Shown: in pieces, positions 1-64,000 of the stretch
Layout: each line of letters begins with the position of its first letter
How positions within the stretch are numbered: the stretch's first letter is position 1
Source of the DNA: Williamsia sp. CHRR-6
GTDB lineage: Bacteria; Actinomycetota; Actinomycetes; Mycobacteriales; Mycobacteriaceae
Length of the DNA: 64,000 nucleotides
NCBI RefSeq assembly: GCF_018474015.1
Contig: NZ_JAHCSG010000004.1
Coordinates: forward strand, 62,001 to 126,000
Reading direction: 5' to 3'
Program-made: the position numbers and the translations under genes
The notes under the pieces: model-generated
Seen by the model: only the letters and a program-made list of their open reading frames with translations
The model's database searches: none
Told to the model about the DNA's origin: nothing

Positions 1-63
1 CCGCCCAACCGACGGGGATTACCGCCCAACCGACAGGGATTACCGCCCAGCCGACGGGTCAGG
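1..63. repeat. 21-bp tandem repeat at left edge
   Basis: Three near-identical 21-bp units (1-21, 22-42, 43-63), each beginning CCGCCCAACCGACGGGGATT. The third unit runs into the stop codon of the TetR gene at 59. The array may continue beyond the window. Read on the minus strand just after that stop codon, the units are in frame and would encode PVGWAVI heptads. Confidence 0.85.
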
Positions 64-673
64 CGGATTCGGCGGTGACCTTTTTGACGCCGGCCAGACC
101 ATGCCAGCCCATGCCGACCATGATGTCGGTGGCGGTGTCGAGGTCGATGTCGCCTTCGGAGATGCGGTCGGCCACCGCCTCGCCTGCCCCGACCAGGGCT
201 ACGGCCATCAGCTCGAACTCAGCGTCGGTGGCACCGTCGATGGTGGTGCCGCGCCGCAGCAACTCGGCGATCATCTCGGTCAGCCGCGCTCGGGAGTCCT
301 CGACCAGCGAAGTGAAGTTCGCCTGCCCGATGGCCACGCGGTAGAGCACCCGCCACGACGCGCGATGGGCATCGACGTAGCGAAGGAACTCGTAGATGAC
401 GGTGCGTGCCTGGTCGCGCTGCTTGAGCCGGGGATCGAACCCGACGCTCATCGCCTCGATGAACCGGCTGCCCTCACGCGCCAGGCACGCCGAGAACAGC
501 TCGTCTTTGGATCCGTAGTAGAGGTAGAGCATCGGTTTACTGATGTCGGCCGCAGCGGCGATGGCATCCATCGAGGTCTCGCGATACCCGTTCTCGGCGA
601 ACACCTCCACGGCGGCATCGAGCATCTGTTGCTCGCGCACGGCGCGCGGAAGTCTCTTGGAACCTCCAGCCAC
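59..673 (-). CDS. TetR-family transcriptional regulator (Rv0238-like)
   Basis: Predicted DNA-binding repressor of 204 aa. The N-terminal helix-turn-helix carries the TetR signature (about residues 25-45, core ISKPMLYLYYGSKDELF) and is followed by an all-helical ligand-binding domain. I start at GTG 673, which has GAGGGG about 11 nt upstream and gives the length I recall for M. tuberculosis Rv0238. An in-frame GTG at 682 would add three residues but leaves no room for a ribosome binding site. In mycobacteria this gene is the neighbour of lpqI and aftD. A perfect palindrome at 709-732 covers its likely -10 box, which suggests autorepression. The ligand and targets are unknown. Confidence 0.85.
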   Translation of the reverse strand: MAGGSKRLPRAVREQQMLDAAVEVFAENGYRETSMDAIAAAADISKPMLYLYYGSKDELFSACLAREGSRFIEAMSVGFDPRLKQRDQARTVIYEFLRYVDAHRASWRVLYRVAIGQANFTSLVEDSRARLTEMIAELLRRGTTIDGATDAEFELMAVALVGAGEAVADRISEGDIDLDTATDIMVGMGWHGLAGVKKVTAESA

Positions 674-708
674 GATTCTCACCGCCCCTCACCAACATCT
701 CTGTCGGT

Positions 709-732
709 CTAACTTACCAGGCAGTAAGTTAG
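709..732. promoter_or_regulatory. Palindromic TetR operator
   Basis: Perfect inverted repeat: CTAACTTAC (709-717), six-base spacer, GTAAGTTAG (724-732). It lies about 36 bp upstream of the Rv0238-like TetR start and overlaps the stop codon of the next TetR gene (729-731). On the minus strand TAAGTT (717-712) could be the -10 box. Palindrome and position are seen; use by the adjacent TetR is inference. Confidence 0.7.
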
Positions 733-1328
733 GGCTGCTCGGCTCCGGCCTCACATCGGCCCACCGCATCGAGCGCGGCAGCCACGGTCACCTCGATCAG
801 CGATGCGTCCACGCCACCGAGATCCGGCAGCAGCGTACGCAGCATCAGCGGGCCGATCAGCAGGTCGAACACGTTCTCCGGATTGCTCGGCGGGGTGATG
901 TCGCCGCGCGCGACCGCCCGATCGAGCGCGGCGCGGACCGCAGCACGGCGCGGAAGCAGGAAATCATCGAACATCCGGGTACGCAGTGTGTCGTTGCGCG
1001 CACTTTCCTCGATCAACCCGGGTAACGCGCGCAACACCAGCGGGTCGGAGAAGAAATGGACTTGCTGGCGCTGGAACTCGCGGAGATCATCGGCCAGGGT
1101 GCCGGTGTCGGCAGGCGCGAGGCTGCTGCGCGAGGTCATCGCCGCAGCTACGACCTGTGCGAGCGAGGCGTAGCGCCGATAGATGGCGGGGCGGGTGGTG
1201 CCGGCGGCGCGGGCCACGGCGTCGATAGTGGTGGCGCCGTAACCGTTCTCGATGACCATTTTCGCCGCCTCATCGAGGATGGCGTCGTCGATCGAAGAAT
1301 CTCGTGGGCGTCCGGTGTTGACCATCAT
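729..1328 (-). CDS. TetR-family transcriptional regulator
   Basis: 199-aa predicted repressor. The helix-turn-helix is visible at about residues 35-55 (core TTRPAIYRRYASLAQVV), followed by a helical C-terminal domain of the kind seen in TetR proteins acting on hydrophobic compounds. Two ATG codons stand in tandem at 1328 and 1325; either could start the protein. A perfect 13-bp palindrome at 1332-1344 sits directly upstream, as expected for autoregulation. The gene ends 56 bp before the start of the next TetR gene on the same strand, and its stop codon lies inside that gene's operator. No target gene can be named from context. Confidence 0.85.
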   Translation of the reverse strand: MMVNTGRPRDSSIDDAILDEAAKMVIENGYGATTIDAVARAAGTTRPAIYRRYASLAQVVAAAMTSRSSLAPADTGTLADDLREFQRQQVHFFSDPLVLRALPGLIEESARNDTLRTRMFDDFLLPRRAAVRAALDRAVARGDITPPSNPENVFDLLIGPLMLRTLLPDLGGVDASLIEVTVAAALDAVGRCEAGAEQP

Positions 1329-1331
1329 ACA

Positions 1332-1344
1332 TTACAGACTGTAA
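1332..1344. promoter_or_regulatory. Short palindromic operator of the second TetR gene
   Basis: TTACAG-A-CTGTAA is a perfect inverted repeat four bases upstream of the first ATG of the TetR gene ending at 729. The position fits an autoregulatory operator covering the translation start region; the binding protein is inferred from adjacency. Confidence 0.55.
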
Positions 1345-1431
1345 CGTAACGATGCATGAGGGCGACAGTAGCAGTGTGGAGGGACTCCGGTCTCGGGGGG
1401 CACTGCTCGGTCGGTCGGCTGGGGCAGTCCG

Positions 1432-1734
1432 ATGGGTGAGGCCTTGATCTGGTCTGTCGGCATCGCAACGCTTGCGGTGTCGCTGGTCGTGTCAACGGTC
1501 ACCCTCCTTGTGATTTCGCGGCTGAGGGACTCGGGGGAGGATCCGGATGCCGCGGAAAGTCAGGAGTTCCGCATCGACGCGGGGCACCTGACGCGTGGTG
1601 ACCTACGGGCACTACGGGAATCCGAACGAATTTTACGTGGGGTATTTCGTTCGGATGTGCACCACACGTCGAGTCCGGGGGGACTCGACGCGGATCTTGC
1701 AGATCCCGGTGCATTTCCACGTAGTACTCGCTGA
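1432..1734 (+). CDS. Possible small membrane protein, doubtful
   Basis: An open frame of 100 codons whose first 30 residues form one convincing membrane helix (about residues 6-28, core GIATLAVSLVVSTVTLLVIS) followed by basic and acidic residues. The ribosome binding site is weak (GGGGCAG). The second half lies across strong DNA hairpins at 1621-1707, so it may not be coding; a shorter product or no protein at all is possible. No family recognised and no operon partner. Listed because it is the only plausible gene between the TetR gene and lpqI. Confidence 0.3.
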   Translation: MGEALIWSVGIATLAVSLVVSTVTLLVISRLRDSGEDPDAAESQEFRIDAGHLTRGDLRALRESERILRGVFRSDVHHTSSPGGLDADLADPGAFPRSTR

Positions 1735-1850
1735 TACGCGAGCTCTCTGGTCCTCCCGTGCGGGGAGGCACGACGAGGGCCAGAGCTCGCGGCACCACCG
1801 GAGTCGACGCGTGGTTCGGGGCCACCGTCACTCCTAGTCTTTGCGTTCAC
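1619..1850. other. Hairpin-rich intergenic region
   Basis: Four strong inverted repeats lie within 175 bp. TCCGAACGAA (1621-1630) pairs with 1646-1655. CGTCGAGTCC (1667-1676) pairs with 1681-1690 across a GGGG loop. GGATCT (1692-1697) pairs with AGATCC (1701-1706). CGCGAGCTCT (1737-1746) pairs with 1782-1791, with CCTCCC/GGGGAGG nested inside. The arms are perfect. This is far more structure than a spacer needs and could be a structured RNA, a dispersed repeat, or stacked terminators between the two transcription units. No gene is supported in 1735-1850. Confidence 0.6.
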
Positions 1851-1885
1851 GGGCGCTCGCTGCTGAAACTCAGCAGCGGGCGCCC
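1851..1885 (-). terminator. Terminator of lpqI
   Basis: A 16-bp stem with one mismatch (1851-1866 with 1870-1885) and a three-base loop. The right arm contains the lpqI stop codon (1870-1872). No T-run follows, as is common for actinobacterial terminators. Confidence 0.7.
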
Positions 1886-3075
1886 TGTGCGTTCAGGGTC
1901 CGAGCCACCGATGCATCCACCTGAGCCATCGGCAGCCGTTTCGACCGTACCGCCGCCGACAGAGCCGCGAGCACCGGCGGCACCTGTTCTGTGGACAACC
2001 ACAACGCCAGGTCCGCCCCGGCAGACACCGCCCGAACCACCGCTTCGGGCACCCCATAGCGGGCGCTGATCGCCGCCATGCCACTGAGATCGTCGGTGAA
2101 CACCGGCCCGTCGAACCCGACGCCCCGATATCCGACGCCTGTGCGCAGCAGGCGCATCGCGGCCGGCGAGATGCTGGCGGGGGTGTCGGGTCCGGTCAGC
2201 CCGGGCACGATGAGATGCCCCACCATCACCCCCACCCCGGGGCGATCGGCGCGCGCCGCCGTGTCACGCAGCAGCGACCGGTAGGGCACCAGGTCGTCGG
2301 TGACCAGTTGCGCCAACGGCGGGGTGCGCACCGTGCCGGTGTGCGAGTCACCCGAGCCGTGACCGTGCCCGGGAAAGTGTTTGAACACCGGCATCACCCC
2401 GGCCTCCCGCAGACCGGCGGCATACGCGGCGGCATATGTCGCCACCACGGCCGGATCATCGCTGAAAGACCGGTCCCCGATCACCTCGTCGGCGGGTTCG
2501 TCGCTGACGTCGGCGACCGGCGCGAAGTCGACTGTGATCCCCAACCGCAGCAGCTTCTGACCGGTGGTGAAACCGAGCCGCCGCACCTGCGCCGGGGTGC
2601 GGGTGGCCGCCAGGTCACGTGCCGTGGGGCTGTCGATGCCGAACGAACGCAGCCGCGACACCCGCCCGCCCTCCTGATCCACCGTCACCATCAGAGGCCG
2701 AGGCGACGACGCCCGAATGGCGGCCAGGCGACCGTCGGTGAGGATCGACTTGTCGGTGAAGCTGCCGACGAAGATGCCACCGACGTGATGCTCACGCACC
2801 ACCGCAGCCGCATCATCGGGGCCGCTGACCCCCACCACCAGCATCGCGGCCAGCTTGTCGGGCACGCTCATCGACCGCACGGTCTGTGCCACGCAGCTCG
2901 ACGTCGCAGCTGGGCTGGGCGCGGTGGGCGTCGACACCTGCGACGACCCGGAGGTGTCGACCGAGACCGTCGAGCGTGGCGAAGCGACCTGGGTGTCGCC
3001 TCCACAGGCAGCGACCGTCACTGCGCCGACCGTACTCAGCACGAGCGCGACCACCCGACGACATGGTGTGAGCAT
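1870..3075 (-). CDS. lpqI: LpqI: lipoprotein beta-N-acetylglucosaminidase (GH3, NagZ-type)
   Basis: Cell-wall-anchored glycoside hydrolase of 401 aa that would release GlcNAc from peptidoglycan fragments during wall recycling. The N-terminus is a lipoprotein signal with lipobox VAAC (Cys at residue 24), then a Ser/Thr/Pro-rich linker. The GH3 domain shows the NagZ signature KHFPGHG at about 232-238 followed by DSH, the His/Asp dyad used as acid/base, and a later FTDDLSGM stretch holding the nucleophile Asp. The start is ATG 3075; a GTG directly upstream (3078) is in frame. Divergent from the DUF2613 gene with only 23 bp between starts. The same neighbours (TetR, Rv0236A, aftD) occur around M. 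tuberculosis Rv0237. Confidence 0.93.
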   Translation of the reverse strand: MLTPCRRVVALVLSTVGAVTVAACGGDTQVASPRSTVSVDTSGSSQVSTPTAPSPAATSSCVAQTVRSMSVPDKLAAMLVVGVSGPDDAAAVVREHHVGGIFVGSFTDKSILTDGRLAAIRASSPRPLMVTVDQEGGRVSRLRSFGIDSPTARDLAATRTPAQVRRLGFTTGQKLLRLGITVDFAPVADVSDEPADEVIGDRSFSDDPAVVATYAAAYAAGLREAGVMPVFKHFPGHGHGSGDSHTGTVRTPPLAQLVTDDLVPYRSLLRDTAARADRPGVGVMVGHLIVPGLTGPDTPASISPAAMRLLRTGVGYRGVGFDGPVFTDDLSGMAAISARYGVPEAVVRAVSAGADLALWLSTEQVPPVLAALSAAVRSKRLPMAQVDASVARTLNAQGARC

Positions 3076-3085
3076 CACCAGATGG

Positions 3086-3091
3086 TAGTTT
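3086..3091 (+). promoter_or_regulatory. -10 box of a probably leaderless transcript
   Basis: TAGTTT fits TANNNT and ends 7 nt before ATG 3099, so transcription would begin at or next to the start codon. No convincing -35 is visible; the promoter would overlap the 5' end of the divergent lpqI gene. Confidence 0.4.
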
Positions 3092-3098
3092 GACCGCC

Positions 3099-3299
3099 AT
3101 GACCGACAACCGCCTCATCGCTGGATCCGTCGCGGGCATCCTCGGCGTCATCGTTGCCATCGCGGTGGTGTTCCTTGGCGGGTTCCTGGCCAGCGACGAC
3201 ACCCCGTCGACGTCGCTGAACAAGTTCAACGCCGACAACGGCTTCGTGCAGGGTTCGGTCGACTACGGCACCCGCGACAACGCCGGCACCCAGAACTGA
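3099..3299 (+). CDS. Small membrane-anchored secreted protein, DUF2613 type (Rv0236A-like)
   Basis: 66-aa protein with one N-terminal membrane helix or signal anchor (about residues 7-30, core SVAGILGVIVAIAVVFLGGF) and a short hydrophilic tail rich in Asn, Asp and Gly. It matches the small DUF2613 protein that precedes aftD in mycobacteria. ATG 3099 is preferred to an in-frame TTG at 3090, because a -10 box ends 7 nt upstream of it. aftD follows after 10 bp, so the two are almost certainly one operon. A role in arabinan assembly or as a partner of AftD is inference from strict conservation of the pair. No enzymatic motif. Confidence 0.8.
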   Translation: MTDNRLIAGSVAGILGVIVAIAVVFLGGFLASDDTPSTSLNKFNADNGFVQGSVDYGTRDNAGTQN

Positions 3300-3309
3300 C
3301 CTTCGCTCC

Positions 3310-6300
3310 ATGACGGGCGCACGCCTGTCGATCCGGGGTATCGGATGGGTGGTCCTGGCCGCAGCTGCGCTGTCCTTTGCGCAGTCACCCGGCCGGGTCG
3401 CCGCCGACACCAAACTCGACCTCACCGCCAACCCTGACGGTTTCCTCGCTCGCTCCCTGCACCTGTGGTCCTCGACCGCCCCGATGGGTCAGGTGCAAAA
3501 CCAGGCGTACGGCTACCTGTTCCCGCACGGAGCGTTCTTCGCCCTCGGTGATCTGCTGGCGCTGCCCGCCTGGGTGACCCAACGGCTGTGGTGGACGGCG
3601 CTGCTGGCCATCGGGTTCATCGGCATCGTGCGGTTGGCCGAGACGCTGGGAATCGGTTCGCCCGGATCACGTCTGGTGGCAGCCACCGCGTTCGTGATCA
3701 GTCCTCGCGTGCTGTCCACCATCGGGTCCATCTCGTCGGAGACGTTGCCGATGATGCTGGCGCCCTGGGTGCTGATACCGGTGATCGTGGCACTCGATCC
3801 CATCGCCGTGAATCGCGCTGCACGCGACATGTCGTTGCGGCGCTTGGCGTTTCGATCGGCGCTGGCCGTGGCGGCGATGGGTGCGGTGAACGCGGTGGCC
3901 ACCGCAGCAGCATGCACCCTCGCGATCGTGTGGTGGCTGGCACACCTGCCGATCAACGGTCGACCCATCCGACGCTGGCTGACGTTCAGTGCCTGGTGGG
4001 CTGGCGCAGTCGGGGTGGCGTGTCTGTGGTGGATCGTGCCGCTGCTGATCCTGTCGCAGGTCAGCCCCCCGTTCCTCGACTTCATCGAGTCGTCGCGGGT
4101 GACCACCCGCTGGACCTCGCTGACCGAGGTGCTGCGCGGCACCAGCTCGTGGACGCCGTTCGTCTCCCCCGACCGGGTGGCCGGCGGGCTGCTGGTGTCG
4201 CAGCCGGTGGCGGTGTTGGCCACCGGTGCGGTGGCCGCCGCAGGCCTGGCCGGGTTGGCGATGCGGGCGATGCCCACGCGTGGTCGCCTGGTGACCGCCC
4301 TGGGACTGGGACTGCTGCTGATGGGCCTGGGATACGCAGGCCAGTTGGGTTCGCCAGTGGCCGAACAGGTTCGGGTGTTCCTCGACGGCTCGGGTGCCCC
4401 ACTACGCAACGTCCACAAACTCGACCCGCTGATCCGGATACCGCTGGCGCTGGGTATCGCACACCTGCTGGCGCGGGCCCCGCTGCCGGGCGCCGTGCGG
4501 TGGTCGACGGTCGGCGCCGCGCTGGCCCGCCCCGAACGGTCGCGGTTGGTGCCGGCCGCGTTGGCCGTCATCGTCGTCATCGTCGGAGCGGGGTCGCTGG
4601 CGTGGACGGGGTCGCTGGCCCCACCGGGCACCTACCGCTCCACGCCGTCGTATTGGCAGCAGACCGCCGACTGGCTTCGTGAGCATGCCGAGCCGTCCGG
4701 TCATCCGGCGCGCGCGCTGATCGTTCCCGGTGCGCCATTTGCCTTCTCGCAATGGGGGTTGACCCGCGACGAACCCATCCAACCGCTGATGAGCACACCG
4801 TGGGCGGTGCGCGACGCCATCCCGCTGGTGCCGCCCGGGGCGATCCGGGCGATGGACTCGGTGCAGCGGCTGATCGCCGACGGACGCGGTTCAAGCGGCC
4901 TGGCGCCGACCTTGGCCCAGCAGGGTTTTGGGTACGTGGTGCTGCGCGCCGACCTGGCCCCGGCCGAATCCGACTCGGCCCGACCGATCCTGGCCCAGCA
5001 GGCGCTGCGATCCTCGCCGGGCCTGGTTCAGGTGGCCCGGTTCGGTCCGCTGGTCGGGCCCCGACACGTGCGCAACGTGGTGGGCGACGACGGCCTGATC
5101 CCGCCGGTGCCGGCGATCACGGTCTACGCGGTACGGCCCGCCGCGCTCAACGGCACCGGACCGACGCTGGTCGACCTCGACACCATGCCCCGGGTGGCCG
5201 GGGGCCCCGAATCGTTGGCGCGACTGTCCGAACACGCTGCCCTACAGGGACGCTCACCGCTGGGGCCGGTGCTGCTGGGCGCCGATGCGACCCGCGCCGG
5301 GCTACCGGGCGCACCGGTCACCGTCACCGACACCCCCGCCGACCGCGAGACCAACTTCGGGCGGGTCGACGATCACAGCTCGGCGGTCCGAGCGGCCGGT
5401 GACCCTCGGCGCACCCAGAACTCGGTGCCCGACTATCCGGTGCCGGACACCGACCGCGTTCAGGGCCAGTGGCTGCTCAACGGTCAACCCGGCCAGGTAC
5501 GGGTCACCGCATCCGGATCTGCCTCGGATGCAACGCAACTCGGGCAGAGCGTGCCCGCCGCCTCGCCGGTAGCCGCGTTCGACGGCAACCCGAACACCGC
5601 GTGGGTCAGCCGTGACCTCGACCGCGCGGTGGGCCAATGGTTGCAGGTCGACTTCACCGCACCGCGTCGTGATCTGTCGGTGAGCGTCACCGTGGGAAAG
5701 GGGTTGGGCGCGCAGGTGACCAGTCTGCTGGTGAGCACCGAGGCCGGGACCACCGTCGCCCAGGGTGTGCGCGCCGGTGACCCGGTGACGATCGTGGCCC
5801 CCGCCGGTCGCACCCGTTGGCTGCAGGTACGGGCCATTGGTACCGAGAATGGAGGCCCCGGAAGCCAATTCGCCGTCGATGAGCTGTCGTTGACGCAGGG
5901 GGGCACTGCTGCACCACTGTCGATCACCCATGCCACGGTGCTCCCGAAGGCAACAGGTGAGGTGGATGCCTGGGATCTGGGCCAGGAACTCGGCGGACGC
6001 GGCGACTGCGCGGTCACCGACATCACCCGATGCTCACCGGCGTTGGCGCTGGCACCGGAGGAACCGTCGAGATTCCAACGCACGCTGTCGGTTCCGCAGG
6101 CCGGCGCGGTGACCCCATATGTGTGGGTACGAGCGCGGGCGGGCAGCGCGTTGACTCCACTGCTGGCCGATCCCACGCATCCGCAGGCCACCGGCGCTGC
6201 GGCCACCACCGACCCGCGCGGCTCGGCTGCCGCCGCCGTCGACGGCGATCCGGGCACCACCTGGGTGGCCTCGGATTCATCGGCCACCCCCGGCGCCCCG

Positions 6301-7533
6301 CCGCCGACCATCGACATCACCCTGCCCACACCTCGCCGGGTGACCGGTCTGACCGTTGCGGTGCCGCAGGGTCGCTATCCGGCGGCGCCGAAGAGGATCG
6401 CCGTGGACCTGGGTACCGGGCGCCAGATCCGGACGGTCAACGCCGGCGGTGTCATCGACCTCGACCCGGCGGTGACCGACCGGATCCGGGTGTCGGTGAT
6501 CGAGGCCGCCCCCCTGGTCAACGTCAACAGCCTCGGCTTCGCTTCCCCCGCGCCGACCGGGTTGGCTGAGGTGAGCGTGCGGGTCGACGGCCCCGCGCTT
6601 GGTGTCCCCGACCCCGATCGGGTGGTGCGGGTGGGCTGCGACGACGGGCTGTCGTTGTCCGTCGGTGCCACCCGGGTGGGTCTGTCGGTGACGACCACGG
6701 CCCGTCAGTTCCTCTCTGGCGCACCGGTTTCCGCGGTTGTATGTGCGAGCGGACCGCTGTCGTTGCCGGCCGGGTCGGTGTCGGTGGCGGTCGATCCCGG
6801 GTCGGCGCTCACCGTCGACTCGTTGCGTCTGGAGCGGGTCGGCTCCGCAGCCACCGGGCCCAGCCGCGTCAGCGTGCCCCAGGTGACGCGGTGGTCGAAC
6901 GATCATCGGCGCGTGGTGCTCGCCGCCGCGGACACTGCGAGGGTGCTGACCGTGCCGGAGTCGACGAATCCCGGCTGGCGGGCGCGGGCGGGCGCGACCG
7001 CATTGACGCCCATCGTCATCAACGGATGGCAGCAGGGCTGGATCGTCCCGGCCGGGGTGAGCGGTCCGGTCACCATCGCCATGGGTGCCGACGGGGGCTA
7101 CCGGGCGGCATTGCTGATCGGGTTGACGGCCTTGGTGGTCGTGGTGGCCGGTGCGGTGCTCCCGGCACGAGCACGGGCGGCCGCGCGGCTGGCCACGATG
7201 GCCGCGCCGCCCCCGCTGCACGCGGGCTGGGTGAGCACCACAGCAATCATTGCCGCAGCCGGACTGCTCTGCGGGGTAACCGGATTGGTGGTGTCACTGG
7301 GCGCGGTGGCCCTGGTGCACCGACTGCGCCGGGACCACCCTCGCGTGATACCCGCGCTCGCCGCGGGCGTTTTCGTCGTGGCCGCGGCCGGACTATCCAG
7401 CGGCCCATGGGCCTCGGGGTCGCCGTATGTCGGCTTCAACTGGTGGGTTCAGCTCCCCGCACTGGTCGCGATCAGCGTGGTGTTCGCATCCGCCGCCTGG
7501 CCCGATCGACGCTGCGAACGACGAGATTCATAG
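3310..7533 (+). CDS. aftD: AftD: alpha-(1,3)-arabinofuranosyltransferase
   Basis: Large GT-C-fold membrane enzyme (1407 aa; M. tuberculosis AftD is about 1400) that adds arabinofuranose branches to arabinogalactan and lipoarabinomannan from decaprenyl-phosphoarabinose. The N-terminal third is a multi-helix membrane domain. Its first outer loop has the conserved DTKLDLTANP (residues 33-42) and QNQAYGYLFPHG stretches typical of the family (DUF3367); acidic residues D33 and D37 are where GT-C enzymes usually keep their base (inference). The periplasmic part holds two discoidin/carbohydrate-binding-like modules at about 700-850 and 970-1090 (each with a DGxPxTxW core), and the C-terminus returns to the membrane at about 1260-1400. 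It overlaps tmaT by 85 bp tail to tail. Confidence 0.95.
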   Translation: MTGARLSIRGIGWVVLAAAALSFAQSPGRVAADTKLDLTANPDGFLARSLHLWSSTAPMGQVQNQAYGYLFPHGAFFALGDLLALPAWVTQRLWWTALLAIGFIGIVRLAETLGIGSPGSRLVAATAFVISPRVLSTIGSISSETLPMMLAPWVLIPVIVALDPIAVNRAARDMSLRRLAFRSALAVAAMGAVNAVATAAACTLAIVWWLAHLPINGRPIRRWLTFSAWWAGAVGVACLWWIVPLLILSQVSPPFLDFIESSRVTTRWTSLTEVLRGTSSWTPFVSPDRVAGGLLVSQPVAVLATGAVAAAGLAGLAMRAMPTRGRLVTALGLGLLLMGLGYAGQLGSPVAEQVRVFLDGSGAPLRNVHKLDPLIRIPLALGIAHLLARAPLPGAVRWSTVGAALARPERSRLVPAALAVIVVIVGAGSLAWTGSLAPPGTYRSTPSYWQQTADWLREHAEPSGHPARALIVPGAPFAFSQWGLTRDEPIQPLMSTPWAVRDAIPLVPPGAIRAMDSVQRLIADGRGSSGLAPTLAQQGFGYVVLRADLAPAESDSARPILAQQALRSSPGLVQVARFGPLVGPRHVRNVVGDDGLIPPVPAITVYAVRPAALNGTGPTLVDLDTMPRVAGGPESLARLSEHAALQGRSPLGPVLLGADATRAGLPGAPVTVTDTPADRETNFGRVDDHSSAVRAAGDPRRTQNSVPDYPVPDTDRVQGQWLLNGQPGQVRVTASGSASDATQLGQSVPAASPVAAFDGNPNTAWVSRDLDRAVGQWLQVDFTAPRRDLSVSVTVGKGLGAQVTSLLVSTEAGTTVAQGVRAGDPVTIVAPAGRTRWLQVRAIGTENGGPGSQFAVDELSLTQGGTAAPLSITHATVLPKATGEVDAWDLGQELGGRGDCAVTDITRCSPALALAPEEPSRFQRTLSVPQAGAVTPYVWVRARAGSALTPLLADPTHPQATGAAATTDPRGSAAAAVDGDPGTTWVASDSSATPGAPPPTIDITLPTPRRVTGLTVAVPQGRYPAAPKRIAVDLGTGRQIRTVNAGGVIDLDPAVTDRIRVSVIEAAPLVNVNSLGFASPAPTGLAEVSVRVDGPALGVPDPDRVVRVGCDDGLSLSVGATRVGLSVTTTARQFLSGAPVSAVVCASGPLSLPAGSVSVAVDPGSALTVDSLRLERVGSAATGPSRVSVPQVTRWSNDHRRVVLAAADTARVLTVPESTNPGWRARAGATALTPIVINGWQQGWIVPAGVSGPVTIAMGADGGYRAALLIGLTALVVVVAGAVLPARARAAARLATMAAPPPLHAGWVSTTAIIAAAGLLCGVTGLVVSLGAVALVHRLRRDHPRVIPALAAGVFVVAAAGLSSGPWASGSPYVGFNWWVQLPALVAISVVFASAAWPDRRCERRDS

Positions 7534-8639
7534 GCGCGCAACCACTGTCGGGCTGGCTCTTCGATGAAGCCGTAGCTGGCCGCGGCCACCGCCACGCTGA
7601 GCACCACGGTGATCGGCCAGATGAGCCAGAATGCGCCCGAGGCGAACCCGAACAGGGCGAAGACCACCGACAGCACCGCCAGGTGCCAGATGAAGATCGC
7701 GTAGGACCACCGCCCCAGCGCCTGCATGGGCGCCGACTCCAACCACCGCGATCGGCCCGGCGGGGCCAACACCAGCGGCGCCAACAACGCGAAACCCAGC
7801 AGCGCCCCCAGGACCATCTTGCCGACGAACGCCGACGAGGACACCGCGTCCAGACCTGTCGGTCCGGCCAGCGGCGTGCAGGCGGCCACATAGAGCACCA
7901 GCGCCACCGGCAGCATCACCCGACGATCCACCAGCAGCCGGTGAACACCGTTGGTGGGCCTGCTCACCCCATGCCAGATCACCGACAACTCGGCCAACAC
8001 CATGCCCGCGACGAACCACGGCAGATGTCCGGGCAACCACCCGGTGGCCGAGACACCGGCGGTCAGCGGAAATCCGGCTGCGATGGGCGCCCAGACCAGA
8101 CTGAGCAGCCCGACGCCCAGCAGCACCGGCACCCGCAGCCGCGCACGAGGACCCCGCAGACGCGCGAATCCCAGCGCCACGAACGGCAACACCGCATAGA
8201 AGGACACCTCGACGGCCAGACTCCACATCTGGGTCAGCCCACCGGTCAACGTGTAGGGCACGTAGATCTGCACCAGGAACAGGTTGGCCAGCCACACCTG
8301 CAGATCGGCCCCGCGGGCCACCGGCAACAGCGACAACACCACAACAACCACCACCACATACGCGGGCCAGATGCGTACCACGCGGTGACGGAAATAGCGG
8401 CGAATCGAGGCCGCCGCCGGTCCACCGCGGGCAGCCACCGCGTGCGGACGCCACAGCAAGAATCCCGAGAGCGCGAAGAACACGGCTACCGCCATGTCGA
8501 GACGACCGAGCACCGCACCCAGCGGGGAGCCGTCGACGAGGTTGGTTTGGAACGCCACGTGCGTGGTCAGCACCCCGAGCGCCGCCACCGCGCGGACGCC
8601 CTCCAGCGCGGGAAAGAATGCGCGTTGCGCTGCAGTCAT
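7449..8639 (-). CDS. tmaT: TmaT-like acyltransferase-3 membrane protein (Rv0228-like)
   Basis: 396-aa integral membrane acyltransferase of the OafA/acyltransferase-3 family. The N-terminal signature R16...H27 (EGVRAVAALGVLTTHVAF) and about ten hydrophobic helices are evident. By position and length it corresponds to Rv0228 and to C. glutamicum TmaT, which I recall acetylates trehalose monomycolate before MmpL-dependent export; the substrate here is inferred from that. The promoter box TAGTTT (8651-8646, minus strand) ends 6 nt before the ATG, so the mRNA is probably leaderless. Divergent from the DUF3068 gene at 8768, which is likely part of the same pathway. Confidence 0.85.
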   Translation of the reverse strand: MTAAQRAFFPALEGVRAVAALGVLTTHVAFQTNLVDGSPLGAVLGRLDMAVAVFFALSGFLLWRPHAVAARGGPAAASIRRYFRHRVVRIWPAYVVVVVVVLSLLPVARGADLQVWLANLFLVQIYVPYTLTGGLTQMWSLAVEVSFYAVLPFVALGFARLRGPRARLRVPVLLGVGLLSLVWAPIAAGFPLTAGVSATGWLPGHLPWFVAGMVLAELSVIWHGVSRPTNGVHRLLVDRRVMLPVALVLYVAACTPLAGPTGLDAVSSSAFVGKMVLGALLGFALLAPLVLAPPGRSRWLESAPMQALGRWSYAIFIWHLAVLSVVFALFGFASGAFWLIWPITVVLSVAVAAASYGFIEEPARQWLRAYESRRSQRRSGQAADANTTLIATSAGS

Positions 8640-8683
8640 GGGCCAAAACTACCCGGGCACGCCCGGGGCGAAACGTCGCGAAC

Positions 8684-8692
8684 TGTTAGTCT
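8684..8692 (+). promoter_or_regulatory. Extended -10 promoter candidate for the DUF3068 gene
   Basis: TGTTAGTCT has the extended -10 form (TG, one base, TANNNT). It would start transcription near 8699, leaving a leader of about 70 nt before ATG 8768. A 7-bp hairpin (CCCGGGC 8652-8658 with 8661-8667) lies just upstream in the divergent region. No -35 seen. Confidence 0.35.
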
Positions 8693-8767
8693 CCCTGCGA
8701 AGGAGGCACCGGGCGGGCTACGTGCGCCCCAGGGTCTCGATCACGACGATCAAGGAGCGTACGCACC

Positions 8768-10105
8768 ATGGCCAGTGGCCGCCTGTCGGTGAAAGAACTC
8801 GTGGGGCCGGTGCTCATCTTCGTCGGAGCCCTGCTGTTGGTCGTGGCGATCGCGCTGCCGCTGTACCTGGTGGGTCAGCTGAAGAAGGCCCCGATGGACA
8901 CCGACTACACCACGGTGTCGGCGGCGCAGCGAGTCGACGGAGTGGGCACCGATGCGTTGCCTGCGCAGATCCTCAACCCGTGTTCGCTGACGTCGGACAA
9001 GCCCGAGGTGTCCGACGCCGCGCTGACCCGTCAGCAGCGGGTGGTCGCCGTCAAGCCTGCTGGTTCGTCGAAGATCACCTACCAGGCCGGTACGTCGATC
9101 AAGATCGACAAGGTCGCGATCTCCGGTGAGACCGTCACCCCCAGCGCCGACGCCAGCGGCGGCGGCTGCCTGGGTTCGCTGTACTCGGCCACCAAGGATC
9201 GTGTGACCACCGACCGTACCTCCGGTGAGGCCAAGGTCAGCGGTGGCGGCAGCTCCGAGGTGCTCGTCGACTCCGCCGACAAGTCGATCACCATCCCCGA
9301 CCGCAAGGGTCTGCAGTACCGCTTCCCCTTCGACGCCGAGAAGAAGTCGGGTTACCTGTACTTCGACCTGACCACCCGCACCTCGAGCCCCCTGAAGTTC
9401 GTCGACACCGCCGAGGTGAGTGGTGTGAAGGTCAACCACTACCGCGTGGAGGTACCCGAGGCCGACCTGGGCAACCAGCAAGGCGCCAACGGTCAGCCGT
9501 TGGCCGGGGCCACCCTGAGCAAGCCCGCCGCGTTCTTCGGTGGGTTCCCCGGCATCGACAAGGCACAGGCGTTGACCGCCAACCTGTTCCACAAGGGCAC
9601 CTACGACCTGTACGTGGACCCCAAGACCGGCACCATCATCAACACCCGTGAGCGGATCGAGGAGTACTACAAGTTCTCCGGCATCAGCGACGACTCCCCC
9701 GCCGCCCTGCGTGACTACAAGCTGACCAAGCTCGACGTCACCTTTGCCTACGACCAGAAGACACAGGAGTCGCGCGCATCTGCCGCCAAGGATCAGCAGT
9801 CGCCGATCACCCTGTGGGGCCGCTGGTTGCCGATCCTGTTCGGCGTGCTGGGTCTGGTCGCCCTCATCGGCGGCATCGTGGTGCTGTTCCGCTCGCCGGC
9901 TACCGCCGGTGGCGGCGCCGACGACGACCCCTACTACCCGGTGGCCACCCCGGACGACGCCAATCGGTTCCGTGACGTGGGCGACGCACCGACCACCACC
10001 ATCCCGAACCTCAGCAAGGACACCGGCGGAACCGAGGGCGGCTACGACGAGGACCCGACCCAGAACATCCCGCGTCAGGACTGGACCGACCCCGACAAGC
10101 GCTAG
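8768..10105 (+). CDS. DUF3068 membrane protein, MmpA-like (Rv0227c-like)
   Basis: 445-aa protein with one membrane helix near each end (about 13-35 and 365-387) and a large extracytoplasmic domain between, followed by an acidic Pro/Thr-rich cytoplasmic tail. This is the DUF3068 layout. From memory, the C. glutamicum homologue was named MmpA and is needed for efficient surface transport of trehalose lipids; the role here is by analogy. AAGGAG stands 11 nt before the ATG, unlike most genes of this locus. Codon choice is strongly biased to C/G-ending codons (AAG, GAC, CTG), suggesting high expression. A second DUF3068 gene lies at 12022. Confidence 0.85.
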   Translation: MASGRLSVKELVGPVLIFVGALLLVVAIALPLYLVGQLKKAPMDTDYTTVSAAQRVDGVGTDALPAQILNPCSLTSDKPEVSDAALTRQQRVVAVKPAGSSKITYQAGTSIKIDKVAISGETVTPSADASGGGCLGSLYSATKDRVTTDRTSGEAKVSGGGSSEVLVDSADKSITIPDRKGLQYRFPFDAEKKSGYLYFDLTTRTSSPLKFVDTAEVSGVKVNHYRVEVPEADLGNQQGANGQPLAGATLSKPAAFFGGFPGIDKAQALTANLFHKGTYDLYVDPKTGTIINTRERIEEYYKFSGISDDSPAALRDYKLTKLDVTFAYDQKTQESRASAAKDQQSPITLWGRWLPILFGVLGLVALIGGIVVLFRSPATAGGGADDDPYYPVATPDDANRFRDVGDAPTTTIPNLSKDTGGTEGGYDEDPTQNIPRQDWTDPDKR

Positions 10106-10119
10106 CGCACCTCGCTGAG

Positions 10120-10704
10120 GTGGTTCTGCTCGACGTAACCGTCCCCGACAAGTCGGCCGGCTCCCGCCTCGGCGGTGCGCCGCCGAAATGGTTCGACGGC
10201 AACGATGTGCTCGACAGTCATCACTACCTGTTGACCCTCGAGTCGGGTCTCACCGAGTGGCAGTGCGGGCGAGAGGCATCGGTGTTCGTCAGGCGGGACT
10301 TCGAGTTCGGCGCATCCGATGCAGCGCTCGAGTACCCGGACATCCCGATCCGAACCGTGTTGCATCCGCCTTCACCGCGCAGTTCGCGATCGCGCGGTCG
10401 TCACCCAGGGTTGGCGAGCATGGCGTTGACGGTTCGTGATCGCGAGGACGCCCAGGCACCGTTTCTCCGGGTGGGTGAGCCGCGCGTCCTCATCCAGAAC
10501 GAGCCTTCCTACGCGAGCGCTGTCGAGGCCGACGGACACCGGTTCCTGTTTCAGCTCGACGAAGACGGCTGGCCGGTCCCGCCGTCGCCGGCGGGCGAGG
10601 TCGTCGACCAGTACTTGTTCGGATACGGCTCGGTGTACTTCTACGGTTCGCCGGGACCTCGTGGATGCATCGACGACGTCGTGGTCGGCTTCTTCGACTT
10701 CTAG
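10120..10704 (+). CDS. Hypothetical protein between DUF3068 and flippase genes
   Basis: 194-aa soluble protein, not recognised. It starts with GTG 14 bp after the DUF3068 gene, so it may be co-transcribed. The C-terminal part (about 125-194) is rich in Gly and aromatics, with FQLDEDGWP, YLFGYGSVYFYG and a terminal GFFDF. This loosely recalls small DUF1963-like or immunity-type proteins; that is only an impression. A Ser/Arg-rich stretch lies mid-protein. No signal peptide or membrane helix. The stop codon overlaps the stop of the flippase gene on the other strand. It is absent from the matching M. tuberculosis locus as I remember it, so an acquired gene is possible. Confidence 0.6.
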   Translation: MVLLDVTVPDKSAGSRLGGAPPKWFDGNDVLDSHHYLLTLESGLTEWQCGREASVFVRRDFEFGASDAALEYPDIPIRTVLHPPSPRSSRSRGRHPGLASMALTVRDREDAQAPFLRVGEPRVLIQNEPSYASAVEADGHRFLFQLDEDGWPVPPSPAGEVVDQYLFGYGSVYFYGSPGPRGCIDDVVVGFFDF

Positions 10705-11933
10705 GTGCCCTCCACGCCAGGCGAGACGCAAGCAGCGCCGGGTCGCAACGCGAGGGCCACGGTCAGGGTCGCCGAGACCGCCGCGGCACCGGCTGCGATC
10801 ACCGCGAGGCCGGCCACCGAGTGCGCCAGGGTGAGCATCAGCAGCACCTCGACGACGACCACCACCCAGGCGACCACGGAGATATGGGTGCGGTGGCGTG
10901 CGATGGCGGCCAACAGCGCCACCTGCAGCACCGCCAGCGCGGCACCGGTGAGGGCGAACAGCCACAACAGTCCGGCCACCGGTCGGTAGTCCGGGCCGAC
11001 GACGACCGGAACCAGCGGGCCCCCGATCAGCGCGGCCAGCGCGCTCGCCCCGCCCAACACCACGAGGACCGCGACCGATCGGCGCAGCGCTCGGGGCGAG
11101 CGTTGCGCATCGGCGAGGCGGGGGAACACCACCAGCGCGACGGCCTGCGGCAACCAGAACGCCACCTTGGTGGCGATGGTGCCCAGCGCGTACACCCCGG
11201 AGTCGTTGGCGCTCAACACTACTCGCGCCATCACCAGATCGATCGACGAAGCCACCACCAGCACCAGCTGCACCTGGGTGGCCTGCACCACCGACACCAC
11301 CGACATCGCCGCCGACGCGCGCGCTTCCGATATGACGCCCCCGACCGATGTTGCGCCCCCGATTGCCCGCCACCCCACCACCGCGGCCGCCACCGCCGTA
11401 CCCGTCGCCGAAGCCGCCAACGCACCGGCCGGCCCGGCGCCGGCCGCCAGCACCGCGATCGCCGGTATGGCCCGCACCATCCCGACCATGGCGATCACCC
11501 AGGCCAACGTGTGGAACTGGTTGTGGCCCTGCAGGATTCCCTGACCAACCGAGATGAGGACCAGCAGGGGCGCACATGTGAACGCTGCGAGGGTGGCCCA
11601 GAACCCGGTGTGCGCGATCGCCATCATCGGCCACAGCGCCACTGCGGCCATCACCGACACCACCGCTGCTGTCCGCAGGCCCAGCGCCACGATCACCCGC
11701 ACCGGGGTACCGGTGACCATCTCTCGCGCGGCCACCGCCTGTAACGCCAGCGCAGGCACCCCGAGGATGAGGATGGACTGCAGCAGCACCGCGAACTCGC
11801 CGTACGCATCCGGCGCCAACCAGCGTGAGGCAGGCAGATGCACCAGGTAGGCGGCCACATTGGCCACCATCGACCCCACTGCGACCTGCCCGAGGGCGGT
11901 CAACGTGGATGACGTGCGTGCGGAGGTGACCAT
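10701..11933 (-). CDS. MOP-superfamily polysaccharide flippase (Wzx-like)
   Basis: 410-aa membrane protein with about twelve hydrophobic helices and little soluble sequence. The N-terminal part (ASRWLAPDAYGEFAVLLQS) has the pattern of oligosaccharide flippases of the MOP/Wzx group, where a conserved L-x-P-x-x-[YF]-G motif follows helix one. Such proteins move lipid-linked sugars across the inner membrane; the cargo is unknown. It is encoded opposite to its neighbours and sits between the two DUF3068 genes. I do not recall an equivalent in M. tuberculosis at this place. The start at 11933 is taken because it leaves the upstream region free for the 12022 gene. Confidence 0.75.
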   Translation of the reverse strand: MVTSARTSSTLTALGQVAVGSMVANVAAYLVHLPASRWLAPDAYGEFAVLLQSILILGVPALALQAVAAREMVTGTPVRVIVALGLRTAAVVSVMAAVALWPMMAIAHTGFWATLAAFTCAPLLVLISVGQGILQGHNQFHTLAWVIAMVGMVRAIPAIAVLAAGAGPAGALAASATGTAVAAAVVGWRAIGGATSVGGVISEARASAAMSVVSVVQATQVQLVLVVASSIDLVMARVVLSANDSGVYALGTIATKVAFWLPQAVALVVFPRLADAQRSPRALRRSVAVLVVLGGASALAALIGGPLVPVVVGPDYRPVAGLLWLFALTGAALAVLQVALLAAIARHRTHISVVAWVVVVVEVLLMLTLAHSVAGLAVIAAGAAAVSATLTVALALRPGAACVSPGVEGT

Positions 11934-12009
11934 CGAGCATCGATGGTGTCAGAAGGTGGCGGTGACGGTGCCGCCAGGCATCCGACCGGCGTCTCGATGG
12001 CGCGGACCC

Positions 12010-12015
12010 TACGAT
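12010..12015 (+). promoter_or_regulatory. -10 box of leaderless DUF3068 paralogue
   Basis: TACGAT (TANNNT) ends exactly 6 nt before ATG 12022, so the transcript would begin at about the first codon. Confidence 0.45.
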
Positions 12016-12021
12016 TCGACC

Positions 12022-13071
12022 ATGGCGTCCATGATCGCGGGGCACGACGACGAGACCGGCTCGAACGACGCCACCGCCGCAACCCCGCCGCGCGACACCC
12101 GCTGGTCGGCTGCGACGGGTCGCCGCGTGGGCCTCGGCGCGGTCTTCGCGGCGACCTTCCTGATGTCGACAGCGGTCCTGCTGCCCACGGTCACCGTCCC
12201 GACTCTGAAGAAGCTCCCCTCAGATCTGGACCGCAGCGCCAACCTCGAGGCCACCGACGCACAGGTCCTCGACATCCCGCGCTTGATCCGAGGGGATCTG
12301 CGACCCGACACCGGGGTGCCGTTGCGTCTGGACGCCCGAGTCACCACGGCCGAACCGACCGACGACCGCACGGTGACGTTCGTCGCCACCCAGCGCATGA
12401 TCCGCACCGACCGCATCGGCGGAGAACGTGTGGTCAACGGTTTCGTCGACTGGGTGACCTTGGATCGTCGCTCGACCAAACCCGTCACCGGCGGCGTAGC
12501 ACGCACCCAGTACACCGACGACCCTCCGGTGGACCTGCCGCGCAGTGGATATCAATACACGTTCCCATTCGACACGGGGAAACGGGACTACGACTACTAC
12601 GACCCGGGCGCCCAGGTGAGCACCCCGGCGGTCTACCTCGATGATCGCCGCACCATCGGCGGGTTGCGGGTCTATCACTTCCGGCAGGTCATCCCGGTCC
12701 GCGACGTCTCCAGCCCGCAGCGGGCCGGCAGCCGATTGAAGATCCCGGTGGTCATCGCAGGGCGCACACGCGACGTGGACATGAACCTGTCCTACGGCGT
12801 CTCCCGCGAGATCTGGGTGGAACCGCGCACCGGGATCATGATGGACCGCACCGAGAACATCGACGTCCGCTATGTCGGAGGCGGGGTCTCGGTGCAGCTG
12901 ATCAAGGCACGGCTGCACTACACCGAGAAGCAGGCCCGCGACCTACGGTCCACAGCGCAGGAGGCCACACTGCAGCTGGAGTTGGGACGCCGCTGGATCC
13001 CGATCGGCCTGGGTGCCCTGGGTCTGGCCTGCCTGATCGGTGGGGGCGTAGTGCTGCGCCGCCCGCGCTGA
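12022..13071 (+). CDS. DUF3068 membrane protein, second paralogue
   Basis: 349-aa paralogue of the 8768 gene with the same plan: N-terminal helix (about 36-58), extracytoplasmic domain with the shared QYTFPFDTGKRDYDYYD block (compare QYRFPFDAEKKSGYLYFD in the other copy), and a C-terminal helix just before the end. It lacks the acidic cytoplasmic tail of the first copy. The start is ATG 12022, supported by TACGAT 6 nt upstream; upstream codons in the same frame run across the divergent flippase gene and are not believed. It is followed after 58 bp by the Rv0226c-like gene. Likely role: envelope lipid transport alongside TmaT and MtrP (inference). Confidence 0.8.
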   Translation: MASMIAGHDDETGSNDATAATPPRDTRWSAATGRRVGLGAVFAATFLMSTAVLLPTVTVPTLKKLPSDLDRSANLEATDAQVLDIPRLIRGDLRPDTGVPLRLDARVTTAEPTDDRTVTFVATQRMIRTDRIGGERVVNGFVDWVTLDRRSTKPVTGGVARTQYTDDPPVDLPRSGYQYTFPFDTGKRDYDYYDPGAQVSTPAVYLDDRRTIGGLRVYHFRQVIPVRDVSSPQRAGSRLKIPVVIAGRTRDVDMNLSYGVSREIWVEPRTGIMMDRTENIDVRYVGGGVSVQLIKARLHYTEKQARDLRSTAQEATLQLELGRRWIPIGLGALGLACLIGGGVVLRRPR

Positions 13072-13115
13072 GCGTCTGCACCAACCGCAGCGTCGCGACC
13101 GGCCTGAGCGTCACC

Positions 13116-13121
13116 TAGGGT
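13116..13121 (+). promoter_or_regulatory. -10 box of Rv0226c-like gene
   Basis: TAGGGT (TANNNT) ends 8 nt before ATG 13130, again pointing to a leaderless or nearly leaderless message. Confidence 0.45.
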
Positions 13122-13129
13122 CGACACCC

Positions 13130-14839
13130 ATGACCCGCCGTCGTGAGCTGCTCGGGCTGACGGCCATCAGTGTGGGTACCGCCCTCGCCGTCACCGCCCC
13201 GCTGCTCGGCGGCGGCTACCTGCTCTACCGCGACGCGGTGTCCACCCCCCGCAGCTACATCACCGACACCGCGTTGGGTATCACCGACTCCCCCGCCCGC
13301 GCGGTGCCGCAGGACTGGGTGATCGCGTTGGCCAGCGCAGTTGTCGACGGTGGTGTGGTTGTCGCCGGGTTGACGCTGGCGGCGCTGGTGCTGGCCGGCG
13401 TGGGGGCGGGCTGCCTGGCTCGGGTGGTACTGCCTGGGTCGGGGTGGGCGGGCTCGTACGCGGCGGCCATCCTGGCGATCTGGAATCCCTTTGTCGCCGA
13501 ACGCCTGTTGCAGGGTCAGTGGAGCCTGCTGATCGGCTACGCCGCCCTGTGCCCGATCATCCTGGCCGCCATGGGTTTTCGTCGTAGACCGGGTGTGGTG
13601 ACCGGCGGGGCCGTGTTGGGGTGGGCGGCGGTGGCCGCGTTCACTCCCACTGGCGGTCTGCTGGCGGTGCTCACGGTGTTGGCGGTGGCAGTGATCCCGC
13701 TGCTGCGGGCTCACCGATTCACCGACAGCGCAACAGCTTTCGCACTCGCAGCGATCGTCAACCTGCCGTGGGTGGTGGCCTCGGCTGTCTCGTCGGCGGC
13801 ACTGACATCCGATGGCGGGGCGGTGGATGCCTTCGCCGCCCGAGCCGAACCGGCGCTGGGCACGCTGGGCACTCTGGCCGGCCTGGGCGGTATCTGGAAC
13901 GCCGACGCGGTACCGGGCACCCGCACCACCGGGTGGGCCCTGGTGGCCACTGGATGCCTGCTGGCGGTGGTGGCGGTGGGTGCTCCAGGTTTGTGGCGGC
14001 GGCGGCATCGTCTACCGGTGGTGGTGGAAACTGCCACGCTGGCAGTGACGGCGCTGCTCGTGATCGCATTGGCCGCCACCGGTCCGGGTCGAATCGTGCT
14101 GCGTGCGCTGATCGAGGTGGCGCCCGGTGCCGGCCTGCTACGTGACACCAGCAAGTTCGTGGCGCTGGCGGTTCCGGCCTACGCCTTGGCTGCGGCTGCG
14201 GCGGTCGGGGTGCTGGGACAGTTCGTCCCGCGCGGGTTGGGGCTGATCGGGGTGGCCGCGCTGGTGGTACTGCCGCTGCCCGATCTCGCGGGGCTCGGCG
14301 GCACAGTGCACACGGTCAGCTATCCCCGCGACTTCGACGCCGTCGCCCGCATCGTCAGCGCCGACGACGGGGACATGCTGGTGCTGCCGCCGGGCATCAA
14401 CCGGCGGTTCGCGTTCACCGACGGGGTGGTGTCGCTGGATCCGACACCCCGGCTGGTTCGAGCATCAGTGCTGCTCGACGGCGGGCTGCGAGTGAACGGT
14501 CGCGTCATCGACGCGCCGGGCGACCGCTCGCGGGCCACCCTGGCGACCCGCGCGGCCACCGCGCCCGCGCCCGGTCGCGCGCTGGCCGCCCTCGGGGTGG
14601 GGTGGGTGGTGTGGGAACGCAGCACCTCCGCGCGTCCCACCGGCTTGCCGATCGCCTACCGGGGCACCGATCTCGAGCTGTACCGCGTGCCCGACGCCGC
14701 CGATCGCGGCGCTGGATCGGCCGCACGGGTGGCTGCGTGGGCGGCGCATCTGGCGTGGCTGGCGATGCTGGTGGCCGGCGCTGGGTGCGGTGTGCTCAGG
14801 GCGCGACGGGTTGCGCCGGTGCCGCCGAGCAGTCGCTGA
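13130..14839 (+). CDS. Polytopic membrane protein (Rv0226c-like)
   Basis: 569-aa protein, mostly hydrophobic, with about 12-13 predicted helices and a soluble C-terminal part. The first loop (YRDAVSTPRSYITDTALGI) and the NPFVAERLLQGQWSLLIGYA stretch after the third helix are the recognisable conserved parts. Position, length and neighbours match Rv0226c (576 aa). Topology resembles GT-C-like or YfhO-like membrane proteins, but no catalytic residue can be assigned. Part of the conserved trehalose-mycolate transport locus; its molecular role is unknown. It overlaps the glycosyltransferase gene by 44 bp tail to tail. Confidence 0.75.
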   Translation: MTRRRELLGLTAISVGTALAVTAPLLGGGYLLYRDAVSTPRSYITDTALGITDSPARAVPQDWVIALASAVVDGGVVVAGLTLAALVLAGVGAGCLARVVLPGSGWAGSYAAAILAIWNPFVAERLLQGQWSLLIGYAALCPIILAAMGFRRRPGVVTGGAVLGWAAVAAFTPTGGLLAVLTVLAVAVIPLLRAHRFTDSATAFALAAIVNLPWVVASAVSSAALTSDGGAVDAFAARAEPALGTLGTLAGLGGIWNADAVPGTRTTGWALVATGCLLAVVAVGAPGLWRRRHRLPVVVETATLAVTALLVIALAATGPGRIVLRALIEVAPGAGLLRDTSKFVALAVPAYALAAAAAVGVLGQFVPRGLGLIGVAALVVLPLPDLAGLGGTVHTVSYPRDFDAVARIVSADDGDMLVLPPGINRRFAFTDGVVSLDPTPRLVRASVLLDGGLRVNGRVIDAPGDRSRATLATRAATAPAPGRALAALGVGWVVWERSTSARPTGLPIAYRGTDLELYRVPDAADRGAGSAARVAAWAAHLAWLAMLVAGAGCGVLRARRVAPVPPSSR

Positions 14840-15989
14840 CCGGTCGGGCACACACCTGGTTCACCACGTCGAGCACCACGTCGGTGGTAGCCGCCCACGA
14901 ATACCGGGCCGCCCGCCGCTGCGCCGCCCGCCCCAGTTCACGTCGATGCTCGGCGTCGAGCAGCAATTGTTCTGCGCTGCGAGTCATGTCGTCGTTGTCG
15001 TGCGCCAGCAGCCCGGTCACCCGATCGACGATGGAGTCGGTGAGACCCCGTGAGGCGTGGTAGCCGATGGTGGGCACCCCATGTTGGGCGGCTTCGATGA
15101 CCGCGAGACCCCAGCCCTCGGTGCGCGACGGCATCAGGTGCACATCACAACCGGCGATGATCTGGTGTTTGCGAACCTCATCGACGTGCCCATGAAAGGT
15201 GACGTGCGGAACCACATCCAGCTCGGTGAGCATGGCGCGCAAGCGATCTCGCCACCAGCCGTCGCCGACCACGTGCAGGTGCACGTCGTGGCCGCGACGA
15301 CGCAACGTGGCCAACGTGGTGATCGCGTCCTCGATCTGTTTGTGCGGCACCAGCCGCGACACCACGCACAATCGCAGTCCCGGCGCACCGGCCAACCCGA
15401 GCGGCCCCGGCAGCACGGGGATGGGATCGATGCCGTTGCGGGCCACAGTGATCCGTTCGCCTTCCACACCCAGCGCGCGCAGGTCGGCGGCCGAGGGATC
15501 GGAGACGGTGAGGTAGCGGTTGCGGCGGTGCGCGCGCGGGGACACCGTCGACTCCAGGAACCACCCGATGCGGCCCAACAGCCGACCGGCCACCGGCCAC
15601 TGCGCTCGGTGGCAGTGATGCACCAACAGCACCGTCGGCGCGTCGGCCACGAGCGTGGCGAAGAACGGGATGCCGTTCTGGGTGTCGATGACGGCATCGA
15701 AGCGGCGCCCGGCCAGCGGGCCGCGACCGAGTCGTCCGGCGGCGATGGCAAGCAGCGCGCGCGGGTACACCGACAGCCGACCGCCGCCGCGGCTGACGAA
15801 CATTCCGTCGACGGTCTCGCTGCGCGGCGCGCCTGGGTAGGACGCGGTGCGGTAGGTGACCGCTACGCCGCGGCGGGCCAGCTCAGCGCCCACCCGTTCC
15901 AAGTAACGCTCGCTGCCCCCACCCTGGGGGTGCCCGCTGTCCCGCCAGCACAGCAGCAACACCTCGCGGGGTGCGGGCTGCGGATTCAC
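14796..15989 (-). CDS. GT4-family glycosyltransferase (Rv0225-like)
   Basis: 397-aa cytoplasmic retaining glycosyltransferase of the GT-B fold. The N-terminal Gly-rich acceptor loop (HPQGGGSERYLERVG) and the C-terminal EX7E motif within PSRTEGWGLAVIEAAQHG are clear, as is the VSRLVPHKQIEDAI donor-site segment. The start is GTG 15989; TACCCT on the minus strand (16001-15996) ends 6 nt before it. Divergent from mtrP with 51 bp between starts, the same arrangement as Rv0225/Rv0224c. The sugar and acceptor are unknown; a lipid or trehalose-mycolate-related acceptor is a guess from context. Confidence 0.85.
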   Translation of the reverse strand: MNPQPAPREVLLLCWRDSGHPQGGGSERYLERVGAELARRGVAVTYRTASYPGAPRSETVDGMFVSRGGGRLSVYPRALLAIAAGRLGRGPLAGRRFDAVIDTQNGIPFFATLVADAPTVLLVHHCHRAQWPVAGRLLGRIGWFLESTVSPRAHRRNRYLTVSDPSAADLRALGVEGERITVARNGIDPIPVLPGPLGLAGAPGLRLCVVSRLVPHKQIEDAITTLATLRRRGHDVHLHVVGDGWWRDRLRAMLTELDVVPHVTFHGHVDEVRKHQIIAGCDVHLMPSRTEGWGLAVIEAAQHGVPTIGYHASRGLTDSIVDRVTGLLAHDNDDMTRSAEQLLLDAEHRRELGRAAQRRAARYSWAATTDVVLDVVNQVCARPVSDCSAAPAQPVAP

Positions 15990-16028
15990 CCCGAGAGGGT
16001 ATCCCGCAGCGCCGGCGAGTCACCGCAG

Positions 16029-16034
16029 TAGGGT
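16029..16034 (+). promoter_or_regulatory. -10 box of mtrP
   Basis: TAGGGT ends 6 nt before GTG 16041. With TACCCT facing the other way at 16001-15996, the 51-bp divergent region holds two short leaderless-type promoters. Confidence 0.45.
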
Positions 16035-16040
16035 GCAGCG

Positions 16041-16820
16041 GTGCCGTCCTCGATCCCCCAGCACGGTGCCGCGCGTTTCGCCCACCGGGCCACTCTGCGT
16101 CGGGCGGCGGGCCTGCTGAACGATTTCCGCTATGAGCAACCCGACCCGGACCGCTTCTACTCGGCGTTGGCGCGTGACTCGGTGGAGTTGATCGGCGACC
16201 TCTACCCCGGCGACCTGGCCGGCGCGGTGATCCTCGACGTGGGTGGCGGCCCCGGTTACTTCGCCGAGGGGTTCCGGGAGCGGGGCGCGCACTACGTATC
16301 GGTGGAACCCGACCCGGACGAGATGCACGCCGCCGCACTGCCGCACCGGGCCACGGTGCGGGCCTCTGGGATGGCGTTGCCGTTTGCCGACGGATCAGTC
16401 GACGTCGCGTTCTCGTCGAATGTCGTTGAGCACGTGCGTGATCCATGGCAGATGGGCTCAGAGATGATCCGAGTGACCCGGCCCGGCGGCGTGGCGGTCA
16501 TCAGCTACACCCTCTGGTACGGACCGTTCGGTGGCCACGAGATGGGGTTGTGGCACTACCTCGGTGGGGCGCGCGCTGCTCGCCGCTACACCCGCATACA
16601 TGGCCATCCACCCAAAAACCTCTACGGCACCAGCCTGTTCAAGGTGACCGCCACCGACGGATTACGTTGGGCTCGTTCAGTTCCCGCCACCGATGCGCGA
16701 CTGGTCGCCGCGTTCCCGCGGTACCTGCCGCGCTGGATGTGGTGGGTGATGCGGGTGCCGATCCTGCGAGAACTGTTGGGCAGCAACCTGGTCTTGGTAT
16801 TCACCCGCTCACACCATTGA
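16041..16820 (+). CDS. mtrP: MtrP-like class I SAM methyltransferase (Rv0224c-like)
   Basis: 259-aa methyltransferase with the Rossmann SAM motif ILDVGGGPGYFAEGF at about 70-84, an acidic motif-II segment (VSVEPD) and the post-I SNVVEHVRDPW block. The N-terminal FAHRATLRRAAGLLNDFRYE stretch matches Rv0224c as I remember it. The corynebacterial homologue was named MtrP and is linked to trehalose monomycolate transport; whether it truly methylates, and what, is not settled as far as I know. GTG start supported by TAGGGT 6 nt upstream. Last gene of the conserved locus; the DNA beyond it has lower G+C. Confidence 0.85.
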   Translation: MPSSIPQHGAARFAHRATLRRAAGLLNDFRYEQPDPDRFYSALARDSVELIGDLYPGDLAGAVILDVGGGPGYFAEGFRERGAHYVSVEPDPDEMHAAALPHRATVRASGMALPFADGSVDVAFSSNVVEHVRDPWQMGSEMIRVTRPGGVAVISYTLWYGPFGGHEMGLWHYLGGARAARRYTRIHGHPPKNLYGTSLFKVTATDGLRWARSVPATDARLVAAFPRYLPRWMWWVMRVPILRELLGSNLVLVFTRSHH

Positions 16821-16874
16821 GCAGTCGGGCCGGTGGCGATCAAAGGAAATATCTGAACGATATCAAGGGTCAAC

Positions 16875-16880
16875 TACTGT
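16875..16880 (+). promoter_or_regulatory. -10 box of hypothetical gene 16887
   Basis: TACTGT ends 6 nt before GTG 16887. No -35 is evident; a leaderless start is likely. Confidence 0.35.
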
Positions 16881-16886
16881 AGGACC

Positions 16887-17399
16887 GTGGTGCTCCGCTT
16901 CTGTACTGATATCAGCCCGGCCGATTGGATCGTGAAGGCATCTATCGCGTGGGAGGATTTGGTGACCCTCGGTCCACCCGGGTTCGAGTGCTACTTGACG
17001 GTCCTCCCCGAGCCAGGACCCGATGCCCTGGATCAGGCGGACATTGTCGCGGCCATCTGCAACGCACTTTGCTCGCAGACACAGCGATCTGCGCCTCTCT
17101 ATTTCTGCCTGTGGGACGGATGGCCCGGCCTGGTCGCACCCGAACCAGGAGGTGCGAGGATCACTGTTTCGCATAGGAGATATCACCTCTTCAGGGGGGA
17201 TATTCACGATATCGGCCGTTGGCAAACGAAGCGCGGGTACTGTCCGCCTGCCGCGTTCACCTGGCCTGAAGACAAATCGTGGGTTGTGACTAGCGACGTA
17301 GATCAGCCCGGGGTGGGGGTCGCTGGCAGGAGAAGGTCACTCCAAGCTTTACAGCCGCACGGAACCACAGTGCAAACAGTGCGGCAAACGGAGCGATAA
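16887..17399 (+). CDS. Hypothetical protein, possibly degenerate at the C-terminus
   Basis: 170-aa protein of no recognised family. It has the layout of a group of actinobacterial proteins in which an aromatic LWDG block is followed by RYHLFRG and then WPEDKSWVVTSDVD; here these lie at about 95-99, 117-123 and 144-157. After that, the usual YVGGS-type ending is replaced by GVGVAGRRRSLQAL and a tail that looks random, so the 3' end may be frameshifted or decayed. Base composition is visibly less G+C-rich than the neighbours. GTG start chosen from the -10 box at 16875. Confidence 0.5.
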   Translation: MVLRFCTDISPADWIVKASIAWEDLVTLGPPGFECYLTVLPEPGPDALDQADIVAAICNALCSQTQRSAPLYFCLWDGWPGLVAPEPGGARITVSHRRYHLFRGDIHDIGRWQTKRGYCPPAAFTWPEDKSWVVTSDVDQPGVGVAGRRRSLQALQPHGTTVQTVRQTER

Positions 17400-17645
17400 A
17401 GGAGAGGGTGTGGCGAGCCGCCGTACGGGACGAACGAACTACTTGCATCTGGGCAGTCACGCAAAGTGTGATCCCAAATTCGCTGACCTCACCGTCGGCG
17501 TCGACCCGCTCGAAATCGCGCAACGCGGTCAGGCCCACTGAGATATACCGCAACGCCTGCGCATGCACCCCCGATCAATCTTCTTCGGCACAACTTCATC
17601 CTTCCTGACTCAGAAAGACGCGGCATCAAACCTGGGGTGATTCAC

Positions 17646-17673
17646 CGCAGACCGCAGACCGCAGACCGCAGAC
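17646..17673. repeat. 7-bp tandem repeat, four copies
   Basis: CGCAGAC repeated four times without mismatch in noncoding DNA upstream of the DUF222/HNH gene. Confidence 0.9.
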
Positions 17674-17851
17674 CCAGTTTCACGCCAACCACTTTCAGTC
17701 GTACCCCCAACCAATCCCCCCGCCGAACCGTACACACCACCAGCAGACACCACCGGCCAAAGACCGCAATGTCGTCGTAAATAGGTGCTTTGCTATGTGA
17801 ATCCAGGTGTGGACTTCACGGTCGCCGACAGCTGTGCGCCAACGAGTTGGT

Positions 17852-17886
17852 TCCGGATGAACCGACGCCGCCCACGTTCATCCGGA
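17852..17886. repeat. Perfect 11-bp inverted repeat
   Basis: TCCGGATGAAC (17852-17862) and GTTCATCCGGA (17876-17886) with a 13-base spacer, 84 bp before the HNH start. It could be a terminator stem or a protein-binding palindrome; there is no T-run. Confidence 0.7.
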
Positions 17887-17939
17887 CCTCACCCACCGGA
17901 ACACCCCGTTTTCCCACGTCAGAGCTGGTTCTTCGATGA

Positions 17940-17962
17940 TTGTCATACCCGTGTCGTAGCGT
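17940..17962 (+). promoter_or_regulatory. PafBC-type (RecA-NDp) DNA-damage promoter
   Basis: TTGTCATAC, eight bases, then TAGCGT (17957-17962). This fits the mycobacterial LexA-independent consensus tTGTCRgtg-N8-TAnnnT. ATG 17970 follows 7 nt later (leaderless). An overlapping 8-bp inverted repeat (CATACCCG 17944-17951, CGGGTATG 17965-17972) is also present. The second DUF222/HNH gene has the same element with the same spacing. Confidence 0.6.
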
Positions 17963-17969
17963 GCCGGGT

Positions 17970-19496
17970 ATGGCTGGTGGGGGGTGGTCGGGGGTGTCGC
18001 GGGAGGCGATGGGGTTGCTTGCTGATCCCACCGCCGCCTCTGATGCTGGGCTGCTGTCTGAGATGCGGCATGCCACGGCCGGGCAGGCGTTTCTGGAATG
18101 GCTACGCCTATCCCGCGCAGCCGAGTTGCATGCCCGTCGGGTTGCTCCGACCGCCGAGTCTGATACCCGCCGCTACGACGGGTTCGTGCAGTGCGCCACC
18201 TCAATCGCAGCGGTCCACAACATGTCCCAAACCGCCGGGGAACGCCTACTCGACACCGCAGTCACCATGGCCACCCGCCTACCGAAGGTCGGGGCATGTT
18301 TGCGGGATGGGCTGATTTCGGGCCGCGACCTCCGTACCATCATCACGCGCACCGACCTGATCACCGACCCCGACACCCACGCGTTGATCGACACCGACAT
18401 CGCGACCGCCCTGCACCGGCGGGGGTCGTGGTCGACGGCTCGGCTACGGGACATGGTCGATCGGATCGTCTACCGCTACGACTCCTACGCCGTCCGGGAA
18501 CGCCGCAAACAAGCCCTATCCGAACGTGGGTTTTGGTGTGATCCGCGCCCCGACGGCATGGCCGAGGTCTCAGCGACCATGACCGCCGAAGCAGCCATCG
18601 CGATGGCCCGCCGTATCGACGCCCTCGCCCGCGCCGTCTGTAGCCGCGACGACCGGTCGTTGGCGGCGCGGCGTAGTGACGCCCTGTTCTGCCTCACCAT
18701 GGGAGTCGCCTGGGAATGCAGCTGCAACCAACCCGACTGCACGGCACCCGTTGTCCCCGACGCTGAGGCCGTCACCCGCCGTGACATTCCCGCGACCGCC
18801 ACCTCCCTGGTCGTGCACGTGGTGTGTGATTTGGAAACCGCCGCTGGCGACGGGGAAACACCGGCATTCATCGACGGCTACGGCGTCATCTCCGCACCCC
18901 ACCTCACCGACCTACTGACCCGTCCCGGAACGTCGATCCGCCCGGTCGGCGGATCCGACACACCACTCCCGCCACACCTGCCGTCAGACCCCTACCGGCC
19001 CTCGACCGCCCTGGACACCATCCTGCGGACCCGTGACCTGTACTGCACCTGGCCCGGCTGCAACCTACGGGCCTGGACCGCTGATCTCGACCACGTCACC
19101 GAATACGACCACCACGACCCCGCTGCCGGTGGACAGACCTGCTACCGCGACATGAACACCAAATGCCGCTTCCACCACGGCATCAAAACATTCACCACCT
19201 TCCTCGACGACCAAACCGTCACCCACGGCATCACCACACAAACCATCACCACCCCCGAAGGGATCACCCTGGCCGGGCCCGCCTTCACCGGCGACGACCT
19301 GTTCCCCGGCCTATCCGACATCACCTTCACCCACCCCGCCCACGCCCCACCCACCACGCCCGCCCCACCAACCGCGGCCACACCAGACGAACCCACCAGA
19401 CGACAACCACGCCTGGCAGACAAACACGCCCGCCGCCGCACCGAACGCCACCACAACCGCACCACCAACGGCGCCGACGACCCACCACCCTTCTAA
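17970..19496 (+). CDS. DUF222 / HNH endonuclease-domain protein (13E12 family)
   Basis: 508-aa member of the actinobacterial 13E12 repeat family: an N-terminal helical DUF222 domain (about 20-330) and a C-terminal HNH nuclease fold. The HNH site is read from CTWPGCNLRAWTADLDHV (zinc Cys pair, then D-H) through an Asn to CRFHHGIKT. A Pro/Thr-rich basic tail follows. The family occurs in many copies per genome in this order; its function is not established, and mobility or DNA-damage roles have been suggested. ATG 17970 is chosen over an in-frame TTG at 17940 because the latter lies inside the promoter. The PafBC-type promoter predicts induction by DNA damage. Confidence 0.85.
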   Translation: MAGGGWSGVSREAMGLLADPTAASDAGLLSEMRHATAGQAFLEWLRLSRAAELHARRVAPTAESDTRRYDGFVQCATSIAAVHNMSQTAGERLLDTAVTMATRLPKVGACLRDGLISGRDLRTIITRTDLITDPDTHALIDTDIATALHRRGSWSTARLRDMVDRIVYRYDSYAVRERRKQALSERGFWCDPRPDGMAEVSATMTAEAAIAMARRIDALARAVCSRDDRSLAARRSDALFCLTMGVAWECSCNQPDCTAPVVPDAEAVTRRDIPATATSLVVHVVCDLETAAGDGETPAFIDGYGVISAPHLTDLLTRPGTSIRPVGGSDTPLPPHLPSDPYRPSTALDTILRTRDLYCTWPGCNLRAWTADLDHVTEYDHHDPAAGGQTCYRDMNTKCRFHHGIKTFTTFLDDQTVTHGITTQTITTPEGITLAGPAFTGDDLFPGLSDITFTHPAHAPPTTPAPPTAATPDEPTRRQPRLADKHARRRTERHHNRTTNGADDPPPF

Positions 19497-19515
19497 AGGT
19501 CAGCAGGTCGCGATC

Positions 19516-20223
19516 TCAGCCGCCGGAGCAGTTGAGCAGGCCGCCGGTGGCGGTGGAGGTGGCGATCACCGAGCCGTCTTTGGTGATGGTGCAGGTGACC
19601 TTGCCAGAGATGACCAGCGCACCCAGCGACGGCGCAGCGTCTACCGTGACCGCCACCGACCACGGGGGCGTGATGAGACTGGCCGAGAACTTCGATTGGC
19701 TGCCGACGGTGTAGGTGACGCCGAGCACCTTGCCGTCACCGGTCAGCGAGTACAGCACCTGGCCGGGACCTGCGGTGGCCGTGGGCGAGTCGCTGCTCGG
19801 CGGCGCCGACGTGGTGGTCGGCTCCGTGGTGGTGGTTTGCGTGGTGGTGGTGTTGGTCTGCGACCCCGCCGGCCCGGCCACCGGGGCGTCATTGTTGCTT
19901 CCACCGCCGTTGTCGCTGTTGTTGATCAGGAACACCGCACTCACCCCGATCACCGCGATCAGCAGCAACGCCACCGCCCCCACCAACCACAACGTGCGGT
20001 TGCCGTTGTTCTTCGGTTCCGCTTGCGGCGCATCGGGATACGCATTCTGCTGGGTATAGGCGGTGGCCGGATACACCCCGGTCGGATCGACCGGCTCAAA
20101 CGCCCGAGTCGGCGGGTGCGAGGGCTGCGGATACGACTGGGGGTCCACCCGACGCCACTGTTCGTCGCCAGGGATCCGATCGGTCGGATCGTCTGGGCCA
20201 CCGGGTCTACGTGGTTCAGACAC
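19516..20223 (-). CDS. Membrane-anchored MmpS-like protein with proline-rich N-terminus
   Basis: 235-aa protein: a Pro/Tyr-rich cytoplasmic N-terminus (about 1-70), one membrane helix (about 82-104, core VGAVALLLIAVIGVSAVFLI), a Thr-rich linker (TTTTQTTTTEPTTTS) and a C-terminal MmpS-type beta domain. The last shows the family pattern: VLYSLTGDG, a PPWS segment, then VTCTITKDG and a final Cys. MmpS proteins are accessory subunits of MmpL lipid exporters. Here the GTG start (20223) overlaps the stop of the ABC permease by 8 bp, so it is translated with an ABC exporter instead. A role as periplasmic adaptor for that exporter is inference. Confidence 0.75.
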   Translation of the reverse strand: MSEPRRPGGPDDPTDRIPGDEQWRRVDPQSYPQPSHPPTRAFEPVDPTGVYPATAYTQQNAYPDAPQAEPKNNGNRTLWLVGAVALLLIAVIGVSAVFLINNSDNGGGSNNDAPVAGPAGSQTNTTTTQTTTTEPTTTSAPPSSDSPTATAGPGQVLYSLTGDGKVLGVTYTVGSQSKFSASLITPPWSVAVTVDAAPSLGALVISGKVTCTITKDGSVIATSTATGGLLNCSGG

Positions 20224-22765
20224 CCGAGATCGCCTCCAACGGATTGGTTTTCGCCGCGCGCGACGCCGGCCACAAGGCAGCCACCACACCGACCGCGGCC
20301 GCGGCCACCAGTGTGATTCCGATCAACGAGTACGGCAGCACCGCGGTGGTGATGCCCAAACTACGGAAGGTGCGCACCACGGCGATACCGATCACGCTGC
20401 CCATGATCACCCCGAGGACGGCACCGAAGATGGCGATCAACACCGACTCCACATAGATGGTGCGACGCAACTGAACTCGCGCCATCCCGATGGCACGCAG
20501 CATGCCGATCTCGCGGGTCCGCTCGATCACCGACAGCGCCAACGTGTTGACGATGCCGAGCACCGCGATGACCAACGCCAGCCCCAACATGCCGTAGAGG
20601 GTGGCCAACATCTGGTTGATCTGCGAACTCGACTGACCGATGAACCCCTGCTTGTCCAAGATCTGCACGGTGAGGAAATTCTTTGTCGCCGTGTTCAACT
20701 CATCCTTCAGCGTCGACACCGGGACTCCGGGTTTGGCCTTCACCAGGATCACCACGTCGGATCGAAAAGCCGCCGGCACCAACGTCTCGTAGGCCCCAGA
20801 TCCCAGCTGCCAGTCGCCCAGCACCTGCGAGTCCTTGTACACGCCGGTCACCCGGACCTGCGCGGTGGTGCCGGAGAAACTGGTGAACGTCAACGTCTTT
20901 CCCACCTCCCAGCCCTTGGACGAGCGGGTCTGCTCCGAGACGATGATGCCGTCGGCGGGGATGTCGCTGGACCCCTCGACCATCTTTATGGGCGCCACCT
21001 GCGCAAGTGACCCGGTGGGGGCCAGCCCCGTCACCTGCTTGTCGTCCACCTTGGCCGCCACCCCACGAAACGCCACCGCGGTGCCCACGTCGGGTGCCTG
21101 GGTTGCTGCGGTGACCACCGAGGTGGGCAGCGACGACCCCTGATCGGAGTTGGAGATGACCAGATCGGCGGTGATGTTCTTCTTCACCTGATCGTCGATC
21201 GACCCCTTGAGGCTGGACCCGAAGGTGCCGACCACGGCGACCAGCATCAACCCGAGCGTCAACGCGAACGCGGTGGCCGCGGTGCGCCGCGGGTTGCGAA
21301 CGGCGTTGGTACGCGCCAACTGTCCCAGCTTGCCGAATGGTCGACCGATCACCTTGCCCAGCGCGTCGATGAACGGCCGCGACATGGCGGGGGCGGCGAG
21401 CACCACCGCCAGGATCAGCAGAACCGCACCGCCACCGACGGTCGCCGCGTAGGACGCCCCCTGACCGGAGGTACCGATCCCGATGACGGTCAGCCCGATG
21501 ACCGCGAGCACCGCACCGGCGATGGTGCGGCCTTTCAGCGACGGCGCGCCGTCGGTCGCGCTCTCCCGCATCGCCTCCACCGGCGACACCTTCGACGCCC
21601 GCCGCGCCGGCGCGTACGCCGACACCATCGTCACCACCACACCCACCAGCAGACAACTGATCACCGCGTTCGGGGTGATCTGCAACGGAGCTGAGGGCAA
21701 TCCGGAGTTGGCGGTGGTGACGGCCTTGAGGATGGCTGCCAGACCCACCCCGACACCCAAGCCCACGACGCCACCGAGCAGACCGACGATGAACGCCTCC
21801 AGTAGCACCGAGCGGGTGATCTGGGTACGGGCAGCGCCGATGGCACGCAGCAGCGCGAGTTCACGCACCCGCTGGGCGATGATCATCGCGAACGTGTTGT
21901 AGATGATGAACGTGCCGACGATGAGTCCGATCGCGGCGAACGCCAACAGGATGTAGTTGAAGACGGTGAGGAACTGGTTGACGCGGTCCTTCTCCTCGGT
22001 ACGCACCTGCGCGCCGGTCTGTACCTTGTACCCCGACCCCAGCGCACCCTTGACGCGCGAGGTGAGCTGCGCGGCCGTCACCCCGGGTACCGCCGACATC
22101 TCGATGTTGGCCGCGCGCGACCCGTCGGAGAGCAACTTCGGTGCCACCGACGGCGCGAACTGCACGTTGACGTAGCCGCCGGTGTCTTGCGGGAGGATCA
22201 AGATCCCCACCACGCGCACGGTCTGCGGCTTACCGTCACCCCGGCTGAACGCCAACTTGGTGGTCGACCCGATGCTCAGCTTGGCGCGGTCGGCGGCGCT
22301 GCGGTTGATGACCACCTCGTCGGCGGCCACCGGTGCCCGACTGCCCGGGGTCAGTTTGTCCTCTGTGCTCGACAGGGCGTCGGCGGGCGGGGTGAAGGCC
22401 GAGCCGATGCTGGGTGCACCGCCGGTTTGCAACGCCGACCCGTCGGCCTTGGCGATGGTGACCGTGGCGGTGTAGCGGGGCACGATCTTGGCGATGCCCA
22501 ACTCGGCTTTGCGAGCTGTGAGTTGTTGCAACACAGCGGCATCCACACCGGTCGACTGCCGATCCGATGGACTGACCCGCGCGTCGACGCCCAGCGCCAC
22601 GCCGTCGAAGATCCGGTTGAACCCCTCGGAGATGGTGGCGGTGAAGGTGAACGACGCGGCCACGAACGACGAACCCAGCACCACCGACAACACGGTGAGG
22701 ACCAGTCGGACCTTGTGCGCGGCGAGGTTACGCAACGACACCCGACGCATGGCCGATGAGGCCAT
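20216..22765 (-). CDS. ABC exporter permease, duplicated FtsX/MacB type
   Basis: 849-aa permease with the two-FtsX-domain plan: helix 1 and a MacB-like extracytoplasmic domain (about 20-255), three helices (about 260-400), a central part with two further helices, a second extracytoplasmic domain (about 515-690) and a last three-helix FtsX block ending PLEAISGV. Such permeases, with a LolD/MacB-type ATPase, power extraction or mechanotransmission of lipids, lipoproteins or peptides rather than simple import. The ATG overlaps the stop of the ATPase gene by one base. The cargo cannot be read from sequence. Confidence 0.9.
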   Translation of the reverse strand: MASSAMRRVSLRNLAAHKVRLVLTVLSVVLGSSFVAASFTFTATISEGFNRIFDGVALGVDARVSPSDRQSTGVDAAVLQQLTARKAELGIAKIVPRYTATVTIAKADGSALQTGGAPSIGSAFTPPADALSSTEDKLTPGSRAPVAADEVVINRSAADRAKLSIGSTTKLAFSRGDGKPQTVRVVGILILPQDTGGYVNVQFAPSVAPKLLSDGSRAANIEMSAVPGVTAAQLTSRVKGALGSGYKVQTGAQVRTEEKDRVNQFLTVFNYILLAFAAIGLIVGTFIIYNTFAMIIAQRVRELALLRAIGAARTQITRSVLLEAFIVGLLGGVVGLGVGVGLAAILKAVTTANSGLPSAPLQITPNAVISCLLVGVVVTMVSAYAPARRASKVSPVEAMRESATDGAPSLKGRTIAGAVLAVIGLTVIGIGTSGQGASYAATVGGGAVLLILAVVLAAPAMSRPFIDALGKVIGRPFGKLGQLARTNAVRNPRRTAATAFALTLGLMLVAVVGTFGSSLKGSIDDQVKKNITADLVISNSDQGSSLPTSVVTAATQAPDVGTAVAFRGVAAKVDDKQVTGLAPTGSLAQVAPIKMVEGSSDIPADGIIVSEQTRSSKGWEVGKTLTFTSFSGTTAQVRVTGVYKDSQVLGDWQLGSGAYETLVPAAFRSDVVILVKAKPGVPVSTLKDELNTATKNFLTVQILDKQGFIGQSSSQINQMLATLYGMLGLALVIAVLGIVNTLALSVIERTREIGMLRAIGMARVQLRRTIYVESVLIAIFGAVLGVIMGSVIGIAVVRTFRSLGITTAVLPYSLIGITLVAAAAVGVVAALWPASRAAKTNPLEAISGV

Positions 22766-23577
22766 CAGGACTGGCCCTGACCGGTCGATCCCGCGGTGCG
22801 GGCCGGGTCGTCGAGGTCTTTCATGTAGGCGAAGACGTCGTCGGCCGTGGGGTTCTGCAACTCGTGCACGATGCGGCCGTCGGCCAGGAAGACCACCCGA
22901 TCAGCCCAGCTGGCCGCGCGCGGGTCGTGGGTGACGATGACGACGGTCTGACCGAACTCGTCGACCGCCGCGCGCAGGATGCCCAGCACCTCCCCCGAGG
23001 AACGGGAGTCGAGGTTGCCGGTCGGCTCGTCGCCGAAGATGATCTGCGGTCGACCCACCAGCGCGCGGGCACACGCGACGCGCTGCTGCTGACCGCCGGA
23101 GAGTTCGCTGGGTCGGTGATCCAGGCGCGGCGCCAGACCCAGCCGGTTGACGACGGCGTCGAACCACTCGGGATCGGGGGTGGTGCCTGCGATGTCCAGC
23201 GGCAGGGTGATGTTCTCGCGCGCGGTCAACGTGGGCACCAGGTTGTAGGACTGGAAGACGAAACCGATGCGGTCGCGCCGCAACCGGGTCATCGCCTTGT
23301 CGTCGAGGGTGGTCAGGTCGACATCACCGATGCGGATGGTGCCGCTGCTGGCGGCGTCGAGGCCGGCCAGGCAGTGCATCAGGGTGGACTTGCCCGACCC
23401 CGACGGCCCCATGATGGCGGTGAACTCGCCGGCAGCGAACGACGCCGACACCTCACGCAGGGCGTGGACGGTGGTGTCGCCGGAGCCGTAGACCTTGCTG
23501 ACGTCGATCGCCTGCGCGGCGATCGAGGTGGGGGCCGCATGGCGCGAGGTCGGTGGAGCGGGCGGAGTTGGGCTCAT
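22765..23577 (-). CDS. ABC exporter ATPase, MacB/LolD type
   Basis: 270-aa ATPase with Walker A GPSGSGKST, Q-loop FVFQSYN, signature LSGGQQQRVACARAL, Walker B IIFGDEPTGNLD and switch VTHD, all intact. The NLDSRSSGEVL and TVHALREVS elements are typical of the MacB/LolD/FtsE export group. I start at ATG 23577 (MSPTPPAPP); an in-frame upstream ATG at 23613 would add a Trp/Arg-rich leader with no better ribosome site. First gene of a three-gene unit: ATPase, permease (1-bp overlap), MmpS-like protein (8-bp overlap). Confidence 0.92.
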   Translation of the reverse strand: MSPTPPAPPTSRHAAPTSIAAQAIDVSKVYGSGDTTVHALREVSASFAAGEFTAIMGPSGSGKSTLMHCLAGLDAASSGTIRIGDVDLTTLDDKAMTRLRRDRIGFVFQSYNLVPTLTARENITLPLDIAGTTPDPEWFDAVVNRLGLAPRLDHRPSELSGGQQQRVACARALVGRPQIIFGDEPTGNLDSRSSGEVLGILRAAVDEFGQTVVIVTHDPRAASWADRVVFLADGRIVHELQNPTADDVFAYMKDLDDPARTAGSTGQGQS

Positions 23578-23635
23578 TCGACCGATCATCCCTGCCCAAC
23601 GGACAAACTTCACCCTCCGGGGGTATGAACTTCGT

Positions 23636-24733
23636 CTAGAAACGCAGCGCCAAGAGATGGATTTTCGTGTGTTGCGCAGGGTTGTTGAAGTTGTCGTCGC
23701 TGATCAGCACCAGCGAACGCCGCTTGCCCTCCAACATCGGACCGAACGTCATGCCCTCGACGTTGTCCGGGCGCAGCAGCATCAGCGGTGCGAAGTCGAA
23801 CACCAACCGTTTGGCCATCGGCGTCTCCCGACCCGACAACGTGTCGACCCCGTTGACGTTGGTGGCACCCCGGGTGGTGGCGATGTAGATCTTCACGCTG
23901 TTGCGGCGGGTGGCCGGGTCGTAACCGCGCTCCAGGACCAGGAACTCGGTTGCGTTGACCGCCAACACTTCTGACACCCCGTTGTCGGTTCCCTTGCTCG
24001 CGCGCGGCGACAGCGGGTCGGTGCGGTACACGTACTGGCTGGTGCCCTTGGCCCCGGTTATCAGCAGCCGCGACCGGGTGCCTGCTGCCGTGGTGGGTCC
24101 ACCGCCATCCTGCTTGAGGGCCCACTCGGTCATCGCGACCACCGAGCCACCCGGGGTGACACTGAGGCCTTCGAGACCACGGTTGCTGTCGAGGCCGTGG
24201 CGGGGACCGGGGGTGAACGCTCGTGGAAGCCCGATTTCGCGGACGTAGAGGCCCAGCGGGGTGATCTGGCGGATGAACGGGCGTGCGCCCTCGCTGGAGA
24301 CGATGAGGTCGCCCCCGATGCGGCGGATGCCCTCGAGGTCCATCTGCCCGGGCAGCAGCGGCAGGTTACCGCTGGACAGGACGGTGCCGCCGCCGTTGAA
24401 GGCCGGGATGGCGGAGGCGAACGTGCCCTGCGGGGTGATGGGCAGACCGAACCGGTAGAACCGCGCCGGACCGTAGTCGCCCTTGTCGTCGCTGACCGCG
24501 ACGTAGTTGCCGCCGCCGACGTTGTCGATACCCGAGATGCCGCCGAACCGCAGCGGGGTGGGGATGATCCCGTCGGGGACCACCATCGTGGCGGTGTAGC
24601 GCGCAGACACCGGGATCGGTGCCGGACTGGGCGCCGCACCGGCCGGGGCGAGCGCGACGAACCCGGACACGGCCAGCGAACCGACTGCCGCCCCGACCAC
24701 AAGGCGACGCCCGGCGAAGTTTCGGAAAACCAT
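23636..24733 (-). CDS. Secreted esterase-like protein of the phytase family
   Basis: 365-aa exported protein. A Sec signal peptide (MVFRNFAGRR, then a hydrophobic core, cut near AGAAPSP at about 33) is followed by a single beta-propeller-like domain of the 'esterase-like activity of phytase' family. Readable landmarks are FGGISGIDNVGGGNYVAVSDD near the start, GQMDLEGIRRIGGDLIVSSE mid-protein, and DNVEGMTFGP near the end. These acidic Asp/Glu-Gly stretches usually bind calcium. Substrate unknown. Same strand as the ABC exporter but 58 bp upstream of it, so co-transcription is possible. Confidence 0.82.
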   Translation of the reverse strand: MVFRNFAGRRLVVGAAVGSLAVSGFVALAPAGAAPSPAPIPVSARYTATMVVPDGIIPTPLRFGGISGIDNVGGGNYVAVSDDKGDYGPARFYRFGLPITPQGTFASAIPAFNGGGTVLSSGNLPLLPGQMDLEGIRRIGGDLIVSSEGARPFIRQITPLGLYVREIGLPRAFTPGPRHGLDSNRGLEGLSVTPGGSVVAMTEWALKQDGGGPTTAAGTRSRLLITGAKGTSQYVYRTDPLSPRASKGTDNGVSEVLAVNATEFLVLERGYDPATRRNSVKIYIATTRGATNVNGVDTLSGRETPMAKRLVFDFAPLMLLRPDNVEGMTFGPMLEGKRRSLVLISDDNFNNPAQHTKIHLLALRF

Positions 24734-24766
24734 GGTTGCCGATGCTACCCGGGCATCTCCGAATGC

Positions 24767-26590
24767 TCAGCCCAGACGCTGTTTGAGGGCAGCGAACTCG
24801 TCGGCGATGCCGGTGGGCAACTTCTCGCCCACGAACTCGAACCACTCCTCGATCGAGGGGATCTCCTTGCGCCACTCGTCGGTGTTCACAGACAGCGCCT
24901 CGGCGACGTCGTCGACGTTCACATCGAGCCCTTCGAGGTCGAGTGCCTCAGGGGTGGCCACCACACCGACCGGGGTCTCGACCCCGGCGGCGGTGCCCTC
25001 GATGCGTTCGACGATCCACTTGAGCACGCGGCTGTTCTCGCCGAACCCGGGCCACAGGAAACGCTTGTCGGCGCCGCGACGGAACCAGTTGACGTAGAAC
25101 ACCTTCGGCAGTTTCGACTCGTCGGCCGACTTACCCAGCGAGATCCAGTGCTGCAGGTAGTCGCCCACGTTGTAGCCGAGGAACGGCAGCATCGCCATCG
25201 GGTCGCGGCGGATGTCGCCGACGGTGCCCTCGGCGGCGGCGGTCTGCTCCGAGCCCACGGTGGCACCCATGAACACACCGTGCTGCCAGCTGCGGGCCTC
25301 GGTGACCAGCGGGACGGTGGTCTTGCGGCGACCGCCGAACAGGATGGCCGAGATGGGCACGCCCTGGGGGTCATCCCACTCCGGCGCCATGATCGGGCAC
25401 TGGCTCATCGGGGTGCAGTAGCGCGAGTTGGGGTGCGCGGCCGGGGTGTCGGAGTCCGGGGTCCAGTCGTTGCCCTGCCAGTCGATGAGGTGATCGTGCT
25501 CGCCCTCGAGGCCCTCCCACCAGATGTCGCCGTCGTCGGTGAGCGCCACGTTGGTGTACATCGTGTTGCCGGCCTCGATGGTGCGCATCGCGTTCGGGTT
25601 GGACGACCAGTTGGTGCCCGGCGCCACGCCGAAGAACCCGAACTCGGGGTTCACCGCGTACAGGCGACCGTCGGCGCCGAACCGCATCCAGGCGATGTCG
25701 TCGCCAAGGGTCTCGGCACGCCAGCCGGGGATGGTCGGCTGGATCATTGCCAGGTTGGTCTTGCCGCAGGCGCTGGGGAAGGCTGCGGCGATGTAGTAGG
25801 CCTTGTCCTCGGGGGAGATCAGCTTGAGGATCAACATGTGCTCGGCCAGCCAGCCCTCGTCGTGGGCCATCGCCGAGGCGATGCGCAGCGAGTAGCACTT
25901 CTTGCCCAGCAGCGCGTTGCCGCCGTACCCCGAACCGTAGGACCAGATCTCACGATCCTCGGGGAAGTGGGTGATGTATTTGGTCTCGTTGCACGGCCAC
26001 GGCACGTCGGCCTGACCGGGAGCCAGGGGCGCACCCAAAGAGTGCAGCGCCTTGACGAAGAACCCGTCGGTGCCCAGCAGCTCGAGCACCTCGGGGCCCA
26101 CGCGGGTCATGATGCGCATCGACAGCACCACGTATTCCGAGTCGGTCAGCTCCACCCCCAGCTTCGGGTCCTCGGCGCCGAGCGGACCCATGCAGAACGG
26201 GATGACATACATGGTGCGACCGCGCATGCAGCCGCGGTACAGCTCGGTCATGGTCGCGCGCATCTCGGTGGGATCGACCCAGTTGTTGGTCGGTCCGGCG
26301 TCGACCTCGTTCTTCGAGCAGATGTAAGTGCGTGACTCGACGCGGGCGACGTCGGCGGGGTCGGAGGTGGCGAGGTAGGAGTTGGGCTTCTTGTCCTCGT
26401 CGAGCTTGCGGATGGTGCCGGCCGCCTCGAGCTGGGCGGTCAGGCGCGCCCACTCCTCGTCGCTGCCGTCGGACCAGACGACCTGCTCGGGCTGGGTCAG
26501 TTCGGCGACCTCGGCGACCCACGCGAGCAGGCCTGCATGCGAGGTGGGGGCGAGTTCGGGATCCAGCCCGGGAATGGTTGCTGAGGTCAT
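24767..26590 (-). CDS. pckG: GTP-dependent phosphoenolpyruvate carboxykinase
   Basis: 607-aa cytosolic enzyme converting oxaloacetate and GTP to phosphoenolpyruvate, GDP and CO2, the entry to gluconeogenesis and essential for growth on fatty acids. The nucleotide-binding P-loop [12 protein letters not shown] (about 267-278) contains the catalytic Cys of the GTP class; EIDx-type and metal-binding segments GDDIAWMRF and [17 protein letters not shown] follow in the expected order. Length equals M. tuberculosis PckA (606 aa). ATG 26590 is preceded by GGAGGAG at about 10 nt; longer in-frame extensions upstream are not believed. Its placement near trmB and mmpL3 matches Rv0211. Confidence 0.96.
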
Positions 26591-26732
26591 GGGTGGTCTC
26601 CTCCAGATGGCCGTCCGCACGGGCGGTACGCACTCTCCACCCGGTATTGCGCCACGGTACTGCGTCGGTATCGCCCGAAGCCAACCAGGTGACCGATCGC
26701 ACGCTCGGTCGCTGGATCGGAGATGGCTGGGG

Positions 26733-27110
26733 TCAGTCGAGGCGGCCGGTGGAGGTGCGCTGCCACTGCCCGGTATGGGTGTCCAGACGCCGCGACTCAT
26801 AGGCACCGTCGCTGTGGACCTCAGTGATCGCGTCGACCTGGCCGTCGTGGTCGGTGTCGGTGTAGACCGTCATCCCGCCATGTGCGCCCATCTGGGTCAG
26901 CGAGTCGGCGATGCCGTCGTTGTCGGTGTCGACCTGCGCCGGGCCCAGGTCCCAGATGCGATCGCCCTCCGACACCCACAGGTGATCATGTGGGTTGGTG
27001 GCGCCCGGACTGACGGCCGAGACCATGTGCAGGTCGTCGTCGTGGCCCAGCCCGGGGTCGTCGGTGTGCGCGCTGTGATCGGGCAGGTCGAACGGTGAGT
27101 TGATGTCCAC
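26733..27110 (-). CDS. Small acidic EF-hand-like repeat protein
   Basis: 125-aa soluble, very acidic protein rich in Asp and His. It contains two calcium-loop-like repeats, [10 protein letters not shown] and [10 protein letters not shown], about 23 residues apart, as in DUF6802-type and thrombospondin-3-type repeats. No signal peptide or membrane helix. GTG 27110 has AGGAGG at about 12 nt. It lies between the GTPase-like pair and pckG on the same strand, so may belong to their transcription unit. Calcium binding is inferred from the loops; function unknown. Confidence 0.7.
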
Positions 27111-27169
27111 GATGCGGATCGGCCTCCTGCTGGTGGGTGTCTGCTGTGGTGGCTACCGGTTGGGTGCTG

Positions 27170-28504
27170 CTATCTGTTGGACGCTGCGGCGCCCGATCCG
27201 GTTCCCGTGGGATTTCGGCCCCGCACCTTCGCGTCGATCGCGGCGATGTCGTCACCGATCATCCTCGACCGGCGCTCGTAGTGCCGCATGATCTGACCAC
27301 CGATCGCGGCGTCGGCTGCGGTGATCTGACCGTTGAGGTCGTGGTCGACACCCACGCGGGCCTCGGCCAGCGCCTCCCCGGTCCACACCCGCAGCTGCTC
27401 GCGCACCGCCGATATACGACGCACCCGCATCACCGAGACCGCCAACACCACCCCGACCATCAGCGCCAACGGCATGGCGATCCACTGCAGGGTCTGCACG
27501 TGTTCCAGCGGCGCCACCACCAGCCGCCCCGCAGCCAACCCCAGCGAGGCACCGAAGATGATGACGCCGGCGTCCTCGATGCCGCGTCGCCGCACCGCGT
27601 GTGGCCGCAACGCCAGCGGGGGCAGGTCGGCGACGGTGGGGGTCGGTCGGGCCGGTTCGATGCCCAGCAACGCGGCCGCCCGCACCCGATCGACCTCGTC
27701 GGTGACGGTGACGGTGAGCCGATCGCGTAGGGCCTGCACCGATGCGCGCACCCATTCGGTGTAGTCGTCGATCCCGCGAGAGTCGATGCCCACCAACGCC
27801 TCTCGCGCCGTGGTGTTGATTGCCCTGATCCCCGCACCCAGGTCGATGCCGGCCCGGGCGCGCACGGTGGTCAACCCGCCACGCACCGCAGCCAACCGAT
27901 CGGACCGCCCACGGTCACGCATCCGCACCAACCGGGCGCGGGTCTGCGCCAAGCCGTCGGCGTCGGGCGCGCTGGAAACCGTCGGGGCTGGTGGCGCCGG
28001 CATCGACGGTGTCGGGGCTGGTGTCGGGGCTGGGGCTCGTGTCGACGCAGGTGTGGGCTGCGGCTGTGGGCGGGCGTTTTCGGTGATCCACTCGGCGAGG
28101 TCCTCGAGTCCGGACTCGTCCACCGCGCCGGCCAGCGCCGCTGCCGCCGACACCGCGAACATCGGCAGCTCACCGCGCGGATCGAGCACCTTGCGGCTGG
28201 CCTTGGCGTTGGTGGGCCAGTCCCAGAACGCGTCGACCTTGCTGCACACCACCCCCACCGAGGCCACCCGGGCACGCAGGATGTCCAGCATCGCCCGCTC
28301 CTCATCGCCCACGATCGACGACGGGTCGATGACCAACAGCGCCACCGCAGCCTTGCCCAGATCGTCGACGGTGGCCAGCTCGGCGCCGTCGGTCAACGGC
28401 AGCCCACCCAACCGCAGAGCGGGATCGACCAGCCCGATCCCCTCGACCAGAGTGCGCACCCCCGATCGGCCCACCCCGGTCACCAACACCGGCCCGGTGG
28501 TCAT
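27170..28504 (-). CDS. Membrane-associated GTPase-like protein (Rv0210-like)
   Basis: 444-aa protein with a degenerate N-terminal GTPase-like domain: GVGRSGVRT stands where a P-loop is expected (about 10-18), LVIDPSS resembles G3, and CSKVDAFWDW supplies a G4-like SKVD (about 102-105). A Pro/Ala-rich linker follows (about 150-185), then coiled helices and two membrane helices (about 315-365) before a helical tail. The layout recalls bacterial dynamin-like or IniA-type proteins, but the nucleotide site looks imperfect. ATG overlaps the stop of the upstream partner (ATGA), so the two are translated together. It matches the position of Rv0210. Confidence 0.65.
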   Translation of the reverse strand: MTTGPVLVTGVGRSGVRTLVEGIGLVDPALRLGGLPLTDGAELATVDDLGKAAVALLVIDPSSIVGDEERAMLDILRARVASVGVVCSKVDAFWDWPTNAKASRKVLDPRGELPMFAVSAAAALAGAVDESGLEDLAEWITENARPQPQPTPASTRAPAPTPAPTPSMPAPPAPTVSSAPDADGLAQTRARLVRMRDRGRSDRLAAVRGGLTTVRARAGIDLGAGIRAINTTAREALVGIDSRGIDDYTEWVRASVQALRDRLTVTVTDEVDRVRAAALLGIEPARPTPTVADLPPLALRPHAVRRRGIEDAGVIIFGASLGLAAGRLVVAPLEHVQTLQWIAMPLALMVGVVLAVSVMRVRRISAVREQLRVWTGEALAEARVGVDHDLNGQITAADAAIGGQIMRHYERRSRMIGDDIAAIDAKVRGRNPTGTGSGAAASNR

Positions 28505-29280
28505 GCGCTCACCAGCGACTGTTCGATCTCCTCGCGCACCGCGGCGCGGGTGTCCGGGTCGTGCTCGCCGACGCCGAGCAGCGCGTCGAGGCGGGCCAGC
28601 CGAGCGGTGCGGACCGCCGGGGTCATCGACGCGATCTGCGGTCGCAGATCGTCTACGCCGCCCAGCTGGGCCACCGCCGCGCTGAGCGCGACCCGCTCGA
28701 GGTCGGTGCCACGCTCGGCCGCATCGTGCATCAGATCCAGCGCGGTGCTGATGCCGAACTGGTCGAGACGACGCAGCATACCGGTACGCAGCGCCGCCTC
28801 CTCACGACCACCGGTGATGAACTCCGCGGCCATCGACGGCACGTCCTCACCGTCACGCAGCATCTGCGTCAGCAGGTCGAACTCGTCGTCGGCGATGTCG
28901 GCGCAGGCCAGCAGAGGCATGATCGCGGTCACCGGCCGACCCAGAGCCTGCGACATCTCCGCCGCGGTCTGCTGGGCCAGCTCGAAAGATCCCAGAGTGT
29001 CGGCCTTGCCCAGCACCACCACGCTGCGATCGGTGGGCAGCGCAGCGATCAGCTCCCGGTCGACCCGCCGCGGCCAGCCCACCACCACGTGGACCCAGAT
29101 GTCGGCGTCGCTGTCATCATCGCCGGGACCGATCGGCGTCAACGCCAACCGAACCCGCAGTGCGCGCGCCACGGTGTCGCGTCCGGTACCCGGGCGACCC
29201 CGCACCGCGACCCGAACCGGTCCGGTGAAATCTCGGCGCAGTCGGGCACGCTCGACCGGTGAGGTCAGGTCGAGCTCCAT
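28501..29280 (-). CDS. P-loop GTPase-like protein (Rv0209-like)
   Basis: 259-aa soluble protein with a recognisable P-loop, RGRPGTGRDT (about 28-37), and a VVLGKADTLG segment resembling the G4 motif with Asn replaced by Gly. The rest is helical. It is the upstream partner of the membrane-associated GTPase-like protein (4-bp overlap). The pair occupies the place of Rv0209/Rv0210 between trmB and pckA. A joint membrane-remodelling or septation role would be a guess. Divergent from trmB. Confidence 0.65.
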   Translation of the reverse strand: MELDLTSPVERARLRRDFTGPVRVAVRGRPGTGRDTVARALRVRLALTPIGPGDDDSDADIWVHVVVGWPRRVDRELIAALPTDRSVVVLGKADTLGSFELAQQTAAEMSQALGRPVTAIMPLLACADIADDEFDLLTQMLRDGEDVPSMAAEFITGGREEAALRTGMLRRLDQFGISTALDLMHDAAERGTDLERVALSAAVAQLGGVDDLRPQIASMTPAVRTARLARLDALLGVGEHDPDTRAAVREEIEQSLVSA

Positions 29281-29347
29281 GCGTCGATCCCCTTCCGAAT
29301 AGTCGCTCGCATTGGGTCATACGCGACAGATGCGCCACCATGGCAGG

Positions 29348-30133
29348 GTGAACGACTCCCTGCTGCCCACGCCGAGCACTCCGTCCGAGCGGGCCCGGCT
29401 GTACCCGAGGGTGACCAGCTTCCGTTCGCGACGCGGCTCGCTGACACCGGCTCAGCAGCGCAACTGGGAGTCATTGTGGCCGATCGTCGGGCGTGATGCC
29501 ACGACGCCCACCACCGAACCGCCCACCACCGCACCGCCCACCACCGAACCGACCAGAGGCGACACCGGCGCTGCCCGCATCGACACGAGCGCCTGGTTCG
29601 GTCGCACCGCACCACTGATTCTGGAGATCGGCAGCGGCACCGGCACCTCCACTGCGGCGATGGCCACCCGCGAGCCGGAGTTCGACGTGATCGCCGTCGA
29701 GGTCTACCGGCCGGGCATCGCTCAGCTGGTGGGTTTCATCGCACGCGAGGACATCACCAACATCCGGATCGTGCGCGGCGACGCGGTGGTGGTGTTGCGC
29801 GAGATGCTCGAACCGGCATCGTGCACCGGGGTGCGGGTATTCTTCCCAGATCCGTGGCCCAAGGCCAGGCATCACAAGCGCCGTCTGTTGCAGACGGGAA
29901 CTCTGGCGTTGATCGCGGACGTTCTCATCGATGGGGGCGTGTTGCACGTCGCCACCGACCATGCCGAGTACGCCGAGTGGATCGCCGAGAAGCTCGCCGA
30001 ACAGGACCAGTTGGTGCCGCTGACCGGGGCGGCACCTTTCTCACTGGACCGACCGGTGACGAAGTTCGAGGGACGCGCGGAGAAGGAGGGCCGGTCGGTG
30101 ACCGAGTTCGTACTACAGCGGGTGCCACGATGA
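29348..30133 (+). CDS. trmB: TrmB: tRNA (guanine-N7-)-methyltransferase
   Basis: 261-aa enzyme making m7G46 in tRNA from SAM. SAM motif EIGSGTGTSTAAMA, then the family hallmark FFPDPWPKARHHKRR and the C-terminal VTKFEGRAEKEGR, are all intact. GTG 29348 is chosen; a longer frame exists upstream but lacks a ribosome site. Between the N-terminal region and the SAM domain there is a Pro/Thr repeat (TTEPPTTAPPTTEP, DNA about 29503-29555) not needed for activity. The NYN gene starts inside the stop codon (ATGA), as in the trmB-Rv0207c-mmpL3 group of mycobacteria. Confidence 0.93.
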   Translation: MNDSLLPTPSTPSERARLYPRVTSFRSRRGSLTPAQQRNWESLWPIVGRDATTPTTEPPTTAPPTTEPTRGDTGAARIDTSAWFGRTAPLILEIGSGTGTSTAAMATREPEFDVIAVEVYRPGIAQLVGFIAREDITNIRIVRGDAVVVLREMLEPASCTGVRVFFPDPWPKARHHKRRLLQTGTLALIADVLIDGGVLHVATDHAEYAEWIAEKLAEQDQLVPLTGAAPFSLDRPVTKFEGRAEKEGRSVTEFVLQRVPR

Positions 30134-30834
30134 CCGAACCCGTGATCGCCCCCGACATCCGCACCAGCCCACCGGGCGGCGGTGCGCGTCGGGTCCTGCT
30201 GATCTGGGATGCCCCCAACCTCGACATGGGACTGGGCGGCATCCTCGGTGGCCGACCGACCACCGCCCATCGGCCCCGGTTCGACGCGCTGGGTCGGTGG
30301 CTGTTGGGTCACACCGCCGAGATCACTGCTGCCGAGTCGGCCGCCGCGGGTACCGCGGTGACGGTGGAACCCGAGGCCACCGTGTTCACCAACATCGCCG
30401 CCGGCAGCGCCGAGGTGGTGCGACCGTGGGTGGATGCGTTGCGCAACGTGGGGTTCGCGGTGTTCGCCAAGCCGAAGATCAGCGACGACTCCGACGTCGA
30501 CTCCGACATGCTCGATCACATCGAGCTGCGCAGGCACACCGTCGGGCTGGCCGGGCTGGTGGTGGCCTCGGCCGACGGCCAGGCGTTCCGTGAGCCGATC
30601 GAGCAGATCGCCGCCGAGGGGACCCCGGTCACGGTGCTCGGTTTCCGTGAACACGCCAGCTGGGCGGTCACCTCCGAGGCGATCGACTTCCTCGACCTCG
30701 AGGACATCGCCGGGGTGTTCCGAGAGCCGTTGCCACGGATCAGTCTCGACTCGCTGCCCGACGACGGTGCCTGGCTCATCCCGTTCCGCCCGCTCTCGGC
30801 GCTGCTCAGCAACCGCAACCCGACGAACGGGTGA
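30130..30834 (+). CDS. NYN (PIN-like) RNase-domain protein (Rv0207c-like)
   Basis: 234-aa protein with a NYN nuclease-like fold. The acidic active-site residues are visible in LLIWDAPNLDMG (about 24-35), SDDSDVDSDMLDH (about 118-130) and VVASADGQAF. NYN domains cleave or process RNA; a target has not been shown as far as I know. ATG overlaps the trmB stop by 4 bp, so expression is coupled. The strict linkage trmB - NYN - mmpL3 across mycolic-acid bacteria suggests shared expression with the mycolate flippase rather than a shared pathway (inference). Confidence 0.85.
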   Translation: MTEPVIAPDIRTSPPGGGARRVLLIWDAPNLDMGLGGILGGRPTTAHRPRFDALGRWLLGHTAEITAAESAAAGTAVTVEPEATVFTNIAAGSAEVVRPWVDALRNVGFAVFAKPKISDDSDVDSDMLDHIELRRHTVGLAGLVVASADGQAFREPIEQIAAEGTPVTVLGFREHASWAVTSEAIDFLDLEDIAGVFREPLPRISLDSLPDDGAWLIPFRPLSALLSNRNPTNG

Positions 30835-30956
30835 GTGTGACCACCGTCACCGCCGACACGCCGCACGTGCCCACCTGCACGTTCAGACCTGGAACACTGG
30901 TGGCGCACGCTCCACGATCGACGAGCCGACCTGGGCTCGCAGAAGGGATGTGACCG

Positions 30957-33932
30957 GTGTTCGGAGCCATAGGCACATTCGTCTTCCGAATGCGCTTCGC
31001 CGTCATCGCGGTGATGATCGCCCTGATGGCCGGACTCGGCATCTACGGCCTCGGCCTGGGCAAGAACCTGAGCCAGAGCGGGTTCTTCGACGACTCATCG
31101 CCCTCGGTGCAGGGGTCGAAGCTGGCCGACGCCACCTTCGGACGTGACCACCGCTCCGACGTGATCCTGCTGATCACCCCGCCTGCGGGCACCACCGTCG
31201 ACGACCCGGCGTTCGGCGCGAAGGTGGAGAAGTTCGTCAACGACCTCACCGCCAAGCACCCCGACGTGGTCAACCGCAACGATCCCGGCCTCATCGACCC
31301 GTTCACCCCGGTCACCAACGCCACCACCGAAGTGGCCCAGCAGAAAATCCGCGAGCAGACGTTCTCGGCAGACAAACGCAGCGCGTTCATCAGCATCGGC
31401 ATCAAGGGCAACGACGACACCACCGTCCTCAACAACTTCAAGAAGACCGAACCGTTCTTCGACGACATCGCCGGCCGCTACGACCTGCCCGGGACGAAGT
31501 TCCAGCTGGCCGGCCTGCAGCCCATCGCCAACGCGATGAGCAACGGCATGGCCGAAGACGTCAAGCGGGCCGAGCTGATCGCGCTGCCGCTGGTGGCGGT
31601 CATGCTGTTCTTCATCTTCGGCGGCGTGGTGGCGGCCATCCTGCCGGTGCTGATCGGTGGGCTGACCATCGCCGGTTCCACGGGCATCGTCAACGCCCTG
31701 GCCCAGGTCACCGAGATCAACGTGTTCGCCCAGCCGGTCATCTCGTTGATCGGCCTCGGCATCGCCATCGACTACGGGTTGTTCATCGTCAGCCGGTTCC
31801 GAGAGGAACTCGCCGAGGGATACCCACCCACGCTGGCAGTGAAACGCAGCGTGATGACCGCCGGTCAGACGGTGGTCTTCTCGGCGACCATCATCATCGC
31901 GGCCCTGGCCTGCCTGCTGCTGTTCCCGCAGGGCTTCCTCAAGTCGGTGGCCTACGGCGCGGTGGCCTCGGTGGGTCTGGCCGCGCTGCTCTCGATCACG
32001 GTGCTGCCTGCGATCTTGGCGATCCTGGGCACCCGGATCGACATGTGGGGCTTCAAGTTCCTCAAGCGCACCAAGACCCGCAAAGAAGTCGAAGAGGGTT
32101 TCTGGGGCAAGCTCGCCAGCTTCGTGATGCGCCACCCGGCGAAGACGGCGATCCCCACGGTGCTGCTGCTGCTGCTGCTCATCATCCCGTTCAGCAACAT
32201 CAAGTTCGGCGGCATCACCGAGAAGTACCTGCCGCCGGGCAACAGCTATCGGGCCGCCCAGGAGAACTTCGACCGACTCTTCCCCACTCAGCGCACCGAA
32301 GAGGTGAAGCTGATCATCCGATACGACACCAACAACAGTGACGACTCGGTGAAGCTGTCGCAGATCGCCGACGAGGCCAACAAGATCCCTGGCTTCACCA
32401 AGCCGTTCAGCCTCTCCAGTGACGACGGCGCGTTGTCGAACACCATCGGCAACTCCACCATCGGTGTCATCCAGATGTCGGCGGGCCTGGTCAACAAGGA
32501 CATCGCCGGCGACGCGGTGAAGGCGCTGCGCGGCATCGACACCAAGGGACTGACCACCTATGTGGCCGGAACCCCTGCGCTGACCCAGGATTCGATTGAT
32601 GCGCTGCTCGATCGGCTGCCGCTGATGGCGGTGCTGCTGATCCTGGTGACCAGCCTGCTGATGTTCCTGGCGTTCGGTTCGGTGGTGCTGCCCATCAAGG
32701 CTGCGCTGATGTCGGCGCTGGGGCTGGGCTCCACCCTGGGTGTGCTCACCTGGATCTTCATCGACGGCCACGGCGCCTCGCTGGGCAACTTCACCCCGGG
32801 CCCGTTGATGTCGGCAGTGCTGGTGTTGATCATCGCGATCGTCTACGGCCTGTCCACCGACTACGAGGTGTTCCTGCTGTCACGCATGGTGGAGGCACGG
32901 CAGAAGGGCGCCACCACCACCGAGGCGATTCGCAGCGGCACCGCGCACACCGGTCGCATCATCACCGCCGCGGCCGCCATCCTGGTGGTGGTCACCGGCG
33001 CGTTCGGTCTGTCGGAGATCGTGATGATGAAGTACATCGCCTACGGCATGATCGCCGCACTCATCCTCGACGCGACCGTGATCCGGATGCTGTTGGTGCC
33101 GGCCATCATGAAGCTGCTCGGTGACGACTGCTGGTGGGCGCCGAAGTGGATGCAGGCCGTGCAGCGCAGGATCGGCCTGGGTGAGACGGTGCTCGACGAC
33201 GAGCCCGGACGTGCCACGGTCGCCGGCACCAACCGGGAGGCCGGCACCGTGGCTGCGCTGGCCCCGACCAGCGCGTTGGCCGTGCCGGGCGGGATGGCCG
33301 CCGACCGTATCGCCGGCCGACCGCTCACCGGTCCGCAACGGGTGGCCCCGGCGCGGGTCGGTCCCCCGCGTCCCCCGAATCCCCAGCGACCCGACCCCCA
33401 GCGACAGCAGCCGCCCCGTCGCTCTCCGATGCCCGAGGGACGGCCGATCGACCGCAGCTCCGACGATCTGCGACCGGTACCTCCGCCTCGCCCCGCGGCT
33501 GCGGGTGTGCGTCCGGCCGTGCGTCGGGTCGAGCCTGCGCGCGAGACCCCGCGTGAGCCGGTGCACGTCGGTGCGTCGGCTGCGGCCGGGATGCCGAGCA
33601 TGCGTCAGACCCGGCCGCGCACCACTGCGGCAGCCGGTCCCGACACCGGCGGATGGAGCCTGGGCGACAGCGGGATCCGGCTGGGCGGGGCCATCACCAA
33701 CGGCCGCGCCGCCGCCCGGGCCGAGCGAGCTGCCGGTGGCTCGCCGCCGCCCGAACCGGTGCCCGCCAACGGCGCGCGTCGCGGACCCACCGCCATGCCG
33801 GTGTCGGAGGATCGCCCGGTCACACCTGCGCGTGTCGAACCGGACGACTCCAACGGGCGTCGGCACGAGCGAGGCGACGGTGGCCAGATCAGTGTTCAGG
33901 AACTGTTGCGCCGCAACAACTCCGACCGCTGA
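30957..33932 (+). CDS. mmpL3: MmpL3: trehalose monomycolate transporter
   Basis: 991-aa RND-family inner-membrane transporter that flips trehalose monomycolate toward the periplasm, driven by protons. Twelve helices in two groups of six (1 + 5 each), with large periplasmic loops after helices 1 and 7. Both proton-relay Asp-Tyr pairs are present: GLGIAIDYGLFIVSRF (about residue 266) and VYGLSTDYEVFLLSRM (about residue 632). A long Pro/Arg-rich cytoplasmic tail (about 730-991) follows, as in MmpL3 proteins. GTG 30957 has AGAAGGGA at about 10 nt. Orthology is also supported by its place after trmB and the NYN gene. A second, different MmpL lies at 42520. Confidence 0.95.
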   Translation: MFGAIGTFVFRMRFAVIAVMIALMAGLGIYGLGLGKNLSQSGFFDDSSPSVQGSKLADATFGRDHRSDVILLITPPAGTTVDDPAFGAKVEKFVNDLTAKHPDVVNRNDPGLIDPFTPVTNATTEVAQQKIREQTFSADKRSAFISIGIKGNDDTTVLNNFKKTEPFFDDIAGRYDLPGTKFQLAGLQPIANAMSNGMAEDVKRAELIALPLVAVMLFFIFGGVVAAILPVLIGGLTIAGSTGIVNALAQVTEINVFAQPVISLIGLGIAIDYGLFIVSRFREELAEGYPPTLAVKRSVMTAGQTVVFSATIIIAALACLLLFPQGFLKSVAYGAVASVGLAALLSITVLPAILAILGTRIDMWGFKFLKRTKTRKEVEEGFWGKLASFVMRHPAKTAIPTVLLLLLLIIPFSNIKFGGITEKYLPPGNSYRAAQENFDRLFPTQRTEEVKLIIRYDTNNSDDSVKLSQIADEANKIPGFTKPFSLSSDDGALSNTIGNSTIGVIQMSAGLVNKDIAGDAVKALRGIDTKGLTTYVAGTPALTQDSIDALLDRLPLMAVLLILVTSLLMFLAFGSVVLPIKAALMSALGLGSTLGVLTWIFIDGHGASLGNFTPGPLMSAVLVLIIAIVYGLSTDYEVFLLSRMVEARQKGATTTEAIRSGTAHTGRIITAAAAILVVVTGAFGLSEIVMMKYIAYGMIAALILDATVIRMLLVPAIMKLLGDDCWWAPKWMQAVQRRIGLGETVLDDEPGRATVAGTNREAGTVAALAPTSALAVPGGMAADRIAGRPLTGPQRVAPARVGPPRPPNPQRPDPQRQQPPRRSPMPEGRPIDRSSDDLRPVPPPRPAAAGVRPAVRRVEPARETPREPVHVGASAAAGMPSMRQTRPRTTAAAGPDTGGWSLGDSGIRLGGAITNGRAAARAERAAGGSPPPEPVPANGARRGPTAMPVSEDRPVTPARVEPDDSNGRRHERGDGGQISVQELLRRNNSDR

Positions 33933-33937
33933 GCTGA

Positions 33938-35890
33938 TCACGCGAGGGCGCGGGCGTAGCGGGCCCCAAGGCCCAGCAGCAGCAGCCCGACCACGATGAA
34001 CGCACCCACTCGGAACGCTCCGTCGAGGGTGGCCAGGTCGAAGAGCACCAGCTTGGCGACCGCAGCAGCGGCCAGGCCCAGACCGATCCCGATCGGCGCC
34101 ATCCGCGCGTTGCCTGCGGGCACCCGGGTGGCCCGGAACAGCGCCACCCCACCGGCGACGGCCCAACAGATGGTTGCCACCATGTGGCCGGCCACGAAGC
34201 CCATCTCCGGTCCGCCGACCAAGACACCGGTGAACACGCACACCACGGTGGCGGCGTAGAGGCCGACCAATCCGCCGACCGCCGACACCAGTTGCGCGGT
34301 GGCGACGGTGTCATCGAAGCGGGTGCGCGCCAGTACCACCACCAGCCCGATCAGCAGCAGGCCGGCGAAGATGATCGCCGGTGTGGCGGCACGGTCGACG
34401 GTGCTGGCAGCGAGAAGACCATCCACCGGTACCAGCGCCGCGAAGCCCAGCACCCCGAGGCCGCCGAGAGTTGTCCCGATGGCACGCGCCGCGGTGTCGC
34501 GGCCGCCGACGACCAGGATGCTCGCCGCCAGGGCCAACACCGCCGACACGGCGATCGACCCGTCGAGCAACGACACCAGACCGATCAGGGCGGCCGTCGC
34601 CGACAACACGCCCAGGCCGCGCGCGACGGTGCGGTCCAGACCAGGCCAGGCCGACGCGGTGAGCACCAGCACCAGCACCGCTGCCGCCAAGCCCAGGTTC
34701 AGCGTCCCCGCGAGCCCCGAACCCACAGCCAATCCGCTGAAGAGCACCGGCGCACAACCCAGCGTCGAGGCCACCACGACGGTGACGTCACCGGGCAGCC
34801 GCCGCAGCATCACCGTCATCGACCCCAGCGCGATGACCGCGGCGACCAGGGTGGCCGTTGCCAGGGCGATCCGGTCGGTACGGCCGACCTGCTCGACGAA
34901 GCCGTCGCAGGACAGGATCAACGCCACGAACAACCACCCGCTGGTGGCCACCATGCGGGCGATGTGGACACCGCGCCAGGTGGTGCCGATCGTGACCCCG
35001 ACGGTGGCCGCACCCAACGCCAACATGAACCCGACGAGCAGCAGGCTGATGCCGCCGGCGACCACCGGCGCCAACGCGATGAGTGGCACCAACACCAACA
35101 GGGCCAGGTTCTGCGAGTCCCACCGACGGGCGATGGCCATCCCGGCACCGGCGACCGCGGCGGCCAGCAGCAGACTCACCGGTCCGGGAAGCCAGCGGTA
35201 GATGGCCGACACGGCCACCACATCGAGGTAGGCGGCACCGAATCCGGTGGCGGTGACCGCGATGGCGCCGAGGTGGTTCTCGACGCGGCGACGCATCCGG
35301 ACACCCACACCCACCAGTACGAGCGCCAGGACACCGCCGGCGCCCACCCTGACCTCGGGACGCAAGATGCCGGCCTGGGCGGCCAGCACCAGCAGCAACA
35401 CCACCCCGACCAGTGTCACCGCGACCCCGGCAACGGCCAGGATGGATCCGACCAGCCTGCCGTCGGCGGCTGCGGCGGCGCGCTTGAGCAGCCCGGGCCG
35501 GGGCGCGACCAGGTACGCCGGCGGTGCGGAGTTCGGTGCTGGTGCCGGGCGGTACGGCGGGGGTGCCGGGCGGTACGGCGGGGGTGCCGGGCGGTACGGC
35601 GGCGGGACGGGCACGTAGGGCGGCGGGATGGGCACGTACGGCAGCGGGGCCGCGACGTACGACGGCGGGGCTGGTTGGGGAATCGGGGCGGGCCGGGGAA
35701 TCGGGGCAGGCTGGGGAATCGGGGCGGGCTGGGGTGCAGGGGCCGCGACCGAGGCTGCGGCCTGGTCCAACACCCCTCGCAGGTCGGCGAGTCCAGCGGC
35801 CGTGGTGGCCAGTTGTCGCGCCAGCGCGTCGAATTCGGTGCTCACCCGGGTCAACACCGTCGACGGGGTGGATTGCTGTGGAGTGGTCAT
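33938..35890 (-). CDS. DUF2339 polytopic membrane protein with Pro-rich N-terminus
   Basis: 650-aa protein. After a short helical start (about 1-50, coiled-coil-like) there is a Pro/Tyr/Ala repeat region (about 50-125: PAPIPQPAPIPRP, then PPYRPAP repeated), and the rest is almost all membrane helices (about 16-18), typical of DUF2339. The N-terminal helix plus Pro-rich linker is common in this family. Function unknown; envelope stress or sugar-related roles have been guessed. It ends 5 bp from the mmpL3 stop on the other strand. Located 108 bp downstream of the LuxR regulator gene, possibly in the same transcript. Confidence 0.8.
   Translation of the reverse strand: MTTPQQSTPSTVLTRVSTEFDALARQLATTAAGLADLRGVLDQAAASVAAPAPQPAPIPQPAPIPRPAPIPQPAPPSYVAAPLPYVPIPPPYVPVPPPYRPAPPPYRPAPPPYRPAPAPNSAPPAYLVAPRPGLLKRAAAAADGRLVGSILAVAGVAVTLVGVVLLLVLAAQAGILRPEVRVGAGGVLALVLVGVGVRMRRRVENHLGAIAVTATGFGAAYLDVVAVSAIYRWLPGPVSLLLAAAVAGAGMAIARRWDSQNLALLVLVPLIALAPVVAGGISLLLVGFMLALGAATVGVTIGTTWRGVHIARMVATSGWLFVALILSCDGFVEQVGRTDRIALATATLVAAVIALGSMTVMLRRLPGDVTVVVASTLGCAPVLFSGLAVGSGLAGTLNLGLAAAVLVLVLTASAWPGLDRTVARGLGVLSATAALIGLVSLLDGSIAVSAVLALAASILVVGGRDTAARAIGTTLGGLGVLGFAALVPVDGLLAASTVDRAATPAIIFAGLLLIGLVVVLARTRFDDTVATAQLVSAVGGLVGLYAATVVCVFTGVLVGGPEMGFVAGHMVATICWAVAGGVALFRATRVPAGNARMAPIGIGLGLAAAAVAKLVLFDLATLDGAFRVGAFIVVGLLLLGLGARYARALA
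35541..35603. repeat. 21-bp in-gene tandem repeat (PPYRPAP)
   Basis: Three copies of a 21-bp unit (GGTGCCGGGCGGTACGGCGG plus one base), at 35541, 35562 and 35583, inside the DUF2339 gene. Further degenerate units follow to about 35745 and encode PYVP and PQPAPI repeats. Copy number is likely variable between strains. Confidence 0.85.
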
Positions 35891-35998
35891 GGGCGCAATC
35901 CTCGCGGCCGGCGCCCACCAGCGGATGCGTAGCTCTACTCACTCCCACCACGGGTTTCACCGTGCGCGGCGCTGCCCCGACTCACTTCTCCGGGGCGC

Positions 35999-36643
35999 TC
36001 ACTCGTCGAGGCCGTGTTCGATCGCGTAGCGCGTCAGCTCCACCCGGTTGGCCAGTTGCAGTTTGCGCAGCGTGGACTGCACGTGGTTTTCCACCGTGCG
36101 GTGACTCAAGGTCAGCCGGGTGCCGATCTGCCGGGCGCTGAGGCCCTTGGCCACCAGCCGCAGCACCTCGGTCTCCCGGGTGGTCAGCGCAGGTAACTCC
36201 GGATCATCGCCGCCGCCGTCGGTGGCGATCCGCCGGAACTCGCCCAGCACCAACCCGGCCAACCCGGGGGTGAACACTGCCTGCCCGTCGGCGGTTGCGC
36301 GCACGGCGGCCACCAACTCCTCCCGCGAGGCGCTCTTCACCAGATACCCGCTCGCGCCGGCCTTCACCGCCGCCAGCACGTCGTCGCGTTCAGCCGACGC
36401 CGACAACACCAACACCCGGCTGCTCGGCGACGCCTGGGCCACGGCGGCGGTGGCGTCCACACCGGTGCCGTCGGGCAGCTGCATGTCCATCAAGACCACG
36501 TCGGGGCTCACCGCGCCCACCCGTGCGGTCACCGCCCGCACGCTCTCAGCGGTGGCCACCACCTCGAAACCCTCGTCGGTCAGGTCGCGCGCCACCCCGT
36601 CCCGCCACATCGGATGGTCGTCGACCACCATCACCCGGATCAT
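35999..36643 (-). CDS. NarL/LuxR-family response regulator
   Basis: 214-aa two-component regulator: receiver domain with acidic pair VVDDHPMW at the N-terminus, phospho-acceptor Asp in VVLMDMQLPDG (about residue 54), and a C-terminal LuxR helix-turn-helix (LTTRETEVLRLVAKGLSARQ, about 149-168, then TVENHVQSTLRKL). ATG 36643 overlaps the kinase stop (ATGA), showing translation coupled to the cognate sensor. Upstream codons in frame are ignored. Regulon unknown; the nearby DUF2339 gene and the operon itself are natural candidates. Confidence 0.9.
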   Translation of the reverse strand: MIRVMVVDDHPMWRDGVARDLTDEGFEVVATAESVRAVTARVGAVSPDVVLMDMQLPDGTGVDATAAVAQASPSSRVLVLSASAERDDVLAAVKAGASGYLVKSASREELVAAVRATADGQAVFTPGLAGLVLGEFRRIATDGGGDDPELPALTTRETEVLRLVAKGLSARQIGTRLTLSHRTVENHVQSTLRKLQLANRVELTRYAIEHGLDE

Positions 36644-37791
36644 CGCGGCACCCGCAGTTCCCACTCGGTCCCCGCCCCCGGTGAGCTCTCCAATGATGCT
36701 GTGCCACCCAATGCTTCAATCCTTCCCACGATCGACTGCCGAATACCCAACCGTCCGGCGCGAGCCGCCTGGGCCACCCGGCCCGGCGCGATGCCCACCC
36801 CGTCGTCACGGATGCTCACCACCACCGCCTCACCGAGATCTTCGACCAGGACGTAGGCACGCGCGTCGGGTCCCGCATGACGGGCCACATTGTCGATCGC
36901 GTTGTCCACCGCCGCTGCCAGCTCGGCGGCCACCTCCGGTGGCAACGTCACCGGGTCGCCGGGCCCACTGATCACCACCGCGTCGGACTCCCGCCGGCGC
37001 ACCGCCGCCATCAGATCCACCGGGCCGTCGCTGACGGTGACCGGTGTCAGCACGGTGTCACTCATCAGCGCCCGCAACGCGCGTTCCTGGTGTGCAGCCA
37101 ATTGCGCCAACTCCGCTGTGGGACCGCCGATCTCACGGCCGCGACGGGCCATCAGCGCCAGCACCTGCAGCACCCCGTCGTGCACCTGACGAGAGAGTCG
37201 TTCCCGTTCGGCGGTGGCTGCGGCCACTCGGGTGGCCTCGGCCAACCGCGCCTGCGCGCTGCGGTTGACCTGCGCGGCGATCCCCAACACCAGACCCGCC
37301 GCCAGCAGGATGATCACCCCGGCGCTGCGGGCGAGGTCGATGTTGACCGTCCCCTTCACCGCGATGCTCGACGCGCCGACCGCAGCGGCCGAGACCAGCC
37401 CACCCACCCAGCCGAAAGCGATGGCCGCCGAGATGACGGCGTTGCCCGCCCACAGCGTGGTCGGCACCGATTGGTTGTCCGCCCGCCACTGCGGGTCGGT
37501 GACCGCCAACGTCGAGAGCACCAGCGCACAGGTGATCACCACCTCGGTCACCACGAAAGCCGTGGTGCGACCGGCCCCACCGAGATAGGCCACGGTGGCC
37601 ACCCCGGTCCAGACCGACAGGGCCGCGAACACCACCGCACCCCCGGTCGGTGACCGCAGGTCGTCGTTGACCACCAACTGGTAGCCCAGCGCGTAGAGAA
37701 AGCTCAGCAGTCGGAACAGTTGGGCGGCGCGCCACAGCGGTGCGTCGGTCTGGCTGCGGCCCGCGCCACGGTCGTCGATCAGACTGCGCAT
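36640..37791 (-). CDS. MacS-family sensor histidine kinase
   Basis: 383-aa membrane kinase. The N-terminal half carries five to six helices (about 25-180) of the DUF5931/MacS sensor type. The dimerisation helix then has the phospho-accepting His in SRQVHDGVLQVLALMARR (about residue 205), and the C-terminal HATPase domain shows N-box NAIDNVARHAG and G-boxes DDGVGI and GRLGIRQS. Short HisKA_3-type kinases like this pair with NarL/LuxR regulators, as here. It starts 6 bp after the stop of the AI-2E-family gene, so three genes (transporter, kinase, regulator) form one operon. Confidence 0.9.
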   Translation of the reverse strand: MRSLIDDRGAGRSQTDAPLWRAAQLFRLLSFLYALGYQLVVNDDLRSPTGGAVVFAALSVWTGVATVAYLGGAGRTTAFVVTEVVITCALVLSTLAVTDPQWRADNQSVPTTLWAGNAVISAAIAFGWVGGLVSAAAVGASSIAVKGTVNIDLARSAGVIILLAAGLVLGIAAQVNRSAQARLAEATRVAAATAERERLSRQVHDGVLQVLALMARRGREIGGPTAELAQLAAHQERALRALMSDTVLTPVTVSDGPVDLMAAVRRRESDAVVISGPGDPVTLPPEVAAELAAAVDNAIDNVARHAGPDARAYVLVEDLGEAVVVSIRDDGVGIAPGRVAQAARAGRLGIRQSIVGRIEALGGTASLESSPGAGTEWELRVPR

Positions 37792-37797
37792 GGGCGG

Positions 37798-39048
37798 TCA
37801 GTCGGGTCGATCCGCGGCGGGCAGGGTGCCGTCCTCGGCGTCGGCCCGAGCCGCCGCGTCGGCGTCGATCGGCCCATCGCGGCCCGGTGCCTCGGGGTCA
37901 TCCCACAGTGGCGCATCGGGTTTCGCGGTGAACATCCCGATCCGTGCTGCCTCCCGATCTTCGTCGAGGTCGTCCTCGGCGCTTTGGTGATGCAGCGACC
38001 GGATGGCGGTGTTGAGGAATGCGATCAGCGGGACCGCGAGCAGACCGCCGATGATGCCGGCCGTCACGATGCCCGCCGCGATGCCCAGCACCACGGCCAC
38101 CGGATGCAACCGAACCGAGCGACCCAGCAGGAACGGTTGCAGCACATGGCTTTCCACCTGCATGACGGCCACCACGATGATCAGCGAGATGGCCGCGGCC
38201 ACCAGGCCCTTGGTCACCAGCGCCACCAACACCGCCAGCGCGCCGGTCACCAGGGCGCCGACGATGGGCACGAACGCACCGATGAACACCAGCGACGCCA
38301 ACGGCAGGGCCAGGGGCACCTGCAGGATGGCCAGGCCGATCCCGATGCCCAATGCGTCGACCAGGGCCACCGCCACGGTGGCTCGCACGTAACCGACCAG
38401 CGTGCCGAACCCGGCGCGCCCTGCCTCCCACACCTTTGCCCGCGACGCGCGCGGCACCGCACGGGTCAGGAACGTCCAGATCTGTCCGCCACCAAAGAGG
38501 AAGAAGATCATCAGGAACAGGGTCAGCAGTGCCCCGGTGACGATCTGGGTGACGGTGGTCGCCGTCGCGATGGCGCCGGAGGTGATCTTGTCCTGGTTGC
38601 GCTGGATCATCTCGGTGATGTCGTTGCCGACCTTGTCGATCTGGGCCTGTTTGAGATGCAGCGGACCGTCGACCAACCAGTCCTTCACCGAGTCGATGGT
38701 CTTGGTCACCTTGTCCGACAGGTCGGGCAGGCCGGCGATGAACTGGTCGACGACGAAGGCCAGGATGCCGCCGAGTGCGCTGACCGCCACCACCATCGTC
38801 ACCGCCACGGCCAGTCCGCGATGCACGCCGCGGCGGTCCAGCCAGTCGACCGCGGGAACCAACAGCGCCGTGCCCAGCACCGCCAGGGCGACCGGCACCA
38901 CCACTTCCTCGAAGTGCAGGGCCACCCGCGCCAGCACGTAGACGGCCACTGCGATGACGATGAGGCGCCAGGACCACTCGGAGGTGGCGCGCACCAGGGG
39001 GTGGACCTTGAGCCGATCGTCCGTGGTGGACGCGGTCTGGTGTTTCAC
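37798..39048 (-). CDS. AI-2E-family transporter (Rv0205-like)
   Basis: 416-aa membrane protein of the AI-2E exporter superfamily (PerM/YdiK/TqsA group), about eight helices, with the central long amphipathic segment (VTKTIDSVKDWLVDGPLHL) and the C-terminal GAFVPIVGALVTGALAVL signature. Members export small molecules or act as ion exchangers; the cargo here is unknown. The C-terminal 60 residues are acidic and cytoplasmic. GTG start at 39048. Position between mmpL3 and the YbhN-like gene matches Rv0205, but here it leads an operon with a two-component system, which I do not recall in M. tuberculosis. Confidence 0.85.
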   Translation of the reverse strand: MKHQTASTTDDRLKVHPLVRATSEWSWRLIVIAVAVYVLARVALHFEEVVVPVALAVLGTALLVPAVDWLDRRGVHRGLAVAVTMVVAVSALGGILAFVVDQFIAGLPDLSDKVTKTIDSVKDWLVDGPLHLKQAQIDKVGNDITEMIQRNQDKITSGAIATATTVTQIVTGALLTLFLMIFFLFGGGQIWTFLTRAVPRASRAKVWEAGRAGFGTLVGYVRATVAVALVDALGIGIGLAILQVPLALPLASLVFIGAFVPIVGALVTGALAVLVALVTKGLVAAAISLIIVVAVMQVESHVLQPFLLGRSVRLHPVAVVLGIAAGIVTAGIIGGLLAVPLIAFLNTAIRSLHHQSAEDDLDEDREAARIGMFTAKPDAPLWDDPEAPGRDGPIDADAAARADAEDGTLPAADRPD

Positions 39049-39127
39049 GCCGTCACCCTAGCCCCGGCGGCGCCGTTGTGGGCGTTGGTTCTTCCCTGGT
39101 GACCTGCACTGGCTACGCTGATGACCC

Positions 39128-40282
39128 ATGACGTCTGACCACGACGGCTCAGACACCGCCGAGCCGCGCGTCCCCGAGGACGCCGTGCCCTCGCCCGCAC
39201 GGCGACGGTTCTGGTGGGTTCGGTGGGCGGTGGTTGCCGTCGTGGTCGTGGTGTTGACCGTCGAAGCCGTGCTCGTGTGGCCCAAACTCGAAGAAGCCTG
39301 GCGCAGCATGGGCGGGCTCAACTACGCGTGGGTGGTGGCCGCGATCGTGGCGGCGGGTTTCTCGATGGACAGCTTCGCGCAGGTGCAGCGCACCCTGCTG
39401 GCCTCGGCGGGGGTGAAGGTCAGACAGTGGCAGTCGTTGGCGGTCATCCTGGCTTCCAACTCCATCAGCCAGACCCTGCCGGGCGGCAACGTGTTGGCCC
39501 CGGCGTTCACCTATCGACAGACCCGCCGCTGGGGTGCCACCGCGGTGGTCGCGTCATGGCAGGTGGTCATGTCGGGGCTGTTGATGGGGGTCGGCCTGGC
39601 CGTTTTGGGGCTCGGGGGTGCGCTGCTGGCGGGCGCCAGCACCAGCCCGTTCTCGATCATCTTCTCCATCGGCGGGTTCGTGGTCTTCCTGGGTCTGGCG
39701 CAGTATCTGGCTGGACACCCCGACGCGATCAGCGGACCGGGAGTGCGATTCCTGCACCTGGTCAACCGATTCCGCAACAAGCCCGACGATCACGGGGTGG
39801 CGCGCTGGCAGGAGATCCTGCAGCAGCTGCGGGCGGTACAGCTCAGTGGCCGCGACACCTCCCTGGCGTTCGGCTGGTCGATGTTCAACTGGGTCGCCGA
39901 TGTCGCCTGCCTGGCCTTCGCCTGTTACGCGGTCGGCGGTGAACCGAGCATCGCCGGTTTGGCCGTCGCCTACGCGGCGGGCAAGGCAGTGGGTACCGCG
40001 TTCCCGCTGCTGCCCGGCGGCCTGGGTGTGGTGGACGCGGTGCTGGTGCCTGCACTGACCTCGGCTGGGATGAGCGCAGGTCAGGCGGTCACCGGCGTGT
40101 TGGTCTACCGCCTCATCAGTTACCTGCTGGTGGCCGTCGTCGGCTGGGTGGTCATCGGCGTCTACTACCGCCGGGCCCTGCACGACACCGAAGAGGACGT
40201 GGAGCGTGAACTCGACGCTCGTGCCCTGCGTGATCGCGACGATCCGGGCCCCGATGCTGGACCGGCTACCGTGGCCCCATGA
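39128..40282 (+). CDS. YbhN/LPG-synthase-TM-type membrane protein (Rv0204c-like)
   Basis: 384-aa protein with about eight helices and the lysylphosphatidylglycerol-synthase membrane-domain pattern: SNSISQTLPGGNVLAPAF (about 100-117) and a later GTAFPLLPGGLGVVDAVLVP (about 284-303), both typical of UPF0104/YbhN proteins. It lacks the C-terminal aminoacyl-transferase domain of MprF, so it is probably a lipid flippase or glycolipid-related transporter only. Divergent from the AI-2E-family gene, as Rv0204c is from Rv0205. The DUF3054 gene starts within its stop codon (ATGA). Confidence 0.85.
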   Translation: MTSDHDGSDTAEPRVPEDAVPSPARRRFWWVRWAVVAVVVVVLTVEAVLVWPKLEEAWRSMGGLNYAWVVAAIVAAGFSMDSFAQVQRTLLASAGVKVRQWQSLAVILASNSISQTLPGGNVLAPAFTYRQTRRWGATAVVASWQVVMSGLLMGVGLAVLGLGGALLAGASTSPFSIIFSIGGFVVFLGLAQYLAGHPDAISGPGVRFLHLVNRFRNKPDDHGVARWQEILQQLRAVQLSGRDTSLAFGWSMFNWVADVACLAFACYAVGGEPSIAGLAVAYAAGKAVGTAFPLLPGGLGVVDAVLVPALTSAGMSAGQAVTGVLVYRLISYLLVAVVGWVVIGVYYRRALHDTEEDVERELDARALRDRDDPGPDAGPATVAP

Positions 40283-40692
40283 GCACCACCACCACCGCGA
40301 CCCGCCGCTCCATCGGCGTGAGTGCCGTCTTCGATGCGGTGACCGTCGCCGTCTTCGTCACCATCGGACGGTCCAACCACCACGACGGTCTCAGCGTCAG
40401 CGGGATCGCCTCCACCTTCTGGCCGTTCGCGGTGGGAGCCGCCGTCGGCTGGGCCATCACCTACGTCCTGGGCACCGTTCGGGCCGGCGGCGTGGACAAG
40501 CACCACTTCCGCCCGGCACGGGTGGTTCCGGCCGGCGTGATCATCTGGGTGTCGACGGTGGCGGTCGGGATGTCGCTGCGGGTGGGCTCCGGTCAGGGCA
40601 CGGCGGTCAGTTTCATCATCGTCGCCTCGGTGTTCCTCGGCGTGTTCTTCCTCGGCTGGCGTACCGTGCGGGCGTTGCTCACCAAGTCCTGA
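40279..40692 (+). CDS. DUF3054 membrane protein
   Basis: 137-aa protein with four predicted helices and a conserved FDAVTVAVFVTIGRSNHH start, the DUF3054 pattern. The family has no known function. Four-base overlap with the preceding gene implies coupled translation, so it may work with the YbhN-like protein. Convergent with the lipoprotein gene at 40705, leaving 12 bp. Confidence 0.85.
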   Translation: MSTTTTATRRSIGVSAVFDAVTVAVFVTIGRSNHHDGLSVSGIASTFWPFAVGAAVGWAITYVLGTVRAGGVDKHHFRPARVVPAGVIIWVSTVAVGMSLRVGSGQGTAVSFIIVASVFLGVFFLGWRTVRALLTKS

Positions 40693-40704
40693 CCACCCGC
40701 GGTC

Positions 40705-42342
40705 TCACCCGACCGAGCGCAGGAACCGCTGCATCACCTGCAGGGCGGCCGAGCCGGATCGCTCACCGGCGCAGTGGATCACCACCACCTGCGATCCGAC
40801 GATGCCGACAAACCAGCCCGGCCCCATCGGGCCGTTGGTACCGACCAGGGCCCGTAGTCCCGGTGCACCCACCAGATCGCTGGCGTCGCCGGTGCGGGCC
40901 GTCGCGGTCATCGCTGCGTTCACCGCATCCCAGATCCTGCGATCGACCGGGCCCAGTGCGCCACCGCTGACCTTGGTGGGCAACCCGGGGAGGAAGAACG
41001 GCGCCACCGACGACCCCCTGGCCATGGCCACCCCGAGGGCCCCCATGGACAGCGCGGTCACCTTCTGGGCGGCCGGATCGAACGCCATCGTCTGCACCGT
41101 CGCCGTGCCGGGCCGCGACTGTGGCGGCATCACCCCGGGCACCGCGAAGTCCACACCCACGCCCAGCTGGTGCAGCAATGTGGCTGCAGCCGAGGCACTT
41201 CCACCGGCCGCACCGTTGACTGCGGCCAGCACGGGCCCCAGGGTGGAGCCGGGCGTGTCAGGGGTGGTCAGCGACATCCCAACCGCGGTGGCGGCATCGT
41301 TGTCGGCGGCGGCGAGCAGGGCGCCGCTGGTGGCGTCGAACACCGCGAGGGTGGCAGGTTGGGCCACGTCGACCACCGAATCGTTGACGCGCAGTTGCAC
41401 TCCCGGGTCGAGGGTGGACGGCACGTTGGGCGCGGGGGGACCCTGTTCGCCGGCCAACGGCCGGACGGTGCCGTCGGCGTCGATCATCTGCACCTGCCAG
41501 CCCGCGGTGGCGTCCCGCAAGGCCTGCCAGTAGCCGGTGGCCCCGAGGGTCAGCGGCGAACTGATGCGACGATCAGTCACCAGCAGCGCGCCGCCACGAC
41601 GCGTGCTCACCCCGGGCACGGTGTTCGGATCACCTGCGAGCGTTCGCATGTCGGCATCACGCAGGGACACCACGGTCAACGGCTTGGACCCACCTGCGGC
41701 GAGTCTCGCGTCGATGACCCGCTCGGTGACAAACGGTGCGATGGGCGCGATGATCCGCGCCAGGTCGCCGACCGACCGGCGACGATCCGGGGTGCGGGCG
41801 GGGTCGATGATGATGTCGTTGACCGGCTGCAACGTCATCCAGGGCCGACCGAACCGGTCGAGGAGGGCTGGCGCGGGGGTGGCGTCGGTGCGTACCGCGG
41901 CCAGCCGACCACCCACGGTCAATCCCGCGGCCAGCAACGCCGGCTCCCACTGGATTCGCCATCCACTGCTCAGCTTGCGTGCGCGTCCGGAGGTGTCGGA
42001 GATGAAGGTGCGGCCCCGACCGAGATCGTAGGTGGTCGAGAGGTCGAATGTCGCGGTGTCATCTGAGTATTCGACGAGATGGCCGGCCTTCACCGACACG
42101 GCCGCAGCCCTGATGGAATCGAAGGTGTCGCCGATCTGCGTGACGGCCGCCCCCTGGGCAGAGGTCAGCGACGCGGCGGCAGCAGCGTCCTGTTTGGTGA
42201 TGGCGGCCGCAAACGAGTCCAGCACCCGTCGCGCCTCCGATGGCGGGTCACTGCTCACCACGCCACACGACGCCACCCCGGTCGTCGCGATCAGCAGCGC
42301 CGCGCACCAGGCAAGCACGTGTCGATTCCCCCGAATGTTCAC
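40705..42342 (-). CDS. Penicillin-binding-like lipoprotein lacking catalytic motifs
   Basis: 545-aa exported lipoprotein (lipobox VASC, Cys26). It follows the plan of the PBP lipoprotein group (Rv2864c-like): an NTF2-like MecA_N domain (about 35-160), a dimerisation region (about 165-320) and a transpeptidase-like domain. The active-site SxxK is replaced: the PGSTLGPVLAA stretch has Ser366-Thr-Leu-Gly369, so the essential Lys is missing. The expected KTG is also gone; GTN stands at about 501-503 before GWFVGI. It is therefore probably a non-catalytic pseudo-transpeptidase with a structural or regulatory role. GTG 42342 has GTGGAG at 9-10 nt; a longer frame upstream would bury the signal peptide. 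Confidence 0.75.
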   Translation of the reverse strand: MNIRGNRHVLAWCAALLIATTGVASCGVVSSDPPSEARRVLDSFAAAITKQDAAAAASLTSAQGAAVTQIGDTFDSIRAAAVSVKAGHLVEYSDDTATFDLSTTYDLGRGRTFISDTSGRARKLSSGWRIQWEPALLAAGLTVGGRLAAVRTDATPAPALLDRFGRPWMTLQPVNDIIIDPARTPDRRRSVGDLARIIAPIAPFVTERVIDARLAAGGSKPLTVVSLRDADMRTLAGDPNTVPGVSTRRGGALLVTDRRISSPLTLGATGYWQALRDATAGWQVQMIDADGTVRPLAGEQGPPAPNVPSTLDPGVQLRVNDSVVDVAQPATLAVFDATSGALLAAADNDAATAVGMSLTTPDTPGSTLGPVLAAVNGAAGGSASAAATLLHQLGVGVDFAVPGVMPPQSRPGTATVQTMAFDPAAQKVTALSMGALGVAMARGSSVAPFFLPGLPTKVSGGALGPVDRRIWDAVNAAMTATARTGDASDLVGAPGLRALVGTNGPMGPGWFVGIVGSQVVVIHCAGERSGSAALQVMQRFLRSVG

Positions 42343-42475
42343 AAGGTGATACTCCACCCTGTCGGCATCACAGATGGCCAATCCGGGGCTCGCGATTGAC
42401 TCACGGTCGGGCAACGAAGCGATAACACGCCCACGGCCTGCGGGCTTGACGACATCACCGGGCGAGGTCCATGCT

Positions 42476-42503
42476 GTTCACATACCCCCATGGGTATGTG
42501 AAC
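42476..42503. promoter_or_regulatory. CsoR-family operator palindrome upstream of MmpL operon
   Basis: Perfect inverted repeat: GTTCACATACCC (42476-42487), spacer CCAT, GGGTATGTGAAC (42492-42503). The central TACCC..GGGTA is the pattern of CsoR/CstR-type operators. It lies 16 bp before the MmpL start, just upstream of AAGGAG (42505-42510), and the operon's third gene encodes a CsoR-family repressor. Confidence 0.75.
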
Positions 42504-42519
42504 CAAGGAGTTGAAATCG

Positions 42520-44670
42520 ATGGCCCTGCGCGACGCCACCTCAACCACCCCCGTCCCCGCACCCGCCGCCACGGGCGTGTTGGGCCGCCTCGGCGGCCGA
42601 GTCACCGATCACCGTCGACTCGTGTTCGGCATCTGGGCGCTGCTCGTCATCGGCCTCGGCGCACTGGCCCCGTCGGTGTTCTCGTCCCTGGCCGGCGCCG
42701 GCTGGCAGGCAAACGGGTCGGAATCGGTGGCGGTCCGCGAGCTGGCGCAGCAGCACTTCGGGGGCAACTCATCAGCTGCCGTGCAGGTGGTGCTGCACTC
42801 GGATGACGCCGCCATCTCCGCGGCCACCATCACCGATCGCGTCGCCGCGATCACCCGTGAGCTCGCCGGCGACGATCGGTTCGGTGCCATCGTGGCCCCG
42901 CAGCCGGGCATGACCATCAGCCGCGACGGTCGCACCGCCATCGTCATCGCCGGCGCCAACGCCTCGACCGACGACATGGTGGCCGCCGTAGACGAACACA
43001 AATCGGACCTGAAAGCACTGTCCGGCAACGGGATCAAGGTCTACACGACCGGCGCGTCGGCTCTGTGGTCAGATTTCAACACGGCCAACCATGACGCCAT
43101 GATCAAGGCCGAACTGTTCTCGTGGCCCGTGACCCTGGCCATCATGGTGCTCGCCTTCGGATCGTTGGTGGCCGCGGGTCTGCCGCTGTTGCTGACCGTC
43201 GCGGGCCTGGTCGCCTCGGCCGGTGGACTGGTGGCGCTCAATGCCGTGACGCCGATCTCGGTGTGGGCCATGAACTTTGCCATGATGTTCGCCCTCGCCC
43301 TCGGCATCGACTACGCCCTGTTCATCGTGGCCCGATTCCGGGCGGGCCTGAAGTCGGGTCTGTCTCCGCGTGCGGCGGTGATCGAGACGATGGACACCGC
43401 AGGCAAAGCCATCGTGCTGTCTGGTTTGACCGTTGTGGTCAGCTTGTCGGCCGTGCTGCTGGTTCCCGCACCAGCAGTGCGCACCATGGCCGTGGGCATC
43501 ATGCTGGCCGTCACGTTCGTGCTGCTGGCCACCATGACGCTGTTGCCGGCTGTGCTGGGCACACTCGGCAGCAGGGTCAACGCGGCGGCGCTGCCGTACG
43601 CCAAAAAGCAGCAACACCATTCGCCTGCCTTCGCGCGCTGGGGACAGCTGCTGCACAACCACCCGTGGCCGTTCGCGGTGAGTGCGCTGGGCCTCCTGGT
43701 GGTGTTGGCCATCCCGGTGTTCGGACTCAAGGTGGCCATGCCCTCGATCGAGGTGGTGCCCGCCGATGCCTCCGTACGCCAGGGCTACGAGCTGGTGGCC
43801 GATCAGTTCGGTCCCGGCGCGCCCGGTGCCCTACAGATCGTGGTGCCTGCAGCTCAGGCCGAGGCCACGGTCACCGCCGCCCGTGGGACCGGGATAGCGA
43901 TGGTCACCCCGCCACAGAACGCCACCGATGGCTCCGGATACGCACTGCTGCAAGCAATTCCGACCGTCGATCCCTCGAGCTCGGCCATGGGCGGGATTCT
44001 CGACGACCTGCGGGATCGTCTACCCGCCGATGCGAAGGTGGGCGGCGCAGCAGCCGAGAACCTGGATCTACAAACCGCATTGAACGACTACCTGCCGATC
44101 GTCGTGGGCATCATCTTGGCCCTGGGCTTCCTGCTCCTGCTCATCGCCCTGCAGGCCCCGCTGATCGCACTGATCGGCACGGTGGTCAGTCTGCTGTCCA
44201 CGGGAGCCGCGTTCGGAGTGGCCAAGCTGATCTTCCAGGACGGCCACGGCGCCGGGCTGCTCGGTTTCACCCCGCAGGGCTTCCTCGACGGCTGGGGGCC
44301 GGTGTTCTTCTTCGCGATGATCTTCGCCATCGCGATGGACTACACGGTGTTCTTGCTGGCCACGGCCAAGGAACACTACGAGAAGTCGAACTGCCCGAAG
44401 ACCGCGCAGATCGACGGGCTGGCGCATTCGGGTCGAGTCATCTTCGCTGCGGCTGCGGTGATGGTGGCGGTGTTCTTCACCTTTGCCTTGTCCGACCCAC
44501 TGCCCCCCAAGGAGATGGGCATCGTCCTCGGTGTCGCCGTGCTGTTGGACGCCACTCTGGTCCGGTTGGTGTTGCTGCCGGTGATGCTCCGACTGACCGG
44601 ACACGCAGCCTGGTGGTCACCGGCGTGGCTGCGTAAGGTCCTGCCCACCATCTCCTTCTCCCACGGCTGA
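42520..44670 (+). CDS. MmpL-family (RND) transporter
   Basis: 716-aa RND transporter of the MmpL/YdfJ type: two repeats of six helices with periplasmic loops, and Asp-Tyr pairs ALGIDYALFIVARFRAG (about residue 265) and AIAMDYTVFLLATAKE (about residue 606). It ends soon after the last helix, with no long cytoplasmic tail, so it is a short MmpL unlike MmpL3. Start ATG 42520 with AAGGAG at 9 nt. First gene of a unit with a DUF302 protein and a CsoR-family repressor. It occupies the place of mmpL11 relative to mmpL3 in M. tuberculosis, but length and context argue against orthology. Cargo unknown. Confidence 0.85.
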   Translation: MALRDATSTTPVPAPAATGVLGRLGGRVTDHRRLVFGIWALLVIGLGALAPSVFSSLAGAGWQANGSESVAVRELAQQHFGGNSSAAVQVVLHSDDAAISAATITDRVAAITRELAGDDRFGAIVAPQPGMTISRDGRTAIVIAGANASTDDMVAAVDEHKSDLKALSGNGIKVYTTGASALWSDFNTANHDAMIKAELFSWPVTLAIMVLAFGSLVAAGLPLLLTVAGLVASAGGLVALNAVTPISVWAMNFAMMFALALGIDYALFIVARFRAGLKSGLSPRAAVIETMDTAGKAIVLSGLTVVVSLSAVLLVPAPAVRTMAVGIMLAVTFVLLATMTLLPAVLGTLGSRVNAAALPYAKKQQHHSPAFARWGQLLHNHPWPFAVSALGLLVVLAIPVFGLKVAMPSIEVVPADASVRQGYELVADQFGPGAPGALQIVVPAAQAEATVTAARGTGIAMVTPPQNATDGSGYALLQAIPTVDPSSSAMGGILDDLRDRLPADAKVGGAAAENLDLQTALNDYLPIVVGIILALGFLLLLIALQAPLIALIGTVVSLLSTGAAFGVAKLIFQDGHGAGLLGFTPQGFLDGWGPVFFFAMIFAIAMDYTVFLLATAKEHYEKSNCPKTAQIDGLAHSGRVIFAAAAVMVAVFFTFALSDPLPPKEMGIVLGVAVLLDATLVRLVLLPVMLRLTGHAAWWSPAWLRKVLPTISFSHG

Positions 44671-44707
44671 TCCCGTCCGAAATCCAAACGAGAGAACGGA
44701 ACACCAG

Positions 44708-45384
<677 letters not shown>

Positions 45385-45433
45385 GCCCCCGGTCACAGGT
45401 CACCTGCTGTTCGTTACCTGCGAGCGATCGACA

Positions 45434-45458
45434 ACTGTCATTATCGTCCAGTGACAGT
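45434..45458. promoter_or_regulatory. Inverted repeat and -10 over the start of the STAND gene
   Basis: ACTGTCA (45434-45440) and TGACAGT (45452-45458), perfect 7-bp arms 11 bases apart, enclose a -10-like CATTAT (45439-45444) and the GTG start at 45451. Transcription would begin at the start codon. The arrangement fits autorepression. Confidence 0.5.
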
Positions 45459-47223
45459 CGGGGAGCTCACAGATGTCGAGCGGGGCGTGGCGCGGGCACT
45501 GCGGACAGAGTCGGGGTTGGTGAACCTCGTCGGCGCGTTGGGGACCGGCAAGAGTACGTTGATCGCTTCCCTGCCGAATTCACAGGTCATCGACATGGAT
45601 CGGGCACACGCCGGCGCCGACATCCGGCGCGCACTGTCGCGACCTGACATCCGGGTGGCCATCGACAACGTCGACGGCCGTCGGCGCCTGGGGGTGGCGC
45701 TGGCCGCCATCACCGCGATCCCGCACCCCAACGTCATCGTGGTGACCCGTCGACCGGTGGTGTCGCTGCCCGGGTGGTCGAATGTGTCCACCATCCGACT
45801 CGAACCCACCTGCGACGAGACGATCGCCGAGCTGGCGGCCGAGCTAGGTGTCGGCGACCGCGCTCTGCCCGCAGTGGTACGCATGGCCGCGGGGGTGCCG
45901 TTGATCGCGGTGGCCGCGGCACGCGCACTGGCCCAGGACATTCCACTGCGCCCCGACGGTCCGCTGGCTGATCATGTTGCCGGCGAGATACTCTCGCGCC
46001 TGGGCCGTGAACTCCCGGGCTGGAAGTGGCAGTTCCTGTTGCGTGGGCTGGCCACCATGGGCGCCGGTGACGAGAAGATGTTGCGCACCCGACCCGACCA
46101 GTTCGACGCGCTGGCCGATCTCACCCTGGTCAATCGATCCACAGCGGGTTTGGTTGTGGCCGAACCGTTTCGGTGGGTGCTAGAGACAGCGTACCGTTGG
46201 CGCGATCCCAGCGGCCACCAAGCGGTACGCAGCAAGGCGGCCGCCTACCGACGCGATCGCATGGTGAGTGCCACCACCGCAGCCGAGCGGGCACCGCAGG
46301 TGGAGCAGGCACTGTTCCTGCATGGCGACAACCAGGTTCGTGAGACGTTCTTCCCGCCCGGCCGTCCGTTCCTACCGATTCGCGCGGCTCGTACCGAGGA
46401 CTCCGGTGCCATCGGTGAGCTGATGCAGGGTTGGGCCGTACACAACGGGTTCGACCGCAAGCAGTGTGATCGCCTGGCCGAGCAGTGGGTATCCGACGAC
46501 GTCACCGGTTTTCATCTGATCGAGGATGCTGCCGGCCCGGTAGGCCTGTTGCGGTTGGTGATGGTGGGCGATCGCACCATCGACGGGGTGGAGCCGCTGG
46601 TGCAGCAGTACGGCGACACCCTGCTGGGCCGCAGCAGACGCACCCTGTTCCTTGGCGCGGCGTTCTGCCCGCACCCGGTGGCGCACGCACAGCTGTTGCG
46701 GCACATCATCGAGAACGCGCTGACCGCCGATCGGCTGGTGGTGTCGACCGCTGGGCACGACTACCAGCAGATCCTGTCGGCGTTACGCTTCGCCACCCAC
46801 GGCGACATCCGCGACGACACCTTCCGCTGCGGCAAGCCGCCGGTGGTGTTCAGCAACCAGTTCACCGCCGCCGCGTTGCCGGGGTGGATCGGGCGGCTGG
46901 GCGGGGCTGATGACGACCACGTGCAGGCCACGGCGTTCGCCCTGGCCCGACTGCGGGAGCCGGCGAGCAAGCCGGGTCTGCGGGCTGTGGCGGTGGACGA
47001 GTTGCGGGAGCGGATGACTTCGGCCATCGCAACCCTGACCGCAAGCCCCGATCCGGTAGACGCCGAATCCGGTCGCATCCTGACCGCCTACTACCTGGGT
47101 GGTCAGCGCACCCACGTGCAGGTCTACCTGCAGTTGCACCTGAGTCGGGCCACCTATTTCCGGCGGCTACGTCATGGCCACGCGGCGGTGGCCAGGATTC
47201 TCGGGCAGACCACAGCCGTGTGA
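45451..47223 (+). CDS. STAND-type NTPase with GNAT-like and HTH domains
   Basis: 590-aa protein with no family name I can give. The N-terminal NTPase has Walker A GALGTGKST (28-36), Walker B VAIDNVD (69-75), a VIVVTRRP sensor-like stretch (about 95-102) and GVPLI (148-152), the set seen in STAND/NB-ARC-like switches. Residues about 305-460 look like a GNAT acyltransferase fold (IRAARTEDSGAIGEL, then GPVGLLRLVMV). The end (about 545-585, LHLSRATYFRRLRHGHAAV) resembles a helix-turn-helix. A signal-sensing DNA-binding regulator is the likely role. The GTG start lies in an inverted repeat; repeats of TGAGAC begin exactly at its stop codon. Confidence 0.65.
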   Translation: MTVGELTDVERGVARALRTESGLVNLVGALGTGKSTLIASLPNSQVIDMDRAHAGADIRRALSRPDIRVAIDNVDGRRRLGVALAAITAIPHPNVIVVTRRPVVSLPGWSNVSTIRLEPTCDETIAELAAELGVGDRALPAVVRMAAGVPLIAVAAARALAQDIPLRPDGPLADHVAGEILSRLGRELPGWKWQFLLRGLATMGAGDEKMLRTRPDQFDALADLTLVNRSTAGLVVAEPFRWVLETAYRWRDPSGHQAVRSKAAAYRRDRMVSATTAAERAPQVEQALFLHGDNQVRETFFPPGRPFLPIRAARTEDSGAIGELMQGWAVHNGFDRKQCDRLAEQWVSDDVTGFHLIEDAAGPVGLLRLVMVGDRTIDGVEPLVQQYGDTLLGRSRRTLFLGAAFCPHPVAHAQLLRHIIENALTADRLVVSTAGHDYQQILSALRFATHGDIRDDTFRCGKPPVVFSNQFTAAALPGWIGRLGGADDDHVQATAFALARLREPASKPGLRAVAVDELRERMTSAIATLTASPDPVDAESGRILTAYYLGGQRTHVQVYLQLHLSRATYFRRLRHGHAAVARILGQTTAV

Positions 47224-47276
47224 GACCCGATCTGAGACGTTCGTGAGACTAGCGACCATTGTCTCGGTCCTACGCT
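47221..47276 (+). promoter_or_regulatory. Direct-repeat promoter module 1
   Basis: TGAGAC at 47221, 47233 and 47244 (the last two spaced 11 bp, one helical turn), then a -10 box TACGCT at 47271-47276. The geometry is that of OmpR/PhoB-type or SARP-type activator sites overlapping the -35 region. The same module recurs 177 bp downstream. It faces a candidate small RNA. Confidence 0.6.
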
Positions 47277-47282
47277 CAGAGG

Positions 47283-47393
47283 CGTCGGAGATTGTGCGTC
47301 TCCGGCGTCACCACTGGTCACCGGCTACGCCCCTAACCGGCGACACGGAGCAACCCCGTTCGTCCCCCGCGACGATCGGGGTTTCTTCGTTTC
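47283..47393 (+). ncRNA. Candidate small RNA with intrinsic terminator
   Basis: Between the two promoter modules lies about 110 bp with three consecutive stems: CGGAGA (47286-47291) with TCTCCG (47299-47304); GTCACCGG (47317-47324) with 47337-47344, one mismatch; and a terminator stem 47352-47383 followed by a T-rich tail. No reading frame fits. A transcript from the TACGCT box would start near 47283 and stop near 47393. C-rich loops recall the actinobacterial 6C RNA, but the fit is only partial. Confidence 0.55.
47352..47393 (+). terminator. Intrinsic terminator
   Basis: AACCCCG (47352-47358) pairs with CGGGGTT (47377-47383). Inside, TCGTC pairs with GACGA, separated from the outer stem by one T-T mismatch and closing a six-base CCCCGC loop. 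TTTCTTCGTTTCT follows. This is the clearest T-tailed terminator in the window. Confidence 0.8.
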
Positions 47394-47407
47394 TGGGTAC
47401 GACGATT

Positions 47408-47453
47408 TCTGAGACTTTCGTGAGACTATCGAACGATAAGCCGCTCCTACCGT
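47408..47453 (+). promoter_or_regulatory. Direct-repeat promoter module 2
   Basis: TGAGAC at 47410 and 47421 (11-bp spacing) and a -10 box TACCGT at 47448-47453. Segment 47408-47434 matches 47231-47257 at 24 of 27 bases, and the distance from the first TGAGAC to the -10 box is 38 bp in both modules. It reads toward the secreted-protein gene at 47513. Confidence 0.65.
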
Positions 47454-47512
47454 CAGACGTGCCCGGTCTACGACCAGGCTCCATCACGAACACCACGGCA
47501 AAGGAGTGCGAG

Positions 47513-47962
47513 ATGAAAAGGCAGATCATCAGTTGGGGCACTGCAGCCCTGATCGCCGGCGCAATCATTACCAACGCCACCGGAACCGCGTCTGCGGACA
47601 TATTCACCAAGGTCGGCTCCAGGCCGGGCGGAGCGGACGGGGCTGTCATTTACGTCTACGAGTCCCGAGAGGGCGTCCGGATGTACACCGACGTCGATTG
47701 GGGCCCGACATATGACACCGACCGGCCCTACATTCCCATCCAGCCGACACCGCCACCGGCCCCAACACCGACTCCCCCGCCCACGCCCGCACCGGCGCCT
47801 CCCGCCACCGGTGGCGGCGGTGGTGGTGGCGGTGGCGGATTCGCGGGTGGCGGCGTCGACCTGCCTGGCGGGTCCTTTGGTGGTGGCGGCAGTGACGGGG
47901 GTAGCGGCACCGTGACCGTCGGCGATCCCGACCCCGTTCGGCCACCGACTGACGCGGTGTAG
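47513..47962 (+). CDS. Secreted Pro/Gly-rich small protein
   Basis: 149-aa exported protein of unknown function. The Sec signal peptide (MKRQIISWGTAALIAGAII start, cleavage near ATGTASA-D, about residue 27) is followed by a unique 50-residue domain with VYESREGVRMYTDVDWGP, a Pro-rich hinge (PTPPPAPTPTPPPTPAP) and a Gly-rich tail with runs of Gly (about 98-145). AAGGAG sits 6 nt before the ATG. The low-complexity tail suggests a wall- or surface-associated protein. Expression is probably controlled by the direct-repeat promoter at 47408-47453. Confidence 0.75.
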   Translation: MKRQIISWGTAALIAGAIITNATGTASADIFTKVGSRPGGADGAVIYVYESREGVRMYTDVDWGPTYDTDRPYIPIQPTPPPAPTPTPPPTPAPAPPATGGGGGGGGGGFAGGGVDLPGGSFGGGGSDGGSGTVTVGDPDPVRPPTDAV

Positions 47963-48012
47963 GTCGCTCCCGGTTTCTGGCACGAGCTGACGCTGCGATG
48001 CAGGATGGACGG

Positions 48013-50004
48013 GTGACCGCAATCGATGACACCCGCGCTCCCCGTCCATCCGGCATCGATCTTCAGTGGGTGAACTCCACCACTCGCCCTCAGGACGACC
48101 TCTACGAACACGTCAACGGTGCCTGGATCGCCGCGCATGAGATCCCCGCCGACCGCCCCATCGACGGATCCTTCCTGGCGCTGCGGGACCGTGCCGAGCA
48201 AGACGTCCGCGTGATCATCGAAGAGTGTTCGACGGCAACGGAATCCGAGCCGGGTAGCGACGTCCAGTTGATCGGTGACCTGTACCGCTCGTTCATGGAC
48301 GAAGCGCGCATCGAGTCCCTCGGCATCACACCGGTGCAGCCATATCTCGATGCCATCGACGCGATCACTGACACCGCAGGGTTGGCCCGCGAGATCGGGC
48401 GGTTGCAGCGCAACGGGATCGGCGGTGCGGTGGGGTTCTACGTCAACACCGACGCCAAGCAGTCCGATCGCTACCTGGTGCACCTGTCCCAGTCCGGGCT
48501 GGGCCTGCCCGATGAGTCGTACTACCACGACGACAAGCATGCGCAGACGCTGGAAACCTACGTCGCGCATGTGCAGGCCATGTTCGCCCTGGCCGGGTTC
48601 GACGATGCCGCAGTTCGGGCGGAGTCGGTGGTCGAACTGGAAACAGCGTTGGCCGAACACCATTGGGATGTGGTCGCTCGCCGGGACGCCGACAAGCGCT
48701 ACAACCTGCGGACGCTTGCGCAGGTGCGCACCGAGGCAAGCGGTTTCGACGTGGACGCGTGGATCGACGGCTTGGGTGCACAGCCTGAGGCGTTCGGTGA
48801 AACCGTGGTCGGTCAGCCGTCGTTCCTCACGGGGCTGGGGTCGCTGATCGCCGAGCGTGAACTGGCACAGTGGAAGACTTGGTTGCAGTGGCGGGTTTTG
48901 GCCTCGGCGGCCCCGTATCTGTCGTCAGCGTTCGTCGATAAGCACTTCGACTTCTACGGGCGCACATTGAGCGGAACGCCCGAGAACCGGGAGCGGTGGA
49001 AGCGCGGCGTCAGCCTGGTGGAGGCGGCGGTCGGCTTTGCCGTGGGCAAACTGTATGTGCAGCGGCACTATCCGCCGGCGGCGAAGGCGCGGATGGATGA
49101 GTTGATCGCCAACCTGGTCGAGGCGTATCGCCGCAACATCACCGATCTGGAGTGGATGAGCCCAGAGACCAGGGAACGTGCCCTGACGAAGTTGTCGAAG
49201 TTCACCCCGAAGGTCGGCCACCCAGCGTCGTGGCGCGACTACTCCGGTTTGGTGATCGAAGCCGACGATCTGATTGGGAACGTTGCGCGGGCAAGTGCTT
49301 TCGAGCAGGACCGCGAGATGGCCAAGCTGGGTGGGCCGGTGGATCGTGACGAGTGGTTCATGACGCCGCAGACGGTGAACGCTTACTACAACCCGGGCAT
49401 GAACGAGATCGTGTTCCCGGCAGCGATCTTGCAGCCCCCGTTCTTCGATCCCGACGCCGACGACGCCGCCAACTACGGCGGAATCGGAGCGGTCATCGGA
49501 CACGAGATCGGGCATGGCTTCGACGATCAGGGTGCAAAGTATGACGGCGACGGCAACCTCATCGACTGGTGGACCGAGTCCGATCGCACCGAGTTCGGCA
49601 AACGGACGGCGATGCTGATAGAGCAGTACAACGGGTTCACCCCCGCCGGGCTGGACGCCGAACACACTGTCAACGGCGCATTCACCATCGGGGAGAACAT
49701 CGGTGACCTCGGTGGGCTGTCGATCGCGTTGCAGGCCTACAAGATCGCCACCGAGGGCACCGAGCCGCCGGTGTTAGACGGACTGACAGGGCTTCAGCGG
49801 GTGTTCTTCGGCTGGGCTCAGGTGTGGCGCACCAAGACCCGCGAGGCAGAAGCCATCCGACGCCTGTCGATCGACCCGCACTCACCGCCGGAGTTTCGCT
49901 GCAACGGTGTGATCCGCAACGTCGACGACTTCTACACCGCTTTCGACGTCAGACCCACCGACGCCTTGTACCTGGAACCTGATCAGCGCGTGCGGATCTG
50001 GTAG
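48013..50004 (+). CDS. zmp1: M13 zinc metallopeptidase (Zmp1-like)
   Basis: 663-aa neprilysin-type peptidase, the same length as M. tuberculosis Zmp1 (Rv0198c) and very similar in sequence as I recall it. Zinc site HEIGH in IGHEIGHGFDDQGAKYDG (about 497), third ligand in ENIGDLGG (about 561), substrate-binding NAYYNPGMNEIVFP just before, and the C-terminal RVRIW ending needed for folding. There is no signal peptide, as in Zmp1, which is nevertheless exported by mycobacteria. GTG 48013 (after AGGA) is preferred; an ATG at 47998 is possible. A diverged copy lies at 51404. Confidence 0.93.
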   Translation: MTAIDDTRAPRPSGIDLQWVNSTTRPQDDLYEHVNGAWIAAHEIPADRPIDGSFLALRDRAEQDVRVIIEECSTATESEPGSDVQLIGDLYRSFMDEARIESLGITPVQPYLDAIDAITDTAGLAREIGRLQRNGIGGAVGFYVNTDAKQSDRYLVHLSQSGLGLPDESYYHDDKHAQTLETYVAHVQAMFALAGFDDAAVRAESVVELETALAEHHWDVVARRDADKRYNLRTLAQVRTEASGFDVDAWIDGLGAQPEAFGETVVGQPSFLTGLGSLIAERELAQWKTWLQWRVLASAAPYLSSAFVDKHFDFYGRTLSGTPENRERWKRGVSLVEAAVGFAVGKLYVQRHYPPAAKARMDELIANLVEAYRRNITDLEWMSPETRERALTKLSKFTPKVGHPASWRDYSGLVIEADDLIGNVARASAFEQDREMAKLGGPVDRDEWFMTPQTVNAYYNPGMNEIVFPAAILQPPFFDPDADDAANYGGIGAVIGHEIGHGFDDQGAKYDGDGNLIDWWTESDRTEFGKRTAMLIEQYNGFTPAGLDAEHTVNGAFTIGENIGDLGGLSIALQAYKIATEGTEPPVLDGLTGLQRVFFGWAQVWRTKTREAEAIRRLSIDPHSPPEFRCNGVIRNVDDFYTAFDVRPTDALYLEPDQRVRIW

Positions 50005-50005
50005 C

Positions 50006-51322
50006 TCACGCAGCCAGCAGTTCCATCAGCCGCAGCTCGACGCGGCTGGTCTTGTGATCCTCGAATCCCGGCAGTGGCGGCGCCGTGGACATGTGGGTGG
50101 CCCCGGTCGGGGTGCTCACCACTGCGGTGTGCCGCCCACCCGGCGGGTCGTGAGTGGTCACGTTCCAGCCTGGATTCTGTTTGGCACGGTTGTGGGTTGC
50201 GCACATGCCCAGGCCGTTGTGAGCCGACGTCGGGCCACCACGTGAATGTGGTTGCGCATGATCGTATTCGACGATCGGGGCATCACAGTACGGCAGCCGA
50301 CACAGCCCCTGATCGCGCGCGTCCAGCACCCGCTGCAGACCGGACGGGAACAGCCGGGCCCGCGATTCCATCGCCACCACTGCGCCGGCCGGTGAGGCGA
50401 ACACGCGCCGCATCTCCACCCGGGCGTGGGCATCGAGAGCTGATGCCATCAGGCTGCGCGCGGTGTCGGCCGGGATGGGACCGTAGCCGTCGACCTGCGC
50501 GGCCGCATCGGAGTCGCGAGCCAACACCGCGGCGGGCACGGTGACGTTCACCGCGATCGGTGTCGCCGTTGCCGTCTGCTGACCGGTGCACCGCTGCACC
50601 AGGGTGTCGGCCATGATCTGCGCGCGAGTCCGTTCGTCAGCACCCACCGTGGCATCGGCATGTGCCTTCAGCGCGGCGAACACCGAGATCCCCTGCGCCA
50701 GCGGCAACAACGCGCTCAACCGCACCATCGCATCGGGCGCCGGGCGGGTGGACACGTAGCGATCCTTGGGGGCTGAGGCATTGCGCGCCACCACCGCATG
50801 CGGATCGAGCTCGTAGGCAAGCCGTTTGACCCACGCATCCAATTCGGCATCACCGACGCCGTCCAGGCTGTCGGCGTCCCCGCACACCCGGCGATCGATC
50901 TCGATCCGATCCGCCTTGGTCAGGTAGCCGGTCTCACGCACCAGGATGGTCGCCCGCCACTCCGAGAGGACGCCGGATGTCAACGCCGCCAATGTGAACG
51001 GCATCTCGGAGGTCAACGCCCTAGCGAAGCCGAGGTGCCGCGCGCCCTGGCCTGCCGACACCCGGCGCGCCAACGCGACCTCGGCCGCCAACCCGCGGCC
51101 CCGACGAGACGCAGGGACCCCCGCGTGAGCCTCGGTGTCGGTCCGCAGCTGATCCCATCGCATCGTCACCCGCGCCTGCGCGGCCGCGCACGCTGACTTC
51201 AACGCCTCGAGTCTGGTGACCAGATCGGCGGCCTCGACCTCGGTGTCGGGCAGTTCCCAACCGGTGATCTGAGCGCACAACTCACCCACCGCAGAGGCGG
51301 GTAGAGCTGTCGCCGATGTCAT
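50006..51322 (-). CDS. DUF222 / HNH endonuclease-domain protein (13E12 family), second copy
   Basis: 438-aa DUF222 protein with a C-terminal HNH site: GLCRLPYCDAPIVEYDHAQP, then NGLGMCATHNRAKQ, giving the Cys pairs, D-H and Asn-His of the fold. It is a distant relative of the 17970 gene, not a recent duplicate. The ATG at 51322 is preceded by the same PafBC-type promoter. It lies convergent to the first M13 peptidase gene (1 bp between stops) and separates it from its paralogue, as if inserted into a tandem pair. Confidence 0.85.
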   Translation of the reverse strand: MTSATALPASAVGELCAQITGWELPDTEVEAADLVTRLEALKSACAAAQARVTMRWDQLRTDTEAHAGVPASRRGRGLAAEVALARRVSAGQGARHLGFARALTSEMPFTLAALTSGVLSEWRATILVRETGYLTKADRIEIDRRVCGDADSLDGVGDAELDAWVKRLAYELDPHAVVARNASAPKDRYVSTRPAPDAMVRLSALLPLAQGISVFAALKAHADATVGADERTRAQIMADTLVQRCTGQQTATATPIAVNVTVPAAVLARDSDAAAQVDGYGPIPADTARSLMASALDAHARVEMRRVFASPAGAVVAMESRARLFPSGLQRVLDARDQGLCRLPYCDAPIVEYDHAQPHSRGGPTSAHNGLGMCATHNRAKQNPGWNVTTHDPPGGRHTAVVSTPTGATHMSTAPPLPGFEDHKTSRVELRLMELLAA

Positions 51323-51328
51323 GCCTGA

Positions 51329-51351
51329 AGGCTATCGGGGGGGTATGACAT
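51329..51351 (-). promoter_or_regulatory. PafBC-type (RecA-NDp) DNA-damage promoter, second copy
   Basis: On the minus strand ATGTCATAC (51351-51343), eight bases, then TAGCCT (51334-51329), and ATG 51322 after 6 nt. Spacing is identical to the element at 17940-17962, and TGTCATACCC is shared exactly. Confidence 0.6.
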
Positions 51352-51403
51352 TCATGATCGCCGCAGTTCAGCCAAGCGAGAGCAGATGGTGTAAGAACAA
51401 GTC

Positions 51404-53374
51404 GTGAGCATTACAAACGACCGAGACTCCGGGCTGGAACTGCACTGGGTCGACCCCGACATCAGACCTCAGGACGACTTTTACGGGCACGTCAACGGCA
51501 CCTGGCTACGTGAGACGACCATCGCGGCCGACGAGTTCATGGCGAGCCCGGGTGTGGTCAGCGAGAAACGCAAAGAAGGGCAGCTCGCCGCCATCCTCGA
51601 CGATGCTGCCAGTGATCCGGCAGCGCAGGGTGATCGGCGTCGCATCGCCGACCTCTACACGTCGTACACCGATGTCGAACGGGTGAACGCGCTCGGTCTC
51701 GAACCGTTACGCACGGTGGTCGAGCGGATTCAAGCCACCACCGATCGCACCGAATTGTGCTCAGTGCTGGGCGATCTCACTCGCACGCTCAACACACCAA
51801 CCGGGCCGCTGATCTGGTTGAACCAGGACGAGCGCGACTCCAGTCGCTATCTGGTGCACCTGCTGCAGTCGGGTCTGTCGCTGCCCGACGAGTCGTACTA
51901 CCGCACCGATACCCACGCCGACCTACGGCACGCTTTCGCCGCACACGTCTGCGCCTCGCTCGCCCTGCTGGAGCTACCTGACGCCGACACCGCCGGCGCA
52001 CGCGTCCTGGCTGTGGAGTCCGCGATCGCGGCCCACCACTGGGAGCCGGCCCGAACCCGCGATCTGGACCAGACCTACAACCTGCTCAACTGGGCCGAAC
52101 TGCGTTCCATCGCAGGTGGATTCGACATCGGCGCCTGGATTGCCGGCCTGCAGGCCCCGGCCGGGGCGTTCGACGAGGTGGTCGTCAACGAGCCGAGCGC
52201 ACTGGCGGGCTTGGGCAAGGTCTTCACCCAGACTGCACTGGCCGATCTACAGACCTGGGCCATCTGGCATGCCTTCCACTCCGCGGCGAGCTGGCTGGGC
52301 GATGACATCGCCGACCACGATTTCACGATGAATCGCTTGGTGTACGGAACGCAGCAACGTGCACCGCTGCCGCGGCGAGCCTGCTCGGCGGTGACCAGGC
52401 TGCTCGGTGACGCCCTGGGCCGCCTGTACGTGCAGCGACACTTCCCGCCACACTCCAAAGATCGCATCGACACGCTGGTTGCCAACCTGATGGCGGCGTA
52501 TCGCTGCAGCATTGCAGCCGCCGACTGGCTCACCGAATCGACTCGGGTACAGGCATTGTCGAAGCTCGCCGCATTCCGGCCGCAGGTCGGATACCCGCAG
52601 AAGTGGATGGACTACAGCGGGTTGCAGCTCGACCCGAACGATCTGTTCGGCAACGTGCAACGCTGCCGCGCCTTCGAGATGCATCGGCAACTGAGCAAGG
52701 TCGGGCAAAGCGTCGATCGTGACATCTGGATCATGCCCGCGCACGAAGCTAACGCCTACTACGAGCCCGGAATGAACGAAATCGTTTTTCCAGCAGGCTT
52801 TCTCCAGTTTCCCATGTTCGATGCCGACGCCGACGACGCCCTCAACTACGGCGCCATCGGTGCGGTGATCGGCCACGAGATCGGCCACGGCTTCGACGAT
52901 CAGGGCGCCAAGTTCGACGGCGACGGCAACCTACGCAACTGGTGGACCGACGCCGACCGCGCCGCCTTCGCAGCCAAGACCGCAGTCCTCATCGAGCAGT
53001 TCGACACCTTCACCCCACGCGATCTCGACGAGGGAACGGTGAACGGAGCGCAGACCGTCGGCGAGAACATCGCCGACCTCGGTGGGCTGTCGATTGCATT
53101 GAAGGCGTACGCGATTGCCACCGAGGAGACCGGCGCACCGGTGATCGACGGGCTGACCGGTGCCCAACGCGTGTTCTACTCCTGGGCGCAGAACTGGCGG
53201 ATGAAACTCCATCCCGAAACCACACAGATGGTTTTGGCGATGGACGTTCACTCGCCAGCCGAATTCCGTGTCAACGGCATCGTGCCCCACATCCCGGAGT
53301 TCTACGCCGAGTTCGACGTACAACCCGGTGACGCCATGTATCTGCCGCCGGACAAGCGCGTGCGCCTGTGGTGA
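51404..53374 (+). CDS. M13 zinc metallopeptidase, second paralogue
   Basis: 656-aa paralogue of the 48013 peptidase with all catalytic elements: IGHEIGHGFDDQGAKFDG, ENIADLGGLSIALKAY, NAYYEPGMNEIVFPAG and the C-terminal RVRLW. N- and C-terminal parts align over the full length, but the middle (about 150-330) has diverged strongly, so substrate preference probably differs. GTG 51404 start; no signal peptide. M. tuberculosis has only one Zmp1 as far as I know, so this is a lineage-specific duplicate. Cytosolic or exported location cannot be decided. Confidence 0.92.
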   Translation: MSITNDRDSGLELHWVDPDIRPQDDFYGHVNGTWLRETTIAADEFMASPGVVSEKRKEGQLAAILDDAASDPAAQGDRRRIADLYTSYTDVERVNALGLEPLRTVVERIQATTDRTELCSVLGDLTRTLNTPTGPLIWLNQDERDSSRYLVHLLQSGLSLPDESYYRTDTHADLRHAFAAHVCASLALLELPDADTAGARVLAVESAIAAHHWEPARTRDLDQTYNLLNWAELRSIAGGFDIGAWIAGLQAPAGAFDEVVVNEPSALAGLGKVFTQTALADLQTWAIWHAFHSAASWLGDDIADHDFTMNRLVYGTQQRAPLPRRACSAVTRLLGDALGRLYVQRHFPPHSKDRIDTLVANLMAAYRCSIAAADWLTESTRVQALSKLAAFRPQVGYPQKWMDYSGLQLDPNDLFGNVQRCRAFEMHRQLSKVGQSVDRDIWIMPAHEANAYYEPGMNEIVFPAGFLQFPMFDADADDALNYGAIGAVIGHEIGHGFDDQGAKFDGDGNLRNWWTDADRAAFAAKTAVLIEQFDTFTPRDLDEGTVNGAQTVGENIADLGGLSIALKAYAIATEETGAPVIDGLTGAQRVFYSWAQNWRMKLHPETTQMVLAMDVHSPAEFRVNGIVPHIPEFYAEFDVQPGDAMYLPPDKRVRLW

Positions 53375-53389
53375 CGGCGCAATAGACCG

Positions 53390-53596
53390 GTGAGCAAAAC
53401 CAGCATCTGGCGGAATCGAGACTTCGTCTGGATCTCGGTGCCTCATGGCCGTGCCATCACATCAGTTGTGCTCGCTTGGACAACCACCTTCGTTGGGCGC
53501 AGCATCCAAGCTCTGCGCCGAATACGTACGGACCTGGGTAGTGTCGAACGCACCGCGACCGCGGCACCGACGCCGCGCGCACAGGCCAAGGAGTGA
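53390..53596 (+). pseudogene. Possible remnant of an MFS transporter
   Basis: 68-codon frame with GTG start 15 bp after the peptidase gene. The first residues, MSKTSIWRNRDFVWIS, look like the beginning of a major-facilitator transporter (typical LWRNRDF start); then comes one weak hydrophobic stretch and an unrelated tail. Too short for any MFS protein, and the rest of the gene is absent. It may be a relic left by deletion, or a chance frame. Confidence 0.25.
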
Positions 53597-53598
53597 GA

Positions 53599-53868
53599 AT
53601 GAGCATCGGCAGCAAGGCAGTGACTGCACTCGGAGCAACTCTGGCCGTGCTGGGGCCGGCACATTTCGTAGTGCCCGACGCATTCGAATCGATCACTGCG
53701 CCAGCGTTTCCCGACGACACAGCCACCTGGATCCAGCGCAACGGCGCCATCGAGACCGCCCTCGGCGTGACGCTACTGGTGAAGAAGACCCGAACGCTGG
53801 GCGTGATCGGGCTGGTCGCCTACGGCGCACACCTCGGGTATCACGCGGCCACCGCGCAACAGAACTAG
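53599..53868 (+). CDS. Small membrane protein, DoxX/DUF4267-like
   Basis: 89-aa protein with three hydrophobic segments (about 7-25, 45-62, 65-82). The GPAHFVVPDAFESI segment after the first helix and a central RNGAIETALGVTLL match small DoxX-like proteins, which have this GxxHF...P pattern. AAGGAG stands just upstream of ATG 53599. The stop overlaps that of the L,D-transpeptidase gene by 4 bp on the other strand. Function unknown. Confidence 0.6.
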   Translation: MSIGSKAVTALGATLAVLGPAHFVVPDAFESITAPAFPDDTATWIQRNGAIETALGVTLLVKKTRTLGVIGLVAYGAHLGYHAATAQQN

Positions 53869-54740
53869 CGACCGCTGAAGTCGGTCAACCCGTCGGCCGG
53901 GCCGATCTGGCCGCCGACGGTGTTGACGACGATCACCGGGGCACCCCTCGGCGCGTTCTCGAAGAACCATTTGCCGTCGGCGACACTGACGTTCAGGCAA
54001 CCATGGCTGGTGTTGGACCGGCCCTGCTGGGCCACCGACCACGGGGCGGCATGTACGAAGATGCCGCCGTTGGAGATGCGGGTGGCGTACTCGACGTACG
54101 TGCGATACCCGCCGGGCGAGTCGACCGGAACCCCGTAGGTGGAGCTGTCCATGTACATGTCCCGGAACCGCTCACCCACGGTGTAGGTGCCGTTGGGCGT
54201 CGGATGCGCGTTGCTGCCCATCGACGTCGGCATCGTGCGGATCACCTTGCCGTTGAGCGTCACCGTGATGGTGTGGGTGTTGTCGTCAGAGGTGGCCACC
54301 CATGCGTCGCCGATGGAGAAGCTCGACTTGGCCTTGCCCGCCTCCACGGTCACCTTCGTCTTCGCCGGCCACAGACCCTTGGTCGGGCGCCAGCGCACCT
54401 CATCGTTCGCCGTCCAGTAAAAACGCCCCGCCACCGCAGGCACCGTGGTCACCCGCAGGGCGCGCAGGGCCGTGGCCCGGTCGTCGACGGGCGCGTCGAA
54501 GGACACGATGATCGGCTGCGCCACCCCGACGGTTTCGCCGTTGGACGGGTTGAACGACGGCGTGGAGAAGTTAGCCCGACCCAGCTGCGGCAGCGGCTTG
54601 GGACCACCCGGCAGATGGAATCCGGGGATGTCGGGGCCACCTGGGAACAGCGGGTCGGCGGCGGCCGACGGAGCCAGCGACAGCACCGCCGTCAGACCGA
54701 CCACAGCCGTGGTCAGGGCCACCGTAGGAATCCGCTTCAT
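53865..54740 (-). CDS. L,D-transpeptidase (YkuD domain, Ig-like domain)
   Basis: 291-aa exported enzyme forming 3-3 peptidoglycan cross-links. A signal peptide (cut near SAAADP, about 28) is followed by a Pro-rich linker, an Ig-like BIg domain (about 62-150) and a catalytic YkuD domain. The active site reads HAAPWSVAQQGRSNTSHGC, with the nucleophile Cys in SHGCLNVS, and all conserved His/Ser/Gly residues are present. Similar in plan to mycobacterial Ldt enzymes. There is no lipobox, so it is secreted or retained by the linker. ATG 54740, divergent from the ANTAR regulator. Confidence 0.92.
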   Translation of the reverse strand: MKRIPTVALTTAVVGLTAVLSLAPSAAADPLFPGGPDIPGFHLPGGPKPLPQLGRANFSTPSFNPSNGETVGVAQPIIVSFDAPVDDRATALRALRVTTVPAVAGRFYWTANDEVRWRPTKGLWPAKTKVTVEAGKAKSSFSIGDAWVATSDDNTHTITVTLNGKVIRTMPTSMGSNAHPTPNGTYTVGERFRDMYMDSSTYGVPVDSPGGYRTYVEYATRISNGGIFVHAAPWSVAQQGRSNTSHGCLNVSVADGKWFFENAPRGAPVIVVNTVGGQIGPADGLTDFSGR

Positions 54741-54897
54741 CTCGACACATCACCTCAGGTCGGGGAACGCCCGGCATAGCCTCCGAGCCGATGTGGATCA
54801 CAGTGTGTAGGGGTCACACATCGAAAGTCACACCCAATTTACGTGACCATTGCCGCAAATCTCCAATCTCTCTGGCGGCCACCCACCCTCAGCGAGC

Positions 54898-54903
54898 TAA
54901 AAT
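54898..54903 (+). promoter_or_regulatory. -10 box for the ANTAR gene
   Basis: TAAAAT is a near-ideal TANNNT -10 box, giving a leader of about 60 nt before ATG 54974. The upstream 54790-54822 segment contains GATGTG...CACATC and GTGTG...CACAC inverted repeats. No -35 seen. Confidence 0.45.
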
Positions 54904-54973
54904 CGCCTGCACCGGCGACGCAGCCGCCCGCTGTCCAGCGGCTGCGCACCGCGCGGGAGAGGTGGACGTAGAC

Positions 54974-55789
54974 ATGGATCAGTTACGCAGAGAAGTAGAG
55001 GACAAGATCGCCGAGCGAGACGTCGTCGCAGCTGCTCACGGAACGCCGAGCGACCGATGCGGTGCCGACCTGCTCGCACAGCCCGAGCGTGGAGCGGAGG
55101 TCACGGCGATGGCAGGACTGCCCACCCAGATGGCGGAGATCGCCCGCCGGCTCCGGTCGGAGAGCAAAGACACAGACTCCGTGTTGCGAGCGATCAGCAG
55201 AGCGGCCGTAGACGCCATCCCGGGAGCCGAGTTCGCAAGCATCACGCTGGTGACCAAACAGGCCCAGGTGGAGAGCCCCATCCTCATCGGCGACTTGGCG
55301 CGCGAGTCCGACCGACTTCAGGCCGAGCTACGCGAAGGACCCTGCATTCGCGCCGCCATCGACTCCGACACCATCTGCATCGACGATGTCTCGGTTCCCG
55401 ATCCGCGGTGGCCCCGTTACTCGGCGGAGGCCACCAAGCTGGGGATCGGCTCGATTCTGTGTTTCTGCCTGTGGGTGGAGGGCGACAACTTCGGTGCGCT
55501 CAACCTGATCAGCACCAAGACCGACGCGTTCGACGACGACTCACGCTCGATCGGCTCGTTGTTCGCCGCCCACGCGGCCATCGCGTTCTCGGCGGTTCGT
55601 GAGACCGAGCAGATCCGTGCCGCCCTGACCAACCGCGACATCATCGGGCAGGCCAAAGGCATGCTGATGGAACGCTATTCGCTGTCCGCAGACGAGGCGT
55701 TCCGGCTGTTGGCGCGGCTCTCCCAGGACACCAACACCAAGTTGGTCGACGTGGCCCTGCAGGTGGTGGAGGCCGGCCCCGGCGAATAG
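54974..55789 (+). CDS. GAF-ANTAR RNA-binding regulator
   Basis: 271-aa regulator with a GAF sensor domain (about 55-200: VLRAISRAAVDAIPGAEFAS, EGPCIRAAIDSD, then SILCFCLWVEGDNFGALNL) and a C-terminal ANTAR domain (RDIIGQAKGMLMERYSL, about 216-232, with the usual A-K-G-x-L-M helix). ANTAR proteins bind paired hairpins in leader RNAs and prevent termination. ATG 54974 is used, with GGGAGA 13 nt upstream; GTG 54962 and ATG 55110 are alternatives. No two-hairpin target was found next to it. Signal for the GAF domain unknown. Confidence 0.85.
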   Translation: MDQLRREVEDKIAERDVVAAAHGTPSDRCGADLLAQPERGAEVTAMAGLPTQMAEIARRLRSESKDTDSVLRAISRAAVDAIPGAEFASITLVTKQAQVESPILIGDLARESDRLQAELREGPCIRAAIDSDTICIDDVSVPDPRWPRYSAEATKLGIGSILCFCLWVEGDNFGALNLISTKTDAFDDDSRSIGSLFAAHAAIAFSAVRETEQIRAALTNRDIIGQAKGMLMERYSLSADEAFRLLARLSQDTNTKLVDVALQVVEAGPGE

Positions 55790-55857
55790 CAGTACCCGGG
55801 CGCAGGGCCTTCCCGTGCGGCTCGATCGGGACCGAATGTTGTTGTCCCGCACATCAT

Positions 55858-57354
55858 TCAGCCGCTGAACTGATAGTTCTCGATCGGGAACCGGCGGCTG
55901 GTCCACATCGTCTCCAACGTGGACGACGCGCGGAACGGGACGTCTCCGTGGGCGTCGAAGTAGTAGCTGTTGGCCCCACCGCACCCACCGGCGAAGAACA
56001 CCTGGTTCTTGCGCCGCGACAGCATCGACTCCAGATACTCGGCATTGGCGCGCTCGGTCACCTCGGCACGGGTCGCCTTGGCGGACCGGGCGTGTCGCAG
56101 CACCCGCAGGATGTGGTTGACCTGGGTCTCGATGAGGTTGAAATACGACGAGCCGTTGTACCCGTAGGGACCCAGGATGGTGAAGAAGTTGGGGAATCCA
56201 GGCACGCTGACACCCTGAAAAGCCTGGAACCGGTTGGCTTCCCAGAACTCCTCCAGCTCCACTCCGCCACGACCCGCAACCGGGAACGGCGGCATGTTGC
56301 CACGCTCGAACACCTTGAAGCCGGTCGCCAGGATCAGCACGTCTGCGCCATGTTCGGTCCCGTCGGCGGTACGCACACCCGTCGGGGTGATCGCCTCGAT
56401 CGCGGTGGTCTCCAGGGTGACGTTGTCGCGGTTGAAGGTGGCCAGGTACGTGTTGGAGAAGCTCGGCCGCTTGCAGCCCAACGCGTATCGCGGCGTCAAC
56501 TTCTCCCGGACCTGCGGATCGCGCACCTGGGTGCCCAGATGGCGCAACCCCAGCTTGGCTCCCACCCCGGCGATCGGCACCACCCCGTTGTAGTGCGCAG
56601 GCAGCGGGAAATGCAGCTCCACGAAGGACTGGCTGACCGTCCGCACGGCCCGCTTGAGACCGGGGATGCGTTCGAGCACCAGGCGAGCGGCGGTGGGGAT
56701 GGCCGCGTCGGGTTTGGGTAGACACCAGATGGGCGTGCGTTGGAAGACCGTCAGATGCGACACATCCGGCGCGATGGCGGGGATGACCTGCACCGCTGAG
56801 GCACCGGTACCGATGATGGCCACCCGCTTACCGGTGAGGGCGACCGAATGGTCCCAGCGGGCGGTGTGCATCACGGTGCCTGCGTAGTCGTCGAGGCCGG
56901 GGATGGCCGGGGGTTTGGGCTGGGTCAGCACACCCGTCGCCCCGATGACGTGGCGGGCGGTGATCGCATCACCCGCCGAGGTGGTGAGGTGCCAGATGTC
57001 GGTGCCCTCATCGAACACCGCATCGGTGATCCGGGTGTTCAGCCGCGTGTGCGCATCCACTCCGTAGCGCCGCACGCAGTGTTCGGCGTAGGCCTTGAGC
57101 TCGCGACCAGGCGCGTACACCCGCGACCAGTCACCGCGCTGCTCGAACGAGAACTGGTAGCTGAACGACGGGATGTCCACGCCCACACCGGGATAAGTGT
57201 TCCAGTGCCAGGCACCGCCCAGCCCGGCCCCGTCCTCGACCAGCAGGTAGTCGCTGAACCCGGCCCGGTCGAGCATGATGGCCGCACCGATCCCGGAGAA
57301 TCCGCCGCCGACGATGACCACCTCGTGATCGGGAACCTCAACCTTTACATCCAT
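55858..57354 (-). CDS. FAD-dependent Baeyer-Villiger-type monooxygenase
   Basis: 498-aa flavoprotein. N-terminal FAD Rossmann motif VVIVGGGFSGIGAAIM (about 12-27), NADPH Rossmann motif VAIIGTGASAVQVIP (about 175-189), and just before it the BVMO fingerprint as YAGTVMHTARWDHS (F/YxGxxxHxxxW, with Asp after Trp as in many actinobacterial members). The GVGVDIPSFSYQFSFE segment is also typical. Converts ketones to esters or oxidises S/N; substrate unknown. ATG 57354. Convergent with the ANTAR gene; stands alone. Confidence 0.88.
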   Translation of the reverse strand: MDVKVEVPDHEVVIVGGGFSGIGAAIMLDRAGFSDYLLVEDGAGLGGAWHWNTYPGVGVDIPSFSYQFSFEQRGDWSRVYAPGRELKAYAEHCVRRYGVDAHTRLNTRITDAVFDEGTDIWHLTTSAGDAITARHVIGATGVLTQPKPPAIPGLDDYAGTVMHTARWDHSVALTGKRVAIIGTGASAVQVIPAIAPDVSHLTVFQRTPIWCLPKPDAAIPTAARLVLERIPGLKRAVRTVSQSFVELHFPLPAHYNGVVPIAGVGAKLGLRHLGTQVRDPQVREKLTPRYALGCKRPSFSNTYLATFNRDNVTLETTAIEAITPTGVRTADGTEHGADVLILATGFKVFERGNMPPFPVAGRGGVELEEFWEANRFQAFQGVSVPGFPNFFTILGPYGYNGSSYFNLIETQVNHILRVLRHARSAKATRAEVTERANAEYLESMLSRRKNQVFFAGGCGGANSYYFDAHGDVPFRASSTLETMWTSRRFPIENYQFSG

Positions 57355-57409
57355 GGATGTCAGTATTGCTCAGCGCGACTGCGCCGTCCAGCGTTTGCGC
57401 CGATCCGTC

Positions 57410-57826
57410 TCAGCGGCAGTACTGGATCAGCAGGCCGTACACCGCTTCGGCCTGCTGCGACCCCACCTTCACCCGGTCACCGAGCGCATTCGACACGGTC
57501 AGCGCATCTTTTCCCGACCGAACATCGAGGCAGGACTGGTCGAAGACGGTCGCGATCGCCGCATCGCTGCGACCACCCACCAGGTCGGGGAACTGCGCCT
57601 TGAACGCCGTCACAAACGCGGCCACGTTCTGCGCCGACGGTGGCGGCAGGACCTGTGTCGCCGTGGCTGCGGGTGCCTGCGCGGTTGCTGCGCTCGTGGT
57701 CTCGGTGGCCGGTGCGACCGATGACGAGGCCGACGCGCCGGAATCACCCGAATCCGAGCATCCCGACGACGTGAGGGCGATTCCCGCGCAGACGAACACG
57801 GCCACTGCGAAGCTGCGCGATCTCAT
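57410..57826 (-). CDS. Lipoprotein, DUF732-like
   Basis: 138-aa exported protein. It has a signal peptide with a possible lipobox (ALTSSGC, Cys about residue 23; the -3 position is unusual), then a Ser/Ala/Thr linker and a compact helical domain with two Cys (DQSCLDVRSG and IQYC at the end). This recalls DUF732 domains in mycobacterial secreted proteins, which have the same two-Cys helical hairpin. ATG 57826. Divergent from the lipoprotein at 57959; both begin MRSR. Function unknown. Confidence 0.65.
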   Translation of the reverse strand: MRSRSFAVAVFVCAGIALTSSGCSDSGDSGASASSSVAPATETTSAATAQAPAATATQVLPPPSAQNVAAFVTAFKAQFPDLVGGRSDAAIATVFDQSCLDVRSGKDALTVSNALGDRVKVGSQQAEAVYGLLIQYCR

Positions 57827-57854
57827 AATCGCAGCGTACGGCAACGATGGTCGA

Positions 57855-57872
57855 CCAATTCGCTCGTATTGG
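57855..57872. promoter_or_regulatory. Inverted repeat between divergent lipoproteins
   Basis: CCAAT (57855-57859) and ATTGG (57868-57872), eight bases apart, in the 132-bp divergent region. Could serve a shared regulator; short, so uncertain. Confidence 0.3.
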
Positions 57873-57958
57873 TAACAAAGCGTTGGCCCGGTGCGACATC
57901 GAGAGCGACGCGGAACTGATAGGTACCACGCTCCGAATTACTCTGATAGGAGACTCCC

Positions 57959-58585
57959 GTGCGATCACGGATCACCCTCGCGCTGCGAACCGTCCTGCTG
58001 GCCACCCTCCTCGCGGCCGGTCTCACCACCGCGGCCTGCTCATCTGATTCCGGCCGCACCACCACCCCGAGCACCGCGACCTCCACCGTGACGGTCACCG
58101 CGTCGCAGGCTGCGCCCCCGGCCACGACCAGCCCAACCGAACCACCACCGTCAGCGGCGCCCACATCGCGTGAGGTCGATCGCACCAGCGCAGATTTCGC
58201 GCGACCCGGATCCACTGAGGGTGCATTCGACTTCCGCTCGCCGAGCGGTGCGATCTTCTGCACCTCCACGCCCCAGGTGATGGTCTGCGGCACACCGGGG
58301 ATCCGGATCCCGAACATCCCGGCCGATCAGCTGTGCGGGATCTATCCCGAAGAAGCAAGCGGCGCCAGCCGATTCGGCTTTCTGTCGCCGTCCAAGCCGG
58401 CCTGCGCCACCATGATCCAGGGCTCCATCCGGCGCGATTCCCCCGTGCTGGGGTATGGCCAGCGCGTGTCATTCGCGTTGGGCAACAACACCGTTCGCTG
58501 CTCGATGAGCATCGATGGGGTGCGCTGCCAACGGTCCGACGGGCCGAGCATGTTCGTCTCCAAGACCCGCTTCGCACGCGGCTGA
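57959..58585 (+). CDS. Lipoprotein, DUF6636-like
   Basis: 208-aa exported lipoprotein: lipobox TAAC (Cys about residue 27), a long Thr/Ser/Pro/Ala linker (about 30-72), then a compact beta domain with FRSPSGAIFC, VMVCGTPG, CGIYP, KPACATM and VRCSMSIDGVRC, i.e. several Cys likely forming disulfides, as in DUF6636-type domains. GTG 57959 with AGGAG 5 nt away. A strong terminator follows at 58609. Function unknown; the divergent partner at 57410 may be co-regulated. Confidence 0.7.
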   Translation: MRSRITLALRTVLLATLLAAGLTTAACSSDSGRTTTPSTATSTVTVTASQAAPPATTSPTEPPPSAAPTSREVDRTSADFARPGSTEGAFDFRSPSGAIFCTSTPQVMVCGTPGIRIPNIPADQLCGIYPEEASGASRFGFLSPSKPACATMIQGSIRRDSPVLGYGQRVSFALGNNTVRCSMSIDGVRCQRSDGPSMFVSKTRFARG

Positions 58586-58608
58586 CACCTCACCCACTGC
58601 CACCAACG

Positions 58609-58647
58609 CGATCGGCCCGGTTCCTTGTGAAGGAACCGGGCCGATCG
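58609..58647. terminator. Bidirectional terminator
   Basis: A perfect 18-bp stem (58609-58626 with 58630-58647) and a three-base GTG loop, between the convergent lipoprotein and fadB genes. Serves either strand. Confidence 0.85.
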
Positions 58648-58668
58648 GTCTCAGCTACTCAGGGCCGC

Positions 58669-60846
58669 TCAGTACTTCTCGCCCTTGGCGGCCTTGTCGA
58701 CCAGCGAAGCCGGCGGCTCGAAGTGCGAACCGTACTTGCTAGCCAGATCGCGCGCGCGATCGACGAAGCCCTGCAGACCACCGGGGTACTGGTTGATGTA
58801 CTGCACCACACCACCGGTCCAGGCCGGGAAGCCGATACCGAAGATGGAGCCGATGTTGGCATCAGGGATCGAGGTGATGACACCCTCGTCGAAGCACTTC
58901 ACCGTCTCCAACGACTCGGCGAACAGCATCCGGTCGATCAGATCCTGGAACGGCACCTCGGTGCTGCCGGACTTGAAGTGCTCGCGCAGACCCGACCACA
59001 GGTGGGTGCGCTTGCCGTCCTCGCCGTACTCGTAGAAGCCCTTGCCTGCGGCCTTGCCGTCGCGACCCTGCTCCAGCAGCCAGTCGACCACCGCATACGA
59101 GCCGTGGCTGGGCGGGGTGCCACCCTCGGCGATGATGCCTGCCTCGGTCTCCTTACGGATCTTCTGCATCAGGCCCAGCTTCAGCTCATCGGAGAGCTGC
59201 AGCGGTGCCGCCGGGTATCCGGCCTGCTGGCCTGCCTGCTCGACGATCTGCGGCTCCACACCCTCACCCACGGCGGCGATGGCCTCGTTGATGAAGGTGC
59301 CGATGACGCGCGAGGTGAAGAAGCCACGGCTGTCGTTGACGACGATCGGGGTCTTCTTGATCTGCAGGGTGTAGTCGATGACCTTGGCCAGCACCGCATC
59401 AGAGGTCTTGGCACCCTTGATGATCTCCACCAGCGGCATCTTGTCGACCGGGGAGAAGAAGTGGATGCCGATGAAGTCCTCGGACCGCTTCACACCCTCG
59501 GCGAGGATGGTGATGGGCAGCGTGGAGGTGTTGGAGCCCAGGATGGCGTCGGGTTCGACGATGTCCTCGATCTCCTGAAACACCTTGTGCTTGACCTCGA
59601 CCGACTCGAAGGCGGCCTCGATCACCAGGTCGACCCCGGCGAAGTCGGCGGCCTTGTCGGTCGGGTGGATGCGGGCGAGCAGCTCCTCAGACTTCTCCTT
59701 GGTGGTCTTGCCGCGCTTGAGTGCTTTCTCCTCCAGCGCAACCGAGTAGCCCTTGCCCTTTTCGGCGGCTTCCAGCGAGATGTCCTTGATGACCACGTCG
59801 ATGCCGGCCTTGGCCGAGACATACGCGATGGCCGCGCCCATCATGCCCGCGCCGATGATGCCGACCTTCTTGGCGGTGTACTTGTCGTATCCCGCCGGCC
59901 GCGAGCCACCGGCGTTGATGTGCTGCAGGTCGAAGAAGAACGCCTTGATCATGTTCTGCGACACCTGACCGGTGAGCAGCCCCACGAAGTAACGGGTCTC
60001 GATCTCGGCGGCGGTGTCGATGTCGACGATGGCGCCCTCGACCGCGGCCGCCATGATGGCACGCGGGGCGGGCATCGGGGCACCCTTGAGTTGCCGACGC
60101 AGGATGCCCGACATGGCCGGGAGCACTTGGGCCAGTGCAGGACTCGACGGTGAACCGCCGGGGATCTTGAATCCCTTGACATCCCACGGCTGTGCGGCCT
60201 CAGGGTTGGCCGCGATCCACTTCTTGGCAGCCGGGATCAGTTCCTCCACACTGCCGACGACCTCGTTGATCAGCCCGTTGTCCTTGGCCTGTGCGGGCCG
60301 GAAACGTGGGCCCTGCAACAGCACGTTCATCAACGCGTTCTGCAGGCCCAGCATGCGTACGGTGCGGATGACACCGCCACCGGCAGGCAGCAGACCCAGC
60401 GTCACCTCGGGCAGACCGATGACGTTGCCCTTCACGTCGGCGGCGATGCGGTAGTGGGTGGCCAGCGCCAACTCCAGGCCGCCACCGAGGGCGGCACCGT
60501 TGATGGCCGCGACCACCGGCTTGCCCAGGGTCTCCAGGCGGCGGAACTGCTTCTTGAAACCGTTGGTGCGGTGCGTGATCTCGGTGGCGATCTCGGCCTT
60601 GGACTTGCCGCCGTCACCCATGCTGGTCATGTCTTTGAGGTCGCCACCGGCGAAGAAGGTCTTCTTCGCCGAGGTGAGGATGACACCGGTGATGTCGTCC
60701 TTCTCGGCCTCGAGCCGGTCCACGGTGGCCACCAGCGAGGTGTTGAACAGCTCGTTCATGGTGTTGGCGCCCTGGTTGGGGTCATCCATGGTCAGCACGA
60801 CGACGCCGTCGGCGTCCTTCTCCCAGGCGAACATGTTGTCACTCAT
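58669..60846 (-). CDS. fadB: FadB: trifunctional-type beta-oxidation alpha subunit
   Basis: 725-aa bifunctional enzyme (enoyl-CoA hydratase and 3-hydroxyacyl-CoA dehydrogenase). The hydratase part (about 1-300) shows the oxyanion-hole stretches AKKTFFAGGDLKDM and INGAALGGGLELALATHYR. The dehydrogenase part has the NAD motif VGIIGAGMMGAAIAYV (about 325-340) and the HFFSPVDKMPLVEII segment (about 470) with its catalytic His, then a C-terminal helical domain. Length and order match Rv0860. It follows fadA after 36 bp and forms the multifunctional complex with the FadA thiolase. Confidence 0.96.
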   Translation of the reverse strand: MSDNMFAWEKDADGVVVLTMDDPNQGANTMNELFNTSLVATVDRLEAEKDDITGVILTSAKKTFFAGGDLKDMTSMGDGGKSKAEIATEITHRTNGFKKQFRRLETLGKPVVAAINGAALGGGLELALATHYRIAADVKGNVIGLPEVTLGLLPAGGGVIRTVRMLGLQNALMNVLLQGPRFRPAQAKDNGLINEVVGSVEELIPAAKKWIAANPEAAQPWDVKGFKIPGGSPSSPALAQVLPAMSGILRRQLKGAPMPAPRAIMAAAVEGAIVDIDTAAEIETRYFVGLLTGQVSQNMIKAFFFDLQHINAGGSRPAGYDKYTAKKVGIIGAGMMGAAIAYVSAKAGIDVVIKDISLEAAEKGKGYSVALEEKALKRGKTTKEKSEELLARIHPTDKAADFAGVDLVIEAAFESVEVKHKVFQEIEDIVEPDAILGSNTSTLPITILAEGVKRSEDFIGIHFFSPVDKMPLVEIIKGAKTSDAVLAKVIDYTLQIKKTPIVVNDSRGFFTSRVIGTFINEAIAAVGEGVEPQIVEQAGQQAGYPAAPLQLSDELKLGLMQKIRKETEAGIIAEGGTPPSHGSYAVVDWLLEQGRDGKAAGKGFYEYGEDGKRTHLWSGLREHFKSGSTEVPFQDLIDRMLFAESLETVKCFDEGVITSIPDANIGSIFGIGFPAWTGGVVQYINQYPGGLQGFVDRARDLASKYGSHFEPPASLVDKAAKGEKY

Positions 60847-60882
60847 TGCTTTTGCAGATTCCTTTACGAGTTCGGTTGGCGC

Positions 60883-62091
60883 TCAGACGCGTTCGATGAT
60901 GGTCGCGACGCCCATGCCGCCGCCGATACACAGGGTGACCAGGCCGTAGCGGCCGCCGGTGCGCTCGAGCTCGTCGAGGCAGGTGCCCAGGATCATGGCG
61001 CCGGTGGCACCCAGCGGGTGGCCCATCGCGATGGCGCCACCGTTGACGTTCACCTTCTCGTGCGGGATCTTCAGGTCTTTCATCCACTTCATCACCACCG
61101 AGGCGAAGGCCTCGTTCAGCTCGAAGACGTCGATGTCATCGACGGTCAGGCCGGCCTTCTTCAACGCCAGCTCGGTGGCCGGGGTGGGGCCGGTGAGCAT
61201 GATGGTGGGCTCGCTGCCGGTCTGGGCGGTGGCCACGACGCGCGCACGCGGCGTGAGGCCCGCACGCTTACCCGCCTCGGCACTACCGACCAGCACCAGC
61301 GCGGCGCCGTCGACGATGCCCGAGCTGTTGCCACCGGTGTGCACGTGGTTGATGGTCTCCACGGCGTGGTACTTCTGCTTGGCCACCTCGTCGAAACCAG
61401 CCATCGCAGCCATGCCCTCGAAGGCGGGCTTGAGCTTGCCCAACGACTCCACCGAGGTGCCGGGGCGACGGTGCTCGTCGTGGTCGAGCACCACGACACC
61501 GTTGAAGTCACGAACGGGGACAACGGACTTGGCGAAGTAGCCGGCCGACCACGCTGCCTCGGCGCGGTTCTGCGACTCCACGGCGTAGCCGTCGACGTCC
61601 TCACGGCTGAAGCCTTCCAGGGTGGCGATCAGGTCGGCGCCGATGCCCTGGGGCACGATGTGCAGGTCGTAGGCGGTGGTGGGGTCCTGGAACAGGGCGC
61701 CGCCGTCGGAACCCATGGGTACGCGTGACATCGACTCCACACCACCGGCGATCACCAGGTTGTCGAAGCCTGAGGCGACCTTCTGGGCCGCGAGGTTGGA
61801 GGCCTCCAGGCCCGAGGCGCAGAAGCGGTTGATCTGGGTGCCGGGCACCGACTCGGGCAGCCCAGCGACCAACGCGGCGGTGCGGGAGATGACCGCGCCC
61901 TGCTCGCCGACCGGGGAGACGACACCGAGCACCACATCGTCGATGTCGGCGGGGTCCATGTCAGGGAAGCGGCCACGCAGCTCGCTGATGAGGCCGGCGA
62001 CCAGGTCCACGGGCTTGATGCTGTGCAGCGATCCGTTGCGCTGCTTGCCACGAGGCGTACGGATCGCCTCGTAGATGAATGCGTCACTCAT
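60883..62091 (-). CDS. fadA: FadA: acetyl-CoA acyltransferase (thiolase)
   Basis: 402-aa thiolase that cleaves 3-ketoacyl-CoA in the last step of beta-oxidation. The acyl-accepting Cys is in [12 protein letters not shown] (about 88-90), the active-site His in [16 protein letters not shown], and the second Cys in [13 protein letters not shown] near the end; all are intact. Start ATG 62091 with AAGGAAC upstream (the six codons before it are not believed). First gene of the fadA-fadB operon, as in Rv0859-Rv0860. Divergent from the double-TetR regulator, which probably controls it. Confidence 0.96.
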
Positions 62092-62111
62092 GGTGAATGT
62101 TCCTTTCACAT

Positions 62112-62139
62112 GAACATCGGTGTTCCTATCGGGGATAGG
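62112..62139. promoter_or_regulatory. Candidate operators between fadA and the double-TetR gene
   Basis: Two perfect inverted repeats lie side by side: GAACA (62112-62116) with TGTTC (62121-62125), and CCTATC (62125-62130) with GATAGG (62134-62139). They lie between the divergent starts, as expected for a regulator that controls both. Which one is used is not decidable. Confidence 0.45.
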
Positions 62140-62222
62140 CTAACGCTGCGTCACTTGTTTGGCCATACCCCCTCATCAAGACCTTCTCCAGGCTCACCAC
62201 TCTGCGCTAGGGTCGGTTCACC

Positions 62223-63443
62223 ATGTCCGCTCACGACGACGCCCGCGCATCCGGTCCAGACACCCCGGCCCGGCGTCCCGCCGACCGCAAGCGCCAGCTC
62301 ACCGACGGTGCTGCTGCCCTGTTCCTGGAGCGTGGCTACACGGCGGTGTCGGTGGCTGACATCGCCCGCGCCGCCGGCGTCACCGCGCCGTCGGTGTACC
62401 GCCACTTCACCGACAAGCAAGCTCTGTTGGCCGCCGCCGTCCTCGCCGGGGTGGAGGACCTCGAGTCGTGCACCGACCGCGCGATCGCGGCGGCCGCCGA
62501 ACTGCCCGAGCCCGACGCCCGCCGGGAGACGCTCATCGAGTCGGCGTGCGCGATGGCGGTCCGCCGTCCCGACGCAGTGGTCCTGTGGCGCTGGAACGGA
62601 GCGTTTCTGTCCGACGAGCAGAACGCCGAGGTGGCCCGACGCACCACGACCATCCTCGATCGGTGGGCGCAGGCGCTGCGAGATGGGCGGGCACAGCTCG
62701 ACCATCGCAGCGCCCGACGACTGGCCCTGGCCATGCTGAGCATCACCGGCAGCCTCACCGTGCACAAGACGCGCATCTCGACCACCCGTGCCCTCACCCG
62801 TCTCAACGACCTGGTGCACCGGCTCATCGCGCTGGACCCGGCGTGCGCCCCGCCGCTGACCGCACCGGTCCTCACCTCGCCCGAACCGCTGACCCGTCGC
62901 GACGAGATACTCGACGCCGCCTCGATCCTGTTCGAGCGCAAAGGTTTCGCCGACGTCGGCGTCGACGAGATCGGTGAAGCGGTGGGCATCAGCGGACCCA
63001 GCCTGTATCGACACTTCTCCAGCAAGACCGCCATCCTGCTCAGCATCGGCGCCCGCAGCGCAGCCCGTCTGGAGGCCGGGGCGATGGCCGCGCACGCGGT
63101 GTCGGGGTCAGCCGGTGAGCTCTTGAGCAACCTGGTCGACTCCTATGTGGGCGCGTTGACCAGCACCCCGGACCTGTCGGTGGCGTTCACCAGCGCCAGT
63201 GCGACCGCGATGCGACAGGACGAGGCACGTGATCTGCTCACCGCGCAGCGCCAATACGTGGGACGCTGGTCGGCGTTGGTCTCGCAACTCGACCCGACCC
63301 TGCCGCAACCGGAGGCGGCGGTGACGGTGCACGCCGCACTGTCCATCGCCAACGACGCGGTACGGATGCGGGGTGCGCGGGAGCGACCCGAACTGCCGGC
63401 GTTGCTGGCGTATCTGATGAAGGGTGTCCTGGGTTGTGAGTGA
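62223..63443 (+). CDS. Double TetR-domain transcriptional regulator
   Basis: 406-aa protein made of two complete TetR units in tandem: the first helix-turn-helix at about residues 45-65 (VTAPSVYRHFTDKQALL) and the second at about 255-275 (ISGPSLYRHFSSKTAIL), each followed by a helical ligand domain. Such fusions act as pre-formed dimers. Divergent from fadA-fadB, so a fatty acyl-CoA-responsive repressor of beta-oxidation is the natural proposal (inference). The next gene starts 8 bp before its stop (GTGAGTGA), so the cyclase-like gene is translated with it. Confidence 0.88.
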   Translation: MSAHDDARASGPDTPARRPADRKRQLTDGAAALFLERGYTAVSVADIARAAGVTAPSVYRHFTDKQALLAAAVLAGVEDLESCTDRAIAAAAELPEPDARRETLIESACAMAVRRPDAVVLWRWNGAFLSDEQNAEVARRTTTILDRWAQALRDGRAQLDHRSARRLALAMLSITGSLTVHKTRISTTRALTRLNDLVHRLIALDPACAPPLTAPVLTSPEPLTRRDEILDAASILFERKGFADVGVDEIGEAVGISGPSLYRHFSSKTAILLSIGARSAARLEAGAMAAHAVSGSAGELLSNLVDSYVGALTSTPDLSVAFTSASATAMRQDEARDLLTAQRQYVGRWSALVSQLDPTLPQPEAAVTVHAALSIANDAVRMRGARERPELPALLAYLMKGVLGCE

Positions 63444-63579
63444 TGACGGGCCTGTGGGTGATGACGGGTCTGTGTTTGATGGCGATTCGGTGGGTGATGA
63501 CGGGCCTGTGGGTGATGACAGGTCTGTGTGTGATGTCGATTCCGTGGGAGATGACGGGCCTGCGGGAGATGACGATCTG
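63436..63579. repeat. 18-bp coding repeat with 54-bp higher-order period
   Basis: Eight 18-bp units, consensus GTGGGTGATGACGGGCCT, at the very start of the cyclase-like gene. Units 1-3 and 4-6 form two copies of a 54-bp block; units 7 and 8 are more diverged. They encode a Val/Gly/Asp-Asp repeat. The first unit carries the GTG start codon itself. Confidence 0.85.
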
Positions 63580-64000
63580 ACGAGTTTCGAACAGATCTTC
63601 TTGGGCGGACCACCGGCGTTCACCCGCGAGCAAGCCATCTCCGAACTCGACATCGACCCCGACTACGCCGACGAGATCTGGCGCGCTTTCGGATTCGCCC
63701 ACGATCCCAGTGACACCGCCATCTTCACCGAGGACGACCTGGCCGCGATGGGCCTCATCCGTGCCGCCTACGAGGACAGCTCCTCCGACGCGGCGGTCGG
63801 TGCGGCGCGCACCGTGGGACAGGCGATGGCTCGGCTGGCCGAATGGCAGGCTTACCGTCTCACCGATCTCGACGGCGATCCAGCGGTCGCCGCCGGGCTC
63901 GCCGAGCTCGCGGTGGCCATGGAGCGGGTGCACACCCTGGTGTGGCGTCGACACCTGGTCGCAGCGCTGCGCAACGTCCGACAGCAGAAGTCGACCGAAT
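63436..64000 (+). CDS. Adenylate-cyclase-type protein, N-terminal part (runs off window)
   Basis: Open frame of 188 codons to the edge, without a stop. After an acidic repeat (GPVGDDGSV-type, residues 1-48) comes a region resembling the regulatory N-terminal domain of class III adenylate cyclases such as Rv2212/Rv1264: FTREQAISELDID, EIWRAFGFAHDP, IFTEDDLAAMGLIRAAY, then AEWQAYRLTDLDGD. The catalytic cyclase domain would lie beyond 64000 and has not been seen. GTG 63436 overlaps the double-TetR stop by 8 bp. Cyclic-AMP signalling linked to fatty-acid sensing is a possibility, not shown here. Confidence 0.65.
   Translation, partial: MSDDGPVGDDGSVFDGDSVGDDGPVGDDRSVCDVDSVGDDGPAGDDDLTSFEQIFLGGPPAFTREQAISELDIDPDYADEIWRAFGFAHDPSDTAIFTEDDLAAMGLIRAAYEDSSSDAAVGAARTVGQAMARLAEWQAYRLTDLDGDPAVAAGLAELAVAMERVHTLVWRRHLVAALRNVRQQKSTE

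Follow-up and report, generated by a model that had tools for sequence, protein, structure and literature searches.

What controls a promoter that is present twice between the same two genes, and what does each copy serve? A 64,000-nucleotide stretch of the Williamsia sp. CHRR-6 genome (referred to here as the window) raises this question with two similar promoter modules, located between the gene of a STAND-like regulator and that of a putatively secreted Pro/Gly-rich protein.

Genomic context and promoter modules

The locus comprises a CsoR-like gene (45115-45384), the STAND-like gene, the intergenic region, the Pro/Gly-rich gene, and an M13 peptidase gene (47998-50004). The Pro/Gly-rich gene (47513-47962, forward strand) encodes 149 amino acids with a signal-like N-terminus, as judged by eye. 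A paralog is present elsewhere in the same genome, with no TGAGAC pair in view there; no match was found in seven other genomes of the genus, and no relative among plasmids. The locus is variable within the genus. In the genus mates G003 and G006, CsoR and M13 are 796 bp apart, compared with 2.6 kb here; G003 has a Pirin gene in between (Pfam Pirin, E 1e-27), and Pirin homologs precede M13 in G006 and G004, with no Pirin gene before M13 in the stretches read from four other genomes of the genus. As to a possible mobile-element origin, the G+C content of the region is unremarkable, and the window contains no tRNA.

The term module denotes here TGAGAC-N5-TGAGAC together with a TANNNT box beginning 38 bp from the first repeat. 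A motif scan of the window places TGAGAC copies at 47221, 47233, 47244, 47410, and 47421. Operator 1 (47233-47249) is followed by the -10 box TACGCT (47271-47276) and operator 2 (47410-47426) by TACCGT (47448-47453), all on the forward strand and with both boxes at +38 from the first repeat. The repeats are spaced by 11 bp within each module, the modules lie 177 bp apart, and a direct repeat of 50 nt with 76% identity extends between them. Motif and direct-repeat scans thus confirm these spacings, which were part of the original prediction, as well as the box at +38 in both modules, and its count of 24 matching bases out of 27 over the repeat core is correct on direct reading. The repeats end 21 bp before the -10 box, and their center falls at about -42. 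The additional TGAGAC on the stop codon of the STAND-like gene (47221-47226, forward strand) is present as predicted but is 12 bp, not 11 bp, away from the next copy; being out of register, it is probably coincidental.

On its own, the TGAGAC word shows no enrichment across the window (23 matches versus 32 expected). The 24-bp core has just two copies in the 4.0-Mb genome with up to three mismatches allowed, none in 300 other genomes of the family with up to two, and no relative in an additional scan of genome contigs. Exact TGAGAC-N5-TGAGAC occurs four times in the genome (4.0 Mb, 14 contigs), including the two pairs of the window locus; the other two (L001 and L004) are without TANNNT at +38.

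The STAND-like regulator and its homologs

The STAND-like gene (45451-47223, forward strand) encodes a protein of 590 amino acids with an N-terminal P-loop NTPase, a possibly GNAT-like middle part, and a C-terminal helix-turn-helix (HTH) containing LSRATYFRRL. Its N-terminus matches AAA_16 in Pfam below threshold (E 0.017), and the HTH matches the PA0613 family over residues 539-588 (E 0.0029, below the curated cut-off). The GNAT-like assignment follows a match to the enzyme 2vi7 at profile positions 401-477 (E 0.019). Neither the GerE HTH that marks MalT/LAL regulators nor a TPR sensor was seen in the window protein, and structure prediction without relatives reached a pLDDT of 36.8, too low to be of use.

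Relatives of the protein are sparse nearby. Other genomes of the genus yielded none except for a weak partial match in G003 (E 6.3e-4, residues 8-104), which was also the sole other match in the family; a first scan of genome contigs, plasmids, phages, and viral contigs also gave none. Farther afield, families elsewhere in the class contain homologs with 33-44% identity. Of 345 genomes searched across the class, 21 gave matches, which were mostly weak but included five strong non-self ones (E <1e-50; G524, G434, G548, G315, and G569). Profile searching of the G524 genus found matches in 18 of 382 genomes, with 15 strong loci in 12 genomes. Seventeen homolog regions were read with longer flanks, 14 for those 15 strong loci and one each for G548, G315, and G569. 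The window protein is remote from all these homologs, with at most 46% identity over residues 95-485.

Among 16 homologs, sub-threshold Pfam matches comprise AAA_16 in seven, NACHT in five, and nSTAND families in one to three each (best E 0.0055), and the Walker A motif G-x-x-G-x-G-K-S/T is invariant in the homolog alignment A1. For the HTH, Sigma70_r4 (best E 0.00082) and DUF1492 match in eight of the 16, all below curated cut-offs. The DNA-binding domain characteristic of STAND regulators is thus indicated by sub-threshold HTH profiles. As profile matches are weak throughout, the label STAND appears fair for this little-studied family but is not proven.

Association of the repeat with the regulator family

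Exact TGAGAC-N5-TGAGAC is found in 12 of the 17 homolog regions (L097, L099, L101-L107, L109, L112, and L113). Two more carry a degenerate pair, with one mismatch in L098 and, by matrix scan, two in L100; the geometry in L100 is the same, its +38 distance partly by construction since the site matrix includes the -10 box. Of the remaining three, L108 and L111 are without a pair, and the gene in L110 begins 104 bp from a contig end, which leaves too little flank for a verdict. Distances between site and regulator match range from 57 to 1652 bp. When all hexamer permutations (n=180) were searched in 18 regions, namely these 17 and 14 kb of the window, TGAGAC reached 13, compared with a mean of 0.05 for the other permutations; the next best, GAGACT (four) and AGACTG (three), are shifted readings of the same sites. 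The spacing is equally specific: with N0-N20 tested, N5 gives 13 regions, N6 and N17 one each, and all others none.

The -10 box follows the same pattern. Of the 14 exact sites, 10 have TANNNT precisely at +38: the two window modules and eight of the 12 sites elsewhere (L097, L099, L101, L102, L103, L104, L112, and L113). Where a third repeat, TGGGAC, is present (L105-L107), the -10 box is shifted to +50, and L109 has CAGACT in place of TANNNT at +38. Control pairs away from such genes, drawn from among the matches listed, never have TANNNT at +38 (0/51). The 45 loci L114-L158, of which 30 were picked by program and 15 by hand with a preference for triple repeats, supplied these 51 sites together with L001 and L004; three STAND-linked loci were set aside, leaving 42, and overlapping repeats were counted separately. 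Among the matches listed, the pair is present in 10 of the 12 genomes with a strong homolog and in 125 of 370 others, six of which have weak homolog matches only (Fisher P 8e-4); of the 16 pairs listed for those 12 genomes, 10 adjoin the homolog.

The site-bearing regulators fall into eight clusters at 65% identity (the window protein; L097; L098-L100; L101; L102-L104 with L113; L105-L107; L109; and L112), and the linkage is therefore not a copy within one clade. By the same clustering, the sites are not mutually independent. Against the linkage, the partial homologs L061-L063, two of which are broken genes, lack an exact pair within the roughly 1.5 kb of flank searched.

A natural exchange of the DNA-binding domain offers a further comparison. 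L108 and L111 end in a LuxR-like HTH in place of the usual one (GerE, E 0.0022 and 0.037, with similarity to Sigma70_r4_2), and these are the only STAND proteins scanned in which GerE was seen. Neither region has a TGAGAC pair, exact or by matrix scan. To judge from the profile matches, absence of the TGAGAC word coincides with an exchanged DNA-binding domain. The two proteins form one clade nested inside the family (support 100/99), and the exchange counts as a single event. A candidate replacement operator, the inverted repeat GGTACCCRCCC ahead of the secreted gene of L111, was not found in L108.

The next ORF behind the site has a signal- or lipoprotein-like N-terminus, as judged by eye, for eight of the 12 exact homolog sites (L097, L099, L101-L104, L112, and L113), and in L097 it has similarity to ricin-type lectins (domain match, E 3e-30). 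For L105-L107 and L109, the site is followed by a regulator-like gene (TrmB, E 0.0011, in L109) rather than one for a secreted protein. A single module directly precedes its gene in the relatives read, and no homolog region has a second site above the matrix cut-off; the window locus alone has two modules. In 10 of 14 site-bearing regions, a gap of 57-246 bp separates the site from the 5' end of the STAND match. In the window, the repeats instead follow the STAND gene on its 3' side.

The original prediction assigned both modules to a single activator and named the STAND gene as a candidate, its weakest proposal then and its best supported one now. Both proposals gain support from the distant genomes: the same repeat, spacing, and -10 distance recur beside homologs of the regulator, and the pair is absent in both cases (2/2) with another HTH type. 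On these sequence grounds, the two modules are likely targets of one activator, with the adjacent STAND-like gene as the best candidate.

Candidate small RNA

The stretch behind module 1 is a candidate for a small RNA (47283-47393, forward strand), with a start deduced from the -10 box and an end from a terminator-like hairpin. Folding predicts hairpins at 47281-47309, 47317-47344, and 47345-47390, and the terminator scan marks a terminator-like stem at 47365-47381 followed by TTTCTTCGTT, all on the forward strand. The fold of 47279-47393 has a z of -4.7 (-4.3 to -5.3 over four runs), and a value of -4.69 was attained by three of 600 segments of 115 nt taken at random from the window. The terminator-like site is weak by itself, since the scan finds four sites in 6 kb against 2.6 expected. 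The three predicted hairpins and the terminator-like end first described for these approximately 110 bp are retained, but their lack of a reading frame is not literal: the one in which the secreted gene lies is already open at 47174, with a codon score that is negative until about 47444. The only ATG, GTG, or TTG codons in 47280-47393 are one TTG (14 codons) and one GTG, both 2-5 nt behind GGAG; as this is too close for a usual ribosome site, there is no plausible start codon, nor does any frame show a coding signal. The position of the promoter, the fold, and the terminator-like end are all consistent with a small RNA.

Both comparisons by which the RNA was to be checked gave negative results. 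None of 4227 Rfam families, 6C RNA included, matched the window at the gathering score, the best sub-threshold match being Pseudomon-1 (E 0.63). By blastn, the 288-bp intergenic region has no RNA relative in eight genomes of the genus (matches in two, its own included) or in 301 of the family (four genomes matched, its own included, the other three by short matches), and none among plasmids. The non-self matches (27-42 nt) were rejected as chance, a verdict for which the context of L006, which lies inside an ORF, and the DNA of L009 were inspected; L010 is the third match. No RNA-mRNA pairing is outstanding among seven candidate mRNA starts compared with mononucleotide shuffles, the best being those with DUF302 (equaled by 15 of 200 shuffles) and STAND (by 19 of 200). 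The small RNA is thus an unproven candidate without conservation support, apparently special to this genome as far as the genomes searched extend. It is the least certain part of the proposed system, given that blastn and Rfam yield no relative and the other regions have no second site above the matrix cut-off.

The segment 47283-47393 might instead be a relic that yields no functional RNA, either what is left of a former gene or simply a terminator region. The missing relatives and the variability of the locus would suit such an origin, as would the difference between the modules at 24% of 50 positions, which is appropriate for an older duplication. Module 1, however, keeps both repeats and the -10 box exactly amid diverged surroundings, and the fold belongs to the top 0.5% of random stretches. 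A relic seems unlikely, although it is the likeliest of the alternatives considered.

Rather unlikely as well is an arrangement in which the two modules are tandem promoters of the secreted gene and the hairpins constitute an attenuator or a structured 5' leader, perhaps leaving a stable 5' piece. The modules are co-oriented, the frame of the secreted gene continues without a stop from 47174, and the terminator-like signal is not strong alone. A precedent for a leader-derived RNA is also available: according to PMC8265627, Vsr217 is a MalT-dependent small RNA of Vibrio originating from the malK 5' UTR. The candidate RNA resembles it in being potentially controlled by a STAND regulator and located just upstream of the regulator's target gene, but, as far as the sequence can be read, it would be driven by a separate operator-promoter copy and stop short of the one serving the protein gene. 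Against tandem promoters, the interval between module 1 and the secreted gene contains both an entire second promoter and a terminator-like hairpin that runs into a T-rich tail, and in the relatives read the one module stands directly 5' of its gene. A separate RNA driven by module 1 therefore remains the preferred reading of this segment.

Proposed regulation and comparison with known systems

The reading favored here, with a probability of roughly 0.6, is that a local MalT-like STAND activator drives the secreted protein and a small RNA from a duplicated operator. The STAND-like protein would bind an inducer and ATP and assemble head to tail, so that its C-terminal HTHs would be set on the two TGAGAC words, one helical turn apart and centered about 42 bp upstream of the start. 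In this position, the bound protein would adjoin the place of sigma region 4 and might activate promoters that possess a -10 box but no recognizable -35 element. The usual target in relatives would be a single neighboring gene of a secreted protein. Here, the operator and promoter are duplicated, and the downstream copy would serve the secreted Pro/Gly-rich protein and the upstream copy an RNA of about 110 nt, structured and ending before module 2; one signal would thereby raise both.

Among the known systems closest to this proposal are MalT-type activators, such as MalT of E. coli and GutR, which likewise combine a P-loop NTPase with a C-terminal HTH. MalT sites are direct-repeat operators adjoining the -35 position. 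The center at about -42 and the suitability of head-to-tail assembly for tandem repeats would both be expected of a MalT-like activator that depends on ATP and acts locally; such assembly with ATP is described for STAND proteins in PMC6468293. Unlike the MalT type, the HTH of the window protein and most homologs matches Sigma70_r4, DUF1492, or PA0613 rather than GerE, no TPR sensor is seen, the middle part is possibly GNAT-like, and the target appears to be a local secreted protein.

The STAND protein might also act as a repressor of the linked promoters, including its own. The short distance of 57-246 bp between site and STAND 5' end in 10 of 14 regions is compatible with autoregulation, and a protein at -50 to -34 could block the polymerase. 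The repeats, however, replace the -35 element and cover neither the start nor the -10 box, which is the usual place of an activator, and in the window they are behind the STAND gene, not before it; moreover, MalT, AfsR, and GutR are activators according to PMC10936776. Repression is accordingly considered improbable, and activation by the STAND-like protein the better reading.

The original prediction had proposed the geometry of OmpR/PhoB or SARP regulators. In OmpR/PhoB operators, a pair of direct repeats with a helical turn between them, typically 11 bp, stands 5' of the -10 box. The window modules share this arrangement but differ in their linkage to a STAND gene and the type of its HTH, and they can be accounted for without invoking OmpR/PhoB control. 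As described in PMC10936776, AfsR is also a STAND protein, SARP direct repeats are 11 or 22 bp apart, the OmpR-like SARP domain is N-terminal, a distance of 8 bp separates the 3' repeat from the -10 box, and the afs box is centered at -29.5. The window modules agree with SARP sites in the 11-bp spacing but depart from them with 21 bp to the -10 box and a center at about -42, and the SARP geometry does not apply. That an OmpR/PhoB response regulator or a SARP encoded elsewhere is the activator, with the STAND gene as a bystander or further target, is improbable: the 11-bp direct repeats would be typical of SARPs (PMC10936776), and the site, which in most regions is located where the divergently oriented STAND gene has its promoter, could also serve that gene, but exact pairs are rare (four in 4.0 Mb, two with the -10 box at +38), they track the STAND gene and its HTH type in relatives, and the distance to the -10 box is 21 bp against 8 bp.

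Implications

Activation by the neighboring STAND-like protein may belong to a wider scheme, which is put forward tentatively. A distinct STAND family would have its own TGAGAC-N5-TGAGAC-N21-TANNNT promoter, at which a region-4-like HTH carried by an ATP-driven oligomer would replace the sigma contact with the -35 element; the operator word would change upon exchange of the HTH, and in this genome a small RNA would have been captured as a second target by duplication of the operator. A search of the open-access literature found no account of such a system, and we know of no direct precedent for a two-output switch of this kind, with a secreted protein and an RNA.

Filamentous Actinobacteria commonly encode orphan STAND regulators, few of which, to our knowledge, have a known operator. 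Sequence alone yields the regulator family, the operator, the promoter geometry, the likely target, and, in the natural exchange of the HTH, a control. The recognition of DNA by STAND activators is thus open to direct test on a short promoter and, if the RNA is real, the copying of an operator would be a route by which a small RNA enters a regulon.

Gene neighbourhood of the STAND cassette

The MmpL-DUF302-CsoR block (44708-45384 of the window) is common to the genus mate G003, and CsoR alone is common to G006. The place that the STAND cassette, comprising the STAND-like regulator gene, two promoter modules and the gene for a secreted Pro/Gly-rich protein, takes in the window is held in both genomes by a Pirin gene, which comes next after the conserved block or CsoR, respectively. 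Each of seven genus mates has two matches for M13 peptidase, but these are distant from each other or on separate contigs. The two M13 peptidase genes of the window (47998-50004 and 51404-53374) are separated by 1.4 kb, occupied by a gene read as 13E12/HNH-type.

Elsewhere in the source genome, contig C2 encodes a paralog of the secreted protein (58% over 102 aa; locus L008), with no TGAGAC pair upstream in the stretch read.

TGAGAC promoters and a candidate alternative operator

At four loci with STAND homologs (L105-L107 and L109), the gene behind the TGAGAC promoter also encodes a regulator-like protein and is oriented divergently to the STAND gene; the promoter carries a third repeat at three of the four. 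Among the matches listed, TGAGACATCCCTGAGAC occurs identically in many genomes without a STAND homolog (e.g., L125, L128, L129, and L138), where TANNNT is absent at +38, and triple TGAGAC repeats spaced 11 bp apart are present at L144-L150.

Beside the LuxR-like-HTH homolog at L111, the promoter of a secreted gene (start 8781, minus strand) contains an inverted repeat, GGTACCCRCCC-N-GGGYGGGTACC (position 8932), followed by a TANNNT box. This GGTACCCRCCC repeat was not found in L108, the other locus with a LuxR-like HTH. At L111, it may constitute the replacement operator of the LuxR-like-HTH homolog.
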